Positions 1-64,000 of a stretch of 64,000 bases of DNA are shown one piece after another. Position 1 is the stretch's first letter; every line of letters begins with the position of its first letter. The stretch is from Verrucomicrobiota bacterium. Lineage in GTDB: Bacteria; Verrucomicrobiota; Verrucomicrobiia; Chthoniobacterales; UBA10450. Below the pieces are notes generated by a model that ran no database searches, was not told where the DNA came from, and was given only the letters and a program-made list of their open reading frames with translations. The stretch spans positions 1 to 64,000 of the forward strand of contig QHRD01000003.1 in NCBI GenBank assembly GCA_003220005.1. Direction: 5' to 3'. The position numbers and the translations under genes are program-made.

Positions 1-37
1 GATTACGTTCGATCATGAGGGCACGTTCGGGAACAAC

Positions 38-1105
38 ATGCTCGTGACGTGTAAAGCCAGCGGCGGCGTCTGGCAAGTTGACGGGACCGGAGCTGTCACC
101 AATATCGGGTTCGTTATCCATAACGGGCGGCCCCGCACCATTGAAAATGCAGCTGTAGTGCCGCGTACCTTCGGGCCCTTTGGCGGCCAGCTCTGGGTGA
201 CCGATGAGGACTATCCCGATACTGTTTCGACCGTCCCCGGTGCTATCCACGCAATCGACGGCGGCGGCAACGTTACTTTAGATGTCGTTGAGTGGCACGG
301 TGCCGAAGCCGTCCTTGTGATCCCACAGACTCCGTGCACCTTCTGCTCGGGCGGCGCCCTCTTCCAAGCGATCACTCTCAATGAGCAGGGGCCCTACGGG
401 ATCTACCAATATTTTCCTGCCTCCTTCGCAGGCTTGGGCGGTAATGTTCTGGTTCCGAGCGAGGCAGCCAATGGGACAGGTCTGGTGTAGTTCGATGGCA
501 CTAACTATGTTACCTCTGTCTTCGATATGATCCCCGGCGCCACCTTCGAGGGCGCCTCTTTCGCTGACTGCGACGTTCCCACGCCCACGCCTACATCTAC
601 ACCGGCGGCAACATCTACGCCGACCGCCACATTCACACCTACATTTACGCCGACAGCTACAGCTACTGCAACGGCAACGTTTACTCCAACCCCGACGGCG
701 AGAGCTACTGCCACGTTTACGCCAACCCCGACACCTACACCTACGCCACTAACGATCGGCGTCACTGCCAAGACGTTCAGCTCGAACAAAGTCACGATCA
801 CTTTCCAGAACAATACTGCTATCAACCAAGTTCTTACGGGATTGGCTATGACCTGGCCGCAGGCTACTAATGGCAACCTGACCAAGATCACGATGGGCTC
901 GGTCACCATCTATAACACGTCGACCGGTGGTGGCACGCTTAACACGAGCTCGCTGCTCGGTACGACGGCGCAGCGGACGATCGCCGCCAACGGTGGAACC
1001 GCAACCTTGACGTTTACGTTCCAGCACAACGTCAGCACGAACGCCAGCAACTATACTGGTACGGCCACGTTCAACCCGTTTGGCAGCGTTACGATGTTGC
1101 CATAG
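38..1105 (+). pseudogene. Secreted/surface protein with Pro/Thr-rich linker and C-terminal beta-rich domain, interrupted by in-frame TAG at 488-490
   Basis: ORFs 38..490 and 527..1105 share a frame. Reading through the TAG gives continuous sequence ...AANGTGLV*FDGTNYVTSVFDMIPGATFEG... followed by a TPTPT-rich linker. 5' end may lie outside the window. Confidence 0.6.
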
Positions 1106-1451
1106 AGAGCACCGTATCCCAACTCCTCACCCTCCCCACTCTTTTCCGAGAAGAGAGGCGATGCCAATTCACCGGTGACGTCGACACCCACACCGAGGCT
1201 TGTTTTAACACCGAGGACACGTCCAACTCCATGGCAGCGGCCGCTCGCCCCCTCATTTCACACCGCTGCCTACCGCCTCGCCGAGTGGCACCGCAGCGCC
1301 GCGGCCCACTCCGTTGCCGCGTCTGAAGCCACCGCCGACGCCCACCGGTTCGCCGCGCCCTACTCCCGCACCGCGCCCGAGTGCGCAGCGCTAGTTGGAA
1401 TTACTAAGGCAGGGATTCTGTAGCGGCAGGCGTACCGCTTGCGACGATAGC

Positions 1452-2333
1452 CTAGCAACTAAAGAACTCGTGCTTGCCTTCAAAGCCTTTGAGTTCGTGC
1501 GCGCCAGCTGGTTCGCTTTGAACTAACGAACCGAGTTTATCTTTGCCGGCTGCGCTGGTGAGCGCTGAAATGTTCAGGGCGCCGGCGAGTTTTTCCATCC
1601 GGAAAACAAAATTGACGTCTTTGCCCATCAAACTTTCCTCGCCCATTGATGGAACGCCGCCGATCGCGACTAAACCGAAGTGCAAGGCTAATCGAAAACG
1701 CGGTTCGGCCTTCGCTTGCGCCTGCTTCAATTGATCGAGCGCTGCCGCGACATCCTTCGCGGCGTTCTCGTCTTCGCGCCAGTAAGCTAAAAATCCGTCG
1801 CCGAGATACTTGTCGATCATCCCTGCGTGCGCCTCGATGATTTCTTTGCACGTGGCGACCCAACCACCGATGAGCGTAGCGAGCTTGTCACTCGTCAAGC
1901 TCCGACTGAGCGGTGTGAAGTTTTCGATGTCAGCCACCAACAGCCAACATGCAACGTTCTCGATCTCCCGGATCGTCCGCTCCATAAATGTGGATTGATA
2001 TTCGCCGGTTACTTCGATCGGCTGCCGAAACGTAAACACATAGTCGCCGATGATAATTTGATCGCGATCGCAAAGTCTGACCGGCTGGTGCACACGGCGC
2101 TTGTTCAAAAAACTTCCGTTGCTGCTGCCCAAGTCGATCAACCAAAATTCGCCAACGTTCTGCACATTAATAATCGCGTGCCTACGCGAAATCTTTGGCG
2201 AATCCAAAACCATCGTGTTCTTGGCGGATCGCCCGATGGACCAGTTGCCCTGAATCAGGACGGTGTCCCGACCAGGCGTCTCCAGCCAAGCGCTTTGCGC
2301 GTTGCTCGACTCAGCACTGTCGTCCGCAGCCAT
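1452..2333 (-). CDS. FHA domain plus class III adenylate/guanylate cyclase domain protein
   Basis: N-terminal FHA motif (GRSAKNTMVLDSPKISRRHAIINV...LIDLGSSNGSFLN) and cyclase-like domain (VADIENFTPLSRSL...IDKYLGDGFLAYW). Confidence 0.85.
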   Translation of the reverse strand: MAADDSAESSNAQSAWLETPGRDTVLIQGNWSIGRSAKNTMVLDSPKISRRHAIINVQNVGEFWLIDLGSSNGSFLNKRRVHQPVRLCDRDQIIIGDYVFTFRQPIEVTGEYQSTFMERTIREIENVACWLLVADIENFTPLSRSLTSDKLATLIGGWVATCKEIIEAHAGMIDKYLGDGFLAYWREDENAAKDVAAALDQLKQAQAKAEPRFRLALHFGLVAIGGVPSMGEESLMGKDVNFVFRMEKLAGALNISALTSAAGKDKLGSLVQSEPAGAHELKGFEGKHEFFSC

Positions 2334-2518
2334 CGCGCCAACTTATAAATCGGCGCACCGCAGATCGGCAAGGAAAACTCCGCTACGCCTCAGCCCAGTC
2401 ATCCAAACAGCGCCAAGAAAGTCGAGCGGACGCCTTTGCGCACGCGCCCGCGGCATTTCGCAATGCACGATGTCGATTTTTTCCGGGATTGTCGTATCAC
2501 TCGGCACGCCGCGCCACC

Positions 2519-3541
2519 CTAACGGCTGCTCGTTCGTGAGTTGGGAGTCGCGCTTGCACGTGATCTAGCTCTCGCGGTTTTGCGTACGGTGATCGTTCCG
2601 TGGCCGGGAGCAGGAGTTGGTGACACTTCGGCGTACTTTTTTGTCGATGGCCAGATCAGACGCCACGGTTGAGTTTTTATTGTCTCGCTAAATTGCTTGA
2701 TGTTTTGGCCGGCTGGCTCGAGCTCGGTCGTCGCCACTTTAAGTTTCTCTGACGAGCTGCGCAGGTTTCGCAGTGTGACCTCGATGTTGTCATTCTCCGT
2801 GAGGCCGGTGCTGATTTTCTCGATGTTGGTAAGCGAATGTGAGAGCGCGCTATCGGACGCAGTTAGATCGGACATATGTTCGCCGAAAGTTTTGAATTGG
2901 GTGAGAGCGAGGTTCAACTCGGAGTCTTTGTCGGTAAGACGATTGAGATTTTGCGCGGTCTGCTGAAGGTCTTTCATGGTGTTGGTGGCTTCGGCTGCGA
3001 CCGGTTTGATCACATCCAGCATCTTCGCTGCTGCTTCGCCAAGATCGGGGGTGCGTTCCCCAGCGAACATCTCGCCGTCTTTTGCGCGGCCGGAACTTTC
3101 GTTTCCTTGAGTGATGTCGATCGCCATGTCGCCGAGCAACCCAAGCTGCATTAGCCGCGTCTTAGCATCACGATAGACTCTGGCATGCTTGTCCACCTGC
3201 ACGTCCACGCGCACTTCAAATCTCGGTTTTCCCGGGCTCACGGTTGGACTTGGGCTCGCGTTCGCTTCTGGCGGATTAATCGCGGCTGCTGCTTGCTCTG
3301 CCTGTTTTTCTTCTTTGGGCGAGACCGGCGAATACAATTTTTGCACTTGACCAATCTTGCGTCCGGCCAACATCACCGGTGCGCCCTGTTTGATTCCGGC
3401 CGCGTTGTCGAAGTAAATCCTGTAGGTCACCAGCGGCCGGAACAATCCCGGCGCGCCGAGCAAAACCAAAAGAAAGGCGACCACGGCGATCGTGCCAATC
3501 ACCAGCAGGCCGGTCATGATTTCATTTCTTTGTAATTGCAT
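2519..3541 (-). CDS. MCE/MlaD family lipid-transport protein
   Basis: N-terminal TM helix then MCE-like domain (TYRIYFDNAAGIKQGAPVMLAGRKIGQV); adjacent to MlaF- and MlaE-like genes. Confidence 0.85.
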   Translation of the reverse strand: MQLQRNEIMTGLLVIGTIAVVAFLLVLLGAPGLFRPLVTYRIYFDNAAGIKQGAPVMLAGRKIGQVQKLYSPVSPKEEKQAEQAAAAINPPEANASPSPTVSPGKPRFEVRVDVQVDKHARVYRDAKTRLMQLGLLGDMAIDITQGNESSGRAKDGEMFAGERTPDLGEAAAKMLDVIKPVAAEATNTMKDLQQTAQNLNRLTDKDSELNLALTQFKTFGEHMSDLTASDSALSHSLTNIEKISTGLTENDNIEVTLRNLRSSSEKLKVATTELEPAGQNIKQFSETIKTQPWRLIWPSTKKYAEVSPTPAPGHGTITVRKTARARSRASATPNSRTSSR

Positions 3542-4310
3542 CGAGGCTGCCTTCCAGAATGGGACCTTCAGTGCTGCCGCTCAAAAACTGAGCGACCACC
3601 GGATTTTCGGATTGTTTGAATTTCTCGGGTTCGGCTTCTTCAATGATTTTCCCCTGATACAACATAGCCATTCGCGTGCCGATGCGAAAGGCGCTGTCCA
3701 TTTCATGCGTGACGGTGATAGAGGTGACCTTCGCGGTGTCGCTGAGGCTGATAATTAATTCGTCGATCACCGAGGCAATGACCGGGTCGAGACCTGCCGA
3801 GGGCTCGTCAAGAAGGATCAACTCGGGCTCAAGCACCAGGGCGCGCGCAAGGGCGACACGTTTTTTCATGCCGCCGCTGAGTTCCTCCGGCAACAGCTCC
3901 TTGGAATCCTTCATGCCGACAAGATCCAGTTTTTCATCGACGATTTTGTCAATTTCATCAGGTGATTTGTCTGTGAGCTCTTCGAGGGGGAGGGCAACGT
4001 TGCTGCCCACGCTACGAGAACTGAGCAGCGCTGAATATTGATATACCATGCCCATGTACTGCCGGACCGCCTGAAGTTTTCGGCGCTGGAGCCGCGTGAT
4101 TTCAAATTGTTTAAAAAAAATGGAACCGGCACTGGGACGAAGCGTGCCGAGGATCAGGCGTAATATCGTACTCTTGCCGCTGCCGCTTTGGCCCATGACC
4201 ACCAGACGCTCCTGCGGCTCCACATGGAGCGAAAAGCCATCGAGCACTTTTTTCTCGTCAAATTGCATGCACACATCGCGTAACTCGACCATGTGCGTCG
4301 GCGTGGTCAT
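3522..4310 (-). CDS. ABC transporter ATP-binding protein, MlaF-like
   Basis: Walker A GQSGSGKST, signature LSGGMKKRVALARAL, Walker B LILLDEPSAGLDP. Confidence 0.92.
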   Translation of the reverse strand: MTTPTHMVELRDVCMQFDEKKVLDGFSLHVEPQERLVVMGQSGSGKSTILRLILGTLRPSAGSIFFKQFEITRLQRRKLQAVRQYMGMVYQYSALLSSRSVGSNVALPLEELTDKSPDEIDKIVDEKLDLVGMKDSKELLPEELSGGMKKRVALARALVLEPELILLDEPSAGLDPVIASVIDELIISLSDTAKVTSITVTHEMDSAFRIGTRMAMLYQGKIIEEAEPEKFKQSENPVVAQFLSGSTEGPILEGSLDAITKK

Positions 4311-5128
4311 GTTGGGTAAAATGTGGTGTAAACGATGTTGTATAGGGTATCGAACCCGATCACGGCGGTGATCGCCGTCACGACGCTGGAAGTTGTCGAC
4401 GTGCCCACTCCCGCGGCGCCACCTTTCACATTCAGCCCCCGATAACAGGCGATCGCGCTAATGAGCAGACCAAATAGAAAGCTCTTCAAGATGCCGGTGA
4501 TGATGTCGCGAATCAGTAATGAATCTTTCACAAGATCGAGAAAGTAGGGAAAGGCGATGCTGAAATAGGCTTTGCAAACAAGGCTGCTGGCGAATATGGC
4601 CGCGATGTTCGAAACCGTGGACAGACACGGCATCAGGAGAACCAGCGCGAGCATCCGGGGTGCAACGAGAAACCGCAGAGGCCCGATGCCCATAGCCTCG
4701 ATCGCTTCGACTTCCTCGGACACTTGCATCGTACCGAGCTCGGCGGTGAAAGCCGCACCGATCCGCGCGGCCAGCATGATGCCGGTGAGAAGCGGCCCGA
4801 GTTCGCGAGTAAAACCGATCGCGACCAATCCAGGGATCAGCCGCTCTGTTCCAAAGCGTTGCAACTGATAGCCCGTGAGCAGCGCCATCGTTAGCCCGAG
4901 AAAAAACGAGACGAGTCCCACCAGCGGCACCGAGTCCACGCCGGCGCGTTCAGTGTGCCGGAAAAAACTGACAGCGCGAAACGGCACCCGGCCATATTGA
5001 ATGCGCTCGAACGTTTCCTCGAAGGTGTTGACGATGAACCAGAACACGCTGCCCACGTCGCGGAGAAAAGTGCGCGTAAGCTGGCCAATTCCCTGGGCAA
5101 CTAAAACTGGCGGATTAGCTTCTGCCAT
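4307..5128 (-). CDS. MlaE-like ABC permease
   Basis: MlaE/YrbE-type permease motifs (LGLTMALLTGYQLQRFG; ELGPLLTGIMLAARIGAAFTAELGTMQVSEEVEAIEAMGI); 4-bp overlap with the ATPase gene. Confidence 0.92.
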   Translation of the reverse strand: MAEANPPVLVAQGIGQLTRTFLRDVGSVFWFIVNTFEETFERIQYGRVPFRAVSFFRHTERAGVDSVPLVGLVSFFLGLTMALLTGYQLQRFGTERLIPGLVAIGFTRELGPLLTGIMLAARIGAAFTAELGTMQVSEEVEAIEAMGIGPLRFLVAPRMLALVLLMPCLSTVSNIAAIFASSLVCKAYFSIAFPYFLDLVKDSLLIRDIITGILKSFLFGLLISAIACYRGLNVKGGAAGVGTSTTSSVVTAITAVIGFDTLYNIVYTTFYPT

Positions 5129-5218
5129 AGCGGGGAAACGTGGCCTTAGTTGCCCTTGGGGAAAAGAGCAAAGTTTGCGGTCGCAGAGGGCGTGAAAACG
5201 TTGAAACGCTTCGACATT

Positions 5219-6325
5219 ATGGCGGGCAAGCCGTTACATTTGGATGCCATGAACCTCGCCGGGGCTTTCGTAGCCAATTGCTTCTTTGCATTCATGCTCT
5301 TTAGTGCAGTCCCGAAAGCTTTCGGGACGCCCGCCCAAGAACCGGCTGCTGCGGAGACGCGCCCTGAAAATCAGCCAGACATGGAAACAAAAAAGATTGG
5401 ACTCGTTGTCCACGGCGGCGCCGGGACTATTGAGCGCAGCAAGATGACACCGGAAAAAGAGCGCGAATATCGCGCGGGACTCGAGCGCGCTCTGACAGCT
5501 GGTTACGAAACTTTAAAGCGCGGTGGTTCGAGCCTTGACGCTACGGAAGCGGCCGTGCGCGTGCTCGAAGACGATCCTCACTTCAATGCAGGACGTGGTT
5601 CCGTGTTCACAAGCGCCGGCACGAACGAGATGGACGCTTCAATTATGGACGGCAAAACGCTTAAAGCCGGAGCGGTCGCCAGTTTGAAACACGTGAAAAA
5701 TCCAATCGACCTGGCCCGACTGGTCATGGAGAAATCGCCGCACGTCATGCTCGATTGCGCGGGCGCAGAAGCTTTCGCGAAAGAAAATGGGATCGAGCTT
5801 GTCGATGAAAAATATTTTTTTACGCAGGAACGCTGGGACGCGTTGCAGAAAATCAAAGAAGCGGAAAAGCACGGTGGCGTCGGCGGCAAGCAGTTTTTCA
5901 TTTCGGAAGACGATCGCCACGGGACCGTCGGCGCTGTCGCATTGGATAGGAACGGAAATTTAGCCGCAGCAACTTCCACCGGCGGAATGGCAAACAAGTT
6001 ACCCGGGCGAATCGGCGACACGCCGGTCATCGGCGCCGGCACCTACGCGAACAATCAAACCTGCGCGGTGTCCTGCACCGGCGACGGCGAGTATTTTATT
6101 CGTGCCGGCGTGGCGCATGAGGTCTCGACGCTGATGGAATATCGCGGCATGAAATTGCAGGAAGCGGCGCAGACAGCTCTGGACGCGGTTAAGAAACTTG
6201 GTGGCAGCGGCGGTTTGATTGCCATCGACAAAAACGGCGCGGTAGCTTTGCCCTTTAACACAAACGGGATGTACCGCGGCTACGTCGATCCAAACGGCAA
6301 GTTTGTGATCCAGATCTACCGGTAG
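5219..6325 (+). CDS. Isoaspartyl peptidase/L-asparaginase (Ntn hydrolase family), likely secreted
   Basis: GLVVHGGAGTI, AGRGSVFTSAGTNEMDASIMDG and catalytic Thr context DDRHGTVGAVALD; hydrophobic N-terminus. Confidence 0.9.
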   Translation: MAGKPLHLDAMNLAGAFVANCFFAFMLFSAVPKAFGTPAQEPAAAETRPENQPDMETKKIGLVVHGGAGTIERSKMTPEKEREYRAGLERALTAGYETLKRGGSSLDATEAAVRVLEDDPHFNAGRGSVFTSAGTNEMDASIMDGKTLKAGAVASLKHVKNPIDLARLVMEKSPHVMLDCAGAEAFAKENGIELVDEKYFFTQERWDALQKIKEAEKHGGVGGKQFFISEDDRHGTVGAVALDRNGNLAAATSTGGMANKLPGRIGDTPVIGAGTYANNQTCAVSCTGDGEYFIRAGVAHEVSTLMEYRGMKLQEAAQTALDAVKKLGGSGGLIAIDKNGAVALPFNTNGMYRGYVDPNGKFVIQIYR

Positions 6326-6330
6326 AGAGT

Positions 6331-6428
6331 GTCATGTCGAGCCCTTCGACTTCGCTCGGGACAGGCTTCATCAAGATATCTCTTGCTGTTATAATTGGAG
6401 ATTCCTCGACTTCGCTCGGAATAACAAA
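6331..6428. repeat. Dispersed extragenic repeat (CGACTTCGCTCGG type), two sub-copies
   Basis: GTCGAGCCCTTCGACTTCGCTCGGGAC and GAGATTCCTCGACTTCGCTCGGAATAAC; same core recurs at 16147..16222 and 61093..61120. Confidence 0.7.
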
Positions 6429-7145
6429 GTGATGCTCCCGGCTTTTTCGATCGTTATTCCCTGTTTCAACGAAGAAGCGCGGATTAGCGAAACGCTCCGC
6501 GTTACGCTCGAGTACCTCGCCGCGAACGCGACGGAGAGTGAGTTGATCATGGTGAACGATGGATCAACGGATGGAACGGCCGGAATCGCGCGCAAAATTT
6601 TGTCAGAGACGAATATCGCGACCCGTTTGCTCGAAAACTTTCCGAATCGCGGAAAGGGCGCAGCGGTTCGCTCGGGCTTGCTTGCTGCTCGTAAACCGAT
6701 CGGGCTTTTTTCTGATGCGGATCTTTCCGCGCCGATCCAAGAGACGCCGAAACTCATCGCGCCGATTGCAAACGGCGAAGTCGATATTGCCTTTGGTTCG
6801 CGCGCGCTGGACCGGAGCTTGATCGGGGTTCATCAACCGTGGCGGCGGGAACAAGGTGGTCGGGTTTTCAATCTTCTAGTGCGCGTCGCCACCGGTCTTC
6901 CGTTTTGGGATACCCAATGTGGGTTCAAGGCTTTTCGTCTTGATGTGTGCCGGCCCATTCTGGAAGCGGCGCAGATCGACGGCTTTGCGTTCGACGTCGA
7001 ACTGCTTTTTCTCGCGCACCGCGCAGGATTGCGAATTCGGGAAATTCCAGTGCGGTGGAATCACGCTGAAGGAAGCAAGGTTAGCTTTTTCCGCGACAGC
7101 CTGCGGATGCTGCGGGAAGTAATCGTTCTCCGAGCGCGAGCGTAG
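6429..7145 (+). CDS. Glycosyltransferase family 2, dolichyl-phosphate glucosyltransferase-like
   Basis: FSIVIPCFNEEARISETL, MVNDGSTDGT, LFSDADLSAPI, WDTQCGFKAF motifs. Confidence 0.88.
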   Translation: MMLPAFSIVIPCFNEEARISETLRVTLEYLAANATESELIMVNDGSTDGTAGIARKILSETNIATRLLENFPNRGKGAAVRSGLLAARKPIGLFSDADLSAPIQETPKLIAPIANGEVDIAFGSRALDRSLIGVHQPWRREQGGRVFNLLVRVATGLPFWDTQCGFKAFRLDVCRPILEAAQIDGFAFDVELLFLAHRAGLRIREIPVRWNHAEGSKVSFFRDSLRMLREVIVLRARA

Positions 7146-7159
7146 CGAATCCAAGGTGG

Positions 7160-7181
7160 AACGCGTTGTCCTCAACGTGTT
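7160..7181. repeat. Short intergenic palindrome AACGCGTTG-TCCT-CAACGTGTT
   Basis: 9-nt arms with one mismatch and a 4-nt loop in the spacer between the GT2 and lhr genes. Confidence 0.5.
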
Positions 7182-7347
7182 GGACGTCGTGGCTTTGCCG
7201 CCTGATTTTTGAAGTCCACACGCGGGGACCAGATTACTGCGCCTTCGGCGAATGGGCATCGTCTTCGGAGAAGCTGATCCATCTTGGAAACAGAAACGCG
7301 TGCACTGTGTTTGTTAGCGTCTAAATTAAAGCTGTCTTTTCGTTTTC

Positions 7348-10300
7348 ATGCAGTCGTTCCGATTTCATCCCGCAGTCGCCCGATGGTTCGAGCAAACCTT
7401 TGGATCACCGACGGAACCGCAAATGCGTGGCTGGCCGGCAATCCAATCCGGCCGGCACGTCCTGATCTCTGCGCCGACAGGTTCCGGCAAAACGCTGGCT
7501 GCCTTTCTTGCTTCGCTGGATGCGCTGTTCCGCGAAGGCGTTGACGCCGAATTGCCGGATGAAACGCAGGTCGTTTATGTCTCGCCGCTCAAAGCGTTGA
7601 CCAACGATATTCGCAAGAATTTGCAAGAACCGCTCGCTGGGATTCGCGCGTTGTTGGGCGAAAAAAATGGCCGTGAGATTGATGTGCGCGCGGAGGTTCG
7701 CACTGGCGATACGACTGCTGCCCAGCGGCAGGCACTGATCAAAAAACCTCCGCACATTCTCGTTACAACGCCAGAGTCGCTGTATCTACTGCTCACTTCC
7801 GAATCGGGCCGGAAGATGTTGAGCACGGCGCGAACGCTCATCCTTGATGAGATTCACGCGGTCGTTGACGATCGGCGCGGCGCGCATCTTGCATTGAGCG
7901 TCGAGCGTTTGGAGGGGCTAACAGAAAATCCGCTCCAGCGAATCGGTTTATCTGCGACACAGAAACCAACTGAAGAAGTCGCAACTGCGAAATCATCGAT
8001 ATCGGACATCGCCGCGAGATGGACCTGGCGATCGAACTCCCGAAGTCACCGCTAGAAGCGGTGATGTCGAACGAAGTGTGGGAAGAAATCTATCATCGGC
8101 TCGCTGAGTTAATTCAGGCGCATCGGACGACGCTTGTTTTCGTTAACACGCGCCGAATGGCAGAACGCGTGACGCATCATTTGAGCGAACTGCTCGGCGC
8201 GGACGCGGTGACTTCACATCACGGAAGTCTTTCCGCGAAACTGCGTCTCGACGCGGAAGATCGATTGAAGCGCGGCGAATTAAGCGCGCTGGTCGCCACC
8301 GCTTCGCTCGAGCTCGGCATAGATATTGGTTCAGTTGATCTTGTTTGCCAGCTTGGCACAACGCGCTCGATTGCCACGTTGCTTCAACGCGTCGGCCGCG
8401 CGGAACATAAGCGCGGCGGTTTGCCCAAGGGTCGCGTTTTCCCCTTGAGCCGTGATGAGCTGGTAGAATGCGCGGCGTTACTCCGTTGCGTGGGTCGAGG
8501 CGAGCTCGATCGCCTCGGCATTCCGGAAAAACCGCTGGACGTTCTGGCACAACAAATCGTCGCCGCGGCATCAGTTGAGGATTGGAACGAAAATGAATTT
8601 TTCGAACTAGTCCGTTCTGCATGGCCGTATCGAAATCTCACTCGCGAAGAGTTCGATTGTGTCGTCACGATGCTTGCTGAAGGCTTCAGCACGAAACGCG
8701 GCCGGCGTGCGGCGTTGATTCATTACGACGCGGTGAATCATCGAATTCGCGGTCGTCGCGGTGCGCGATTGACTGCACTCACTTCCGGCGGCGCGATTCC
8801 CGACAATGCCGATTATCGTGTGATCCTTGAGCCCTCGGAAACTTTCGTCGGCACGGTGAATGAAGATTTCGCCGTCGAAAGTTTGGCGGGTGACATTTTC
8901 CAACTCGGAAATGCCTCGTGGCGAATCTTGCGCATCAACTCCGGAGTCGTCCGTGTCGAAGACGCCAAAGGTCAGCCGCCGGGGATTCCATTTTGGCTCG
9001 GCGAAGCTCCAGCGCGCACGAACGAGCTATCCCAAGCTGTTTCGGATTTGCGGATGGAAATCGAAAAAGGATTGTCTGCAGGGGAAGCTGTCAGTTTCTC
9101 CTGCAAAATTAATGAATGGCTGGCTAACGAATTGCATTTGCCGCAAGGAGCCGCTGAACAGCTCGCCGACTATTTCGCGGACACGTATCGATCTCTGGGC
9201 GCAATTCCGTCGCAGCAAATTCTGGTAATGGAGCGTTTCTTCGATGAGTCGGGCGGAATGCAATTGGTTTTGCACGCGCCTTTCGGCAGCCGAATCAATC
9301 GCGCGTGGGGCTTGGCGCTGCGAAAACGTTTTTGTCGTTCGTTTAACTTTGAGCTGCAAGCAGCGGCGACTGATGACGCCATCGTGATTTCGCTCGGCAC
9401 GCAGCACTCGTTTCCACTGGAGGAGGTTTTTCGTTATCTCAATTCCACAACAGTTCGCGACCTGCTCGTACAAGCTTTACTCGATGCGCCGATGTTCACG
9501 ATTCGCTGGCGCTGGAACGCGACGCGGTCGCTCGCTGTGCCGCGGTTTCGTGGCGGCGCAAAACTCGCCGCGCCATTGCAACGCATGGAATCGGAAAATC
9601 TTTTGGCGGCAGTTTTCCCGGACCAACTCGCCTGCCTCGAGCATATCGTTGGCGACCGCGAAATTCCAGATCACCCGCTGGTGAAACAAACAATCGACGA
9701 TTGTCTGACGGAAGCGATGGACATCGACGGATTGGAAGCAGTATTGCGCAAGATCGAGCGGGGCGAGATCCGCTGCATCGCGCGGGATTTGCCCGGGCCC
9801 TCGCCGCTCGCCGCCGAGATCCTAAATGCGCGGCCGTATGCGTTTCTCGACAATGCACCTTTGGAGGAACGCCGCACACAGGCGGTTTACACTCGGCGCG
9901 CTTCCGAAAGAAACGGCAGCAATGACTTGGGAATTCTCGACGTAGCGGCGATCAAAAAGGTGAAGGATGAAGCATGGCCGAGCGCGACAAGCCCGGACGA
10001 ACTGCATGATGCGCTAATGCTTCTCACAGTCATGACGCGCGATGAAGTGCTGCGAACTGTTCATCACGAGGGCAACGGCGCTGGCGCAGAGCAGTTGCAG
10101 AACGAACTCGTTGCGGACAAACGCGCGGCGCAATTACGAGTCGACCACAACAAGTTTTGGATTTGTGCCGAGCGTTTGCCGATGTTGAAAACGATTTATC
10201 CAGGCGCCGATATCGATCCTCAACTGAGCGCACCTGAACCTGTCCGGAAGCAAAATTGGGAACGATCGAACGCGATCCGCGAAATGCTGCGTGGAAGAAT

Positions 10301-11681
10301 GGAAGTTTCGGGCCCAGTGACCGTCGCCCAGTTGCAAACTATTTTTAATCTTTCATCTTCGGAAATTGAAGCCGGGTTGCTCGGCCTCGAAAGCGAAGGC
10401 TTTGTTCTGCGCGGAAAATTTCAACCCGGCGCAGTCGAACAGGAATGGTGTGACCGTCGGTTGCTGGCACGAATTCACCGACTCACCATCGACCGGTTGC
10501 GCGCGGAAATTCAGCCGGTCTCGGCGCAGGATTTCTATCGATTCCTTTTCGCGTGGCAGCGCGTCGATTCCGAACGTCGCGTCGAGGGCGCCGAAGGCTT
10601 GCAATCGCTTCTGGAACAACTCGACGGCTGCGAGTTGCCCTTGGCGGCCTGGGAATCGGCGGTACTCGCTGCGCGCGTTGCTGACTACGATCCGGAATGG
10701 CTCGATCGTCTTTGTTTTTCCGGTCGCATCGGCTGGGGACGTTTGAGCGCCCCACAAAATCCGAGTGCGCGCACGATCGCTCCGTTGCGAAGCAGCCCAA
10801 TCGCACTTTATCAGCGCGAGAATCTTCAGAACTGGCTAATCCTGGCTGGGAAAAATTGTGCAGTCGAGCTTTCCGTCACGAGTCGGGCTGCCTTGGACGC
10901 GCTGCAAAGCAGTGGCGCGCTGTTTTTCAGCGAACTCGTTAGGCGGAGCGGTTTACTACCATCGCAAGTTGAAGAAGCGCTGTCGCAACTGGCTGCGCTC
11001 GGTTTGGTGACTTCAGACAGCTTCGATGGATTGCGCGCGCTTCTGGTTCCATCGAACAAGCGGCCGACGTTCGGCCGCAACATTAGCAAACGTCGACGCA
11101 AGACGAATCTTGCCAGCATAGAGTTTGCAGGGCGCTGGTCGTTGCTGAGAAGGCAGACCGCTTTGCAATCATCGGGGAATGGCGCGGAAGATTCTGAGCA
11201 CGATACGGCGGCCGCAAAATTTGCGCGAGCGTTGCTGCACCGCTATGGCGTTGTGTTTCGCCGTTTGCTCGAGCGCGAAAGTTTGTCAATTACGTGGTAC
11301 GAACTGGGGCGAATTTATCGCAGGTGGGAGGCGCGCGGCGAGATTCGCGGCGGCTATTTCGTGGGAGGAATCAGCGGCGAACAATTCGCGCTTCCTGAAG
11401 CGATTGGCTTGTTACGCTCCATTCGCAAGACGCCGCCAAACGGCGAACTGATCACGCTGAGCGCTGCGGATCCATTGAATTTGCAAGGTATACTGACACC
11501 CGGACCGCGGATTGCTGCGCTCACGGCCAATCGCATTTTGTTCCGTGACGGATTGCCAATCGCGGCGCTCGAGGCAGGCGAGGTTCGCAAATTATCCGGT
11601 GCGCCTGTGTCTGATTTGCAAATTGAAACCGCCCTTAGAGTCGGCAAGCTGTGCCCGTCTTTGCGGCCTTACTACAAATAG
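7348..11681 (+). CDS. lhr: Lhr-type large DEAD/DEAH helicase, frame broken near 7985
   Basis: ORF 7348..8055 has helicase motifs ([44 protein letters not shown]). ORF 8019..11681 continues in another frame ([49 protein letters not shown]). In the second frame coding resumes at 7986 with [19 protein letters not shown]. Confidence 0.88.
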
Positions 11682-11762
11682 GAAAGCTGCAAGCTTCGCT
11701 GAGCGAAGCGAGCCTCTGAGTTTTTCGTAATGCGAACGCGTCTCGCAGAGACGCGGCTACAA

Positions 11763-12170
11763 CTATTTCTTAACTACCTCGGCGTTCTCGATCATCGCAA
11801 TGCCGCCGCGCTCGGCCAGCTTGCCTTTTACGGTGACGTTTTTCCCACACAAGTCGGCGAGCTGATCGTTAATTGGCTTGTGTTCGCCGACGACCAGATA
11901 CGCTTTGCCTTCACTAACGAGGCCGACCGGACCGCCGCTCTTTATGCACTTGGCCCCGCAGGATTGCCCATGTTTCTCACCCACGGCGTTGTGATCGACG
12001 TAGCACATCATGTCGACCACTTCACCTGTGACCTCCTTTGAAGCACCTGCTTCTGCACCGTGCTCGTGCTCCTGTGCGATCGCCAGCGGCGAGATCGCTA
12101 GCGCTGCGATGAACGTCGCTGTCACTACAACCTTCGAGACTGTAGGTCTATTGTTTGTTGAATTGAACAT
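11763..12170 (-). CDS. Small secreted Cys-containing hypothetical protein
   Basis: Signal-like N-terminus (VVVTATFIAALAISPLAIAQEHEHG) and CYVDH...HGQSCGAKC...GPVGLV pattern. Confidence 0.65.
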   Translation of the reverse strand: MFNSTNNRPTVSKVVVTATFIAALAISPLAIAQEHEHGAEAGASKEVTGEVVDMMCYVDHNAVGEKHGQSCGAKCIKSGGPVGLVSEGKAYLVVGEHKPINDQLADLCGKNVTVKGKLAERGGIAMIENAEVVKK

Positions 12171-12274
12171 GAAACAAATTTGGGCAGCTTGATGCGTTGG
12201 TCAATCTTGTGAAGCAGACAATCCTGTCTGCGAGTTTTTTGAACATCCAAGACGAGCAGACACGATTGTCCGCC

Positions 12275-13400
12275 TCACGCGCTCTTCTCGATCAGCTCGG
12301 CAAACTGATCGAAAAAATACGAGGCGTCGTGTGGGCCGGGTGCGGCTTTTTTTGTGCCGCATTCCCTCGACCGTGCCGTCATTCAAATTGATGTGCGTGA
12401 TTTGCACGTTTGACGGCAGCGACTCCGCATCGACGGCAAACCCGTGATTTTGTGCAGTGATGGCTACTTTGCCGGTGCGTAAATCTTTTACAGGTTGGTT
12501 GGCGCCGCGATGGCCGAATTTTAATTTGAATGTCGAGCCGCCGAACGCGAAGCCGAGAATTTGATGGCCGAGACAGATCCCGAAGATCGGTTTTTTCCCC
12601 ATCAAATCGTGCACGGTCTTGTGCGCGTAGGGAAGCGCCGCAGGATCGCCCGGACCGTTGGAGAGAAAAATTCCGTCTGGATTCAATGTCAGCGCCTCAT
12701 CGGCGGTTGTTGTCGCAGGGACAACAGTAACTCCAAAGCCTTTCTGGCGCAGCAGGCGCAGAATGTTCTCCTTCATCCCATAGTCATACGCAACAATTCG
12801 AAATCGGATCGGCGGGAGCGGCGGTTCGCCGCTTTTATTCTGCGGCTGACGGATCGACCATGGCGCGCTGAGCTTGTCTTCTGGATCCCACCGATAAATT
12901 TTCTTTGTTGAAACCTCGTGCACATAATCCATTCCGATCACGCCTTCGCCCTCGATCGCTCTCTGAGTTGCTTCTTTGGGAGAAATCTCCTCCGTCGTCA
13001 GACAGGCCTTCATTGCGCCGCGAGTGCGCAGGTGCCGCGTGAGCGCGCGGGTGTCGATCCCTTTTGCGCCAGAGATGTTCCATTTTCGCAAATACTCGTC
13101 GAGCGACATCTCCGAGCGCCAGTTACTCGGGACCTCGGTCAATTCTTCAATGACGAATCCACGCACATGTGGTGAGTGGCTTTCCTGGTCGAGCGAATTG
13201 ATCCCGTAATTTCCGATCAACGGATAGGTCATCGCTACTATCTGTCCCCGATACGAGGGATCCGTCAGCACTTCCTGGTAACCGGTCATGGCGGTGTTGA
13301 AACAAATTTCACCGACGCGCGTGCCGGTTGCGCCAAAAGAGTCGCCCTCGAAATATCGACCGTCTTCGAGGATTAGAAGTGTGCGCACGTCACTGCGCAC
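12275..13400 (-). CDS. carA: Carbamoyl-phosphate synthase small subunit, frame broken near the 3' end
   Basis: Glutaminase motifs [29 protein letters not shown]. The annotated frame ends in a non-homologous tail (to 12201). The alternative frame restores [23 protein letters not shown] ending at 12275. Confidence 0.92.
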
Positions 13401-13463
13401 TATTGATCTCGCCGGCCGATTTTCAAATCCGTTGAAGGCTTTACTGCTTATATCACACTAAAG

Positions 13464-13498
13464 AAAAAAACCCGGACCGAAGTGTCGGTCCGGGTTTT
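13464..13498 (-). terminator. Rho-independent terminator downstream of the 6S RNA candidate
   Basis: Minus strand AAAACCCGGACCGA-CACT-TCGGTCCGGGTTTTTTTCTTT: perfect 10-bp GC-rich stem extended by A/T pairs, tetraloop, U-tract. Confidence 0.92.
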
Positions 13499-13502
13499 GA
13501 AT

Positions 13503-13684
13503 TTTACCCCGCCGGTGCCGTTCAGGTGAATTCTCCCGTTCCCTTTTCAGAAAGGGTGGATGACCGTTGCTGCGGAATCTGACTTCCAATCAAGGCCTGT
13601 CATTTTCCGCACCAACCAAGCCTCCGTATTTCGTCAACTATCGGTTCGGGGACGCCACCTTAATCGCGAACATCGCAGGGCAAA
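13503..13684 (-). ncRNA. ssrS: 6S RNA candidate
   Basis: About 182 nt. Terminal stem TTTGCCCTGC/GCGGGGTAAA pairs fully (10 bp, with G-U). 5' GATGTTCGCG...CGTCCCCGAACCGATA and 3' ATTCACCTGAACGGCACCGGCGGGG resemble the conserved 6S flanks. Central part is a long interrupted hairpin. Followed directly by an intrinsic terminator. Confidence 0.82.
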
Positions 13685-13717
13685 TGTTTACATCCCGAAA
13701 AACATTCGGGATTCGAA

Positions 13718-13779
13718 AGCCGCTGGCTGAGAGTTGAACGGAAAGCACTGGTTTCCTGCCCAACCCTCAACGAGCGGCT
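13718..13779. repeat. Two-part imperfect hairpin between pheT and the 6S RNA
   Basis: Minus strand AGCCGCT-cgtt-GAGGGTTG...CAACTCTC-agcc-AGCGGCT: 7-bp outer and 8-bp inner stem (one G-U). Confidence 0.6.
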
Positions 13780-13794
13780 CTCAATTTCAAAGAA

Positions 13795-16134
13795 CTACTC
13801 GCGCAATTCCGCGCCGAGGTCTCGCCGCAATCGCTCGCGAATTTTCGCGTGTGCCACGGTTACCTCCTCGTTTGTGAGTGTGCGACTTCGCTCTCTATAT
13901 GTCAATCGATATGCAAGCGACTTTCGCGCTGCGCCGATTTCGCCGCCGCTAAACAAATCGAACAGCTCGACGCCTTCCAAGAGCGGTTCGCGCGGTTCTT
14001 CGATGGCCCGCAAAATATTTTCGTGCGGAATTTCCTCGGGAACAATCATCGCAATATCGCGGGTGACAGCCGGAAATTTCTCGATCTCGCAAAACTTTGT
14101 CGCCAGTTCGTCGCGCATTAAAAGAAGGTCCGCGTGCACCTCCGCAACAAGCACCGTGCCAGGCGCATCAGATTTTGCGGCCGAGAGCTGTCCGCCAAAA
14201 CCGATCATTTGGTCGCCCGAGAAAACATCGACCGGTAGCGCGAGACCGGGAAATTTCCCGGGGCGAAATGAGAGACTCGGAACGACGCATTCCAACGCGC
14301 CCTTGAGATCGAATAGATCAAGACTGCGGCTTTGGGGGGATCGCCAATTTGGGGCGCTTGCAACATTTCCCCAGAGCAAAATTCCCAGATGCCGTTCTTC
14401 CTTACCGGATGGCGGAATAAAGGTGCGTCCGATTTCGAAAATGGCGACGCGTTCTGCGCTGGCGCGAATATTGCGATCGAGTACTTCTAACAATCCTACG
14501 AGAATGCTTGGGCGCAGCGCGACATGATCTTCGCTGAGCGGGTTCCGCAATTCGATAGCGCTTTCGCTGAACGCGAATCGTTCGCGTGCCAGTAGTTTTG
14601 AAGTCCGCACTTCATCGAGCCCGAGTGCTGCCAGGCGCTGACACCACGTCGATTCCAAATCATGCGCATGGTCGGCGATGCTCGCCGGCGTGAAACGGCT
14701 TCGATTTGTTCCCGCAATTTTGTCGGCTCCATAAGCGCGTACGACTTCTTCAACAAGATCGACATCGCGCTGCAGATCGCGGCGATAACTCGGAATCTTC
14801 CATTTTGCCGTTCTGGCCGCGCTCATTTTACGTAAACCAAATCCGCTCAGAACCTCGTCAACGGTTTTGGATTTGATCGTGACTCCGATTACGCGATCGC
14901 ATTTTTCGTAACTCAACGAAACGTCTGGAGGGTTCGCCGGAAGTTTGCCAGCGATGTTAATCTCCTTTGCCGGAGTTCCGCCTGCGATCTCGCGAATCAA
15001 TTCACTCGCGCGCGCTGATGCGCGTAACACCATTTCGGGATCTACTCCGCGTTCGAACCGATAACTCGCGTCGCTCGGCAGATTCAATTCGCGCGCAGTG
15101 CGCCGAATGCTCGCCGGCAAAAAGTAAGCGGCTTCCAGCAAAATGTTTTTCGTCGAGTCCGTTACCCCGGTTTCTTCGCCGCCCATCACGCCGCCGATCC
15201 CGACAGCGCATTCCTGATCGGCGACGACGCACATTTCCTTCTTTAGTGAGTAAGTTTTGCCATCGAGCGTTAGAAATTTTTCGCCGTCGCGTGCGAGCCT
15301 CACATTGATCGCGCCTTTCAGTTCGTCTGCATCGAACGCGTGCGTCGGCTGACCGAGCTCGAGCATCACGAAGTTTGAAATGTCCACGATATTGTTGATC
15401 GAACGAATACCGACATTCTCGATTTTCGCGCGCAACCACTGTGGACTTGGGGCGACTGTCACGTTGTCGATCCTGCGCGCGGAGAAAAATGGGCATTCAC
15501 GCGGCGCGGATATCGTCACACCCTTCTTTTGTAGGGCAGGCGCTCCGCCTGCCGGCAAGCGATGCGCTTGCCCTACATTTTTTTGATTCGTGAGCGCTGC
15601 AATCTCTCGCGCCAGCCCGAAATGACTCAGCAGATCACCGCGATTCGGCGTGATCTCGACATCGAGGATCGTGTCGCTTGGAAATAAATCTGAGATTGGC
15701 GTGCCGACTTTGGCATCTGGCGACAAAATCAACAGACCCGACGCATCTTCGCCGAGGCCGAGCTCGATTGGGCTGCAAAGCATTCCTTCCGATTCAATGC
15801 CGCGCAGTTTGCTTTTTCGAATTTCAGTTCCGTTTGGCAATTTTGCGCCCGGCAGCGCGAGCGGAACTTTGTCGCCGACTTTGTAATTGGTCGCACCGCA
15901 AACGATTTGCCGTTTTGTTCCACTGCCATCATCGGCTTCACAGACCGTCAGACGGTCCGCATTCGGATGACGCGATGACGCAGTGATCTGCGAAACGATC
16001 ACCCTCTCGAAGATCGCGCCGCGCGTCTCGATGTTCTCGGTCTCCACACCCGCGCGTGTCAGTAGCTCGGCGATCTCCTCCGGATTTTTTGGAAGCTCGA
16101 CGAACTCGCGCAGCCAGTTAACAGAGAATTTCAT
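13795..16134 (-). CDS. pheT: Phenylalanyl-tRNA synthetase beta subunit
   Basis: MKFSVNWLREFVELP start, tRNA-binding domain, VEITPNRGDLLSHFGLAREIA, DASYRFERGVDPE, C-terminal ferredoxin-fold anticodon-binding domain. Confidence 0.96.
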   Translation of the reverse strand: MKFSVNWLREFVELPKNPEEIAELLTRAGVETENIETRGAIFERVIVSQITASSRHPNADRLTVCEADDGSGTKRQIVCGATNYKVGDKVPLALPGAKLPNGTEIRKSKLRGIESEGMLCSPIELGLGEDASGLLILSPDAKVGTPISDLFPSDTILDVEITPNRGDLLSHFGLAREIAALTNQKNVGQAHRLPAGGAPALQKKGVTISAPRECPFFSARRIDNVTVAPSPQWLRAKIENVGIRSINNIVDISNFVMLELGQPTHAFDADELKGAINVRLARDGEKFLTLDGKTYSLKKEMCVVADQECAVGIGGVMGGEETGVTDSTKNILLEAAYFLPASIRRTARELNLPSDASYRFERGVDPEMVLRASARASELIREIAGGTPAKEINIAGKLPANPPDVSLSYEKCDRVIGVTIKSKTVDEVLSGFGLRKMSAARTAKWKIPSYRRDLQRDVDLVEEVVRAYGADKIAGTNRSRFTPASIADHAHDLESTWCQRLAALGLDEVRTSKLLARERFAFSESAIELRNPLSEDHVALRPSILVGLLEVLDRNIRASAERVAIFEIGRTFIPPSGKEERHLGILLWGNVASAPNWRSPQSRSLDLFDLKGALECVVPSLSFRPGKFPGLALPVDVFSGDQMIGFGGQLSAAKSDAPGTVLVAEVHADLLLMRDELATKFCEIEKFPAVTRDIAMIVPEEIPHENILRAIEEPREPLLEGVELFDLFSGGEIGAARKSLAYRLTYRERSRTLTNEEVTVAHAKIRERLRRDLGAELRE
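15530..15577. repeat. 48-bp double-hairpin palindromic element inserted in frame in pheT
   Basis: TGTAGGGCAGGCGctcCGCCTGCCGGCAAGCGatgCGCTTGCCCTACA: outer ends complementary, two internal hairpins; encodes roughly NVGQAHRLPAGGAPAL on the minus strand. Confidence 0.85.
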
Positions 16135-16146
16135 TTTCGCCTCAGT

Positions 16147-16222
16147 ATCATCTCGAGCGAAGTCGAGACACTTCTCGACAAAAGCATCCAGAGATTCCTC
16201 GAGTCGGGTCGGAATGACAAAG
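16147..16222. repeat. Dispersed extragenic repeat in the pheS-pheT spacer
   Basis: ATCATCTCGAGCGAAGTCGAGAC...GAGATTCCTCGAGTCGGGTCGGAATGACAA; shares core with 6331..6428 and 61093..61120. Confidence 0.7.
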
Positions 16223-16227
16223 TTGTT

Positions 16228-17244
16228 TCATGCGAACTGGCGGAGAAAGCGCAAATCGTTTTGCGCAAAAAGCCGAATATCAGGAATATCGAACAAGATC
16301 ATAGCCAGCCGATCCATGCCCAGACCGAACGCGTAACCGGTCCACTTTTCGGGATCGTAAGCGTTATCATCACGCGCCTTGTTGACCGCTTCAAAAACTG
16401 CGGGATGTACGATGCCTGAACCTGCGACTTCAATCCATCGTTCGCCGCCCCTGAGCGCTTTGGATTTCACATAGATTTCCAAACTCGGTTCGGTGAAGGG
16501 AAAGTAATGCGGCCGAAATTGAACTTCGGTTCCTGCGCCGATGAGTTCGCGCATGAAAAATTCCAGCGCGCCTTTCAGGTCGGCGACGCTGACGTTTTCG
16601 TCAACGTAGAGTCCTTCGATCTGGTGGAACTGTGGGCTGTGGGTGGCGTCGAGTTCATCGCGCCGATAGGCCGCGCCGGGAGCAATTACACGAATCGGCG
16701 GCGGCGCGGCCTGCATTGTTCGGATCTGCACAGTTGAAGTGTGCGTGCGCAGCAAACGACCGTCGGGCAAATAAAATGTGTCTTGCTCGTTGCGGGCCGG
16801 ATGTTCCGGCGGGGTGTTCAGCGCATCGAAACAATGCCATTCGTCTTCAATGTCCGGCCCATCTGCGAGCGCGAATCCCATTCGTCGAAAAATTTCGATA
16901 GAGCGTTGCCACATCTGTGTGAGTGGGTGCAGCGCGCCAATCTCATGCGGGACTCCTGGCAGTGAGACGTCGATCCTGGCGAGCGCCTCGGATTCCTTTT
17001 GCGAATGAAAACTTGCCGCGCGCGATTCGAGCGCCGCCGTCACAGCGTTGCGAACTTCATTGAGCAATTTTCCGACGATCGGCTTTTCATCTTTGTCGAG
17101 CGTTTTCATCTGCTCGCCCCATCGGGAGATGCTGCCGCTTTTGCCCAGATACTTGACGCGCGCGGCTTCGAGGGCCTGTTCGTCGGGTGCGGAATCGATT
17201 TCGCGCAGCGCATCGTCGCGCAGTTGTTCTAATGGATGAGTCAT
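16228..17244 (-). CDS. pheS: Phenylalanyl-tRNA synthetase alpha subunit
   Basis: Class II aaRS motifs: HPLTQMWQRSIEIFRRMGFALADGPDIEDEWHCFDALNTPPEHPARNEQDTFYL and GYAFGLGMDRLAMILFDIPDIRLF. Confidence 0.96.
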   Translation of the reverse strand: MTHPLEQLRDDALREIDSAPDEQALEAARVKYLGKSGSISRWGEQMKTLDKDEKPIVGKLLNEVRNAVTAALESRAASFHSQKESEALARIDVSLPGVPHEIGALHPLTQMWQRSIEIFRRMGFALADGPDIEDEWHCFDALNTPPEHPARNEQDTFYLPDGRLLRTHTSTVQIRTMQAAPPPIRVIAPGAAYRRDELDATHSPQFHQIEGLYVDENVSVADLKGALEFFMRELIGAGTEVQFRPHYFPFTEPSLEIYVKSKALRGGERWIEVAGSGIVHPAVFEAVNKARDDNAYDPEKWTGYAFGLGMDRLAMILFDIPDIRLFAQNDLRFLRQFA

Positions 17245-17250
17245 TGAAAC

Positions 17251-17284
17251 GTTGAACGTTGAACGTTGAACGTTGAACGTTCAA
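17251..17284. repeat. Heptamer tandem repeat (GTTGAAC)x4 in the pheS 5' leader
   Basis: GTTGAAC at 17251, 17258, 17265 and 17272, then GTTCAAT. Confidence 0.9.
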
Positions 17285-17297
17285 TTTAAAGTTGTCG

Positions 17298-17383
17298 CTG
17301 TAGCGGCGCTCTGTGAGCGCCGATGGCTAGATGGATGCTAGATGGATGCCAGCGGTTTCGGGGGTCACAGACCGCCGCTACAG
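17298..17383. repeat. Palindromic element with CTGTAGCGGCG...CGCCGCTACAG ends
   Basis: 11-bp perfect terminal inverted repeats, internal GGCGCTCtgtGAGCGCC hairpin, and a central 11-bp tandem repeat GCTAGATGGATx2. Confidence 0.8.
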
Positions 17384-17389
17384 AAGAAG

Positions 17390-17767
17390 CTAGGCTGCCT
17401 TTTTGTTCTTCTTCTCCAGGGCGTGCTTCGCCTGATTGGCAATTGATTTGAATGTGGCTTCGTCTGTGACGGCTAGCTCAGCGAGAATTTTACGATCCAA
17501 GCCAATACCGGCAGCTTTAAGTCCTTCTGCAAAACGACTGTAGGTCATCCCATTCGCACGGGCAGCGGCATTGAGCCGCTGAATCCAGAGATAACGAAAC
17601 GTGCGTTTGCGCGTTTTGCGGTCGCGATAAGCCCAATACTGGGCTTTCATGATCGCGTCTTTCGCGTAGCGGAAAAGTTTTGAACGGCGTCCGCGGTAGC
17701 CTTTGGCTTTTTTTAAGATTCGTTTGCGGCGCGCCCGGCTTGCCGGGGCATTCGTGGCTCTTGGCAT
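17390..17767 (-). CDS. rplT: 50S ribosomal protein L20
   Basis: MPRATNAPASRARRKRILKKAKGYRGRRSKLFRYAKDAIMKAQYWAYRDRKTRKRTFRYLWIQRLNAAAR. Confidence 0.97.
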   Translation of the reverse strand: MPRATNAPASRARRKRILKKAKGYRGRRSKLFRYAKDAIMKAQYWAYRDRKTRKRTFRYLWIQRLNAAARANGMTYSRFAEGLKAAGIGLDRKILAELAVTDEATFKSIANQAKHALEKKNKKAA

Positions 17768-17856
17768 GATTATTCTGCCTCGAATCGCTTCGAGGCCCCT
17801 CGTTCAGCGAGCTGTTGTTCCATTTGTCGATCTTCGCGACCTCACTCGCTGATTGG

Positions 17857-17956
17857 CCCAGCTACTTCGACCAACTCAGTGGCCTCTTCAAGTGATCACC
17901 GTTTTTAAACGTTCGCCTACCCCTGTCCTTTGATCGAATTAGTTGAAGTAGCTGGG
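17857..17956 (-). promoter_or_regulatory. Structured 5' leader upstream of rplT, candidate autoregulatory element
   Basis: 17936..17956 and 17857..17877 form a near-complete 21-bp stem (CCCAGCTACTTC/GAAGTAGCTGGG perfect; extension with G-U pairs and one mismatch) enclosing about 58 nt. Confidence 0.6.
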
Positions 17957-18095
17957 CAGGTGCGCAGATCGAGAGCGAGAAAAGTAGGCGCACCGGAATA
18001 AAAGACAAATGAAAATCCAAAGTATGATGTCGAAAATGCTATTTTATTCTTCAACTTTTTAACGTTTTAACGTTTTAGTGCTACATTCCGCGCAC

Positions 18096-20201
18096 ATGCC
18101 CTGGCTTGGTCGTCATCGGTTGTTGGTCCTCGGGATGATTTGTGTTTTTTGGACCGGATTGATTTTTCTCGGCCACTTTTTTCCGAGGACGCCGTTTCTT
18201 TCGGCGCCGTGGCGCGGCGAACAAGGCTTCGAGGATTTGCTGCGGCAGGAAGGGCGAAAAACGGCGCCGCCTCGAGATTTCGTGTTTCTGGGGCTTGATC
18301 AAAGCACATTGCAATTGCCGCCGCTGACGCCTGAAGAGATCGCCGGCAATCGAGCGTTCGAACTGATGACAGCGCGGTCATTTCCGTGGTCCCGCGAAGT
18401 CTGGGCCGTTTTGCTAGACCGGCTGTTTGCGGCGGGCGCGCGCCTGGTCGTCTTCGATTTGCTTTTTAATCCGCCGAACGATGGCGATCCGCAATTTCAC
18501 GCCGCGCTCGATCGTTACTACGACAAAGTCGTCCTCGGCGCGAATTTCGATATGGAACATGGCGCGCAGGAGGTTACGCCAAACGATGTGCTGATTCCGC
18601 CGCCGCAACTGCTCGATGACCGGGTCGGCTACGTGAATTTCTGGCCCGATACGATTGACGGAAAAACTCGCGCTGCGGTTTATCAGGTTACGGACCGCCA
18701 GCTCGCGGGTTTGCCGCCGCACCCAAGCGAAGAAGTTTATGAATCTCTTGCCTCGCGCGCTCTAGCCAAAATCGGCCACGGAAATGACGTGCCGCGTGAT
18801 TTTCGTGGTCACATGATCCGTTTCACCGATCCGGAAGCGTTCGAAGCGCATCCGCTGTATGAGGTTTTCGATCCCAAACTCTGGCATGCGAATTACGCCG
18901 ACGGCGCGTTTTTTAAGGACAAGATAGTCATGATGGGACCGTCTGCGCAGGTGATGCACGACGTAGTCGATACGCCGCTCAGCCCAGCTACCTTGGGCCC
19001 GGTGGTTCATTTACAGGCGATGGCTGCCGCATTGGGCCATGAATTTCTTCGTGCGACGCCGCCGAAAGTTGAGCTGGCACTCGTGGCGGCGGCGGGGCTC
19101 ATTGCGTGGTCGCTCGTCTCGTTTCTGCGCAAGCCGTTGCTTTGCGTTGGGGGGCTCATTGTAATCATAGCCGCATATCTTGGAACGGCCCGATTGTTTT
19201 ACGATACGACCGGGCTGCTGCTGCTCACGGTGCCCGTACTGGCCGCCCTCTCGCTGAGTGGATCGTTTTCGCTCGGTTTCGAATACGCCCTGGAGCGGCT
19301 GGAGAAAGTGCGCACCCGGCGCACATTGGAACGCTACGTCTCGAAAAACCTGGTCAAGGAAGTCTTGGACAATCCGGACAGCTACTACAGCACACTTCGC
19401 GGCGCGCGCGTGCCTGTCACGATTCTATTCTCGGACTTGATCGGGTTCACCACGTTGTCGGAGAAGGCCGATCCTGAAGCGTTAGTCGCGCAGCTCAATG
19501 AGCATCTCACGCAAATGACTTCCGTCGTTTTCAGCAACGGTGGTACGCTCGATAAATTCATTGGCGACGCGATCATGGCGGTATGGGGGAATGTGCGCAG
19601 TCTTGGCGTGGCGCAGGATGCGAAAAATTGTGCACGCGCGGCGCTGGGCATGCGGCGAGAACTGAGAGAGCTCAATCAACAATGGCGTGATCAAGGTCGC
19701 ATGGGACTGGGCATGGGGATCGGCATCAATCAAGGCGAAGTGATTGTTGGCAATATTGGTTCGCAGGAGCGAATGGACCCCACAGTTATTGGCGACTCGG
19801 TTAACCTGGCATCGCGGCTTGAAGGTCTCACGCGTATTTATGGCGTCGATATTTTGCTTGGCGCGAGCGCCGCCGAATTGGTGCGCGACGAATTTCATCT
19901 GCGCTCAATTGCCCGGGTGCAGGTGAAAGGCAAAAGCAAACCGGTGGACGTCTTCACGCTTATCGGGGCTCGAAATGAAGAGGTCGATCCGCAACTCCTG
20001 AAGTGGCTCGAGTCTTACGAAGAAGGGTTCGACAAATTCCGCACACGCGATTTTATCCAGGCAAAAATTCTGTTCTCGCGCTTTCTCGAATTCTATCCGG
20101 AGGATCTGTTGGCCAAGATGTATCTCGATCGCGCGCTCGAATATGAACAAGCTCCGCCCGACGAAGCGTGGGAAGCTGTGGAAGTCTTCAAGAAAAAATA
20201 A
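18096..20201 (+). CDS. CHASE2 domain plus adenylate/guanylate cyclase
   Basis: Extracytoplasmic CHASE2-like region, TM helices, cyclase motifs VTILFSDLIGFTTLSEKADPE, GGTLDKFIGDAIMAVWG, GINQGEVIVGNIGS. Confidence 0.9.
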   Translation: MPWLGRHRLLVLGMICVFWTGLIFLGHFFPRTPFLSAPWRGEQGFEDLLRQEGRKTAPPRDFVFLGLDQSTLQLPPLTPEEIAGNRAFELMTARSFPWSREVWAVLLDRLFAAGARLVVFDLLFNPPNDGDPQFHAALDRYYDKVVLGANFDMEHGAQEVTPNDVLIPPPQLLDDRVGYVNFWPDTIDGKTRAAVYQVTDRQLAGLPPHPSEEVYESLASRALAKIGHGNDVPRDFRGHMIRFTDPEAFEAHPLYEVFDPKLWHANYADGAFFKDKIVMMGPSAQVMHDVVDTPLSPATLGPVVHLQAMAAALGHEFLRATPPKVELALVAAAGLIAWSLVSFLRKPLLCVGGLIVIIAAYLGTARLFYDTTGLLLLTVPVLAALSLSGSFSLGFEYALERLEKVRTRRTLERYVSKNLVKEVLDNPDSYYSTLRGARVPVTILFSDLIGFTTLSEKADPEALVAQLNEHLTQMTSVVFSNGGTLDKFIGDAIMAVWGNVRSLGVAQDAKNCARAALGMRRELRELNQQWRDQGRMGLGMGIGINQGEVIVGNIGSQERMDPTVIGDSVNLASRLEGLTRIYGVDILLGASAAELVRDEFHLRSIARVQVKGKSKPVDVFTLIGARNEEVDPQLLKWLESYEEGFDKFRTRDFIQAKILFSRFLEFYPEDLLAKMYLDRALEYEQAPPDEAWEAVEVFKKK

Positions 20202-20369
20202 CGATTCATCTGCAGACGCGCCAATCGCAAAGGAGCTCACAATCTTGCGATGCGTTGCACCAGTTCATTGCGTGACTGTTACCCCGTCTGATCGTCTGCA
20301 TACGGTTAATGGATCTTCATTCGTAGTTCGTTAGGAAATCGGTTCAGTAAGGCCGCGTTTTCGCTGCTC

Positions 20370-20491
20370 AAAAAAATTCCAAAAAAATCTAAAAAAAAGC
20401 TTGCCACCATCCCTGCCCTTCGTTTAGACGAGAGGCTGGCGGACAAAAAGGCCTGTTTAAGCGTTCAAAAAAAATTGAAAAAAAAGCTTGT
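20370..20491. promoter_or_regulatory. Phased A-tracts upstream of the TonB receptor gene (probable curved DNA)
   Basis: A7-TTCC-A7-TCT-A8 and A8-TTG-A8 with about 10-11 bp periodicity; exact A8GCTTG copies at 20391 and 20478. Confidence 0.5.
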
Positions 20492-20539
20492 CAGGCTTTG
20501 GAAAGTTTAATAAACGCCACCTTAGACCTAACCAAACCA

Positions 20540-23500
20540 ATGGAGAAACTAATGATAAAGAACGTGCTAAATAAACTCGGATTCGTGCGCGTCGCACTCG
20601 TGGCGGGCGCCGGATTTCCATTCATTATAGCAACGAACGGATTTGCTCAGGCGCCACCACCGCCGCCACCAGCGGGCGGTGCTGCACCTGCTGCAGAGGT
20701 TGAGCGAGTAATCGTGACCGGATCGTTGATTCCGACTGCAGAAGAAGTTGGTCCAAATCCGGTGTTCAGCTTGAACCGCGACCTGATTAACAAATCAGGC
20801 ACCGGCACCACCACGGAACAGCTGCTCCAGAGGCAGCCGATCATGAATGGGTCCAATGTCCCGGTTAACAATAACGGAACAGGCCAGTCTGGTCCAACCG
20901 GTACTGCCGCGATCGCGCTGCACGGCTTGGATCCTGGCGCCACGCTGGTGCTACTCGACCGCCGCCGCGTTGCGCCGTTTCCGGGAGCGGCCAACTCCGG
21001 GTACGCTTTCGTTGATCTAACTTCGATCCCGATCACCGCGACACAGAGCATCGACATCCTGAAAGACGGCGCTTCGACCACCTACGGTGCGGACGCGGTT
21101 GCGGGCGTGGTGAACTTTAACCTGTACAAGGACTATCGTGGCGCGCAGGTGACCATCCAGTATGGCGACTCGGCCACCGGCAACGCAACAGGAAACGGAT
21201 CAGACGACGCCGAGTACAGAGGCGACCTTCTCTTTGGAGTGGGCAACGACACAACCAGTATCACTGGCGACATCTTCTATTACAAACATCACGACATGTT
21301 CAACCATGATCGGCAGAACTCGCTTAACCCGCCGTTCCTGAGTTCGAACTCGGTGCCGTGGAACCTTCAGTTGCAAACGGCGGCCATCGAAGCAACGGGC
21401 GTCGTTCTGCCGCCGAACCTGGCATCGAGAACGACAATTTACGGTACGCCTCCGGACTTTTCCAATGGATTGAGCCCGACGAGCGATTATATCTACTTCC
21501 AAAACCGTGTCAGATCGTCCACTGGCATTCTTCCTGGGTTTAACTTCAACCTGTATTCGAGCTCGTGGCCGCGACAGGAGCGCTGGGGTGGTTATGGGGC
21601 TTTCGAGCACAAAATCTGCGACGATCAGTTGCGGCTATTTGGCGATTTCTATTATGTAGAAGCCAAAACGCACGATGAACTTGCGCCAGACGCTACGGGC
21701 AGTTTCATCACGCCTGGTTCCCCGACGCGCTACATTCCGCCCAATCATCCGTTCCCGGATCCAAACAACCCGCCGTATGGCGGTTTCACCCCTGCGCAAG
21801 TTGGGATGCCTGCGGACGCGTTCAATCCGTTCAACCCGTTCGAGCAGATCATCACAGGCGGCACTCGGGCGCGCTTATTCGATTTTGGCAACCGCCAATT
21901 CGACAACGAAAATGTCGCCGAGCGTTTCACGGTCGGTGTAAAAGGCGACAAGCTGTTTAACGGAACATGGGGCTACGATGGTGCGTTCATGTACAGCCAG
22001 ATCACGCAGTATTCGCGGGCCATAGTTAGTGATGGTGGGCGGGTCAACCGGATTTTGAACGCGAACGACTCGCTGTTTGATCCCACATCGAGTGACTTTA
22101 TCGGGCAGACGATTCCGTACAATCCGTTTGGGGATACACAGCACGTGGTGGACCCGAACAATACTCCGCTGGTTGCCTTTGCGACGCAGAACAACAAGGG
22201 CTGGGCCACGTCCAAGCTTGCAACGCTGGACATGAACATTTACACTACCGACCTGTTCGATTTGCCGGCAGGCGGCGTGGGTCTGGCTTTTGGCGGCTCG
22301 TTTAACCGTGAAAGCTACAACGTCCAGGTGGACGACCAGACCCGCATCGAAAACGGTATACCGAATATTGCGGCCGGGCGCAAATCGTGGGGGATTTATG
22401 CGGAAACGCTCATTCCGATTTTCAGCCCGAAGTGGAACATACCAGGCTTTCACTCACTGGAATTGTCGGCCGGTGTCCGGTACGACGAGTGGCTGAACAA
22501 CGATACCAATGCGGCGGTGCCCAAGTTTGGGCTTCGCTGGCAGCCGTTCGACGAGAGCCTGACTATTCGCAGCACCTGGGGTGAAGGCTTCCTTGAGCCG
22601 TCGATGGTGCAGTTGTACGGGCCTAAACGATTCCTTCTGGCGCCAATTGGGGGTACTACATGTGCTCCTGTGGCGGTGTTTGGTCCTTGCGGGAGCCCTG
22701 GCAACCCAGTCGTGGACGTGACCAATCCGGAAGAAACCGTCGAGCAGCTTCCCAACAGAGACCTCCACCCGGAACATGATCGTACCTGGACTGCAGGCGT
22801 CGTTTATACGCCAAAGTGGATTCCTTCCAAGTTTGGGACATTGACGTTGACGGCGGATTTATGGGATGTCGAGCGCTCTGGGGTTGCGATGTTCTTCGCT
22901 CCTACCTCGATCCTTGACACATACAACGCCGCCGGTTTTCCGTTGAGCCTGGCAGTCATATCGCCCAACCAGCCGAGGATTGGGAATCCACCGCAGGTGC
23001 TGTTTGACCAACAAGGCAACCTCGCCGGGGTTTCAACCCCTTATACTAACGGCGGACGTGTCCGGGCGAACGGTGTTGACCTCGGTCTTCAGTGGCAAGG
23101 TCCAGATTGGCCGTTCGGTACATTGTCGCTCTTAGCCCGGTGGACTTATCTGAACGAGTTCGTGGTCAACTACCCGCAACAAAGGCCGTACCAAGTAGCC
23201 GGCAGATCCAGTTCCGAGTGGTATATTGGCAGCTTTTTCGGAGACGCAACTAATCCCCAAGCCTGGTTGAAATGGAGAGGGGACACCACGCTCGACTGGA
23301 CGTGGCACAACTGGGATATGAACTGGACTTGGCATTTCCTGGATGGATACAATGAGCAGCTCTTCGCCCTACGGTTGGATGGTTTCAATAAGGACCACTT
23401 TGTGCATCCTACTAACTTTATAGATGCGCAGCTCTCCTACACCCTGATCTTCACGCCTCCGGTAGAAGCAGCGCCGGTGCCTGGATATTCCAAGGGCGGC

Positions 23501-23728
23501 AAGGAAGTGGCAGGCAAGGAGAAGGAAACGCCACCGGTTCCTTACGTCATGCCTTGCTGGAAGAATATCCTTAACAACACCACGTTCACCGTTGGTGTGC
23601 AAAACATCTTCGATCAATCGCCCCCATACGCGCAGGGAATCGAGTTTAGTAACTCCATCGGCTACCCCGGTGGTCTCTATGACAACATCGGGCGGTTCTG
23701 GTACGTGAGGATGATCAAGAAGTTCTAA
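20540..23728 (+). CDS. TonB-dependent receptor
   Basis: Plug motif ERVIVTGSLIPTAEEVGPNPVFSLNRDLIN, DILKDGASTTYGADAVAGVVNF, C-terminal NTTFTVGVQNIFDQSPPYAQ...GRFWYVRMIKKF. Confidence 0.93.
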   Translation: MEKLMIKNVLNKLGFVRVALVAGAGFPFIIATNGFAQAPPPPPPAGGAAPAAEVERVIVTGSLIPTAEEVGPNPVFSLNRDLINKSGTGTTTEQLLQRQPIMNGSNVPVNNNGTGQSGPTGTAAIALHGLDPGATLVLLDRRRVAPFPGAANSGYAFVDLTSIPITATQSIDILKDGASTTYGADAVAGVVNFNLYKDYRGAQVTIQYGDSATGNATGNGSDDAEYRGDLLFGVGNDTTSITGDIFYYKHHDMFNHDRQNSLNPPFLSSNSVPWNLQLQTAAIEATGVVLPPNLASRTTIYGTPPDFSNGLSPTSDYIYFQNRVRSSTGILPGFNFNLYSSSWPRQERWGGYGAFEHKICDDQLRLFGDFYYVEAKTHDELAPDATGSFITPGSPTRYIPPNHPFPDPNNPPYGGFTPAQVGMPADAFNPFNPFEQIITGGTRARLFDFGNRQFDNENVAERFTVGVKGDKLFNGTWGYDGAFMYSQITQYSRAIVSDGGRVNRILNANDSLFDPTSSDFIGQTIPYNPFGDTQHVVDPNNTPLVAFATQNNKGWATSKLATLDMNIYTTDLFDLPAGGVGLAFGGSFNRESYNVQVDDQTRIENGIPNIAAGRKSWGIYAETLIPIFSPKWNIPGFHSLELSAGVRYDEWLNNDTNAAVPKFGLRWQPFDESLTIRSTWGEGFLEPSMVQLYGPKRFLLAPIGGTTCAPVAVFGPCGSPGNPVVDVTNPEETVEQLPNRDLHPEHDRTWTAGVVYTPKWIPSKFGTLTLTADLWDVERSGVAMFFAPTSILDTYNAAGFPLSLAVISPNQPRIGNPPQVLFDQQGNLAGVSTPYTNGGRVRANGVDLGLQWQGPDWPFGTLSLLARWTYLNEFVVNYPQQRPYQVAGRSSSEWYIGSFFGDATNPQAWLKWRGDTTLDWTWHNWDMNWTWHFLDGYNEQLFALRLDGFNKDHFVHPTNFIDAQLSYTLIFTPPVEAAPVPGYSKGGKEVAGKEKETPPVPYVMPCWKNILNNTTFTVGVQNIFDQSPPYAQGIEFSNSIGYPGGLYDNIGRFWYVRMIKKF

Positions 23729-23752
23729 GCATCGCAGAGCGCAGTTTTACAA

Positions 23753-23783
23753 AGAGGCAGTCCCGTTCGGGGCTGCCTCTTTT
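23753..23783 (+). terminator. Rho-independent terminator after the TonB receptor gene
   Basis: AGAGGCAGTCCCG-TTCG-GGGCTGCCTCTTTT hairpin. Confidence 0.85.
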
Positions 23784-23891
23784 GCTGTACGCTGGTTCCC
23801 GCAATCACCGTTAACAGAAAGCGACGAAGACAACGGAAAAAACGTTCAGGCTTCGGAGGAAGCGATTTCGTGTTAGGCTGCGCCGGTCGAT

Positions 23892-25829
23892 TTAGCGCGC
23901 GGCACGCGCGCGAGCCGTGGCGAGGTTGGCGCGGATGCTTTCGCTGTCGGGCGCGAGGCCTTGCGCAATCTCTAATTCGCGAACCGCGTCGGCGTAGCGG
24001 CCGAGGTTGAACAGCGAGATGCCGAGGTTTTCGTGCGCTGAAACAAGCGCGGGTGCCAGCCGCAGCGCGGCTTCGTAGTGCGGCAGAGCATCAGCAAAAC
24101 GACCGACGTGGGCGAGAGCGTTGGCCCAGTTGTATTGGGCATCAGGAAGATTCGGGTCCGCGCGCACTGCCGCCGCGTATTGCGCCAGCGCCTCGTCGGT
24201 CTGACCGAAATTGGCGAGGATGTTAGCAGCGTTATTATGGGCGAGGGCGAAATCGGGGCGGAGCCGGATCGCAGCTTCGTAGCATGCGAGCGCCTCTGCA
24301 TTGCGGCCTTGCTCATGACGCACATTGCCGAGTTCATAATGCGCGTCGGCGAGTGTAGGCAATTGTGCAAGCGCGAGCTCGAATTGCGTAGCGGCTTCGT
24401 CGAGTCGGCCGGCAGCGTCGAGCGCAACGGCGTAGTTATAGTGCACCTTTGGGTAGTTCGGCAGGAAACGCACCGCAGTCTCGTAAGCAGCGAGGGCTTC
24501 GGGGGCGCGCCCCGCGTTAGAGAGCGCGCTGGCCAGCTCACCGTATGGGCGGGGGCTATCCGGTCGCTTCGCGATGTTGTCCTGCCAAATCGAAATGGCA
24601 GAGCGGTAGTCGATGTTGCGCCTCGCGGTGAGCGTGCCGAAGAGGATCGCGATTGCAATGAATACGGCCACGCTGCGACGGCCGAGGATACGCCACACGC
24701 CAGCCACGATGGCGGCGATGATCGCGGCCAGCGGCAAATACATGCGGTGCTCCGCGATGGTTTGTGTCGCAAGTGGCAACACGCTCGAAGTCGGCGCGAG
24801 CAGGAGAAATAACCACGCGCCCAGAAAACCCCACGTCGGGCGCCAGGCGAGCGCAATGAGCGTGGCGCCTAGGAGCGCCAGCAGCAGCGCGGCTTGTGGC
24901 CAGACTTCAGTGAGGGAGTTGTTTGTTACTATGCCGTAGTCGAGCACCAGCGGGGTGGGCCAGAATGCGAGTCGCAGGTAATGTATGAGCGCGCCGCATT
25001 GGGTGAGCAGATAATGCCACGGCGTAATGCCGAGGCCGAAGCCGGCTGTCGCACCGCGATTGCCTGCTTGCGTGACGAGCCAACCGAGTAACAGCCATGT
25101 CGCCGCGAGTCCGCTGTAAAACCATGGCCGCCGACGCAGCGCTTCCCGAAACGTACGGGCGAAAAAAATGCGGTCGTACAGCAGCACGAGCAACGGCGCG
25201 GCATACATCACTTCCTTCGTTGCCATACCGAGCAGGCACGTGATAACGGCAAGCGCGTGCCAGCGCGCGGGTGTACGCGAGTCCACCCCTCGAATCGACG
25301 CGTATAACGTCAATAACAGGAACAATCCCGCAAGCGACTCGGCGCGTTGTGAAATGTAAGTTACCGATTCGGTCTGGAGAGGGTGTAGCGTCCACAGCGC
25401 GGCCACGGCGAACGCGAGCGGGGTCGCGTCGGCCGCGAATTTCGCAGCGAGCGGTCGGGACCGCAACGTCCGGCGCACGACGCCGAACAGTGTTAGCGCG
25501 GCCAACACATGGATTGCAAGATTGAGCGCATGATAGCCGCGGACGTCGGTGCCTCCGAGGGCCCAATTGAGCGCGAAGGAAAAATTGACAAGCGGTCGTC
25601 CCCCTGCTGGCTGACCGCTGTGTGGCGGCGCGAGTGCGATCGGGAGCGCAAGCGTGCGGATCGTCGCGTTTTCTACGATGGCGGGGAGATCATCAAAAAT
25701 AAACGGCCCGCGAAAACTATTGGCCCATGCCACTAGTGCGGCGGCGGTAAGTAGCGCAGCGGCGACGAAGATTCCGGCGCGGCTAGAATCCGGGGGCGAA
25801 CGCAAAATTTTGCCCTTGGCGCGCACCAT
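23892..25829 (-). CDS. Integral membrane TPR protein, TMTC/O-mannosyltransferase-like
   Basis: Multi-TM N-terminal half (FIFDDLPAIVENATI..., HALNLAIHVLAALTLF, LQTESVTYISQRAE) and C-terminal TPR array. Confidence 0.82.
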   Translation of the reverse strand: MVRAKGKILRSPPDSSRAGIFVAAALLTAAALVAWANSFRGPFIFDDLPAIVENATIRTLALPIALAPPHSGQPAGGRPLVNFSFALNWALGGTDVRGYHALNLAIHVLAALTLFGVVRRTLRSRPLAAKFAADATPLAFAVAALWTLHPLQTESVTYISQRAESLAGLFLLLTLYASIRGVDSRTPARWHALAVITCLLGMATKEVMYAAPLLVLLYDRIFFARTFREALRRRPWFYSGLAATWLLLGWLVTQAGNRGATAGFGLGITPWHYLLTQCGALIHYLRLAFWPTPLVLDYGIVTNNSLTEVWPQAALLLALLGATLIALAWRPTWGFLGAWLFLLLAPTSSVLPLATQTIAEHRMYLPLAAIIAAIVAGVWRILGRRSVAVFIAIAILFGTLTARRNIDYRSAISIWQDNIAKRPDSPRPYGELASALSNAGRAPEALAAYETAVRFLPNYPKVHYNYAVALDAAGRLDEAATQFELALAQLPTLADAHYELGNVRHEQGRNAEALACYEAAIRLRPDFALAHNNAANILANFGQTDEALAQYAAAVRADPNLPDAQYNWANALAHVGRFADALPHYEAALRLAPALVSAHENLGISLFNLGRYADAVRELEIAQGLAPDSESIRANLATARARAAR

Positions 25830-25960
25830 GAACGACCTTCATTATCTCTCGGCTCTTCAGGAAATCACCCTTAAATTTGATAAACAGAATTTGGTTATAA
25901 GTCATACCGATGGCCACGACGCCCCAGGATACAGGCTAGACTGCACAGCGTTTTTGGCGC

Positions 25961-28312
25961 TCAACGAGAGGCGGCAGCAGCACTTGGTTCCGTGGCAGTG
26001 CGAAGGGGCGTGTTGATCCGATAGCGAGCGATATCGCCTTCAAGAATATTGGCCAACGCCGAGTTCTGCCAGGCGTTCGCTAATTGAAGTCCTCTTTCGG
26101 CGGTTACTCTCGCCTCGGTGAATCGACCGTTCTCGGCATAGGCAGCGCCCAAAGTTCGTAAGATTGCTGGGTTCTTGTCGCCGGATAATTGATTCGCCCG
26201 TTTTGCCAATGACAGCGCCTGGTTTCCGTTTCGAATCCAAGTTTCTGGAAAAGTTGCCAGCACCCAGGCAAGATTATTCAAAGAATCAACCGAATCTGGC
26301 TCGGCGGCGAGCGCATTTTGCCAATGTGCAATTCCCTCGCTCGGGCGACCTTTTTGGAAAAGAGCAAGACCAATGTTGTTTTCTGCCGCCGGATACGCGG
26401 GCTGGCTTTTTAGCGCGTGTTCGTAGGCCGCGATCGCGTCGTCAACGCGGCCTTTTTGCAGCAAGTCATTCCCCAACAGGTAGTATGCCTCTGGATAGTT
26501 GGGCTGCTCTTGTACAGCTTCTCGATAATGGGTGATGGCTTCGTCTATTTGGCCATTCTGATCGAGCGCGATTCCCAAGTTGTAATGCGCAGCGGGATAA
26601 CGAGCCTGGATCGATAATGTTTTCTCGTACGCGGCGATTGCGTCCTGCGAGTCTCCTTTTTTCCATAGCGCGTTTCCCAGGTTGAACTGCGCCTGCGCGT
26701 CATTGGGATATTCCTTAAGATACGCTTGTAAATGGGTGATCACCTCGTCCGTGCGTCCTTTTTTTCTCAAAGCAAGAATGAGGTTGGTCTGTATGTCGGG
26801 ATAACCGGGAGCTATGTTGAGCGCCTTCTCAAATTGCTCGATCGCTTCGTCCAGGTGGCCGTGGTTAGCCAGGTAATCCCCGAGCCCGTCATGGGCCATA
26901 AAATTCCCCGAGGTCACGGCAAGGGCATGGCCCCAGAGCGACTCGCCGTTGCGCCAGTAGGAAGCCTGGATGTGAGCGCACCAAGCCAAAAGAATAATGG
27001 CAAGGCCTCCCGACAGGGCCAGAATCCCTTGGTAGGGACGGCGCGTTGCGCTCTCCGGACTCACCAGCGGAGCGTCCTTACCATGATGCGCCTTGCCGTC
27101 ACGACGTTTTGCCAACATCAACAAGGCGTCTGAGACGCCCCAGACAATCAGAATGCAAAAGCCGATCTGGGGCAAATAAGTGTATCGATCGGCATGCGCT
27201 TGTGATCCCACCTGAATCAATCCAATTACCGGAAGGAGCATGACCAGGTACCAAAACCAACCTGTGATTAGGTACGGCGATTTGTGCCGCACCGCGATTG
27301 CACCTGCGCTCACCAAGCCGAGCAGCACAATAGCCACACCAATTTCCCAAACCCGCAGTTGATCTCCTGGATGGGGATAAAAAACTGCCAGGTCCATCGG
27401 CCAAATCATTTGCTTCACGTAAATCACGCATGAGACGAGCCCGTTACCGATTCGCGAGACCAGAGGCAGTTGTTCGCCGCGGGCCAGACTTGAATGTTGT
27501 GCCCAGAGAGTAGCCAGTCCGTCGGCAACGGAGAGCGCTAACAGTGGAACTTTTTCAAGGACCAGTTGCCTGATTGATGATCGGCCGGTGAAACGGTTGA
27601 GTGGCCAATAGTCGAGCAGTAACAGGACGAAAGGCATGGTCACCAGCATTGATTTGGACAAGAGGCCGAGCGCGAACACGATCGACATCGTTAAGTAGCG
27701 GCCAATCGAGGGAGATTTGGCATAGCGGGCGTAAGCGGCGAGCGTGAGCATGAAGAATACGGCGCTCAGAACATCTTTGCGCTCGGAAATCCAGGCGACA
27801 GATTCGACCCGCAGTGGGTGGATCGCGAAAACCGCCGCCACGAAGGCGCTCCGCCAAACCGCGCCTGTCATTTGTTGTAATACGAGAAACAACAAGACGA
27901 CTGCGATGGTGTGGAGGACAACATTTGTAAAGTGATGACCGCCGGCGCGGACTCCCCACAGCTGGCAGTCGAGCATATGCGACAGAGTCGTCAGTGGATG
28001 CCAATTGGCCGATTGCGTGCCGGTGAATGCATGGGCGACACCGCTAATGGTTAATCCATGGGCGACGTTTGGATTCGCATAAACATACTCGTTGTCATCG
28101 TAGTTAACGAAGTCGTAGCGGGTGGTCTGGCCAAACGCCAGCCAGGTAATGACGACTAGGAAAAAACAGACGCCCAAAACCTGGCGGCGTGCGGATGACT
28201 TAGCCTGTGGTGAACCTACGGAAGCCATAATTCGCAGTCCGATAACCGAGCCGAAGCGCTTGGGCAAGGATTTGCCTGTCGAGGACAAAATCGTTGGTAG
28301 GCCAGCAGCCAC
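25961..28312 (-). CDS. Integral membrane TPR protein, TMTC-like, paralogue of the downstream gene
   Basis: YDFVNYDDNEYVYANPNVAHGLT, HPLTTLSHMLDCQLWG, HPLRVESVAWISERKDVLSAVFF, then TPR repeats. Confidence 0.85.
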   Translation of the reverse strand: MAAGLPTILSSTGKSLPKRFGSVIGLRIMASVGSPQAKSSARRQVLGVCFFLVVITWLAFGQTTRYDFVNYDDNEYVYANPNVAHGLTISGVAHAFTGTQSANWHPLTTLSHMLDCQLWGVRAGGHHFTNVVLHTIAVVLLFLVLQQMTGAVWRSAFVAAVFAIHPLRVESVAWISERKDVLSAVFFMLTLAAYARYAKSPSIGRYLTMSIVFALGLLSKSMLVTMPFVLLLLDYWPLNRFTGRSSIRQLVLEKVPLLALSVADGLATLWAQHSSLARGEQLPLVSRIGNGLVSCVIYVKQMIWPMDLAVFYPHPGDQLRVWEIGVAIVLLGLVSAGAIAVRHKSPYLITGWFWYLVMLLPVIGLIQVGSQAHADRYTYLPQIGFCILIVWGVSDALLMLAKRRDGKAHHGKDAPLVSPESATRRPYQGILALSGGLAIILLAWCAHIQASYWRNGESLWGHALAVTSGNFMAHDGLGDYLANHGHLDEAIEQFEKALNIAPGYPDIQTNLILALRKKGRTDEVITHLQAYLKEYPNDAQAQFNLGNALWKKGDSQDAIAAYEKTLSIQARYPAAHYNLGIALDQNGQIDEAITHYREAVQEQPNYPEAYYLLGNDLLQKGRVDDAIAAYEHALKSQPAYPAAENNIGLALFQKGRPSEGIAHWQNALAAEPDSVDSLNNLAWVLATFPETWIRNGNQALSLAKRANQLSGDKNPAILRTLGAAYAENGRFTEARVTAERGLQLANAWQNSALANILEGDIARYRINTPLRTATEPSAAAASR

Positions 28313-28429
28313 ATCGCAGATTCTCGGCGTAACAGCCGTCGGCTACAACACATGCCCCGAAGAGCCTCCTGGGTGCCTACGTGCCGAGTCCCAAGGAGCC
28401 AAATAGGTTTGTAATCGATCGCGACGCAG

Positions 28430-29110
28430 TCATTTTTTCTCCGATGTCGAAGTTTTCGTTTTTATCGCTTCATCGATCAATCTGTGCAATTCCTCAGGGG
28501 TGGCCTCATTCGTTCCCATTTGATGTTTATCGATAAAGAGTGTCGGCGCGACTTTGACCCCCAGCGACTTGGCGCGATCTTGATCAGAATCGAGGCGCTC
28601 CCTGACTTTATCACTCTTCAAGTCATTTCTAAACTGATGCATATCCAGTCCCAGCGTTTCCGCATAGGAATCAAACAGCATTGACGGGTAGTCAGAGCTG
28701 CTCCAAACAGGCTGGTCCCGAAACAACATGTCGTGCATTTCCCAGAAGCGGCCTTGCAGGCCTGCTGCTTCGGCAGCCAGGGCGGCATCGTGCGAGTGCT
28801 GGTGCATCGCGAGCGGAAAATTGCGAAAGATTACCCGCACGCTCGGGTGATACTCTTTTGTCACCTGATCGAGAAACGTGGCGAGATTCTTACAGGACGG
28901 ACACTCGAAGTCTCCGAATTCTTCCAACGTAACCGGAGCGTTCGTGTTCCCGCGGATGTGAACGGATTTCACAACGCCTCTTGCAGAGATTCTTTTCTCC
29001 GAGGAGACATCGAGGCGAGGCGGCTGCATTGTTTGAGAGAGCAGCGCGCCGCCAACGAGCACGGCCGATGCGTTCGCACCAACAACGATGAAAGGCAAAC
29101 CCCGCTTCAT
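28430..29110 (-). CDS. DsbA-family thioredoxin-fold protein
   Basis: VTLEEFGDFECPSCKNLATFL (CPSC active site), VRVIFRNFPLAMHQHSHDAALAAEAAGLQGRFWEMHDMLF. Confidence 0.9.
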   Translation of the reverse strand: MKRGLPFIVVGANASAVLVGGALLSQTMQPPRLDVSSEKRISARGVVKSVHIRGNTNAPVTLEEFGDFECPSCKNLATFLDQVTKEYHPSVRVIFRNFPLAMHQHSHDAALAAEAAGLQGRFWEMHDMLFRDQPVWSSSDYPSMLFDSYAETLGLDMHQFRNDLKSDKVRERLDSDQDRAKSLGVKVAPTLFIDKHQMGTNEATPEELHRLIDEAIKTKTSTSEKK

Positions 29111-29401
29111 AAAAATGACTCCCGCGATCGCGGGACAGAAGCTTCAGCGTACAGTCGAGTTCGTCAAACTTATTAAAATCGCAAACGGCCTGGGCATCCG
29201 ACAATCAGGTTGATTGAAAGCAGAATTGAGGCTGTTGGTCTACGCCCAATTTCGCGTGATGCTCCCTTGTAGTTTGTTAGCCGTCCGAAGTGACGAGGTA
29301 AGACTTTTACGAAACACATTGCGGCTTGCCGAAACTTCCCGCGAAACTCGCCCTTGTGTTACGAGTTAAATAGAATGAAATTTAGCTGGAGGTTTCGAAA
29401 T

Positions 29402-29704
29402 ATGAAAATGTCCAACATAATCAAAACGATGGTCGCGCTGTCGATTCTCTCGGGGGTGGCCACAATTGCACTCGCGGGTACGCAGAGAGTGGAGAAAGTA
29501 GTCCCCATAAAAGGCCAGCCAGGGTATGCATACGTGTGGCTCACGGGGTCCCGGATCCCGCAGAAGGTGAAGATTAGCCCGGTCGGGACGCTCACCCAAA
29601 GTCCGTTGTCCGAATACGATCGACGTCAGATCAACCAGACGCGCGGTGGAACGGTGCGGCAGGCCTTGGGGAACGAACCGTCGCTTAGCTTCATGGGCCG
29701 CTGA
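29402..29704 (+). CDS. Small secreted protein resembling an isolated TonB-receptor plug start
   Basis: Signal peptide (MKMSNIIKTMVALSILSGVATIALA) then WLTGSRIP...SPLSEYDRRQINQTRGGTVRQALGNEPSL. Confidence 0.6.
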   Translation: MKMSNIIKTMVALSILSGVATIALAGTQRVEKVVPIKGQPGYAYVWLTGSRIPQKVKISPVGTLTQSPLSEYDRRQINQTRGGTVRQALGNEPSLSFMGR

Positions 29705-29806
29705 TTCCAAGCGCGGCGAATTGTCGGCCCGCCTGTGTGGCATGTGGGGGCGCCATTGAATTGCGCCTACACTTTGATTACGCTGTTCTGGCTAAGACAT
29801 GTTCCA

Positions 29807-31753
29807 TCAGTGTCGACCTGAGGCGTCGCCTGCTTGAATCCCCTCCGCGAAACGAAGATTTTCTGCTGCTTCTGCGTCATCTCGATTTAGACGCAGCGCT
29901 TCCTTGAACTGAGCGATCGCCTGTGAAGTTTGTCCCAGCCGGAAGTAAACGGCTCCGAGACCATTGTGGACTAGGGACTTCGGATCGAGTCGCGCTGTCT
30001 CCTCATAGTGCCGTTTCGCGCCTTCGTAGTCCCCTTTGACATAAAGCGCTCTGCCGAGGTGATAATGCGCTTCGGGGTGATTGGGGTTGTACTTTAGTGC
30101 CGCCTCAAACTCGGGGATGGCCTCGTCGAGGTTCTGTTGTCGGAAAAGGAACATCGCGTACTCGTAATGGTTCCGGCCAGATTTCGGCGCCAGGCGGAGA
30201 GCGATTGCATGTTCGGCGCGGGCTTGTTCCTTCAAGCCAAGCTGCTCCAGAACTCGCCCATATTCGGAGTGATATTCGCCGTTGCCCGGCTGGCTTCGCA
30301 AAGCTGTCTCCAGTTCGCTGCGGGCTTCATTGAAGTTGGATTGCCCAAACAGAAGCTGCCCCAGATGGTAATGGACCTCCTGCTCCTTGGGATTGAGACG
30401 CAGCGCCACGCCGTACTGTTCTGCTGCTTCGTCAAGTCGGTCCGCTTTATGCAAAGCAAAGCCATACTTCCAATGGGCGCGAGCGCTGTTAGGTAAATCT
30501 GCGGCGATCCACGCTGTTTGTTCTACCTCGGGTGTCCTGCTCAACGCTTGCCCGATCCAGAGCGCGCCGAGCGGGACCACAAAAACTCCAATCCATTTTA
30601 GTCCGTGAAGCGCCCAACTGGGCAGCAGTTCGCGTGACTGGACAGATATGTTTCCGCCCGCGAGACCAAGGTTTTCGCGCATTGAGCGGTCACGCACTTT
30701 CCAGATGAATCCATCGTAATAAAAATGAAGAAGACCCGATGCAGCCACCACACCAGTGAGCACGCGCTTCATGGTTTCGATCTCAAGATGGGAAGTAAAA
30801 AAGGCGAGTGACCCGTAGGCAAAAATCAGCCCGATGTAGAGACCGACGAGCGAACCGCTTCTTCGAAAAACAAAGCGCATAAAACCGCCGATGGAACTGT
30901 CCTTTTCCACGCGGCTGCGATTGTAAATCCAGACCAGCGAGAGGTACTGCACATCATGATAGACTTCGAACAGAGCGATTCCTGCTAAAATGTTCGTCAC
31001 GCCGTTATTGCAGTACCACCAGAAAGCAATGGTCGTGGCCAACAACGCCATCTTCACCGGATTGGGACGTTTCCCTTCCGCCCACATCCGGGAAAAATTG
31101 AAGAGGAACAAGACGCCGACGGCAATGGCGATGGCCAGGATGACTTGCTGCGAGTTGTGCAGAAGCCACGGCGGAATAAAAGGTCCGCCGCTGGCGTAAT
31201 ACATTTCCAGTGTGTCTGCCATGCGTTGCGGTGAAAGGAGCACTGCTGCGGCAAACCAGATGGCACAGGCCGCAAAGTCGAGTCGGCGCGTCAGAGCAGC
31301 GAAGGAGCCTGTCTTCGCATCGTAGATTCGACAGAAACCGTAGGTCTGCATCAACCCGTGCCAGACGCCCCAGAAGAAAACGATCAGAATGATCCCCTTG
31401 AGGTCCCACCAATAAAAAGCGACGCAAACCGAGAGCAGAAAAATTGGTGCGAAGATAAAGCGCCAGCGAAAACGTCTGAACAAAGCTCGATCGCCGTACG
31501 CGCGGATCATTCCCGGCAGATGGTGCCCCATTGCGCCAAAGGCAGCGACGAAGATGTAAATGTCTTGTGCGCTCCAGCGCGCCTGCGCTAACAGAAACAT
31601 TGGCAGCAGAAAAAGCGGCGTCCCGACGTAAAGAATCAGGTCGCGCCAACTACTGAGAATCCAAAGCGCTTTTTTCGGCGCCGCGACCTGCACGGCGGGA
31701 ACAGTCTGCGGACGTGAGAATGCGCTGAGGAGCTGCATTAGTTTGAACGCCAA
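29807..31753 (-). CDS. Polytopic membrane protein with conserved-looking His motifs fused to C-terminal TPRs
   Basis: TM-rich N-terminus with GHHLPGMIRAYGD, WHGLMQTYGF, EVYHDVQYLSLVW, LHFYYDGFIWKVRD; C-terminal TPRs. Confidence 0.75.
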   Translation of the reverse strand: MAFKLMQLLSAFSRPQTVPAVQVAAPKKALWILSSWRDLILYVGTPLFLLPMFLLAQARWSAQDIYIFVAAFGAMGHHLPGMIRAYGDRALFRRFRWRFIFAPIFLLSVCVAFYWWDLKGIILIVFFWGVWHGLMQTYGFCRIYDAKTGSFAALTRRLDFAACAIWFAAAVLLSPQRMADTLEMYYASGGPFIPPWLLHNSQQVILAIAIAVGVLFLFNFSRMWAEGKRPNPVKMALLATTIAFWWYCNNGVTNILAGIALFEVYHDVQYLSLVWIYNRSRVEKDSSIGGFMRFVFRRSGSLVGLYIGLIFAYGSLAFFTSHLEIETMKRVLTGVVAASGLLHFYYDGFIWKVRDRSMRENLGLAGGNISVQSRELLPSWALHGLKWIGVFVVPLGALWIGQALSRTPEVEQTAWIAADLPNSARAHWKYGFALHKADRLDEAAEQYGVALRLNPKEQEVHYHLGQLLFGQSNFNEARSELETALRSQPGNGEYHSEYGRVLEQLGLKEQARAEHAIALRLAPKSGRNHYEYAMFLFRQQNLDEAIPEFEAALKYNPNHPEAHYHLGRALYVKGDYEGAKRHYEETARLDPKSLVHNGLGAVYFRLGQTSQAIAQFKEALRLNRDDAEAAENLRFAEGIQAGDASGRH

Positions 31754-31846
31754 GTGTGTCTTAATTCGGCAAGAAAATCAATATTGAATACGCTGTGCTG
31801 TGGCATCGGCTTCCAGCCGATTGGATTGGCAGGGATGCCAATGCCA

Positions 31847-33139
31847 CTACAGCTCACTGCGGAGTACGTTAAAAACTACTGTGCTATCGACTACCCCTTG
31901 CAGAACGTCCGTCCCGGGGCCACTGCCGAATACAACGACGTCGTCCACGGTGGGCAGCGCCGATTTTGTGTACAGTGCGGCCGGCTCCAAATTTTCTGCC
32001 GGTTGTTCATTCTGTCCGCCAAAGGACGGAGCCGCCGTGGCGGACGTGTTATTCGGAACGTTCGCTGCTCCATAAGACCTTGTGCCGTGCGGCCCGGTCG
32101 CCCAGGTAATCCAGGGTTGGCCCGCAGAATTCAGCCCAAGCAACGCGATGCCGCTGTCCTGTCGAAATGGGAAACCATTCAAATTCATGCCACCAATTGC
32201 GACATCGCCGCAGACAATGATTGTCGATTTTTGTCCCGCGTAGCGTCGGGCAAGGGCGACGGCGCGATCTAATTCAAGCGTTTGCACGAGTGTCCTCTCT
32301 CCGTTGTTTTCCCGGGCCGCTTTCCGCATCAGACCAGCATCAACCACGAGCAGGTATCCGCCTGCGTTATATTGCAGCAGTTGGATCGCTCGCCGCACCA
32401 TGTCTGAAAGATTCGGTTGCTGACCGCGCTCTTCGAGCTGATTTGCGAACGCCAGCTCCGCATTGTTAAAAGAGCCAAAAAGCTTCGGCCGCCGCCACGC
32501 CGGGATCGCCTCTAGCTCGGCTCGGGTACGAACGATATCAAAACCGTTACCGCGGAGCTCGAGCAAAAGATCGCGTCTATCCTGTCTCTCGCCACCCTTT
32601 GCAGCGGGAAGGAATTGCGACGTGCCACCGCCCATCGCGATGTCGATCTTTCCTCCATCGACAAACTCGGCGGCGATCTTCTCGATATCGTTCGGATCGG
32701 CCGGATGGGCATAAAAAGCGGCGCTTGTAGGATCGGTCAATTTTGTGTCGGTCACGAGGCCAGTCGCGCGTCCATAGTAGCGAGCTAACTCAATAATGCT
32801 CGGTATGGGTTTCTTATCGCCATTAATCGCGATCGCGCCGTTGGGCACCCTCGTGCCTGTGGCAATTGCTGTGGCGGCAGCAGCCTCATCTGGAGCCGCG
32901 AAATCTTTCGAGTAATTCGTCACCAAAGCCATACGAGGCATCGAATCCAAGCTCAGGCGCGTGCCTGCGCCTCCCGCGTAAGCGCGCGTCGTGGCCAGTC
33001 GATCCGGCGCGAGCCCTTCGCCGATAAACAAGATAATTCCGAACGGCTTCCGAACGACCCAATGTCGAAAATAAAGAACGCCCAGCCCGGCAAAAACAAG
33101 GAGACAAAAAAGCGCCAGCAACTGGTTGCGCCATTTCAC
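31847..33139 (-). CDS. Alkaline-phosphatase-fold protein, probable pseudoenzyme
   Basis: PhoA-like framework (FGIILFIGEGLAPDRLATTRAYA, PDEAAAATAIATGTRVPNGAI, DTKLTDPTSAAFYAH) but catalytic positions substituted. Confidence 0.75.
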   Translation of the reverse strand: MKWRNQLLALFCLLVFAGLGVLYFRHWVVRKPFGIILFIGEGLAPDRLATTRAYAGGAGTRLSLDSMPRMALVTNYSKDFAAPDEAAAATAIATGTRVPNGAIAINGDKKPIPSIIELARYYGRATGLVTDTKLTDPTSAAFYAHPADPNDIEKIAAEFVDGGKIDIAMGGGTSQFLPAAKGGERQDRRDLLLELRGNGFDIVRTRAELEAIPAWRRPKLFGSFNNAELAFANQLEERGQQPNLSDMVRRAIQLLQYNAGGYLLVVDAGLMRKAARENNGERTLVQTLELDRAVALARRYAGQKSTIIVCGDVAIGGMNLNGFPFRQDSGIALLGLNSAGQPWITWATGPHGTRSYGAANVPNNTSATAAPSFGGQNEQPAENLEPAALYTKSALPTVDDVVVFGSGPGTDVLQGVVDSTVVFNVLRSEL

Positions 33140-33234
33140 GAAGCCGATCTAGGCGCGCGTGCTTAGGGTTGTCAATCCGCATCCACGTGAAACCGCTTGT
33201 CGATCTTCTCATTCATCGGCAAAGTGCGCGATAT

Positions 33235-34767
33235 ATGGCTGGTCCGGTGATGCTCATCATTCGCGACGGCTGGGGCATCAATCCGGGCGGCCGGGACAAG
33301 AGCAACGAGAATGGAGACGCCACGCTCCTCGCGTCCACTCCCTTTCACGACAAGCTCTATCGGGATTATCCACGCTCCAGATTAAGCGCCAGCGGCGTTG
33401 ACGTCGGGCTGCCCAAGGGACAAATGGGCAACTCGGAAGTTGGCCACCTAAACTTGGGAGCGGGTAGAATCGTCGACCAAGACTTGACGCGAATTAACAA
33501 AGCGATCGAGGAGGGTGAACTAACGCGTAACCAGGTATTACACGAAACCTTTGCAGCTGAGCGGAGTCATCGACTTCATTTGTTAGGGCTGGTTTCCGAC
33601 GGCGGTGTGCACAGCCATTATTCGCACATGATCGCGCTGGCGAACGCAGCGCGTGACGCAGGCGTTGGAGAAATCTTTATCCATGCTTTCACGGACGGGC
33701 GAGACACTTCTCCCACCGGCGGGGCCGGTTTTTTGAAAACGTGCGAAAAGGAACTTGAGAAGAGTGGCGCCAAGATCGTTACGGTGGTTGGCCGCTATTT
33801 CGCGATGGATCGCGACCGGCGGTGGGATCGCACGAAAAAAGCGTGGGACGCAATCGTTCTTGGACGCGGTGAAATCTGCAATTCATTGCCCTCGGCCGCA
33901 GTAGATCGACGATACTCACTTGGCAAGACAGATGAGTTCATGCCGCCGCTGATTTTCTCCCATGCCAACGAGCAGCGCGTGTGCGATGGCGACGCAGTTT
34001 TGTTTTTCAACTTCCGCGCCGATCGCGCGAGGCAATTGTCGCAAGCGTTTTTGCTGAAAGATTTCGACGGCTTCGATCGCGAAGTTTGGCCGCAGGTTCA
34101 TTTCGTTTCGCTCACGCAATACGACGTACGCTATTCATCGCCCTTCATTTTCGCGCCGGAAGAGCTGAAAAACATTTTGGGCGAAGTCGTGAGCGCAGCC
34201 GGCAAAAAGCAATTGCGCATCGCCGAGACGGAGAAATATGCGCATGTCACTTATTTTTTTAATGGCGGAATTGAGAAACCATTTCCCGGAGAAGACCGGA
34301 AACTGATTCCCTCGCCAAAGGTCGCTACCTACGACCTCAAACCGGAGATGAGCGCCTTCGAAGTGACCGATGAACTGCTCGCGCGGATGGCGAACTACGA
34401 TTTGATCATCCTGAATTTCGCCAATCCCGACATGGTGGGCCACACCGGCGTCGTCGAAGCCGGTATCAAAGCGGTAGAGACGGTGGATGCATGCTGCGCG
34501 CGAATCATTTCAAAACTTCTCGAACTGGACGGCAAGGCGTTGGTCACCGCGGATCACGGAAATTGCGAGCAGATGCTCAACCCTGACGGTTCGCCGAACA
34601 CCGCGCACACGAAGTATCTCGTCCACTTCATTTATGTCGCAGAAGATGCGGCAAAATTCCGCTGCGAAGATGCAATCCTGGCCGATGTCGCGCCGACTCT
34701 TCTCTTTCTGCTCGGGCTCCCGCAGCCGAAAGAAATGACCGGTCGCAATTTGCTTGTGCCAGCTTAG
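33235..34767 (+). CDS. gpmI: 2,3-bisphosphoglycerate-independent phosphoglycerate mutase
   Basis: PVMLIIRDGWGINPGG, GQMGNSEVGHLNLGAGRIVDQDLTRI, HAFTDGRDTSP, ALVTADHGNCEQM. Confidence 0.96.
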   Translation: MAGPVMLIIRDGWGINPGGRDKSNENGDATLLASTPFHDKLYRDYPRSRLSASGVDVGLPKGQMGNSEVGHLNLGAGRIVDQDLTRINKAIEEGELTRNQVLHETFAAERSHRLHLLGLVSDGGVHSHYSHMIALANAARDAGVGEIFIHAFTDGRDTSPTGGAGFLKTCEKELEKSGAKIVTVVGRYFAMDRDRRWDRTKKAWDAIVLGRGEICNSLPSAAVDRRYSLGKTDEFMPPLIFSHANEQRVCDGDAVLFFNFRADRARQLSQAFLLKDFDGFDREVWPQVHFVSLTQYDVRYSSPFIFAPEELKNILGEVVSAAGKKQLRIAETEKYAHVTYFFNGGIEKPFPGEDRKLIPSPKVATYDLKPEMSAFEVTDELLARMANYDLIILNFANPDMVGHTGVVEAGIKAVETVDACCARIISKLLELDGKALVTADHGNCEQMLNPDGSPNTAHTKYLVHFIYVAEDAAKFRCEDAILADVAPTLLFLLGLPQPKEMTGRNLLVPA

Positions 34768-35497
34768 GGCAGCTGCAGGAAGACGTCGGGATCATGCAGG
34801 TTTCGATTCAGGGCTCGCGTTCCCGCCACGGCGATTCGGTGCAAAAGGCGGATCTGATTCTCTTCTGTAGTTTCATACCAGACTGATTTTCGGGCGAGCG
34901 TGAGCGCGTCGTTTGATTCCACGAGTGCGCCCCAGCCAACTGGGATTTCCGGGTCACGGAATAACTCCTCAGGCAGAACAAGAAAAACAAATTCGCACAG
35001 CGGTAGCGAATTAATTTGTCGAACTTGGCGCAATCGTAGAGACGATTTTGAAGTGCGCGCAGCTCGCGCTACAGGCGCGAGTATCCGTGATGGCCGATCG
35101 CGGTGAAGTTCTCCGAATCGAACTCGGGAAAGAGCGAGTCACCGTTCCTCGGGTTTGGATAATGCGCGCGCAGACGTGCCTCCAAAAGTTGGCGGCGCTT
35201 GCAGATCGCTTCGAGACACCGGCGTGCGGACTCGCTCTGGCAATTGTCTCGTCGCAAATCGCAAAGCGCTTGTTTGCACTCAAAGATCGCCGTCGATTGA
35301 ATCTGTTTCGGCTGCGCGCGGTACGCGGCAACGTCGGCCCGATACCGGCACTTTGGCAAACTCACTTCCATTGCGCATGCGGAAAATCCCTGAGCCTGCG
35401 CCCATAGGAACGCGAGTCGCTTCAGGCGGGCGTGCTGCGCGGTTTCACCATTGGCGTTTGTTACTCCCGCAGCCATTTGGCGAGTTCGCGTGCCCAA
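34764..35497 (-). pseudogene. Decayed hypothetical gene (in-frame TAG plus frameshift)
   Basis: ORF 35069..35497 stops at TAG. Reading through gives RELRALQNRLYDCAKFDKLIRYRCANLFFL, then a frame change leads into VLPEELFRDPEIPVGWGALVESNDALTLARKSVWYE (ORF 34764..35033). Confidence 0.65.
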
Positions 35498-36447
35498 TAA
35501 GTGACAATGATGTCCGCGCCAGCGCGCTTCAGCGCTGTCATGATCTCAAGCACGGCGGCGCGCTCGTCCAAGAGCCCTTTCTCGGCAGCACCTTTGACCA
35601 TCGCATACTCGCCACTGACATTGTAAACCGCAGTGGGCTTTCCAAAGCGCTCGTGAACGCGCCATAAGATATCGAGGTAGGGCAGCGCAGGTTTAACCAT
35701 CACGATGTCTGCACCTTCATCGATATCCAGTGCCACCTCGCGCAGCGCTTCATTCGCGTTGGCGATATCCATCTGGTAAGAACGACGATCGCCAAACTGC
35801 GGCGGGCTTTCGGCTGCGTCGCGGAATGGCCCGTAAAACACAGACGCAAATTTGGCGGCGTAACTGATGATACCAGTTTGATCGAACCCTGAGGAATCGA
35901 GCGCCTCGCGAATAGCGCCAATGCGTCCGTCCATCATGTCGCTCGGCGCAACCATGTCTGCGCCTGCTGCTGCGTGAGAAAGCGACGTCTTCACCAACAG
36001 TTCAACACTTTCGTCATTGAGGACGTGGAAATGATCTCCGTCAATCCGAGTGACGCCGCAGTGGCCATGGCTCATGTATTCGCACAGGCAGACATCGGTG
36101 ATCGTGACCAGATCCGGACATTTTGATTTGATCGCCCGCAGCGCCTTTTGAATAACTCCATTTTCTGCGTAAGCGCCCGTCGCCTGTTCGTCTTTCTGCT
36201 CCGGAATGCCGAAAAGCAGGACAGCTTGCAGCCCGAGGTCCTGAGCGGCACGCGCTTCATCGGCAATCTCTTTCACAGACAACTGAAAAACCCCGGGCAT
36301 GCTGGCAATCGGCCGGCGGTGATCCAATTTTTCACTGACAAACAGCGGGAGAATGAAATCGTGGACGCTCAATTGTGTCTCGCGGACGAGATTTCGCAGC
36401 GCGGGAGAGCGCCGCAAGCGGCGCGGGCGATGGACCAACCTTCTCAC
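35461..36447 (-). CDS. hemB: Delta-aminolevulinic acid dehydratase (porphobilinogen synthase)
   Basis: RPRRLRRSPALRNLVRETQLS, Cys-rich metal site DVCLCEYMSHGHCGV, MVKPALPYLDILWRVHERFGKPTAVYNVSGEYAM. Confidence 0.96.
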   Translation of the reverse strand: MRRLVHRPRRLRRSPALRNLVRETQLSVHDFILPLFVSEKLDHRRPIASMPGVFQLSVKEIADEARAAQDLGLQAVLLFGIPEQKDEQATGAYAENGVIQKALRAIKSKCPDLVTITDVCLCEYMSHGHCGVTRIDGDHFHVLNDESVELLVKTSLSHAAAGADMVAPSDMMDGRIGAIREALDSSGFDQTGIISYAAKFASVFYGPFRDAAESPPQFGDRRSYQMDIANANEALREVALDIDEGADIVMVKPALPYLDILWRVHERFGKPTAVYNVSGEYAMVKGAAEKGLLDERAAVLEIMTALKRAGADIIVTYWARELAKWLRE

Positions 36448-36571
36448 GAATCGAGGCTACGCGCTGACGGGAGCGTCGCAAGCGCGTATGCGACGAGCGA
36501 ATCGTAGGGGACGGATGCTCGCCACGCGACCGAGCTTGACGCGGGTAACGGTTCTGTGTCTGCATCTTAGC

Positions 36572-37321
36572 GTGGCGCATAGCCGCGATTATTTGTTGAT
36601 CGATGTCAGTAATTCGTACGCAAAGTTTGCGTTTGCGTCGAAGAGACGAGTCTCGGCTCCTGCCCGAATCGCTACCAATAAACTTTCAAGCAGCGTGGTC
36701 GCTGGATTTCTTGCGCAACGAAATGTGCGGAAGGTGGTCGTCTCATCGGTGGTGCCGGCAAAAAACTCTGCGATATCAAGGGCAGTAGGGAAAAAAGCGA
36801 AGGTGATCTGGCTGGATTGGAAGCTGAAGCTGGGCGTGGGAATCGATTATCCCAAGCCGCGAACGATCGGCGCGGATCGGTTGGCGAATGCTGTGGCAGT
36901 CGCTGAGCTTTATGGATTCCCCGCAATAGTTGTGGATTTCGGCACCGCGGTAACTTTCGATATCGTTTCGGAGCGCCGCACGTACGCCGGCGGCGTGATT
37001 GCGCCAGGACTCGAAGCAATGACTAACTTTCTTTATCAACGAACCGCGCTCTTGCCTAGGCTGTCGTCGAAAGAGCCGCGACGCGCAGTGGGTAAATCGA
37101 CGATCGAGGCAATACGGGTCGGCGCCGTGTTTGGCTATCGTGGGTTGGTTCGTGAAATCCTGGGACGGATCAGGGCCGAGCAGTTTCCCCGCAAAAAGGT
37201 CTACGTCGTGGCGACGGGCGGCTACGCGGGCCTGATCGCCGGACGCTTGCCAGAGATTGGCGTGATTCGTCCTCACCTGACTTTGGAAGGTTTGCGGATC
37301 GTGGCCAATCTCAACGATTGA
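36572..37321 (+). CDS. coaX: Type III pantothenate kinase (GTG start assumed)
   Basis: YLLIDVSNSYAKFAF, PRTIGADRLANAVAV, VVDFGTAVTFDIVS, YAGGVIAPGLEAM. Confidence 0.85.
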   Translation: MAHSRDYLLIDVSNSYAKFAFASKRRVSAPARIATNKLSSSVVAGFLAQRNVRKVVVSSVVPAKNSAISRAVGKKAKVIWLDWKLKLGVGIDYPKPRTIGADRLANAVAVAELYGFPAIVVDFGTAVTFDIVSERRTYAGGVIAPGLEAMTNFLYQRTALLPRLSSKEPRRAVGKSTIEAIRVGAVFGYRGLVREILGRIRAEQFPRKKVYVVATGGYAGLIAGRLPEIGVIRPHLTLEGLRIVANLND

Positions 37322-37437
37322 ACCAGATGAGACGAGCAAAGCGGTTGGCGCTTTTTCCGAAGGCGGCTGAAAAATCGATTCGCAAGAGCAACTTTCCACT
37401 TGTCAGACGCCCCGAATAGGGCTTCAATCGCTACCGC

Positions 37438-40400
37438 ATGAGACTCTGGGGGATGGCGGCGGTGGCCGCGCTGGTGCTTGCTTCACTCGCAGCAATCGGA
37501 TTTGCAGCGGACAATGTTGCGCCGACGAAAGCGGAGCTGGAAGAGATGTACAACGCCGCTTACCGCGCGTTCGACGCAAAGAAGTTTTCAGAGGCGCTAA
37601 AGCAACTCGACGCCATCGATGCTCGGCAGCCTGATCTTGCCGCGTCCAAAAATCTGCGCGGCGTCGTCCTGATGCGACAGGGCAAATACGATGAAGCGGA
37701 AACTGCATTGCAGGAAGCGTCCCGGATCGATCCGAAGTTTTGGAATGCGCGCTTCAACCTGGCGGAGGTTCCTTTTCTTAAAAAAGATTGGGCGGAGGCG
37801 AGGAAACGCTTTGAGCAACTGCTCGCCAGTGGTGGATCCGATCTGGCAAAAGAAGCTTCGCAGCTGATTCAATACAAAATTCTTCTGACGTACCTGCAAG
37901 AGGGTAACGGAAACATGGTGGATTCCATGTTGGCTAAGCTGGAGCTTTCGCCAGATACGCCAGCCGTTGATTATGTGAAGGCAGCCGTCGCGCTCCAAGC
38001 GAAAAATCAAAGCGAAGCCAAGGATTGGATCAGTGTAGCCGAGAAGAATTATTCACCGCAGCTGAATAAACTTTTCGCAGAATCACTTTATGAAGCCGGG
38101 TGGCTGGAAAAACCGGTCGGCGAAGGGCGGCCATCGCTGCCGCTCATGACGGCCGCCGAGCGCTCGGAAAAGACCAAAGCCGCTGCACGTTCAAAGTTCG
38201 AGCAATCGCAACAGGCCCTTCGCCAGGGTGATCTAGCGACAGCCCTTAAATCAATTGATGAAGCCGACAAGGCGGATCCGAATAAGCCGGCTATTCTGAA
38301 TTTACGCGGCGAGACTCTGATGCAGCAGCAGCAATTTGACCAAGCCGAAGCTGCATTTAAGAAGGCAGCCCGGTTGGATCCCAAACTCCGCGAAGCGCAA
38401 TACAACCTCGCGCAAATCCCTTTTAAGAAGAAGGATTACGCAAAGGCGCAGGAACGTTTTGAGGCGCTTTATAATCGAATCCCGGGCGGCGATAAGAATC
38501 AGGCGGCAGAGCTTATTAAATTCAAGATTTACATGACGCTTTTGCTTCAGGGAAAAGAGAGCCGTGCGCACGGTGTGATGGAGGAGTTTCAATTTACGGG
38601 AGATACGCCGGCGCTTTATTATGCTCAAGCAGCATGGGAGTACAAGCATAACAACGCGGAGAAAGCGCAGGATTGGACGAGCTCGGCCAACAAAATCTAT
38701 TCGCCAGCGCTTAACAGCGTTTTCGCTGATGCTTTTTACGACGTTGCTTGGATACAAAGGCCTGAGGGTTCGTCCGCACCGGCACTGGCGTTCGACTCGA
38801 CAAATGTTGTTGCGCCTCAAACGGAGGGGGGGCCGGCAGTTGAGCCGAGTCCTATTGCTGCAAACAAACAAGGCGAAGCACCAAAGGAAGAAACGCTTGC
38901 CCTGGCGCCCTCGAGGAAGGAGCCAAATGCCGGAACCGAAATTGCCAGTGCTGAGGCAACCGCAGGGCAACCGACTTCGGCTTCGAGCGAATCAAATACG
39001 GAAATTAGCCCTCCGCCACAAACATCCGAATCGCTCCCAGTTAGCGGCGAATCGGCAACAACTGCAACGCAAGCCGCCGGCGAATCAACGACTGCTGCGC
39101 AAGCCGTCGCAGCGGAGACACCGCAGGCTGCGTCTGCATCATCTAACGAACAGAACAATCAGCCCGCGCCTGTCCAAACAAGTCCGCCGCAGAAATCCAC
39201 TGTGGCGCCAGCTCCCGCAAACGTCTTGGCAACCGCCACTGCGGGCCTAGCGAGCCGAAGATTGGCGATTGTCGGTGGCCTACTGTTGGCGGCCATAATC
39301 ATACTGGCTTGGGTGATCGTGCCGGTAATTCGCCGGCACGCCTTCAACATCCCGCGTCACATGCGGCTTGAACCCCCGGCGCAGGCTACCGCTCACAGTG
39401 AGACGGCCGTCTTCAAGCCGAAAGCCATTCCGGCGCAGACGGGTAGCGACAACGGCTTTGTTGGGGGGCCTCGTCAGGTTTCGGTAGAGTTAAAGCCGTG
39501 GCAAGCTCCCTTGCGACACAGTGCCGTACCTGGACGCAAGCCGAGCGGCGCTTTTAACCGATTGAAAGAACGAAGAACAAAGACTTCACGTCCGCCGGAG
39601 CGTCGCGAGCCTGGCCGCGAATTCGCGCCGATTGCTGAGCCAGACTTCGAATCATCTGTGGGAAAAGTAGTCGAACAAACCCCAGACATCCCGCAACCAA
39701 CTGTCCCGCAGCCCGTTGAATTGGCCGCGGCTTCTGCAACGACTGAGTTTGCAGAAGCTGCGATCATTCCGCAGCCGAATGAGGTCTTGGGAGACGGAGC
39801 CGGAGATGGAGTCACATTCTACACGCACGAACCGAGCGAATTTTTCGGAGATGTGAAAGAAGCGATATTACCCGCCGAGGAGGAGCCCAGTCAGGAGGCG
39901 TTTGGGGGCGCACAATTTGCATGGCCCACCGCAGAACCCTCAGAGTTTGCAGTTGAACCGATCGCGCAAGAGCAACCTCAGCAGATCCCCCCCTCGAGTC
40001 AATTTCCTACTGCCGAAGCGAACCCCGGGTCCGTGTATGATTTTCCAAGCGCTATTTCTACCGAACCTGTATTTACGCAAACAACCACACCCGCAACCAT
40101 GCCAGAAACAACCCAAACTCCAATCGCTCCAATACACAAAGCCCCGGCCCCGCCCGTGGCCAAGCCGCAACCACCTACCGCGACGATGCAAACATCCGTG
40201 CAGCTTACTTTCTTGTTCGAGATCGCTGCGATGCAGTTGACACCGAGCTTTAAGATGGGCGTCTTAAAAGTGCGCCCCATATCGAAGCTTGTCACGATGC
40301 GTTTGCCTTCGCCTCAGCGCGCCCAGTCTGCGTTGAATTTGCAGGTCGCCTTCGAGATCGTAAAGATTCAGCCCGTAGCCGGCGCGATAGGCACCATTCG

Positions 40401-40767
40401 CGTAGTTCCGTCCCAGCAACAGAGACCGACTCTGGCTGGTACGCCCTCAATCGCGGTGTCCGGATTGCAAATAGTCCCTAATTCTGAGACTGCCCCGGTC
40501 CAACTTACCCCGTCACCACAGGGGCGTGCCTCTGTGTTCGTCACAATTCCGTTCCAGATCAGCACTCTTGAGTTTTCGCCGTCACTTGAGATTGCATCGG
40601 TCATCCTAAATTCCAACTCCAAGCAAGTCATTGTTCAGTTGCCTGGCGCTGGCGCGAGTCCCGCCGAAGGCGCGCCCATGTTTGAAATCGCAAATCTTGA
40701 GCTCAACGAGAATGGCGAAATCGCCATGGTGCAACTAAACCTCCTTGGCGGCCCGAAGCGAGCATAG
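37438..40767 (+). CDS. Large TPR protein with one TM helix and C-terminal imperfect beta-like repeats
   Basis: Two homologous TPR blocks (NLRGVVLMRQGKYDEAETALQEASRIDPKFWNARFNLA / NLRGETLMQQQQFDQAEAAFKKAARLDPKLREAQYNLA), acidic/Pro-rich linker, TM (LAIVGGLLLAAIIILAWVIVPVI), C-terminal repeats. Confidence 0.75.
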   Translation: MRLWGMAAVAALVLASLAAIGFAADNVAPTKAELEEMYNAAYRAFDAKKFSEALKQLDAIDARQPDLAASKNLRGVVLMRQGKYDEAETALQEASRIDPKFWNARFNLAEVPFLKKDWAEARKRFEQLLASGGSDLAKEASQLIQYKILLTYLQEGNGNMVDSMLAKLELSPDTPAVDYVKAAVALQAKNQSEAKDWISVAEKNYSPQLNKLFAESLYEAGWLEKPVGEGRPSLPLMTAAERSEKTKAAARSKFEQSQQALRQGDLATALKSIDEADKADPNKPAILNLRGETLMQQQQFDQAEAAFKKAARLDPKLREAQYNLAQIPFKKKDYAKAQERFEALYNRIPGGDKNQAAELIKFKIYMTLLLQGKESRAHGVMEEFQFTGDTPALYYAQAAWEYKHNNAEKAQDWTSSANKIYSPALNSVFADAFYDVAWIQRPEGSSAPALAFDSTNVVAPQTEGGPAVEPSPIAANKQGEAPKEETLALAPSRKEPNAGTEIASAEATAGQPTSASSESNTEISPPPQTSESLPVSGESATTATQAAGESTTAAQAVAAETPQAASASSNEQNNQPAPVQTSPPQKSTVAPAPANVLATATAGLASRRLAIVGGLLLAAIIILAWVIVPVIRRHAFNIPRHMRLEPPAQATAHSETAVFKPKAIPAQTGSDNGFVGGPRQVSVELKPWQAPLRHSAVPGRKPSGAFNRLKERRTKTSRPPERREPGREFAPIAEPDFESSVGKVVEQTPDIPQPTVPQPVELAAASATTEFAEAAIIPQPNEVLGDGAGDGVTFYTHEPSEFFGDVKEAILPAEEEPSQEAFGGAQFAWPTAEPSEFAVEPIAQEQPQQIPPSSQFPTAEANPGSVYDFPSAISTEPVFTQTTTPATMPETTQTPIAPIHKAPAPPVAKPQPPTATMQTSVQLTFLFEIAAMQLTPSFKMGVLKVRPISKLVTMRLPSPQRAQSALNLQVAFEIVKIQPVAGAIGTIRVVPSQQQRPTLAGTPSIAVSGLQIVPNSETAPVQLTPSPQGRASVFVTIPFQISTLEFSPSLEIASVILNSNSKQVIVQLPGAGASPAEGAPMFEIANLELNENGEIAMVQLNLLGGPKRA

Positions 40768-41868
40768 TCAATTCCTGTTTAGCGAACGCAGCTGCTTTGC
40801 CAGAAATTCGCCATCTTTTCGGATCAGTTTGCCATCGAAGTAGATTTCGCCGCCGCCGTAATCGGGACGCTGGATGCTGACCATGTCCCAATGAACCTGG
40901 CTCCGGTTTCCGTTGTCCGCTTCCTCGTAAGCTTGTCCCGGGGTGAAATGAAAAGAGCCGGCGATTTTCTCGTCGAACAAAATATCGCGCATCGGTTGTA
41001 GCACCCGCGGATTAAATCCGAGCGAGAATTCACCTATGTAACGCGCGCCCGGGTCTGAGTCGAGAATCTTGTTCAGCTTCCTCGTCTCGTTGCTCGTCGC
41101 ATCGATAATCTTGCCGCTTTTGAATTCGAGACGGATGCCATCGAAAGCGATCCCCTGATAAATGCTTGGCGCATTAAACGTGACGTGACCCTCCACGGAA
41201 TCTTTCACCGGGCAGCTGAAAACTTCGCCATCGGGAATATTGCGATCTCCACCGCAGATCACAGCCGGAATTCCCTTGATACTGAAACGCAGGTCAGTGC
41301 CGGCAGCTTTGATTTGAACGCGGTCGGTTTTTTCCATCAAGTGCTTTAGCGCCTTCATCCCGGGCAGCAGTTTGCGATAGTCCAGTGTGCAGACATCAAA
41401 GTAAAAATCTTCAAACGCCTCGGTGCTCATCCCGGCAAGCTGTGCCATGGATGGCGTCGGCCAGCGTAACACGACCCACTTTGTCTTCTTAACCCGTTGG
41501 TCTTGCACTGGCCGCATTTTTTTGCCGATCAACTTCATTTTCTCCGGCGGCACATCGGCTAGTTCGGTGATGTTGTGGCTTCCGCGCATGGCGATGTATG
41601 CATTCATTCTTTTCATGCGCGCCAACTCGTGGTTTGCCATCAGGTTGAGTTGTCGATCCGAGGCTTCAAGCGCGAGCGCACGGTTGACGCGAGTTTGATA
41701 AGTCTGTGCAAAGGGGACCCCGCCTGCTTTTCGCGCCGCGCGTATCAGCGCGACGGTCATTTCGGCCGGAATATCGAATGCTTCAATCAGAACCGTCTGA
41801 TTGCGCTTGAGACGGACGGAGTATTCGACCAGGAGTTTTGCGAGTTTGTCGAACCGTGCGTCGTGCAT
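40768..41868 (-). CDS. Aminopeptidase, M29-like
   Basis: [57 protein letters not shown]...[32 protein letters not shown]. Confidence 0.82.
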
Positions 41869-41951
41869 AGGCGTCTATCATTCCACCAGCAGGGCCGGAT
41901 GCAACTGTACGGCCCCAACGTTTGAAGTTCCTTCTTTGCACGGCTCTCAGG

Positions 41952-41988
41952 AAAAACCGCCTAAAGACAGAACTCCAAACTTTAGGCG
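41952..41988 (-). terminator. Rho-independent terminator overlapping the rsmB stop codon
   Basis: Minus strand CGCCTAAAG-TTTGGAGTTCTGT-CTTTAGGCGGTTTTT: 9-bp perfect stem and U-tract; the rsmB TAA lies in the 5' arm. Confidence 0.75.
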
Positions 41989-43286
41989 CTCCGACTAAGT
42001 TTCGCGGCGTAGGCACCATCGAGACCCTCGCGAAAAGGCAGCGAATTTCTTTCTGCTTCCAAGCGCAAGTCCGGAGTCTCCGCTAGAATGCGACGCACGA
42101 CCTCTTCATTTTCTTCCGGTTCAAGACTGCACGTGCTGTAAACAAGGGTCCCCTTCGGTTTTAGCAATGGGATAAGCCCACGAATAATCTCGAGCTGCCG
42201 TTGTTGCATGTGATCGAAATTGGTTCGTCGTAATCGCCACTTGAGATCCACCCGCCGGCGCATCACCCCGGTGTTGGTGCACGGCGCGTCAAGCAGGATA
42301 TGATCAAATGGCGCGCTCGCTGTGATCGCAGAGGCAACGTCACCGCGTGACCAATCGTGCTGCGCAATTTGCGCAATGCTCACTCCAAGCCGCGTCATGT
42401 TCTCCTTCAGAACTTGCAGCCGTTCGTGATCGCGGTCGCATGCCACGATTGTTCCCAGGTTTTCCATGAGTTGCGCCACGTAACCGGTTTTGCCGCCAGG
42501 CGCTGCGCATGCATCGAGGATCTTTTGTCCTGGTTTTGGATCCAGAACATGACACGCAACCGTAGTGCTGGGATCCTGAATGTAACAATGACCCCGTTTT
42601 AAAGCGTCGGAAGGTAGCGAACCGGCTTCGACGAACGTTGGGTTGTCAGGGACAGGGCGCGATTTGGGATAAATCCGGAGGAATTCTGTTCTCTCGATTC
42701 TCAACAAATTGATGCGCGCATAAACTGGTGCAGCAAGATTATTCCATTCACATAGCTTTTCCGCGTGTTCGGCGCCGAAGTGTTGCTGCCAGCGTTCGAT
42801 AAGAAATTGCGGGTGCGACGTTCGAACGAACGAGGGCTGCGCCTCGGCTCGTGCGAGCAAGTCGCTTCGCTGCCGCGTCGCAGCGCGCAGCATTGCATTG
42901 ATGACGGGTTGCTGCCTTTTCGGCGCGAGCGACACGGTTTCATAGACTGCTGCGTGTTCGGCCGTTTTGAGAAGGAAGAGTTGATATAAACCGAGTCGCA
43001 GAATATCGCGGAGACCGTTCTCAACCCGCGAGGCGCGCAGGCAACCAATCCAAAAATCCAGCAATGTTAAATTGCGCAGGACGCCGTAAAACAACTCGAG
43101 TGCAAACGCGCGGTCGGACGAAGTGAAATTGGTGTTCGCAAAAAGCCCCGAGATGACGGAATCGGCGAAGCGCTTTTGTTTTCGCCACAGCCGCAAGGCC
43201 GTCAGCGCAATTTGGCGAGCCCCGTGAGATAGAACCGCTTTGCCCGATTTATGACCCCAAGGCGACCTTATTTCACGGGGCGCCAT
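41982..43286 (-). CDS. rsmB: 16S rRNA (cytosine-967-C5)-methyltransferase
   Basis: NusB-like N-terminus; KILDACAAPGGKTGYVAQLM, HILLDAPCTNTGVMRRRVDLKWR, LVYSTCSLEPEENEEVV. Confidence 0.93.
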   Translation of the reverse strand: MAPREIRSPWGHKSGKAVLSHGARQIALTALRLWRKQKRFADSVISGLFANTNFTSSDRAFALELFYGVLRNLTLLDFWIGCLRASRVENGLRDILRLGLYQLFLLKTAEHAAVYETVSLAPKRQQPVINAMLRAATRQRSDLLARAEAQPSFVRTSHPQFLIERWQQHFGAEHAEKLCEWNNLAAPVYARINLLRIERTEFLRIYPKSRPVPDNPTFVEAGSLPSDALKRGHCYIQDPSTTVACHVLDPKPGQKILDACAAPGGKTGYVAQLMENLGTIVACDRDHERLQVLKENMTRLGVSIAQIAQHDWSRGDVASAITASAPFDHILLDAPCTNTGVMRRRVDLKWRLRRTNFDHMQQRQLEIIRGLIPLLKPKGTLVYSTCSLEPEENEEVVRRILAETPDLRLEAERNSLPFREGLDGAYAAKLSRSA

Positions 43287-43297
43287 ATTTTCAGTTG

Positions 43298-44611
43298 TTA
43301 CTGTGGCTTCGCGCCGGCGCGTCCGATCGAATGATAATGAAACCCCAGCCGCTTCATCGTTTCCGGGTTAAGGAGATTTCGCCCGTCGAACACGATCGGT
43401 GTCCTCATTTTCTCTTTCACCACAGTAAGATCCACGTTGGCGAATTCACTCCATTCGGTGGCGATGACTAGCGCTTCGGCGTTGCTCACTGCCTCGAGAG
43501 CCGACGAAGCGAATTCTGCATCGGCGATCGCTTTTATAGCGCGTGCCTTTTGCATTCCTTTCGGATCGTAGGCAACCACATGCGCGCCTTCGCGCAGGAG
43601 CGTTATCACAAGCTCGATTGCGATGGACGAGCGGACGTCGTCCGTATCTGGCTTGAATGTGAGACCCCAGACCGCAATCCGCTTTTCTCGTAACACCCAC
43701 AGTATTTCCCGGATTGTCTTCAGAAAACGCTCTTTTTGAGCATTGTTTATGCGTTGCACTTCCTTAAGCAAATTGAACGGAGTGCCAAGCCTCTCGCTGA
43801 TCGTAATGAACGCAGCAATGTCCTTCGGGAAGCAGGATCCGCCGTATCCGATTCCGGCGTTCAGGAAATCACGGCCAATCCGATGATCCATTCCAATTCC
43901 GTCGGCGACCCTTTCGACGTCGGCGCCGCTCGCCTCGCAGATCGCCGAGACCGCGTTCATATATGAAATTTTCAGCGCGAGGAATGAGTTCGCGCAATGT
44001 TTGATGAGCTCGGCGCTGTTGATATCAGTCACGAGTATCGGCGCCATGAAGGGCTCATAAACCTTTTTCATGAGATCGATAGCGTGTTCGCTTTGCGCTC
44101 CAATCACAATCCGATCCGGATGCATCAGATCGTGGACGGCACAGCCTTCACGCAAGAATTCAGGATTGCTGACCACATCAAACTTCGCGCCATGGCGGTT
44201 ATATCTTTTGATTGATTCCGCCACCTTTTCGCCTGTTTTCACCGGCACCGTGCTCTTATCAACGATCACTCGATAATCGGTCAACACGCCTGCGATTTCC
44301 CGCGCAACTTTCTCCAGAAAACTAAGATCGACGTCGCCATCCGGCTGCTGCGGGGTAGGAACGGCGATGAAGATTATTTGTGAGTGGTCCACTCCCTCCT
44401 GAATGCTGCCGGTGAAGCGCAGCCGGCGCGCCGAGACATTTCGATGAATTATTTCTTCAAGCCCGGGTTCATAAATCGGCACCTCGCCGGCCTGCAGTTG
44501 TTTGATCTTTTGTGCGTCGTTATCGACGCAAATAACGTTATGGCCAACGTCTGCGAAACAGGCGCCGGTAACAAGGCCAACGTAACCGGAACCGATGATC
44601 GCGAGATCCAT
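43298..44611 (-). CDS. ugd: UDP-glucose 6-dehydrogenase
   Basis: MDLAIIGSGYVGLVTGACFADVGHNVICVDND, SNPEFLREGCAVHDLMHPDRIVIG, NAGIGYGGSCFPKDIAAF. Confidence 0.95.
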   Translation of the reverse strand: MDLAIIGSGYVGLVTGACFADVGHNVICVDNDAQKIKQLQAGEVPIYEPGLEEIIHRNVSARRLRFTGSIQEGVDHSQIIFIAVPTPQQPDGDVDLSFLEKVAREIAGVLTDYRVIVDKSTVPVKTGEKVAESIKRYNRHGAKFDVVSNPEFLREGCAVHDLMHPDRIVIGAQSEHAIDLMKKVYEPFMAPILVTDINSAELIKHCANSFLALKISYMNAVSAICEASGADVERVADGIGMDHRIGRDFLNAGIGYGGSCFPKDIAAFITISERLGTPFNLLKEVQRINNAQKERFLKTIREILWVLREKRIAVWGLTFKPDTDDVRSSIAIELVITLLREGAHVVAYDPKGMQKARAIKAIADAEFASSALEAVSNAEALVIATEWSEFANVDLTVVKEKMRTPIVFDGRNLLNPETMKRLGFHYHSIGRAGAKPQ

Positions 44612-44696
44612 AATTGGACAATGCTGCGGGCGAACTAGCCGCAGCACAAGTGGGCCAGAACACGCTGTGGCCCCGAGACTATTCGCGCATGTTCGT

Positions 44697-46937
44697 TCAT
44701 TGCCCTGAAGAGGCAGGATCAAAGTTCAAATCGAATCCAAACTTCGGGAATGCCTTCAGCGTTATGGTAAACAGGACGCCGTACTCCTTTACCCCGTTAT
44801 TGTCGCGTATGACGCCGCCGAAGGAGGCCACCCAGCTCGAGAGGTCTCTATAGACGGAATAGCGTTGCTCCTCCAGGGTGCTTGTTGTGGCTTCATATTG
44901 CTCCTGCGCTCCAATGCCCCAGTTATCGTTGATTCGATAATATCCGCCAACAAGAAACAGGCTGCTGTTTACAAAGAACGGATTGTCATTCAAATAGCGG
45001 TGCCCGAAGTTTAGTTGCAGATTGGCTAGCGGTTGCACGCTTGCGATCGTATCTACTTCGGTAAAGCCTTTGGAGAAAGCCGGTACCTGTGAGTTGACCG
45101 AAAGCGAGACCCACGGGAGTGGCGTAAACCGAATGTTGTTAAATAAATTTGAGTAGTCGGTACGATCGTAGGGGTTGTCGAAGTTCACGTCAAAGAAGGT
45201 ATCGAGTTCAAACCACGTGATCGTTGCATCGTCGCGGCGCGTTTCCAGGCGGTTGCGAACGCCCACCCGCCACACTGTCCAATCATCGATTGAGTCGATG
45301 CTTGTAAACTGCGGGAAATCCATCGCCCGAAGCTGGGTCGAGGGTTGATAGCGATCGAACCCCAAAATTGCCGTCGGATTAGCTCCGTTCACGTCAACAT
45401 ACGAAAAATTCGTGAACGGTTGAATAACGTGCATGAGCCCATCCAACCCAAAAGCGCGGCTCTGCACATTCTCCCATGTCCGCGAGATCTTAAACGAAGC
45501 TTCCACGCCGGTGTTGAAGACCGTGCGAAATGTGTCTCCGTCAAATTGGACCGGGTTGGCCGAAGTTGGCGGCGGGAGAATAAAGTCTGGCACCAGCGGA
45601 TTTGATGGCGGCACAAAGGTTGTCGATCCCAAATCCCATGTTTTGCCATAATAAGTGCCGCGAAAGCCAACCCGCGGCACGATGGAAAGCCATCCGAAGT
45701 ATGTGTTGGGATAAGTTAGTTGATGGAATGTATCAAAACGATAAGTGCCATAGTTCTCGAACCCCGAGTTCTCAGGGAACTGGAGCCGCAAATTTGCAAA
45801 GCCGGTTTCTCCTTCGTAAAAAATCGGTCCGCCAAAAAGGGCGTGGCGCTTGATGTCCAGCACCACTTCCGGTGAACGTTCTGTGGTAGAGAAAAATTCG
45901 TTCGCTTGGAAACGCTCGATGCCCGTGATTGTGAAAAAAGGGTCCGTTTTCGTCAATGCGATCACATTGTCTGGAACAGGATCGATCCGGAACTCGCCCT
46001 GATAAAAGTCCTCCATCACATACGGATCGCTCAGCTTGGTGAGGTTGGCGATGCCATAGATGTCATCAGTAAAGTTCGTCCGATCTTCCATGCTAAGGCG
46101 GTATCGACTGGCAGGAACGTTCTGTCGGACCTCGGCCGTCTGATTTATGTCCGGGTTTTGATCATCGATGTAAAAGGTTTTTAGCCTCGCCTGACTGTTC
46201 TGGTCCTTCCCATAATCAATAATGGGATCGAAGCCGATGGCCGGTCCGCGACGGCCAAAGTAATCGAGCCGGAGGTGTCCCCTGATATTATCCGTAATCG
46301 GGAACGTCACCTGAGTCAGAAGCGTTGGTCCCCAAGAGCTTAAGTACGCCGGCGAAATCGTAAAACTGAACGACTCGCTGAGGGATTCGTACAGATAAGG
46401 CCACCAAAAAACCGGCACGTTCCCGACATATGCCGTCACATACTGCATGATCACGCGGTCTTTCTCGTAAACGCGGATCTTTCGCGCGTGAAGACGAAAA
46501 TCTGGCCTCGCGGTATCGTCCGTCGTAAAGGTACCGTTTCGGATAAGATAAGCATTGTCGGAAATTGAACTCACATCTCGGCCGCTGACAAAATAAGGTG
46601 GCGACTCAGTACGCCCGTTGGCCGCCCGGATCTTTTTTGTTTCGGTGTTGTAAAAACCGTGTTCGGTGACGTAAAGGCTGATATCACGATAGATTCTCAC
46701 GTGGCCTTTCAACTCCACCTCGTGCGTGGCGGAATTGTATTGTGCGTAATCAGCGTAAATGTCTGTATTGCCAATGTGAATCGCCACATTATCGCGCGCT
46801 GTTGCCAGCCCATTTTCATACGTCGTCTCCCCGGTGGAAGTGATCTCAATGGGCGCATTCTCCGGAGTCTTGATTTCTCCGCAGATCAAACCGGCGCTCG
46901 TAACAAGAGCGGCGAGCAACAAGAGCGGTGTTCGCAT
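44697..46937 (-). CDS. lptD: LPS-assembly protein LptD/OstA-like
   Basis: Signal peptide, OstA-like N-terminus (TTYENGLATARDNVAIHIGNTDIYADYAQYNSATHEVELKGHVRIYR), long beta-strand-rich C-terminus. Confidence 0.82.
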   Translation of the reverse strand: MRTPLLLLAALVTSAGLICGEIKTPENAPIEITSTGETTYENGLATARDNVAIHIGNTDIYADYAQYNSATHEVELKGHVRIYRDISLYVTEHGFYNTETKKIRAANGRTESPPYFVSGRDVSSISDNAYLIRNGTFTTDDTARPDFRLHARKIRVYEKDRVIMQYVTAYVGNVPVFWWPYLYESLSESFSFTISPAYLSSWGPTLLTQVTFPITDNIRGHLRLDYFGRRGPAIGFDPIIDYGKDQNSQARLKTFYIDDQNPDINQTAEVRQNVPASRYRLSMEDRTNFTDDIYGIANLTKLSDPYVMEDFYQGEFRIDPVPDNVIALTKTDPFFTITGIERFQANEFFSTTERSPEVVLDIKRHALFGGPIFYEGETGFANLRLQFPENSGFENYGTYRFDTFHQLTYPNTYFGWLSIVPRVGFRGTYYGKTWDLGSTTFVPPSNPLVPDFILPPPTSANPVQFDGDTFRTVFNTGVEASFKISRTWENVQSRAFGLDGLMHVIQPFTNFSYVDVNGANPTAILGFDRYQPSTQLRAMDFPQFTSIDSIDDWTVWRVGVRNRLETRRDDATITWFELDTFFDVNFDNPYDRTDYSNLFNNIRFTPLPWVSLSVNSQVPAFSKGFTEVDTIASVQPLANLQLNFGHRYLNDNPFFVNSSLFLVGGYYRINDNWGIGAQEQYEATTSTLEEQRYSVYRDLSSWVASFGGVIRDNNGVKEYGVLFTITLKAFPKFGFDLNFDPASSGQ

Positions 46938-47098
46938 GGCCGACGCCGAAGGTACTGCACCAAAAGCTCCCTGCAAAGCCAAAACCACTCGATACCAAAG
47001 GTAAACATTGCAGCACGACCCCGTTACGGGCTGCTTCGTGCAAAGCCACAGTGTTCTATCTTGATTAACCTCCCAATTAACGGTTTTCTTCATCCGGG

Positions 47099-48286
47099 AT
47101 GAGCAAATCTATCGACCAAGTCTTCGTTAACGCCAAGCAATGGCTGCTCTCGTGGCTGGCGGGGTCGCCGACCTGGCTGATCCAGGTGGCGTCTATTTTG
47201 ATCAATATTTTCATGCTACTCGCTGTGTTCCTCACACTTTTTGCGCTGATCTCGGTACTGGAGCGGAAAATTCTTGCGCGGATGCAAAATCGCTACGGGC
47301 CGAATCGGGTCGGGCCGTTCGGCCTTTTCCAGCCAATCGCCGACGGCATTAAAATGTTGATCAAGGAAGACATCGTGCCCGAGCGAGCGGATAAGATCGT
47401 CCATTTTCTCGCGCCAGTCCTGCTCGCCGCCGTGGCGATCCTCACCCTGGGCGTAATTCCGTATGGGCGAAACATGGCGTCGTTCACAATTGATGGCGGC
47501 ATACTCTTTTTCTTCGCCGTGGGATCGGCAACGGAACTCGCAGTCTTCATGGCCGGCTGGGCCAGTAACAACAAATTTTCCATGCTCGGCGCGATGCGGG
47601 CGATTGCGCAAATGTTCAGCTACGAGTTGCCGCTCATTATCACGGTGCTCCCGGTGGTGATGGTCGTGGGCTCGCTCATGCCGGACAGGATTGTTGCCGC
47701 GCAAGCGGAATACACTTTTGGTGTTGTGCCACGCTGGTTTGTCTTCACCCCGTGGGGGGCCGCGGCATTCATTCTGTTTTTCGTTTCCGGTCTCGTGGAA
47801 TCGAACCGCACTCCGTTCGATGTACCCGAAGGCGAGTCCGAAATCGTCGCCGGTCACATGACCGAGTATTCCGGCTTCAAGTACGCCACCTTTTTCATGG
47901 CCGAATACCTTGGGATGTTCGCGGTCAGCGGTCTTGCAGCGACCTTGTTCCTCGGCGGCTGGCATGCGCCTGCGCGCGTGCTCGAAATTGTTCCCTCTTA
48001 TATCTGGTTTTTCCTGAAGCTGAGCGTGCTGCTTTTCGTATACATATGGCTCCGTGGGACGCTGCCGCGCACGCGCATCGATCAAATGATGAACATCGCC
48101 TGGAAATTCATGTTGCCGATGGCTTTCACGTGCGTCATCGCGGCGGCCGTCTGGCATTATGCCGGTCGCGGCCTGCGCGGGTGGCTGTGGTCCCTGTTTG
48201 TAATTGCGATTGTTTACAGCGCTCTATCGATCGTGCTCGACATACGAAGAAAATTTGCACCGCGCGTTTATCGTTTCGCCGAATGA
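47099..48286 (+). CDS. nuoH: NADH-quinone oxidoreductase subunit H
   Basis: LERKILARMQNRYGPNRVGPFGLFQPIADGIKMLIKEDIVP; RTPFDVPEGESEIVAGHMTEYSGFKYATFFMAEY. Confidence 0.97.
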   Translation: MSKSIDQVFVNAKQWLLSWLAGSPTWLIQVASILINIFMLLAVFLTLFALISVLERKILARMQNRYGPNRVGPFGLFQPIADGIKMLIKEDIVPERADKIVHFLAPVLLAAVAILTLGVIPYGRNMASFTIDGGILFFFAVGSATELAVFMAGWASNNKFSMLGAMRAIAQMFSYELPLIITVLPVVMVVGSLMPDRIVAAQAEYTFGVVPRWFVFTPWGAAAFILFFVSGLVESNRTPFDVPEGESEIVAGHMTEYSGFKYATFFMAEYLGMFAVSGLAATLFLGGWHAPARVLEIVPSYIWFFLKLSVLLFVYIWLRGTLPRTRIDQMMNIAWKFMLPMAFTCVIAAAVWHYAGRGLRGWLWSLFVIAIVYSALSIVLDIRRKFAPRVYRFAE

Positions 48287-48765
48287 GCAGCGCCGCATTT
48301 GTTATCATCGCGATTTTCACGCTCGCAGCGGCGCTGGCGGCTGCGACGTTGCGCAAGCTGATGCATGCTGCGCTGAGTTTCGCAGCGGCCCTAGTCGGCC
48401 TCGCGGCATTTTTCTTTTTGCTCGGCGCCGAGTTCGTCGGCCTCGCGCTGGTGTTCATTTATATCGGCGCGGTCGCAGTGTTGATCGTTTTCACGATTCT
48501 CCTGACGCGGCGCGATGTGGGAGAAGACCGCGGCTTTAACTGGGCCGGTGTAATCATTGCTCTCGCCGTGTTCTGTGGTTTGACGTGGTCGATTCTAGCG
48601 ACGCAATCAATCTCCATCGTCGCGCCGCACATTCGCGCGCTCACCGTCAAAAGAATCGGCGAAGCGTTAATGACCGGTTACGTGTGGCCGTTGCAATGCG
48701 TCGGCGTGCTGCTGACCGCTGCTCTCATAGGCGCGCTCATTCTCGTGATGGAGGAAAAACGATGA
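48283..48765 (+). CDS. nuoJ: NADH-quinone oxidoreductase subunit J
   Basis: MSSAAFVIIAIFTLAAALAAATLRKLMHAALSFAAALVGLAAFFFLLGAEFVGLALVFIYIGAVAVLIVFTILLT; 4-bp overlap with nuoH. Confidence 0.92.
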   Translation: MSSAAFVIIAIFTLAAALAAATLRKLMHAALSFAAALVGLAAFFFLLGAEFVGLALVFIYIGAVAVLIVFTILLTRRDVGEDRGFNWAGVIIALAVFCGLTWSILATQSISIVAPHIRALTVKRIGEALMTGYVWPLQCVGVLLTAALIGALILVMEEKR

Positions 48766-48778
48766 GATTGGTGAATCA

Positions 48779-48870
48779 AACGCTCAACGCTCAACGCTCA
48801 ACACCGAACGCCGAATCCAGAATGGACTCTGGGTTGGACGTTGGGCGTTGGACGTTGGGCGTTGGACGTT
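48779..48870. repeat. Heptamer-periodic inverted repeat between nuoJ and nuoK
   Basis: Left arm (AACGCTC)x3-AACACCG-AACGCCG-AATCCAG; right arm is its imperfect inverse in (GTTGGAC/GTTGGGC)x5 heptamers. Confidence 0.85.
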
Positions 48871-48886
48871 TTCTGCTTGCACCGCG

Positions 48887-49201
48887 ATGACGCCGACTCT
48901 CCAGATATTTCTTATCGTTTCCGCCGCATTGTTTTCCATCGGTCTCCTCGCGGCATTAAGTCGGCGTCACGCCATTTTCATTCTCATTGGTATCGAATTA
49001 ATGTTGGCCGCGGCGAATTTGAATTTCATCGCCTTCTGGCGTTTCGCTCCGCAACCGCACCAGCCAACCGGCGTGATGTTTGCAATCTTCTCCATCGCGA
49101 TCTCAGCGGCCGAAGCCGCGGTTGGTCTGGCGATGGTTATCGCCGTTTATCGCCATTACCACACCACCAATGTCGATCAACTCAATCAGCTCAAAGGATG
49201 A
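48887..49201 (+). CDS. nuoK: NADH-quinone oxidoreductase subunit K
   Basis: FSIGLLAALSRRHAIFILIGIELMLAAANLNFIAF...AISAAEAAVGLAMVIAVYR. Confidence 0.95.
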   Translation: MTPTLQIFLIVSAALFSIGLLAALSRRHAIFILIGIELMLAAANLNFIAFWRFAPQPHQPTGVMFAIFSIAISAAEAAVGLAMVIAVYRHYHTTNVDQLNQLKG

Positions 49202-49235
49202 ATTGTGAACTCGTGCTCTTGCTCGTAATCGTTTC

Positions 49236-51230
49236 ATGAGCTTGATCATCCATTATCTCTGGCTCATCCCTGCCGTGCCGCTCGTTGCGTCGCTGGCGAT
49301 TTTGAGCTTGGCAAACGCATGGCGCAGAAGCGCGGCAGCGCTGGCAGTCGCTGGCCAAACCGCCGCGCTCGCATTGTCGGCTGTGGCGTTCCTGCCGACG
49401 CTGCAAACACACGGCTTCCGCGCGGTTCAAAATTTCACCTGGTTCACTTTCGGCGATAACGCGCTCCGGCTCGGATTTGTTCTCGACCCGCTAGCCGCCG
49501 CGATGCTGCTGATGATCTCGCTGGTCGGGCTTTGCATTTTTGTCTTCAGCATTGGCTACATGGCCGAGGACAAAAACTTCGTCCGCTTTTTCGCGTATTT
49601 ATCTTTCTTCTCCGGCGCGATGCTCGGTGTAGTTGTCGCGAACAGTTTGCTTCTGCTCTTCATTTTTTGGGAACTGGTCGGACTCGCCTCGTATCTGCTC
49701 ATCGGTTTATGGATCGAGCGACCGAGCGCGGCTGCTGCTGCAAAGAAGGCGTTCATCACCACGCGCATCGGCGACATGGGATTTTTTGTCGGCATGCTCT
49801 GGCTTTACAATCGCAGCGGCACACTTCTTTTTTACGATGACGGCAAAGGTTGTCTTGAAAGCGCTGGCCTGGCGATGCTCGGCGCCAGCGCCACATTCAT
49901 CGCGCTGCTGATCTTCTTCGGCGCAGTCGGCAAGTCGGGGCAATTCCCGCTGCACGTGTGGCTGCCGGATGCGATGGAAGGCCCGACTCCAGTGAGCGCA
50001 TTGATTCACGCTGCAACGATGGTTGCCGCCGGAGTTTTTTTGGTCGCCCGTGTGTATCCGCTTTTCTCGTTAGGCGCGATCAACGGCGTGACGTCCTCGC
50101 TCACTGTCGTTGTCTGGATTGGTGTAACTACGGCGCTCATGGCTGCGCTCATCGCGATCGCACAAGCCGACATCAAACGCATCCTCGCCTATTCAACGGT
50201 GTCGCAACTTGGTTTGATGATGGTCTCGTTAGGCGTTGGCGGCATGGCAGCCGGCATCATGCACTTGCTCGCGCATGGATTTTTCAAAGCGCTTTTATTC
50301 CTCGGCTCCGGCTCGGTCATTCATGGATGTCACAGCGAACAGGACATTCGCAAAATGGGCGGCCTGCGGCGCTTCATGCCGGTCACGTTTGTGACGTACG
50401 CCATCGGGATGATGGCGCTCAGCGGGGTCCCGTTTTTTTTCTCCGGCGGCTGGACGAAAGAGGAAATTCTTCACGCTGTAGGCCATTGGCCGCCGTCGCG
50501 TGCACCGTATTACTTGATGTTTGCTGGCGTCGTTCTCACGGCCTTCTACATGACGCGGCAAATCATCTACGTCTTTTTCGGAAACTCGCGCACTGCCGCA
50601 AAGCAAGCGCACGAAAGCCCGCCCGTGATGACGATCCCGCTGATCGTACTCGCGCTGGGCGCAATTTTATTGAGCATCGTGCTCACGCCTGCATGGCCAT
50701 GGCTGCATGACTATTTGACCGGCGAATCCGTACACTTTGAGATCGGTCGTTTGATTCAGCCGATGCTCTTTGTTTCACTCGCGCTCGTCAGTGCAGGTAT
50801 TGGCATCGCTGTGTGGATGTATCGCAAGGCGGGCGTGCAAGATGGAGATCGCCCGGCTGACATCGATCCACTCGAACACGCGCAGCCCGCGTTGTTTCGC
50901 TTTCTCGCCAATAAAATGTGGATCGACGAACTTTATGCTCGTACGGTCATCGCGTTCAGTTGGATAGCTGCGCTTCTGTCCGACTGGATGGATCGCTATT
51001 TTTGGGATGGACTGGTGCGTGGCTTCGGCGCAATCGGGCAAGTGTTTGCAATGTTCACCGCCGGCGTGGATGAGCGCGGCATCAATACCGGAGTCGATGA
51101 AACCACCGTTGGCGCCCGCGGTCTCGGCCGGCTGATGTCCGCCGCGCACTCGGGGCAAATTCAAATTTACCTTGGCATCGTTGCCATCGGCATGCTGGCA
51201 CTGCTCCTTCTGTACGCATGGTTGGCGTAA
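49236..51230 (+). CDS. nuoL: NADH-quinone oxidoreductase subunit L
   Basis: FFSGAMLGVVVANSLLLLFIFWELVGLASYLLIGLW, GKSGQFPLHVWLPDAMEGPTPVSALIHAATMVAAGVFLVAR. Confidence 0.97.
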   Translation: MSLIIHYLWLIPAVPLVASLAILSLANAWRRSAAALAVAGQTAALALSAVAFLPTLQTHGFRAVQNFTWFTFGDNALRLGFVLDPLAAAMLLMISLVGLCIFVFSIGYMAEDKNFVRFFAYLSFFSGAMLGVVVANSLLLLFIFWELVGLASYLLIGLWIERPSAAAAAKKAFITTRIGDMGFFVGMLWLYNRSGTLLFYDDGKGCLESAGLAMLGASATFIALLIFFGAVGKSGQFPLHVWLPDAMEGPTPVSALIHAATMVAAGVFLVARVYPLFSLGAINGVTSSLTVVVWIGVTTALMAALIAIAQADIKRILAYSTVSQLGLMMVSLGVGGMAAGIMHLLAHGFFKALLFLGSGSVIHGCHSEQDIRKMGGLRRFMPVTFVTYAIGMMALSGVPFFFSGGWTKEEILHAVGHWPPSRAPYYLMFAGVVLTAFYMTRQIIYVFFGNSRTAAKQAHESPPVMTIPLIVLALGAILLSIVLTPAWPWLHDYLTGESVHFEIGRLIQPMLFVSLALVSAGIGIAVWMYRKAGVQDGDRPADIDPLEHAQPALFRFLANKMWIDELYARTVIAFSWIAALLSDWMDRYFWDGLVRGFGAIGQVFAMFTAGVDERGINTGVDETTVGARGLGRLMSAAHSGQIQIYLGIVAIGMLALLLLYAWLA

Positions 51231-52702
51231 TTACAGCAATCATTTTCATTCCGCTGCTTGGCGCACTTGCAGTCTTCGTCTGGCCGCAAAGAAATTGCCG
51301 CGTCATTGCTCTGATTTTTAACGCCATCTCCGCGGCATGCGCGGTCGGATTATGGCGAAAGTTCGATGCTACTGCAACGGGACTTCAGTTCGTAGAGCGC
51401 CATGCGTGGATGCCGGCGATCAACGCTGAATATCTGGTTGGCGTTGATGGATTAAGTTTGCTGCTTGTCCTGCTCACGTCGCTCATCATTCCATTCGCAT
51501 TTCTAGCCCGACCCGTTCCAGATGGTGGCCGCGGGTTCTATGCGACCATGCTCGTAATGCAGTTCGCACTCTATGGTACGTTCACGGCACAAAATTTCGT
51601 TCTCTGGTTTTTGTTCTACGAAATGAGTCTGATCCCGGCGTTTCTGCTGATCAAAATCTGGGGCGGCGAAAATCGGGACCGCGCCGCGACCAAGTTTTTC
51701 CTGTACACATTCCTCGGCAGCGTGGCGATGTTGCTTTCTTTCCTGGGGATCTATTTCGTGAATGGCACATTCGACTTTGCGGCTCTAGCGGATCTCGGAA
51801 AATACGGCCTGCTCAGCGGGAAGGTCGCGTGGCTTGCTTTTGCCGGAATCTTCATCGGACTCGCTGTGAAGGTGCCGCTGTTTCCGTTTCACACCTGGCT
51901 ACCCGACGCCTATCAAACTGCGCCGACCGGCGTGTCGATGGTGCTCACCGGAGTGCTCTCCAAAATGGGCGTTTACGGTTTCGTGCGTTTGCTGCTTCCG
52001 CTTTTCCCGAACGAAATCAAAATCATCGGCCCATGGCTGCTTGCGTTGGCCGTTTGCTCGATCGTGTTCGCTCCGCTGGCAGCATGGGCACAGCGCGATC
52101 TGAAACGAATGGTTGCTTACCTGTCGATCAACCATCTCGGTTACTGCATGCTCGCTCTCTTTGCGCTAGCCGCTTCGCCAGCCGCGGCTGCAAATATCGA
52201 CACGCATGCAGCGTTGAGCGGTGTGTTCATGCAGATTTTTAACCACGGGATCACTGCCGCTGCGCTGTTCTACTTCGTCGGATTACTCGAACAACGTCGT
52301 GGTGCGCGGGGCATCGGCGATTTTGGTGGGCTAATGCAACAGACACCGCTGCTTTGCGGCTGGATGAGCGTCGCCATGTTTTCCTCGCTCGGTCTGCCGG
52401 GCCTGAACGGAGTCATTGGAGAATTCCTGATTTTCAAAGGTGCATTCGCGATCACCGCTTGGTTTACCGCCATCGCTGTGCTTGGACTTCTGGTGACTGC
52501 AATCGTCTTTGTGCGCGTCATGCAATCGTTGTTCAGTGGGCCGCTCGCAGAAAGTTGCGGCGCGTTTCCCGATCTTCTACAGGGCGAAAAATTCGTCGTG
52601 GTACCTGTAATACTGCTCATGTTCGCGATTGGCATCGCGCCGCAATTCATGTTCAACATCTTCAACACAACGGTCGTCCACATGGCACGGCTGTTCGGTT
52701 GA
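51218..52702 (+). CDS. nuoM: NADH-quinone oxidoreductase subunit M, copy 1
   Basis: FLFYEMSLIPAFLLIKIWGGENRDRAATKFFLYTFLGSVAML, VKVPLFPFHTWLPDAYQTAPTGVSMVLTGVLSKMGVYGF. Confidence 0.95.
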   Translation: MVGVITAIIFIPLLGALAVFVWPQRNCRVIALIFNAISAACAVGLWRKFDATATGLQFVERHAWMPAINAEYLVGVDGLSLLLVLLTSLIIPFAFLARPVPDGGRGFYATMLVMQFALYGTFTAQNFVLWFLFYEMSLIPAFLLIKIWGGENRDRAATKFFLYTFLGSVAMLLSFLGIYFVNGTFDFAALADLGKYGLLSGKVAWLAFAGIFIGLAVKVPLFPFHTWLPDAYQTAPTGVSMVLTGVLSKMGVYGFVRLLLPLFPNEIKIIGPWLLALAVCSIVFAPLAAWAQRDLKRMVAYLSINHLGYCMLALFALAASPAAAANIDTHAALSGVFMQIFNHGITAAALFYFVGLLEQRRGARGIGDFGGLMQQTPLLCGWMSVAMFSSLGLPGLNGVIGEFLIFKGAFAITAWFTAIAVLGLLVTAIVFVRVMQSLFSGPLAESCGAFPDLLQGEKFVVVPVILLMFAIGIAPQFMFNIFNTTVVHMARLFG

Positions 52703-52729
52703 GATTTCCTGAATGATCTATTCCCCTGC

Positions 52730-54223
52730 ATGATCGCCTGGACGATTTACATCACATTTGGCGGGGCGCTTCTGCTCCTGTTTTTGCCCCGCGTTTTCGC
52801 GCGTTGGCTCGCGCTGCTTACTACCATCGCAGGCTTGGCTTTGGGACTCGCGGCGTTCATTCACACGCCCGTAGTCGATCTTGCGCATTTCACAACGATC
52901 GTGCGCGTTCCATGGATCTCCGTCCTCGGGATGGAATACCATCTGGCGCTGGACGGCATCAGCCTAACGATGGTTATGGTTACTGGGATCTCCGCGGTGA
53001 GCACGGTGCTGTTTTCATGGGACCTCGAACATCGGCAGAACGAGTTTTTCTTCTGGCTTTTGCTGGTGGTGGCTGGTTGCTACGGCGTTTTCCTTAGCGT
53101 CAATCTGTTTTTGTTTTTCGTTTTCTACGAGCTGGTGATCGTGCCGAAGTATTTTCTCATCGCCATCTTCGGATCGACGAACAAGGAATACGGCGCGATG
53201 AAGCTGACGTTGTATTCTTTCTTCGGCGGCATGTTTGTGTTCATCGGGATTCTCGTCGCTTACGTGACCGCCGGCTCGTTGGATTTGAATCAGCTGGCGC
53301 AATTCCAATTTCCACCGCAACTGCAATGGTGGGCGTTTCCGGTGATGTTTCTCGGCTTTGCAGTGCTCGCCGGCATCTGGCCATTGCACACCTGGGCCCC
53401 GACGGGCCATGTCGCTGCGCCCACCGCGGGCTCGATGTTGCTCGCAGGGATCGTGATGAAACTCGGTTCTTACGCAGCTCTCCGCGTGGCGATGAATCTT
53501 TTCCCGCAGGGGTTTCAACTGTGGAGCAAATGGATCGCTGTCCTTGCGGTTATCGGAATTGTTTATGCTGCAGCGGTGGCGCTTCGCCAAAGTGATCTGA
53601 AATTTGTAATCGGGTATTCCAGCGTGAGCCACATGGGTTTCGTGCTGCTTGGTTTGGCTACTGCGAATGTGCTCGGCGTTTCCGGCGCGGTGCTGCAAAT
53701 GTTTTCGCATGGCGTGATCGCCGCCCTGCTCTTTGCCGTTGCCGGCCGTATGATCTATCGCCGCACACACACTCGCGATCTCGACGCGCTGGCTGGAATG
53801 AATCTGAGCCACGCGCTGCCCTTTGCGGCGTTTACGTTTGTTATCGCTTCGGCCGCGTCGATTGGCATCCCCGGTTTCAGTGGGTTTGCGGCCGAAATCA
53901 TAATTCTCATCGGTGCGTGGAAGACTTATCCGGTGGCGGTCTGGATCACTGGAGCGGGTATGGTGCTTGTGGCGGCGTTCACCTTGCGCGCATTAAAGCA
54001 ATCGTTCTTCGGCGAGGCAGGTTCAAGCGTCGTCCGCATGCAGGAGGGGCGGGTGGCGCTCGACCCGGATTGGAACGAGCAACAGAGCATTACGGCCGCG
54101 GAAAAAATCGGCGCGTGCCTGCTGATGTTCGCAACGTTGGCGGTCGGAGTTTATCCGAAACTGTTGCTCGATCGGATCATGCCGGCCGTCGAGGCGATGA
54201 GGTTTTTAAAATCCGGAGGTTAA
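52730..54223 (+). CDS. nuoM: NADH-quinone oxidoreductase subunit M, copy 2
   Basis: FVFYELVIVPKYFLIAIFGSTNKEYGAMKLTLYSFFGGMFVFIG, IWPLHTWAPTGHVAAPTAGSMLLAGIVMKLGSYAALRV. Confidence 0.93.
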   Translation: MIAWTIYITFGGALLLLFLPRVFARWLALLTTIAGLALGLAAFIHTPVVDLAHFTTIVRVPWISVLGMEYHLALDGISLTMVMVTGISAVSTVLFSWDLEHRQNEFFFWLLLVVAGCYGVFLSVNLFLFFVFYELVIVPKYFLIAIFGSTNKEYGAMKLTLYSFFGGMFVFIGILVAYVTAGSLDLNQLAQFQFPPQLQWWAFPVMFLGFAVLAGIWPLHTWAPTGHVAAPTAGSMLLAGIVMKLGSYAALRVAMNLFPQGFQLWSKWIAVLAVIGIVYAAAVALRQSDLKFVIGYSSVSHMGFVLLGLATANVLGVSGAVLQMFSHGVIAALLFAVAGRMIYRRTHTRDLDALAGMNLSHALPFAAFTFVIASAASIGIPGFSGFAAEIIILIGAWKTYPVAVWITGAGMVLVAAFTLRALKQSFFGEAGSSVVRMQEGRVALDPDWNEQQSITAAEKIGACLLMFATLAVGVYPKLLLDRIMPAVEAMRFLKSGG

Positions 54224-54233
54224 CGTCGTAACG

Positions 54234-55769
54234 ATGTCTTATCTCGAGCTTCTCAAACTTGCATCGCCGGAAGCAATAGTCGTTATCACAGTGCTGGGGG
54301 TCCTCACGATTGGGCTGACGACCGGACGCGAGGCCGCGGGCGCAACGGTATCAACAGCGCAACCGACTCGAAATGCCAGTCGCAGGTCCAGCACTCGAAG
54401 TGCCGCGCTCTGCTCGTTTGTCGCCGTGCTCGGCCTCGCAGTCGCAATCGGTGCTGTGCTGATGTTGCCGCGTAACGCAACGCTCTTTGGCGGAATGCTG
54501 GTGATCACACCGCTGACGTCGCTGTTCAAAATCATCTGCATCGCGCTCGCGGTTTTCACGGTCCTCTTGACGACATCAGAAAAGTCTCTGCGTCATCCGG
54601 GCGAATTCCTGGCGATTGTCCTGCTGGCAACGGTCGGCCTCATGCTGCTCGTGGGCAGTGAAGAGTTGCTAATGATTTTCATTGGGCTGGAGCTGCTCGG
54701 TCTGTCGCTTTACGTAATGGCTGCTTTTGACAAGAGCGATCTCCGCTCGGCCGAGGCGGGCCTGAAATATTTCCTGTTCGGCAGCACCTCGAGCGCGTTC
54801 ACACTTTTCGGGATCAGCTTGATTTACGGCATGTCGGGAACAACCGGTCTCGCCGCGATCTCAGCGAAATTGGCGACTACAACGGTGCAGCCGTTGCTTG
54901 CAGTTGGCGTTGTCATGACGCTCGTCGGTTTTGCGTTTAAGATTGCCGCCGCGCCGTTTCATCTATGGGCGCCGGACGCCTACCAGGGCGCGCCTGTTCC
55001 GAGCGCTGCGTTCATTGCTTCGGGGTCAAAGGTCGCGTCGTTCGTGGTGCTGGGAAAAATCGTGTTGTTGGGGTTCGCACCCGTGCACGGCAGCGCCGCA
55101 TGGCACGGCATGGTGGCCGGCTGGTCGCCCGTGCTCGCGGTGTTGGCAGCCTTCTCGATCCTGCTCGGCAATCTGGTTGCGCTGGCCCAATCGAACGTGC
55201 GCAGGTTGCTCGCCTATTCTGCGGTTGCACACGGTGGCTACACGTTGCTCGGACTGGTGGCGGGCGGGCGCGACGGATTTTCAGCAGCGTTGTTTTACAC
55301 CACCACTTACGCCATCACACTCGTCGGCGCATTCGGCGTAGTGGGTTTCGTACGTCGCGAAACCGGTGGCGACGATTTATCGAACTTTTCCGGATTGTGT
55401 TCACGTTCGCCGCTCATGGCCGGATGCATGGCGATCTTCATGCTTTCTCTGGCGGGCATCCCGCCGCTCGCCGGATTTTTTGGAAAGTTCTATCTGTTCA
55501 GCGCCGCGTTACGCGCCGTTCCAAACTACGGTTTGCTCTGGCTAGTGGCGCTCGCGCTGTTTGGCAGTTTCATCTCGCTTTACTATTACTTGATGGTCCT
55601 CAAGTTCATCTTTGTGGACAAATGGGCCGAGGCTGGCGCTGATCACCGATCACTGGTCACTGATCACGTTCTCCAAAAATCCGCAATCTGCTTGCTCGCC
55701 GCGGCAGTTCTTCTGCTCGGTGTGATGCCGGAAATCCTGGCCGCGCAGATCCTGGCCGCGATCCAGTAA
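54234..55769 (+). CDS. nuoN: NADH-quinone oxidoreductase subunit N
   Basis: MIFIGLELLGLSLYVMAAFDKSDLRSAEAGLKYFLFGSTSSAFTLFGISLIYG; KIAAAPFHLWAPDAYQGAPVPSAAFIASGSKVASF. Confidence 0.95.
   Translation: MSYLELLKLASPEAIVVITVLGVLTIGLTTGREAAGATVSTAQPTRNASRRSSTRSAALCSFVAVLGLAVAIGAVLMLPRNATLFGGMLVITPLTSLFKIICIALAVFTVLLTTSEKSLRHPGEFLAIVLLATVGLMLLVGSEELLMIFIGLELLGLSLYVMAAFDKSDLRSAEAGLKYFLFGSTSSAFTLFGISLIYGMSGTTGLAAISAKLATTTVQPLLAVGVVMTLVGFAFKIAAAPFHLWAPDAYQGAPVPSAAFIASGSKVASFVVLGKIVLLGFAPVHGSAAWHGMVAGWSPVLAVLAAFSILLGNLVALAQSNVRRLLAYSAVAHGGYTLLGLVAGGRDGFSAALFYTTTYAITLVGAFGVVGFVRRETGGDDLSNFSGLCSRSPLMAGCMAIFMLSLAGIPPLAGFFGKFYLFSAALRAVPNYGLLWLVALALFGSFISLYYYLMVLKFIFVDKWAEAGADHRSLVTDHVLQKSAICLLAAAVLLLGVMPEILAAQILAAIQ
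55641..55667. repeat. Heptamer repeat within nuoN
   Basis: GATCACC-GATCACT-GGTCACT-GATCAC; encodes ADHRSLVTDHV in NuoN. Confidence 0.7.
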
Positions 55770-55866
55770 GAAATTTTGGCGAAAAACGCGATTAAGGCTT
55801 GACTGCCATGCTAGAAGTTTTGCATCAAATCGAGTAGCACTGATTGCAAAAGTTGGTGAAGCGAAG

Positions 55867-56854
55867 ATGGGCAGCATCAGCCAGTTCATTGATCGCCATT
55901 TCCGGCATTTCAACGCCGCAGCCTTGAAGGATGCTGCCGACGCGTACGTCGCGCATCTGGATCGCGGCGGAAAAATGATGATCACGCTCGCGGGCGCTAT
56001 GAGTACCGCGGAACTCGGCGTTTCTCTGGCGGAAATGATTCGCCGGGACAAAGTCCACGCCATCACCTGCACCGGAGCGAATTTGGAGGAAGACCTGTTC
56101 AATCTCGTAGCGCGCAGCCAGTACGTGCGCCTTCCGAATTATCGCGAACTCAGTCCGCAACAGGAGGAAGAACTTCTCAAGCGTCATCTAAATCGGGTCA
56201 CCGACACCTGTATCCCGGAAGAGGAGGCCATTCGCCGCATCGAGCGAGTGGTCATCGATGAGTGGGTCACCGCGGCAAAGAAAAAGGAGCGCGGTTTTCC
56301 GCACGAATTCCTTTACACGATCCTCAAAGAATGCCGGCTCAAGAAATTTTATGAGATCGACCCAGGCGACAGTTGGATGATCGCCGCCGCGCACAAGGAA
56401 CTTCCAATGTTTGTTCCTGGCTGGGAAGATTCGACCCTGGGAAATATTTACTCTTGGAAATATTTACGCCGCGCGCTGCATCACCGGAGCGATAACCGAT
56501 GTGCACACGGTGCGCTCCGGCATCGAATACATGATCGCGCTGGCAGAGTGGTATCGGCGCGTCTCGCAGGAGTCCTCCATTGGCTTTTTCCAAATCGGCG
56601 GCGGCATCGCAGGCGATTTCCCCATTTGCGTCGTGCCAATGCTAAATCAGGATGTGGTCCGCGAGCCTGTGCCAGAATGGGATTATTTTTGCCAGATCAG
56701 CGATTCCACGACGAGCTTCGGATCATATTCTGGCGCAGTGCCCAATGAAAAGATCACTTGGGGAAAACTCAACGTCGATACGCCGCGCTTCGTTATCGAG
56801 TCTGATGCTACAATCGTTGCGCCATTGATGTTCGCGAAGGTTCTGGGCTGGTGA
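55867..56854 (+). pseudogene. Deoxyhypusine-synthase-like gene, frameshifted by a 16-bp tandem duplication
   Basis: ORF 55867..56748 (MGSISQFIDRHFRHFNAAALKDAADAYVAHLDRGGKMMITLAGAMSTAELG...VPGWEDSTLGNIY) continues in another frame as AARCITGAITDVHTVRSGIEYMIALAEWYRR...GFFQIGGGIAGDFPICVVPML to 56854. Confidence 0.8.
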
Positions 56855-56900
56855 GATACCCTGACGACCTTCTAATCACTGGTAACGATCTGCCCGTTGT

Positions 56901-57251
56901 TTATCGCCAGTGGCCTGGAACATATGTCCAGCCGCCAGGGCGACGCACCCAATGGCCTTCCACCCACACGGCGGCTGCTCTTGGGCGGACTACCCAAGTC
57001 CCCGGCACCCAAACGTAGGTGGTTCCGGTCCACCGCCAATAACCGCTCGTCCAGACGTATCCGGGTCCGGGCGCGACGGTCTGAGTTTCAACGCGAACCG
57101 GTGGCGGCGGTTGGGTTACCAGAACTTCTCGGGCTGGGCCCGTTGTCGTGACTTGCTGTGTGGTTGTGGTGGTTGTCACCGTTGTTGGCTCCTCCGCACA
57201 ACCGACCAAAGCCAATACCGTCAGGATCGATAAATAAGAACTTATTCTCAT
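56901..57251 (-). CDS. Small lipoprotein with W-x-x-G-x-W repeats
   Basis: Lipobox-like LALVGC, T-rich linker, repeats YVWTSGYWRW / YVWVPGTWVV / VWVEGHWVRR / WTYVPGHWR. Confidence 0.8.
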   Translation of the reverse strand: MRISSYLSILTVLALVGCAEEPTTVTTTTTTQQVTTTGPAREVLVTQPPPPVRVETQTVAPGPGYVWTSGYWRWTGTTYVWVPGTWVVRPRAAAVWVEGHWVRRPGGWTYVPGHWR

Positions 57252-57362
57252 GTTGCGCCTCCGCTAGGGATTCGTTTTGCGACAACGCATCGGCTCTGTC
57301 AGAAATTGAAGGCTCGCCTGCGCTCGAATAGCGGAAGAGCGATTTTGAACCGATGATACCGA

Positions 57363-58025
57363 ATGCTTTACATCGTCGCTACACCGATTGGCAATCTGGG
57401 CGATATCACCTTGCGTGCGCTAGACGTACTGAAATCGGTCGATCTCATCGCTGCCGAAGATACGCGGCACTCAGGGATGTTACTCAAGCATTTCGGAATC
57501 AAAAAGCCTTTCATCAATTATCACGAGCATAATGAAGCAGCGCGCGCGGCGGAACTAGTGGAACGCCTCGCACGCGGCGAGAACGTCGCGCTGATTACAG
57601 ACGCCGGAACGCCGGGACTGTCCGACCCGGGGCTGCGCCTCATCCACGAATGCATTCAACGCGAAGTCCCGTTTACGATCATCCCCGGGCCATCGTCAAT
57701 CCTGACCGCGCTTATCGGTTCCGGATTTTCAACTGAGAAATTTTCCTTTCGGGGATTTCTTCCGGTCAAAAGCGGACAGCGCGAGCGCGAGTTGCGAGTA
57801 GCGGCTGATCGCGAGGAGACCGTAATCTTTTTCGAGTCGCCTTACCGACTAACTAAGACACTCGCCGCTTGCATTAATGTGATGCCGGACCGACAACTTT
57901 GCGTCGCGCGAGAGCTTACAAAAAAATTCGAGGAGTTCCGCCGCGGCACTGCCAGCGAGCTCCTCACGCATTACGAAGCCCATCCGCCGAAAGGCGAGAT
58001 CGTGCTCGTGATCTCGGAAAGGTAG
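57363..58025 (+). CDS. rsmI: 16S rRNA (cytidine-1402-2'-O)-methyltransferase
   Basis: MLYIVATPIGNLGDITLRALDVLKSVDLIAAEDTRHSGMLLKHFGI; ALITDAGTPGLSDPG; IIPGPSSILTALIGSG. Confidence 0.96.
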   Translation: MLYIVATPIGNLGDITLRALDVLKSVDLIAAEDTRHSGMLLKHFGIKKPFINYHEHNEAARAAELVERLARGENVALITDAGTPGLSDPGLRLIHECIQREVPFTIIPGPSSILTALIGSGFSTEKFSFRGFLPVKSGQRERELRVAADREETVIFFESPYRLTKTLAACINVMPDRQLCVARELTKKFEEFRRGTASELLTHYEAHPPKGEIVLVISER

Positions 58026-58072
58026 GGACGCCGCGCTGCGGCGTCCGGTCGGCGCAGCGCGCCGACCCTACC
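58021..58072. repeat. 52-bp double-hairpin palindromic element supplying the rsmI stop codon
   Basis: GGTAGGGACGCCGCgctGCGGCGTCCGGTCGGCGCagcGCGCCGACCCTACC; same architecture as 15530..15577. Confidence 0.85.
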
Positions 58073-58221
58073 AGCTTTCGCCTTTCTTATCTGCAGCGAG
58101 GGTTGCCGAGGTTTGCTCCCTGCGTAACGAAGCGCGGCGCGCGACAAATCTTCGCGAATAAACGAAGCACAATCGCCGTCAAACAATGCCACCCGAATCA
58201 GGGTATTAAGAGTTTTAAACA

Positions 58222-59538
58222 ATGCGATCCGAGATTGCCTCTGCCGAAAGTATCAGTTCTTGCAATCTCGAGAGCTTTCTTGTCTCCTCGGCCTTTCCTG
58301 CCCATGACGTCATGACTCGCTCGCGGTCGTTCTTCTGGCCTTTGGCCGCCGGACTAGTTCTGACCGCCGTGCAACTTTCGATGGTGGTCTGTCTGCTGGC
58401 GCCGGAAGGGCCACTCTCGGACCGCTACTCGAGTCTGATCCAGCACGACAGCTATTGGTTTATGAACATCGTCGATCGTGGCTATCAAACCATTGTTCCG
58501 CCGATCGATCACAAGGTGATAGAAGTGTCGAATGTTGCATTTTTCCCAGCATATCCCGCGATTGCTGCCTTATTTCGCTACGGGCTCAACATTGACACCG
58601 GCACGGCACTGCTGATCACCGCCCAGCTCGCTGCCTGGGGTTTCTGGAGTTATTTCTTCCTGTTTTGCAAGCGCTGGAACATTTCGCCCGCGCTTCAGAT
58701 TTGCGCCGCATTATTAGTCCTTGCCCATCCGGCAGCATTTTTTCTGGTCGCGGGCTACTCGGAGTCGCTGTTTTTGATGGCGCTGCTTGGCTTCATCTAC
58801 TGGAGCACGGCGAACGGGCGGTCTGCCAAAATCTGGGCCGCGGCGCACGGCATCGTCATGTCCGCGACGCGGATCGTCGGAATCGTGTGTGCGGCTTTTC
58901 CTATGGTGCGGTGGCTTTTTTTGAAAGGATGGAAAGGCTTGCGCGAGCCGCGCGCGTGGTTTCGTCAGTACGCGGCTGCAGTCGCGCTAATGGCTGTGGC
59001 GATGCTAGGAGCGCTCTTTTTCTTTATCTACTGCCAGGTCCGCTGGGGCAATTGGAATATGTACATGCTCACGCAGGCGGCTGGTTGGGGGATCATTCCC
59101 GATTATTTAGCGGTGCTTAAGCCTTCAAGTTATCGCTGGCTGGTTCCGGCATTGAATAATCCGACTGAAGCGAGCCAACTATCGATGACGCTCGGCGCCG
59201 TACTTCTGGTCGGTATCGCGCTTTGCGAACTGCTTCCAGCAGTTCGGCGGCGGGCCGGCCTGCCCATACGTGCAGGCATTTATTTCTGTGCGGCCGCGAT
59301 CTATTATCTCTCAGTCAGCGGAGTGGCCTGCGTCAGTATGGAAAGCATGCTCCGCTATGAATTTTGCGTACACGTTTTGATCGTGCTAGCGTTTTTGAAT
59401 TTTCTGCGTCAATTTCGTACGCTGCCGATGCTCGTTAGGGCATTCGGCATCGCGGCGGTAGCGCTGTTCAGCGCTGCTGGGTTATGCGTACAGGGCTGGT
59501 ACGTCTGGAATTTCACCCGGGGCAACTGGGTCGCATAG
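58222..59538 (+). CDS. Multi-pass membrane protein, PIG-V-like mannosyltransferase
   Basis: DSYWFMNIVDRGYQT...VAFFPAYPAIAALFRYGLNID; HPAAFFLVAGYSESLFLMALLGFIYW. Confidence 0.78.
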   Translation: MRSEIASAESISSCNLESFLVSSAFPAHDVMTRSRSFFWPLAAGLVLTAVQLSMVVCLLAPEGPLSDRYSSLIQHDSYWFMNIVDRGYQTIVPPIDHKVIEVSNVAFFPAYPAIAALFRYGLNIDTGTALLITAQLAAWGFWSYFFLFCKRWNISPALQICAALLVLAHPAAFFLVAGYSESLFLMALLGFIYWSTANGRSAKIWAAAHGIVMSATRIVGIVCAAFPMVRWLFLKGWKGLREPRAWFRQYAAAVALMAVAMLGALFFFIYCQVRWGNWNMYMLTQAAGWGIIPDYLAVLKPSSYRWLVPALNNPTEASQLSMTLGAVLLVGIALCELLPAVRRRAGLPIRAGIYFCAAAIYYLSVSGVACVSMESMLRYEFCVHVLIVLAFLNFLRQFRTLPMLVRAFGIAAVALFSAAGLCVQGWYVWNFTRGNWVA

Positions 59539-59544
59539 CAGAAG

Positions 59545-61065
59545 ATGAAAACAAAAGTCGCCATTATCGGAGCTGGTCCAGCGGGTTTGACGGCGGGCTA
59601 TCTTCTTTCGAAGGAAGACGTGGATGTCGTCGTTCTCGAAGCCGATCCGATTTATGTCGGCGGTATTTCCCGAACCGTTACTTACAACGGTTTCCATTTC
59701 GATATCGGCGGGCACCGTTTCTTTTCCAAATCCAAAGCAGTGGAAGATCTTTGGACCGAGATTTTGCCTAACGACATGATGGTACGGGCACGTTCGTCGC
59801 GGATTTTTTACGGCGGCAAATTTTTCTCCTATCCGCTGAAGCCGTTTGAAGCACTACTGAAGCTTGGCGTTATCAGGTCGACCTTTTGTGTTCTCTCGTG
59901 GTTAAAAGCGCGTCTCTTTCCGGTGCGAAATCCGCGCAATTTCGAAGAGTGGGTAAGCAATCAGTTCGGCAAACGGCTCTTCAACACGTTCTTCAAGAGT
60001 TATACCGAAAAGGTCTGGGGGATGAGCTGCAAGGAAATTTCCGCGGACTGGGCCGCGCAGCGCATCAAAGGGCTTTCGCTAGGCAGCGCGATCAAGAACG
60101 CGCTGATTCCGCAGCGCTACAACGGCGACCGCAGCAAAGTCATCAAGACGCTCATCCATTCCTTCCGCTATCCGCGGCGGGGCCCAGGCATGATGTGGGA
60201 AATGTGCGCCGATAAAATGAAAGCGCTGGGCGGCAAGCTTGAGATGGGCTGCAGAGTAACGCGCTGTTTGTATGACGAAGTCTTGGGCAATTGGACGGTC
60301 GAATACAAAGATCGCCAAGGCGATCTGCAAACAATCGAAGCCGAGCACATCATTTCATCCGCGCCGATGCGGGAACTGGTTTGCGGTTTATCGCCAGATG
60401 TGAGTGAGCGAACGAAACTCGCGGCCGAAAACCTCAAGTATCGCGATTTCATCACCGTGATGTTGATCTTGAAAGATCGGCAGATGTTCGATGACAACTG
60501 GATCTACATTCACGATCCCAGCGTGAAGGTAGGACGTGTTCAGAATTTCCGTTCCTGGTCGCCCGAGATGGTGCCAGAGCCTGACAAGGCTTGTTATGGC
60601 CTCGAGTATTTTTGTTTCGCAGGCGATGGACTGTGGGAATCGAGCGACAGCAGGTTGATTGAACTCGCCCGCAGCGAATTGATTCAGATCGGTCTGGCCA
60701 AAGAAGGCGATTTCATCGATGGCTGCGTCGTTCGTCAGAAGAAAGCGTATCCAGTTTACGACGACGATTACGCGCGGCATGTCGCCACGATCCGCGAGGA
60801 ATTGGAGACACGTTATCCGAACCTGCATCTCGTCGGTCGCAACGGCATGCATAAATACAATAATCAGGACCACGCCATGATGACGGCGATGTTGTGCGTG
60901 GAAAACATTCTCGCCGACGCGAAGCTCTGCGATCTCTGGCAAGTCAACAGCGACGCCGAGTACCACGAACAAGGTCCCAGCGCGGCCGAGGAACCCAATG
61001 GCACCGCGCTACGCCTCATTCCCACTCGCGTCGTCGCTGCGACCGAGCTCGCGCCGGAAGGCTAG
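59545..61065 (+). CDS. FAD-dependent NAD(P)-binding oxidoreductase (protoporphyrinogen oxidase / UDP-galactopyranose mutase-like)
   Basis: [52 protein letters not shown]-terminal [26 protein letters not shown]. Confidence 0.88.
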
Positions 61066-61092
61066 CATCTCCACGCGCGCCTGCTACTTTGT

Positions 61093-61120
61093 TGTCATTC
61101 CGAGCGAAGTCGCGGAATCT
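61093..61120. repeat. Dispersed extragenic repeat adjacent to the gcvP stop codon
   Basis: TGTCATTCCGAGCGAAGTCGCGGAATCTC; shares core with 6331..6428 and 16147..16222. Confidence 0.7.
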
Positions 61121-64000
61121 CTAGGTATTTCCCTCTAATGCTTCCACTAGCGGGCAGGAGCAGAAGAGGTTTCGGTCGCCATGGACGTTGTCGATACGCG
61201 CCACGGCGGGCCAGAATTTGTGTTCGCGCGTCCAGGGTGCGGGGAAGGCTGCTTGTTCGCGCGTGTAGGGCCGCCCCCATTTGTCGGATGCGATTTGCCG
61301 CGCGGTGTGCGGCGCGTTTTTGAGCAAATTATTTTGTCGATCTTGTTTTCCGTCGACGATTGCTTCGATTTCGGCGCGGATTGCGATCATTGCGTCGCAA
61401 AAACGATCAAGTTCGTGTTTCGGTTCGCTCTCGGTCGGCTCAATCATCATCGTCCCCGCCACCGGCCAGGAGACCGTCGGCGCATGAAAGCCGTAATCCA
61501 TCAAACGCTTCGCTATGTCCTCGACTTCGATGCTCGCACCTTTCCACTGGCGCAGATCGATAATGCATTCGTGTGCCACGAGGCCGTGTTTGCCTTTGAA
61601 AAGAACTGGAAAGTACGGGTCGAGCCGTTTGGCGATGTAATTGGCGTTTAGAATTGCAACCTCGCTTGCTCGTTTCAATCCCTCCGCGCCCATCATTCGG
61701 ATGTACATCCAGGTGATGGTCAGGATGCTGGCACTGCCCCTGGGCGCAGCTGCGACATTGCCGCCTTTCCCCCCGCCATGACGATAATTTGACTCATTGC
61801 CATCTGGTGGAGACTTCCCGCGTTCGCCTTTGCCAAAGAGGATTCGGCCGGTCTCGGGATCGAGAATGAATTCGCGTGGAAGATATGGCGCCAGATGTTT
61901 CGCTACGCCGATTGGCCCCACGCCTGGCCCGCCGCCGCCGTGGGGAATGCAAAATGTTTTATGCAAATTCAAATGGCAAACGTCGGCGCCGTAATCGCCC
62001 GGACGACACAGACCGCATTGGGCGTTCATATTCGCGCCGTCCATGAAGACCTGGCCGTCATGCGCATGCACGATGTTACAGATTTCGCGGATCGTCGGTT
62101 CGAACACGCCATGTGTAGAAGGATAAGTCACCATCAACGCAGCTAGATCGCGCGCGTGTTCATCTGCTTTTGCACGCAGATCGGCAAGGTCGATGTCGCC
62201 ATCTTTCAAACACGCGACTGATACAACTTTGAATCCGGCCATGACCGCGCTGGCCGGATTGGTTCCGTGCGCCGAGGTGGGGATGAGGCACACGTTGCGA
62301 TGCACCTCACCGCGCGAAGCGTGATATTCGCGAACGGCGAGCAGACCCGCGAATTCACCCTGTGATCCAGCATTGGGCTGCAATGAGATTGCCGCGAATC
62401 CGGTGATTTCGGCCAGCCAGTCCTCAAGTTGCTGGCAAATTTCCATGTAGCCTGTCGTCTGTTCGCTGCGCGCGAACGGATGCAGTTTGGAAATCTCGGG
62501 CCACGAGATGGGAAACATTTCCGCAGTGGCATTGAGTTTCATTGTGCACGATCCCAGTGGGATCATCGAAGTCGTCAGCGAGAGATCCCGCGATTCGAGT
62601 TTCTTCAGATATCGCAGCATTTCTGTCTCGGTGTCGTGCGTGTTGAAAATCGGATGAGTCAGAAAGTCCGAAGTGCGGATTGCAAATGGTGGAACGCGTA
62701 GCGGTGGCTCGCCGAGATCGTCATCAGCGAAATCGCGCACCGCCGTGCCGCGAAAGACAGACATCAACAACTCGATGTCCCGGGGGGTTGTCGTTTCGTC
62801 GAATGAAATGCCGACTGCGCGCGGGCCAAGCGCGCGCAGATTGCAGTCCGCTTTCGCTGCGTGCTCCAGAATGACTTCGCTGGATTCAACTTCGACCCGC
62901 ACCGTGTCGAAAAAATTGTCGTGCGTGATCGTGCAGCCAAGCGCGCGCAGACCATCTGCAAGCTGGCTCGTTAGCCGGTGAACGCGCTCGGCGATGGCGC
63001 GCAATCCCTTCGGGCCGTGAAAAACCGCATACATCGACGCAATGACCGCGAGAAGAACCTGCGCCGTGCAAATGTTGCTGGTCGCTTTGTCGCGACGGAT
63101 GTGTTGCTCTCGCGTTTGTAATGCGAGGCGATACGCCGGATGTCCTTCAGCATCGTGTGACACGCCAACGAGCCGCCCTGGCATGTGACGCTTGAATTGG
63201 TCGCGCGTGGCGAAGTACGCAGCGTGCGGACCGCCGAACCCGAGCGGAACGCCAAAGCGTTGCGTGTTTCCAACTGCAACATCTGCGCCGAATTCTCGTG
63301 GCGGTTTCAATAAGGTCAGCGCCAGAATATCTGCTGCGACGACAACGAGCGCACCGGCATCGTGCGCTTGTTTAACGAAATCGGCGTAATCGTAAATTGC
63401 GCCATCGGTGGCCGGATACTGGACGAGTGCGCCAAAAACCGTTCTGTCGAATTTGAAACCCGAATAATCGCCGATTTTGATCTCAATACCGAGCGGCTTC
63501 GCGCGTGTTTGAACCACGGCAATTGTTTGTGGGTGACAATTATCGGCGACGAAAAAGGTTTTGCGATTTGGAACGACGGCGTGACAAAGCGTCATCGCTT
63601 CGGCGGCGGCCGTGGCTTCGTCCAGGAGTGAGGCGTTTGCGATGTCGAGCGCGGTCAGATCCACGATCATCTGCTGGAAATTGAGCAACGCTTCAAGACG
63701 GCCCTGCGCGATTTCGGCCTGGTAAGGCGTGTAGGCTGTGTACCAACCGGGATTTTCCAGAATATTTCGCTGGATGACCGGCGGCGTAATGCAGTCGAAG
63801 TAGCCGGCGCCAATGAATGAGCGCGCGATCTTATTTTTGCTTGCGATCGTTCGCAGTTCCGCGATCGCTTCGGTTTCCGATTTCGCCTCCGGCAATTTCA
63901 GTTGCCGACTAAGCCTGATATTTTTCGGAACGGTGGCGTCGATCAACGCCTCAAGATTTTCGAATCCTACCTCGCGCAACATTGCGCGAACTTCTTCTTC
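61121..64000 (-). CDS. gcvP: Glycine dehydrogenase (decarboxylating), P-protein; 5' end beyond the window edge
   Basis: [69 protein letters not shown]; reading frame open to the right edge ([19 protein letters not shown]). Confidence 0.97.

Follow-up and report, generated by a model that had tools for sequence, protein, structure and literature searches.

The window analysed here, a stretch of 64,000 nucleotides from a soil bacterium of the Verrucomicrobiota, carries on its minus strand the gene pheT, within whose codons lies a 48-bp palindromic element (Table 1). Its sequence order is TGTAG-GGCAGGCG-CTC-CGCCTGCC followed by GGCAAGCG-ATG-CGCTTGCC-CTACA, so that two abutting hairpins, each with a perfect 8-bp stem, are enclosed by complementary TGTAG and CTACA ends; the arrangement of complementary ends and two internal hairpins described in an earlier note on this DNA is indeed present. 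Folded as single-stranded DNA, the element forms a cloverleaf of -21.7 kcal/mol, whereas its dinucleotide shuffles average -9.9 kcal/mol (z -6.1) and none of 200 is equally stable. In both halves, an unpaired GTAG stands directly 5' of the short hairpin, as is characteristic of REPs, and the halves together form an inverted, head-out doublet of GTAG-tagged REPs at 15531-15576, that is, a REPIN. The extragenic location that is part of the REP name, although not exclusive, does not apply to this copy, which is in frame in pheT. An Rfam search of the window gave no matches.

Despite the element, the pheT ORF is unbroken. The element spans the third base of codon 186 through the second base of codon 202 and encodes (N)VGQAHRLPAGGAPAL(Q); it is in frame, as the earlier note had stated, but does not consist of exactly 16 whole codons. 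Its GTA-GGG reading frame is stop-free. When placed on the structure predicted by AlphaFold, the element falls in a low-confidence loop (pLDDT <50 at residues 189-196), between a helix ending at residue 181 and a strand starting at residue 206, and thus in a part of PheT predicted to be disordered. E. coli-type PheT has a linker of similar length at the corresponding place.

Table 1. Repeats of the window, their host gene, and enzymes with an in-frame RAYT domain
Feature	Location	Strand	Remarks
pheT, phenylalanyl-tRNA synthetase beta subunit	13795..16134	-	host gene, 779 aa
GTAG REP doublet (REPIN) in pheT	15530..15577	-	encodes residues 186-202
REP unit 1: GTAG + GGCAGGCG-CTC-CGCCTGCC hairpin	15531..15553	+	
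REP unit 2, inverted: GTAG + GGCAAGCG-CAT-CGCTTGCC hairpin	15554..15576	-	
Third REP doublet, GTAGCGGCGCTC type	17298..17383		82-nt form, long spacer; upstream side of pheS
Degenerate GGTAGGGACG-type doublet	27031..27082	-	in frame in ORF 25961-28312 (TPR protein), peptide GKDAPLVSPESATRRPY
Second REPIN, other subfamily (GGTAG-GGACGCCGC-GCT..)	58021..58072		outside gene interior
Palindrome CCCGAAAGCTTTCGGG	5309-5328; 13692-13712		also L075:3736-3811, L103:3446-3506, L149, L123
Second repeat family (TTGTCATTCCGAGCGAAGTCGAGGAATCTC)	6391-6427; 16190-16220; 61092-61128		
RecG with RAYT domain, source genome	G000:C222 = L006:133-2838 / L323:568-3273		
RecG with RAYT domain, seven further loci	L325-L331		
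CarB with RAYT domain	L324, L334-L336, L345-L348, L350		
MetH with RAYT domain	L338, L339, L342; L340, L344		two sites
AlaS with RAYT domain	L351		
ValS with RAYT domain	L343		
ClpB with RAYT domain	L337		
Probable RarA with RAYT domain	L333		named from sequence only
Probable Sua5/YrdC-like protein with RAYT domain	L349		named from sequence only

The second REPIN of the window shares the architecture of the pheT element, as had been proposed, though it belongs to another REP subfamily; ORF 57363-58025 takes its TAG stop codon from the GTAG of this REPIN. Two other kinds of repeat were observed. The palindrome CCCGAAAGCTTTCGGG, whose core CCGAAAGCTTTCGG occurs at 17 places in the source genome (reversed control, 0), is found at the tips of hairpins from three REP families and looks as if it had been inserted into the loops of other REP families. 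In relatives, members of the TTGTCATTCCGAGCGAAGTCGAGGAATCTC family occupy the PheT linker too, in the form of a CGTC-tagged doublet.

Our census of the source genome, whose assembly is approximately 82% complete, covered 848 kb fetched in pieces, partly contigs chosen for TGTAGGG matches; the genomes compared with it are nearly all draft metagenome assemblies. Since GTAG directly precedes 41 of the 304 perfect hairpins with stems of 8 or more and loops of 3-5, and the runner-up tetranucleotide only 8, the element is not a product of chance. By a looser rule, a hairpin follows GTAG at 134 of 3019 sites, against 42 of 8507 for GATG and 37 of 6223 for GTGA. The same 848 kb hold 25 head-out doublets, nearly all pairing two different stems. 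Same-stem doublets made up 1 of 17 among those listed, where about 32% would be expected; perhaps a long perfect palindrome is unstable. The type-A unit GTAGGGCANNCGNNNCGNNTGCC, the type found in pheT, has 21 copies in the source genome and occurs in 33 of 35 genomes of the genus, with the reversed-pattern control at 0 throughout; it is rare beyond the genus, where G030 (8 copies), G055 (3), G049 (1) and no other of the genomes searched contained it. Two variable stem positions are complementary in 55 of 60 type-A units among those listed (18.8 expected). The genus includes G006, whose PheT equals that of L128, an assembly of Ca. Udaeobacter.

Further copies inside coding sequences, which the earlier note had anticipated, were found in the source genome. 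Secure in-frame elements lie in Mfd (RID domain; residue 992), PurL, MutL, MnmA, a PMT_2-type protein and a DAO-family oxidoreductase; L039, L045, L068, L072 and L077, located near the N-terminus of stop-to-stop frames, may precede the true start and were not counted as secure. Palindromic DNA is accordingly translated in frame in the unrelated proteins PheT, Mfd, PurL, MutL and MnmA, as Rickettsia palindromic elements (RPEs) are. Elements in coding sequences nearly always use the frame GTA-GGN or GTA-GCN, and the GGTAGGGCGCG type of Mfd uses GGT-AGG. Two loops of Mfd and one of PurL carry changing REP types in most members of the genus and are empty in some members and in other families, so that all four REP-bearing loops tested, that of PheT included, show turnover of REP type. 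In the Mfd RID loop of L181 and L185, a CCTGAGCCTGTCCTGAGCGCAGTCGAAGG-type hairpin is nested in the stem of a GGTAGGGCGCGACC REP with the frame kept.

The orthologues of PheT reveal how the element relates to the linker. In the nearest relatives (L117, L118, L119 and L137; PheT 83-86% identical), the linker is non-palindromic and reads TGKKLKSTPREAKxxIKKTG (TGKKLKSTPREAKIAIKKTG); these closest orthologues lack both the peptide and the palindrome, none of them has the peptide without the palindromic DNA, and other copies of the element exist elsewhere. Compared with these relatives, the element stands where approximately 12 native linker residues were, at a net gain of 12 nt, so that the insertion of 16 codons into an otherwise unchanged linker is ruled out. 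Relative to the nearest empty linkers, residues have been replaced and no site has been split, and the comparison yields neither a clean empty site nor a target duplication. The earlier claim that the element adds a peptide to an essential enzyme needs correction, the net change being +4 aa; the element is of a known kind, replacement of a variable linker describes it better than addition of a peptide, and the re-occupation of the loop described below had not been foreseen.

Across the Chthoniobacterales, the PheT linker holds a variety of REPs, whose types were assigned by eye, with two assignment-free tests in agreement. The REP type of the pheT element is found in the linker of L120, L121, L131, L138-L140, L157, L159, L160, L163 and L013, GGTAGGG types with other stems in L134, L141 and L164, GTAGCTGCC types in L143, L148, L149 and L158, a CGTCATTCCGAGC..GGGATGACG repeat in L123, L124, L126, L152 and L169, and the GGAGCCGCGACG type in L142 and L145. 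Of 51 species, 24 have a linker with a perfect stem of at least 7 bp, compared with 2.3 expected from shuffles, and in 21 the linker, which makes up 5.4% of the gene, contains the strongest hairpin found anywhere in pheT. Sister species differ in linker type (L140/L141, L122/L123, L164 versus L142+L145, L163/L127 and L120/L136). When the linker was left out and a PheT tree built from the remainder (quick search, LG+G4), at least 22 type changes were needed, a count in which species are non-independent and some changes may be losses; for these reasons, we limit the firm claim to the observation that the PheT linker in this order hosts at least five unrelated REP families, which implies at least five arrivals. 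In pheT of G024 (L320, G024:C148), the whole linker is absent and the gene is out of frame there, through either an assembly error or a deletion.

REPs of this genus are associated with RAYT genes. Among 21 RAYT loci of the genus that were read, 18 have a GTAG REP no farther than 200 bp away, 12 of them on both sides, and all eight RAYTs tested passed the NCBIfam model NF047646, 'REP-associated tyrosine transposase'. Three of these eight (L293, L296 and L297, from relatives) have GTAGGGCAAGCG, GTAGGGCRGGCG and GTAGGGCAACCG units, the halves of the pheT element, on both sides. Matching RAYT flanks were also found for the in-gene REP types GTAGCCGGGATCGGTGATCCCGG, GTAGGGGAAGCTG and GTAGCGGCGGTC, and RAYTs of the genus carry the REP types met in PurL, MutL, MnmA and Mfd. 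The source genome has a REPtron of its own (L319), of the GGTAGGGCGCGACC type, which is another of the REP types met in coding sequences; a type-A RAYT was not found in this approximately 82% complete assembly, the best match being 33% identical and a RAYT of another REP type. L004 and L005 of the source genome, which are RAYT-like and one of which is truncated, have no GTAG REPs in their flanks. The first Y1_Tnp loci considered as RAYT evidence were mostly IS200-like and uninformative. The RAYT-like L285 and L288 are surrounded by GTGGATCG and CGATCCAC repeats in place of GTAG REPs.

With structure, copy number, genus-wide spread, RAYT flanks in relatives, in-frame position and type turnover at orthologous loops all observed, we consider it highly likely that the pheT element belongs, as a non-autonomous REPIN, to a known system and occupies an unusual site for which there are precedents, and that the linker is a repeated landing place. 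A RAYT would recognise the REPIN as single-stranded DNA, cut it at the GTAG foot and rejoin it elsewhere, and we infer that the pheT element is moved in this manner. One copy would have come to occupy part of the coding sequence for the flexible linker that joins the B1 region of PheT to the B3/B4 regions, where it could survive owing to the tolerance of nearly any in-frame peptide and the lack of stops in the GTA-GGG frame; the peptide itself is presumably neutral. In this genus, loops of this kind could be occupied repeatedly, one REP family being lost or overwritten and another succeeding it, such that the enzyme stays intact while the peptide changes.

The copy in the source genome may have transposed there directly or been acquired when pheT recombined with an element-bearing allele. 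The replacement of linker residues, together with a left flank (TN..) resembling REP-bearing alleles such as that of L120, is as compatible with recombination or long-standing inheritance as with a recent transposition. Homologous recombination with the REP-bearing pheT allele of a relative, in place of transposition in the source lineage, is possible, if somewhat doubtful. It would explain the exchange of approximately 12 native residues for the element and a left flank (ACGAATCAAAAAAATGTAG) that is nearer to that of the REP-bearing L120 (ACCAATAAAAAAATTGTAG) than to that of sister species (ACTGGAAAGAAACTC); however, windows of 60-480 nt around the element mostly match the native-linker sisters L117/L118/L119/L137 or no consistent donor, so that no clear donor emerged from these comparisons. 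We regard it as unlikely that the palindrome was ancestral in the linker and lost in the sisters, having long been kept, perhaps because an mRNA hairpin at this domain boundary was useful. Approximately 18 species of the group lack any palindrome, and unrelated REP families occupy many linkers, sisters included (L140/L141, L122/L123 and L164/L142+L145), although type A, with an identical left offset and T-N flank, does recur in distant clades (L120, L138, L139, L157 and L159) and a hairpin is retained in many species while its sequence changes. A required mRNA hairpin is not favoured, because many species are without one.

The resemblance to Rickettsia palindromic elements suggested by the earlier note is borne out in behaviour, with in-frame copies in several housekeeping genes. 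That the palindromes in many proteins constitute a new RPE-like coding family unlinked to RAYTs is nevertheless very improbable, given the GTAG feet, the REP-type hairpins and the RAYT genes flanked by identical units. An assembly artefact might be suspected in a metagenome-assembled genome, but independent assemblies from several projects contain comparable in-frame elements at the same codons of intact genes, and we give this explanation practically no weight.

The association between REPs and housekeeping genes extends to the transposase: Y1_Tnp matches within long ORFs turned out to represent RAYT domains encoded in frame with housekeeping enzymes. RecG of the source genome (902 aa) contains a RAYT at residues 422-562 (NF047646, 80.5 bits; cut-off 80); in six hosts that were scanned together, the RAYT match is clear yet under the curated cut-off (56-75 bits versus 80). 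Perfect hairpins lie on both sides of the insert, within the coding frame, in 20 of 23 cases (a raw count), and the ValS insert has an identical VGQASRLSP-type REP at both ends. The RecG insert retains the DHVH and tyrosine motifs, and its median dN/dS is about 0.12-0.17, against 0.06-0.07 in the host parts, at near-saturated dS; the insert is hence old, constrained and under purifying selection. We found no description of RAYTs in frame in other enzymes in text searches of open-access literature. We put forward tentatively, with confidence a little short of even, that in Ca. Udaeobacter and its relatives the REPIN/RAYT system may be a standing source of protein loops, with REPINs and complete REPtrons (REP - RAYT - REP) in frame in core enzymes and changing at the same loops from one species to another, and that the RAYT embedded in RecG, kept with its catalytic motifs, could represent a transposase sheltered by a housekeeping gene and able to serve REPINs such as that of pheT.

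Several features of this system have been reported previously. GTAG REPs likewise have a GTAG foot, a 5-13 bp stem and a short loop, form head-out heterodimers, occur in the PVC superphylum, encode 20-30 aa where intragenic, and supply stop codons through GTAG; published intragenic copies include those of the verrucomicrobium Opitutus terrae (Di Nocera et al. 2013, PMC3733652). Different REPs at about one site were described in a single report, for recB of two Xanthomonas species (PMC3733652), whereas here at least five REP families occupy one linker across an order, with turnover at four loops. The REPIN/RAYT system of Bertels and Rainey (2011, PMC3116915) shares the inverted REP doublet as a unit, RAYTs with matching REPs and compensated stem changes; unlike in that system, the units described here lie in the coding sequence of core genes, and a single genus harbours numerous subfamilies, of which several have a RAYT of their own. 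From tnpA_REP genes, REPs are known that lie in frame within coding sequence and leave the gene unbroken, and RAYTs within other enzymes are not among the cases described (PMC6006769); the host there is the transposase, whereas here the hosts are housekeeping enzymes, some of which hold whole RAYT domains. Like Rickettsia palindromic elements, the pheT element is palindromic DNA translated in frame in an essential protein, but it is GTAG-tagged and RAYT-linked, a distinction drawn from the tag and the RAYT flanks; according to Di Nocera et al., RPE-4 and RPE-6 correspond to REPs of another super-family, tagged by CGTC (PMC3733652). Two findings go beyond the literature examined: the filling of the same protein loops again and again throughout an order, and RAYT domains that lie in frame in other proteins.

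REPINs are usually regarded as extragenic repeats. In these bacteria, they have repeatedly supplied the material from which loops of essential proteins are made, and the series of orthologues in which a loop is empty, filled, or re-filled by another family makes tolerance, the route of replacement and the choice of frame directly testable. For the question why RAYTs persist although they do not transpose in the manner of insertion sequences, the embedded RAYT domains would be informative: a transposase in recG, carB or metH is not easily lost.
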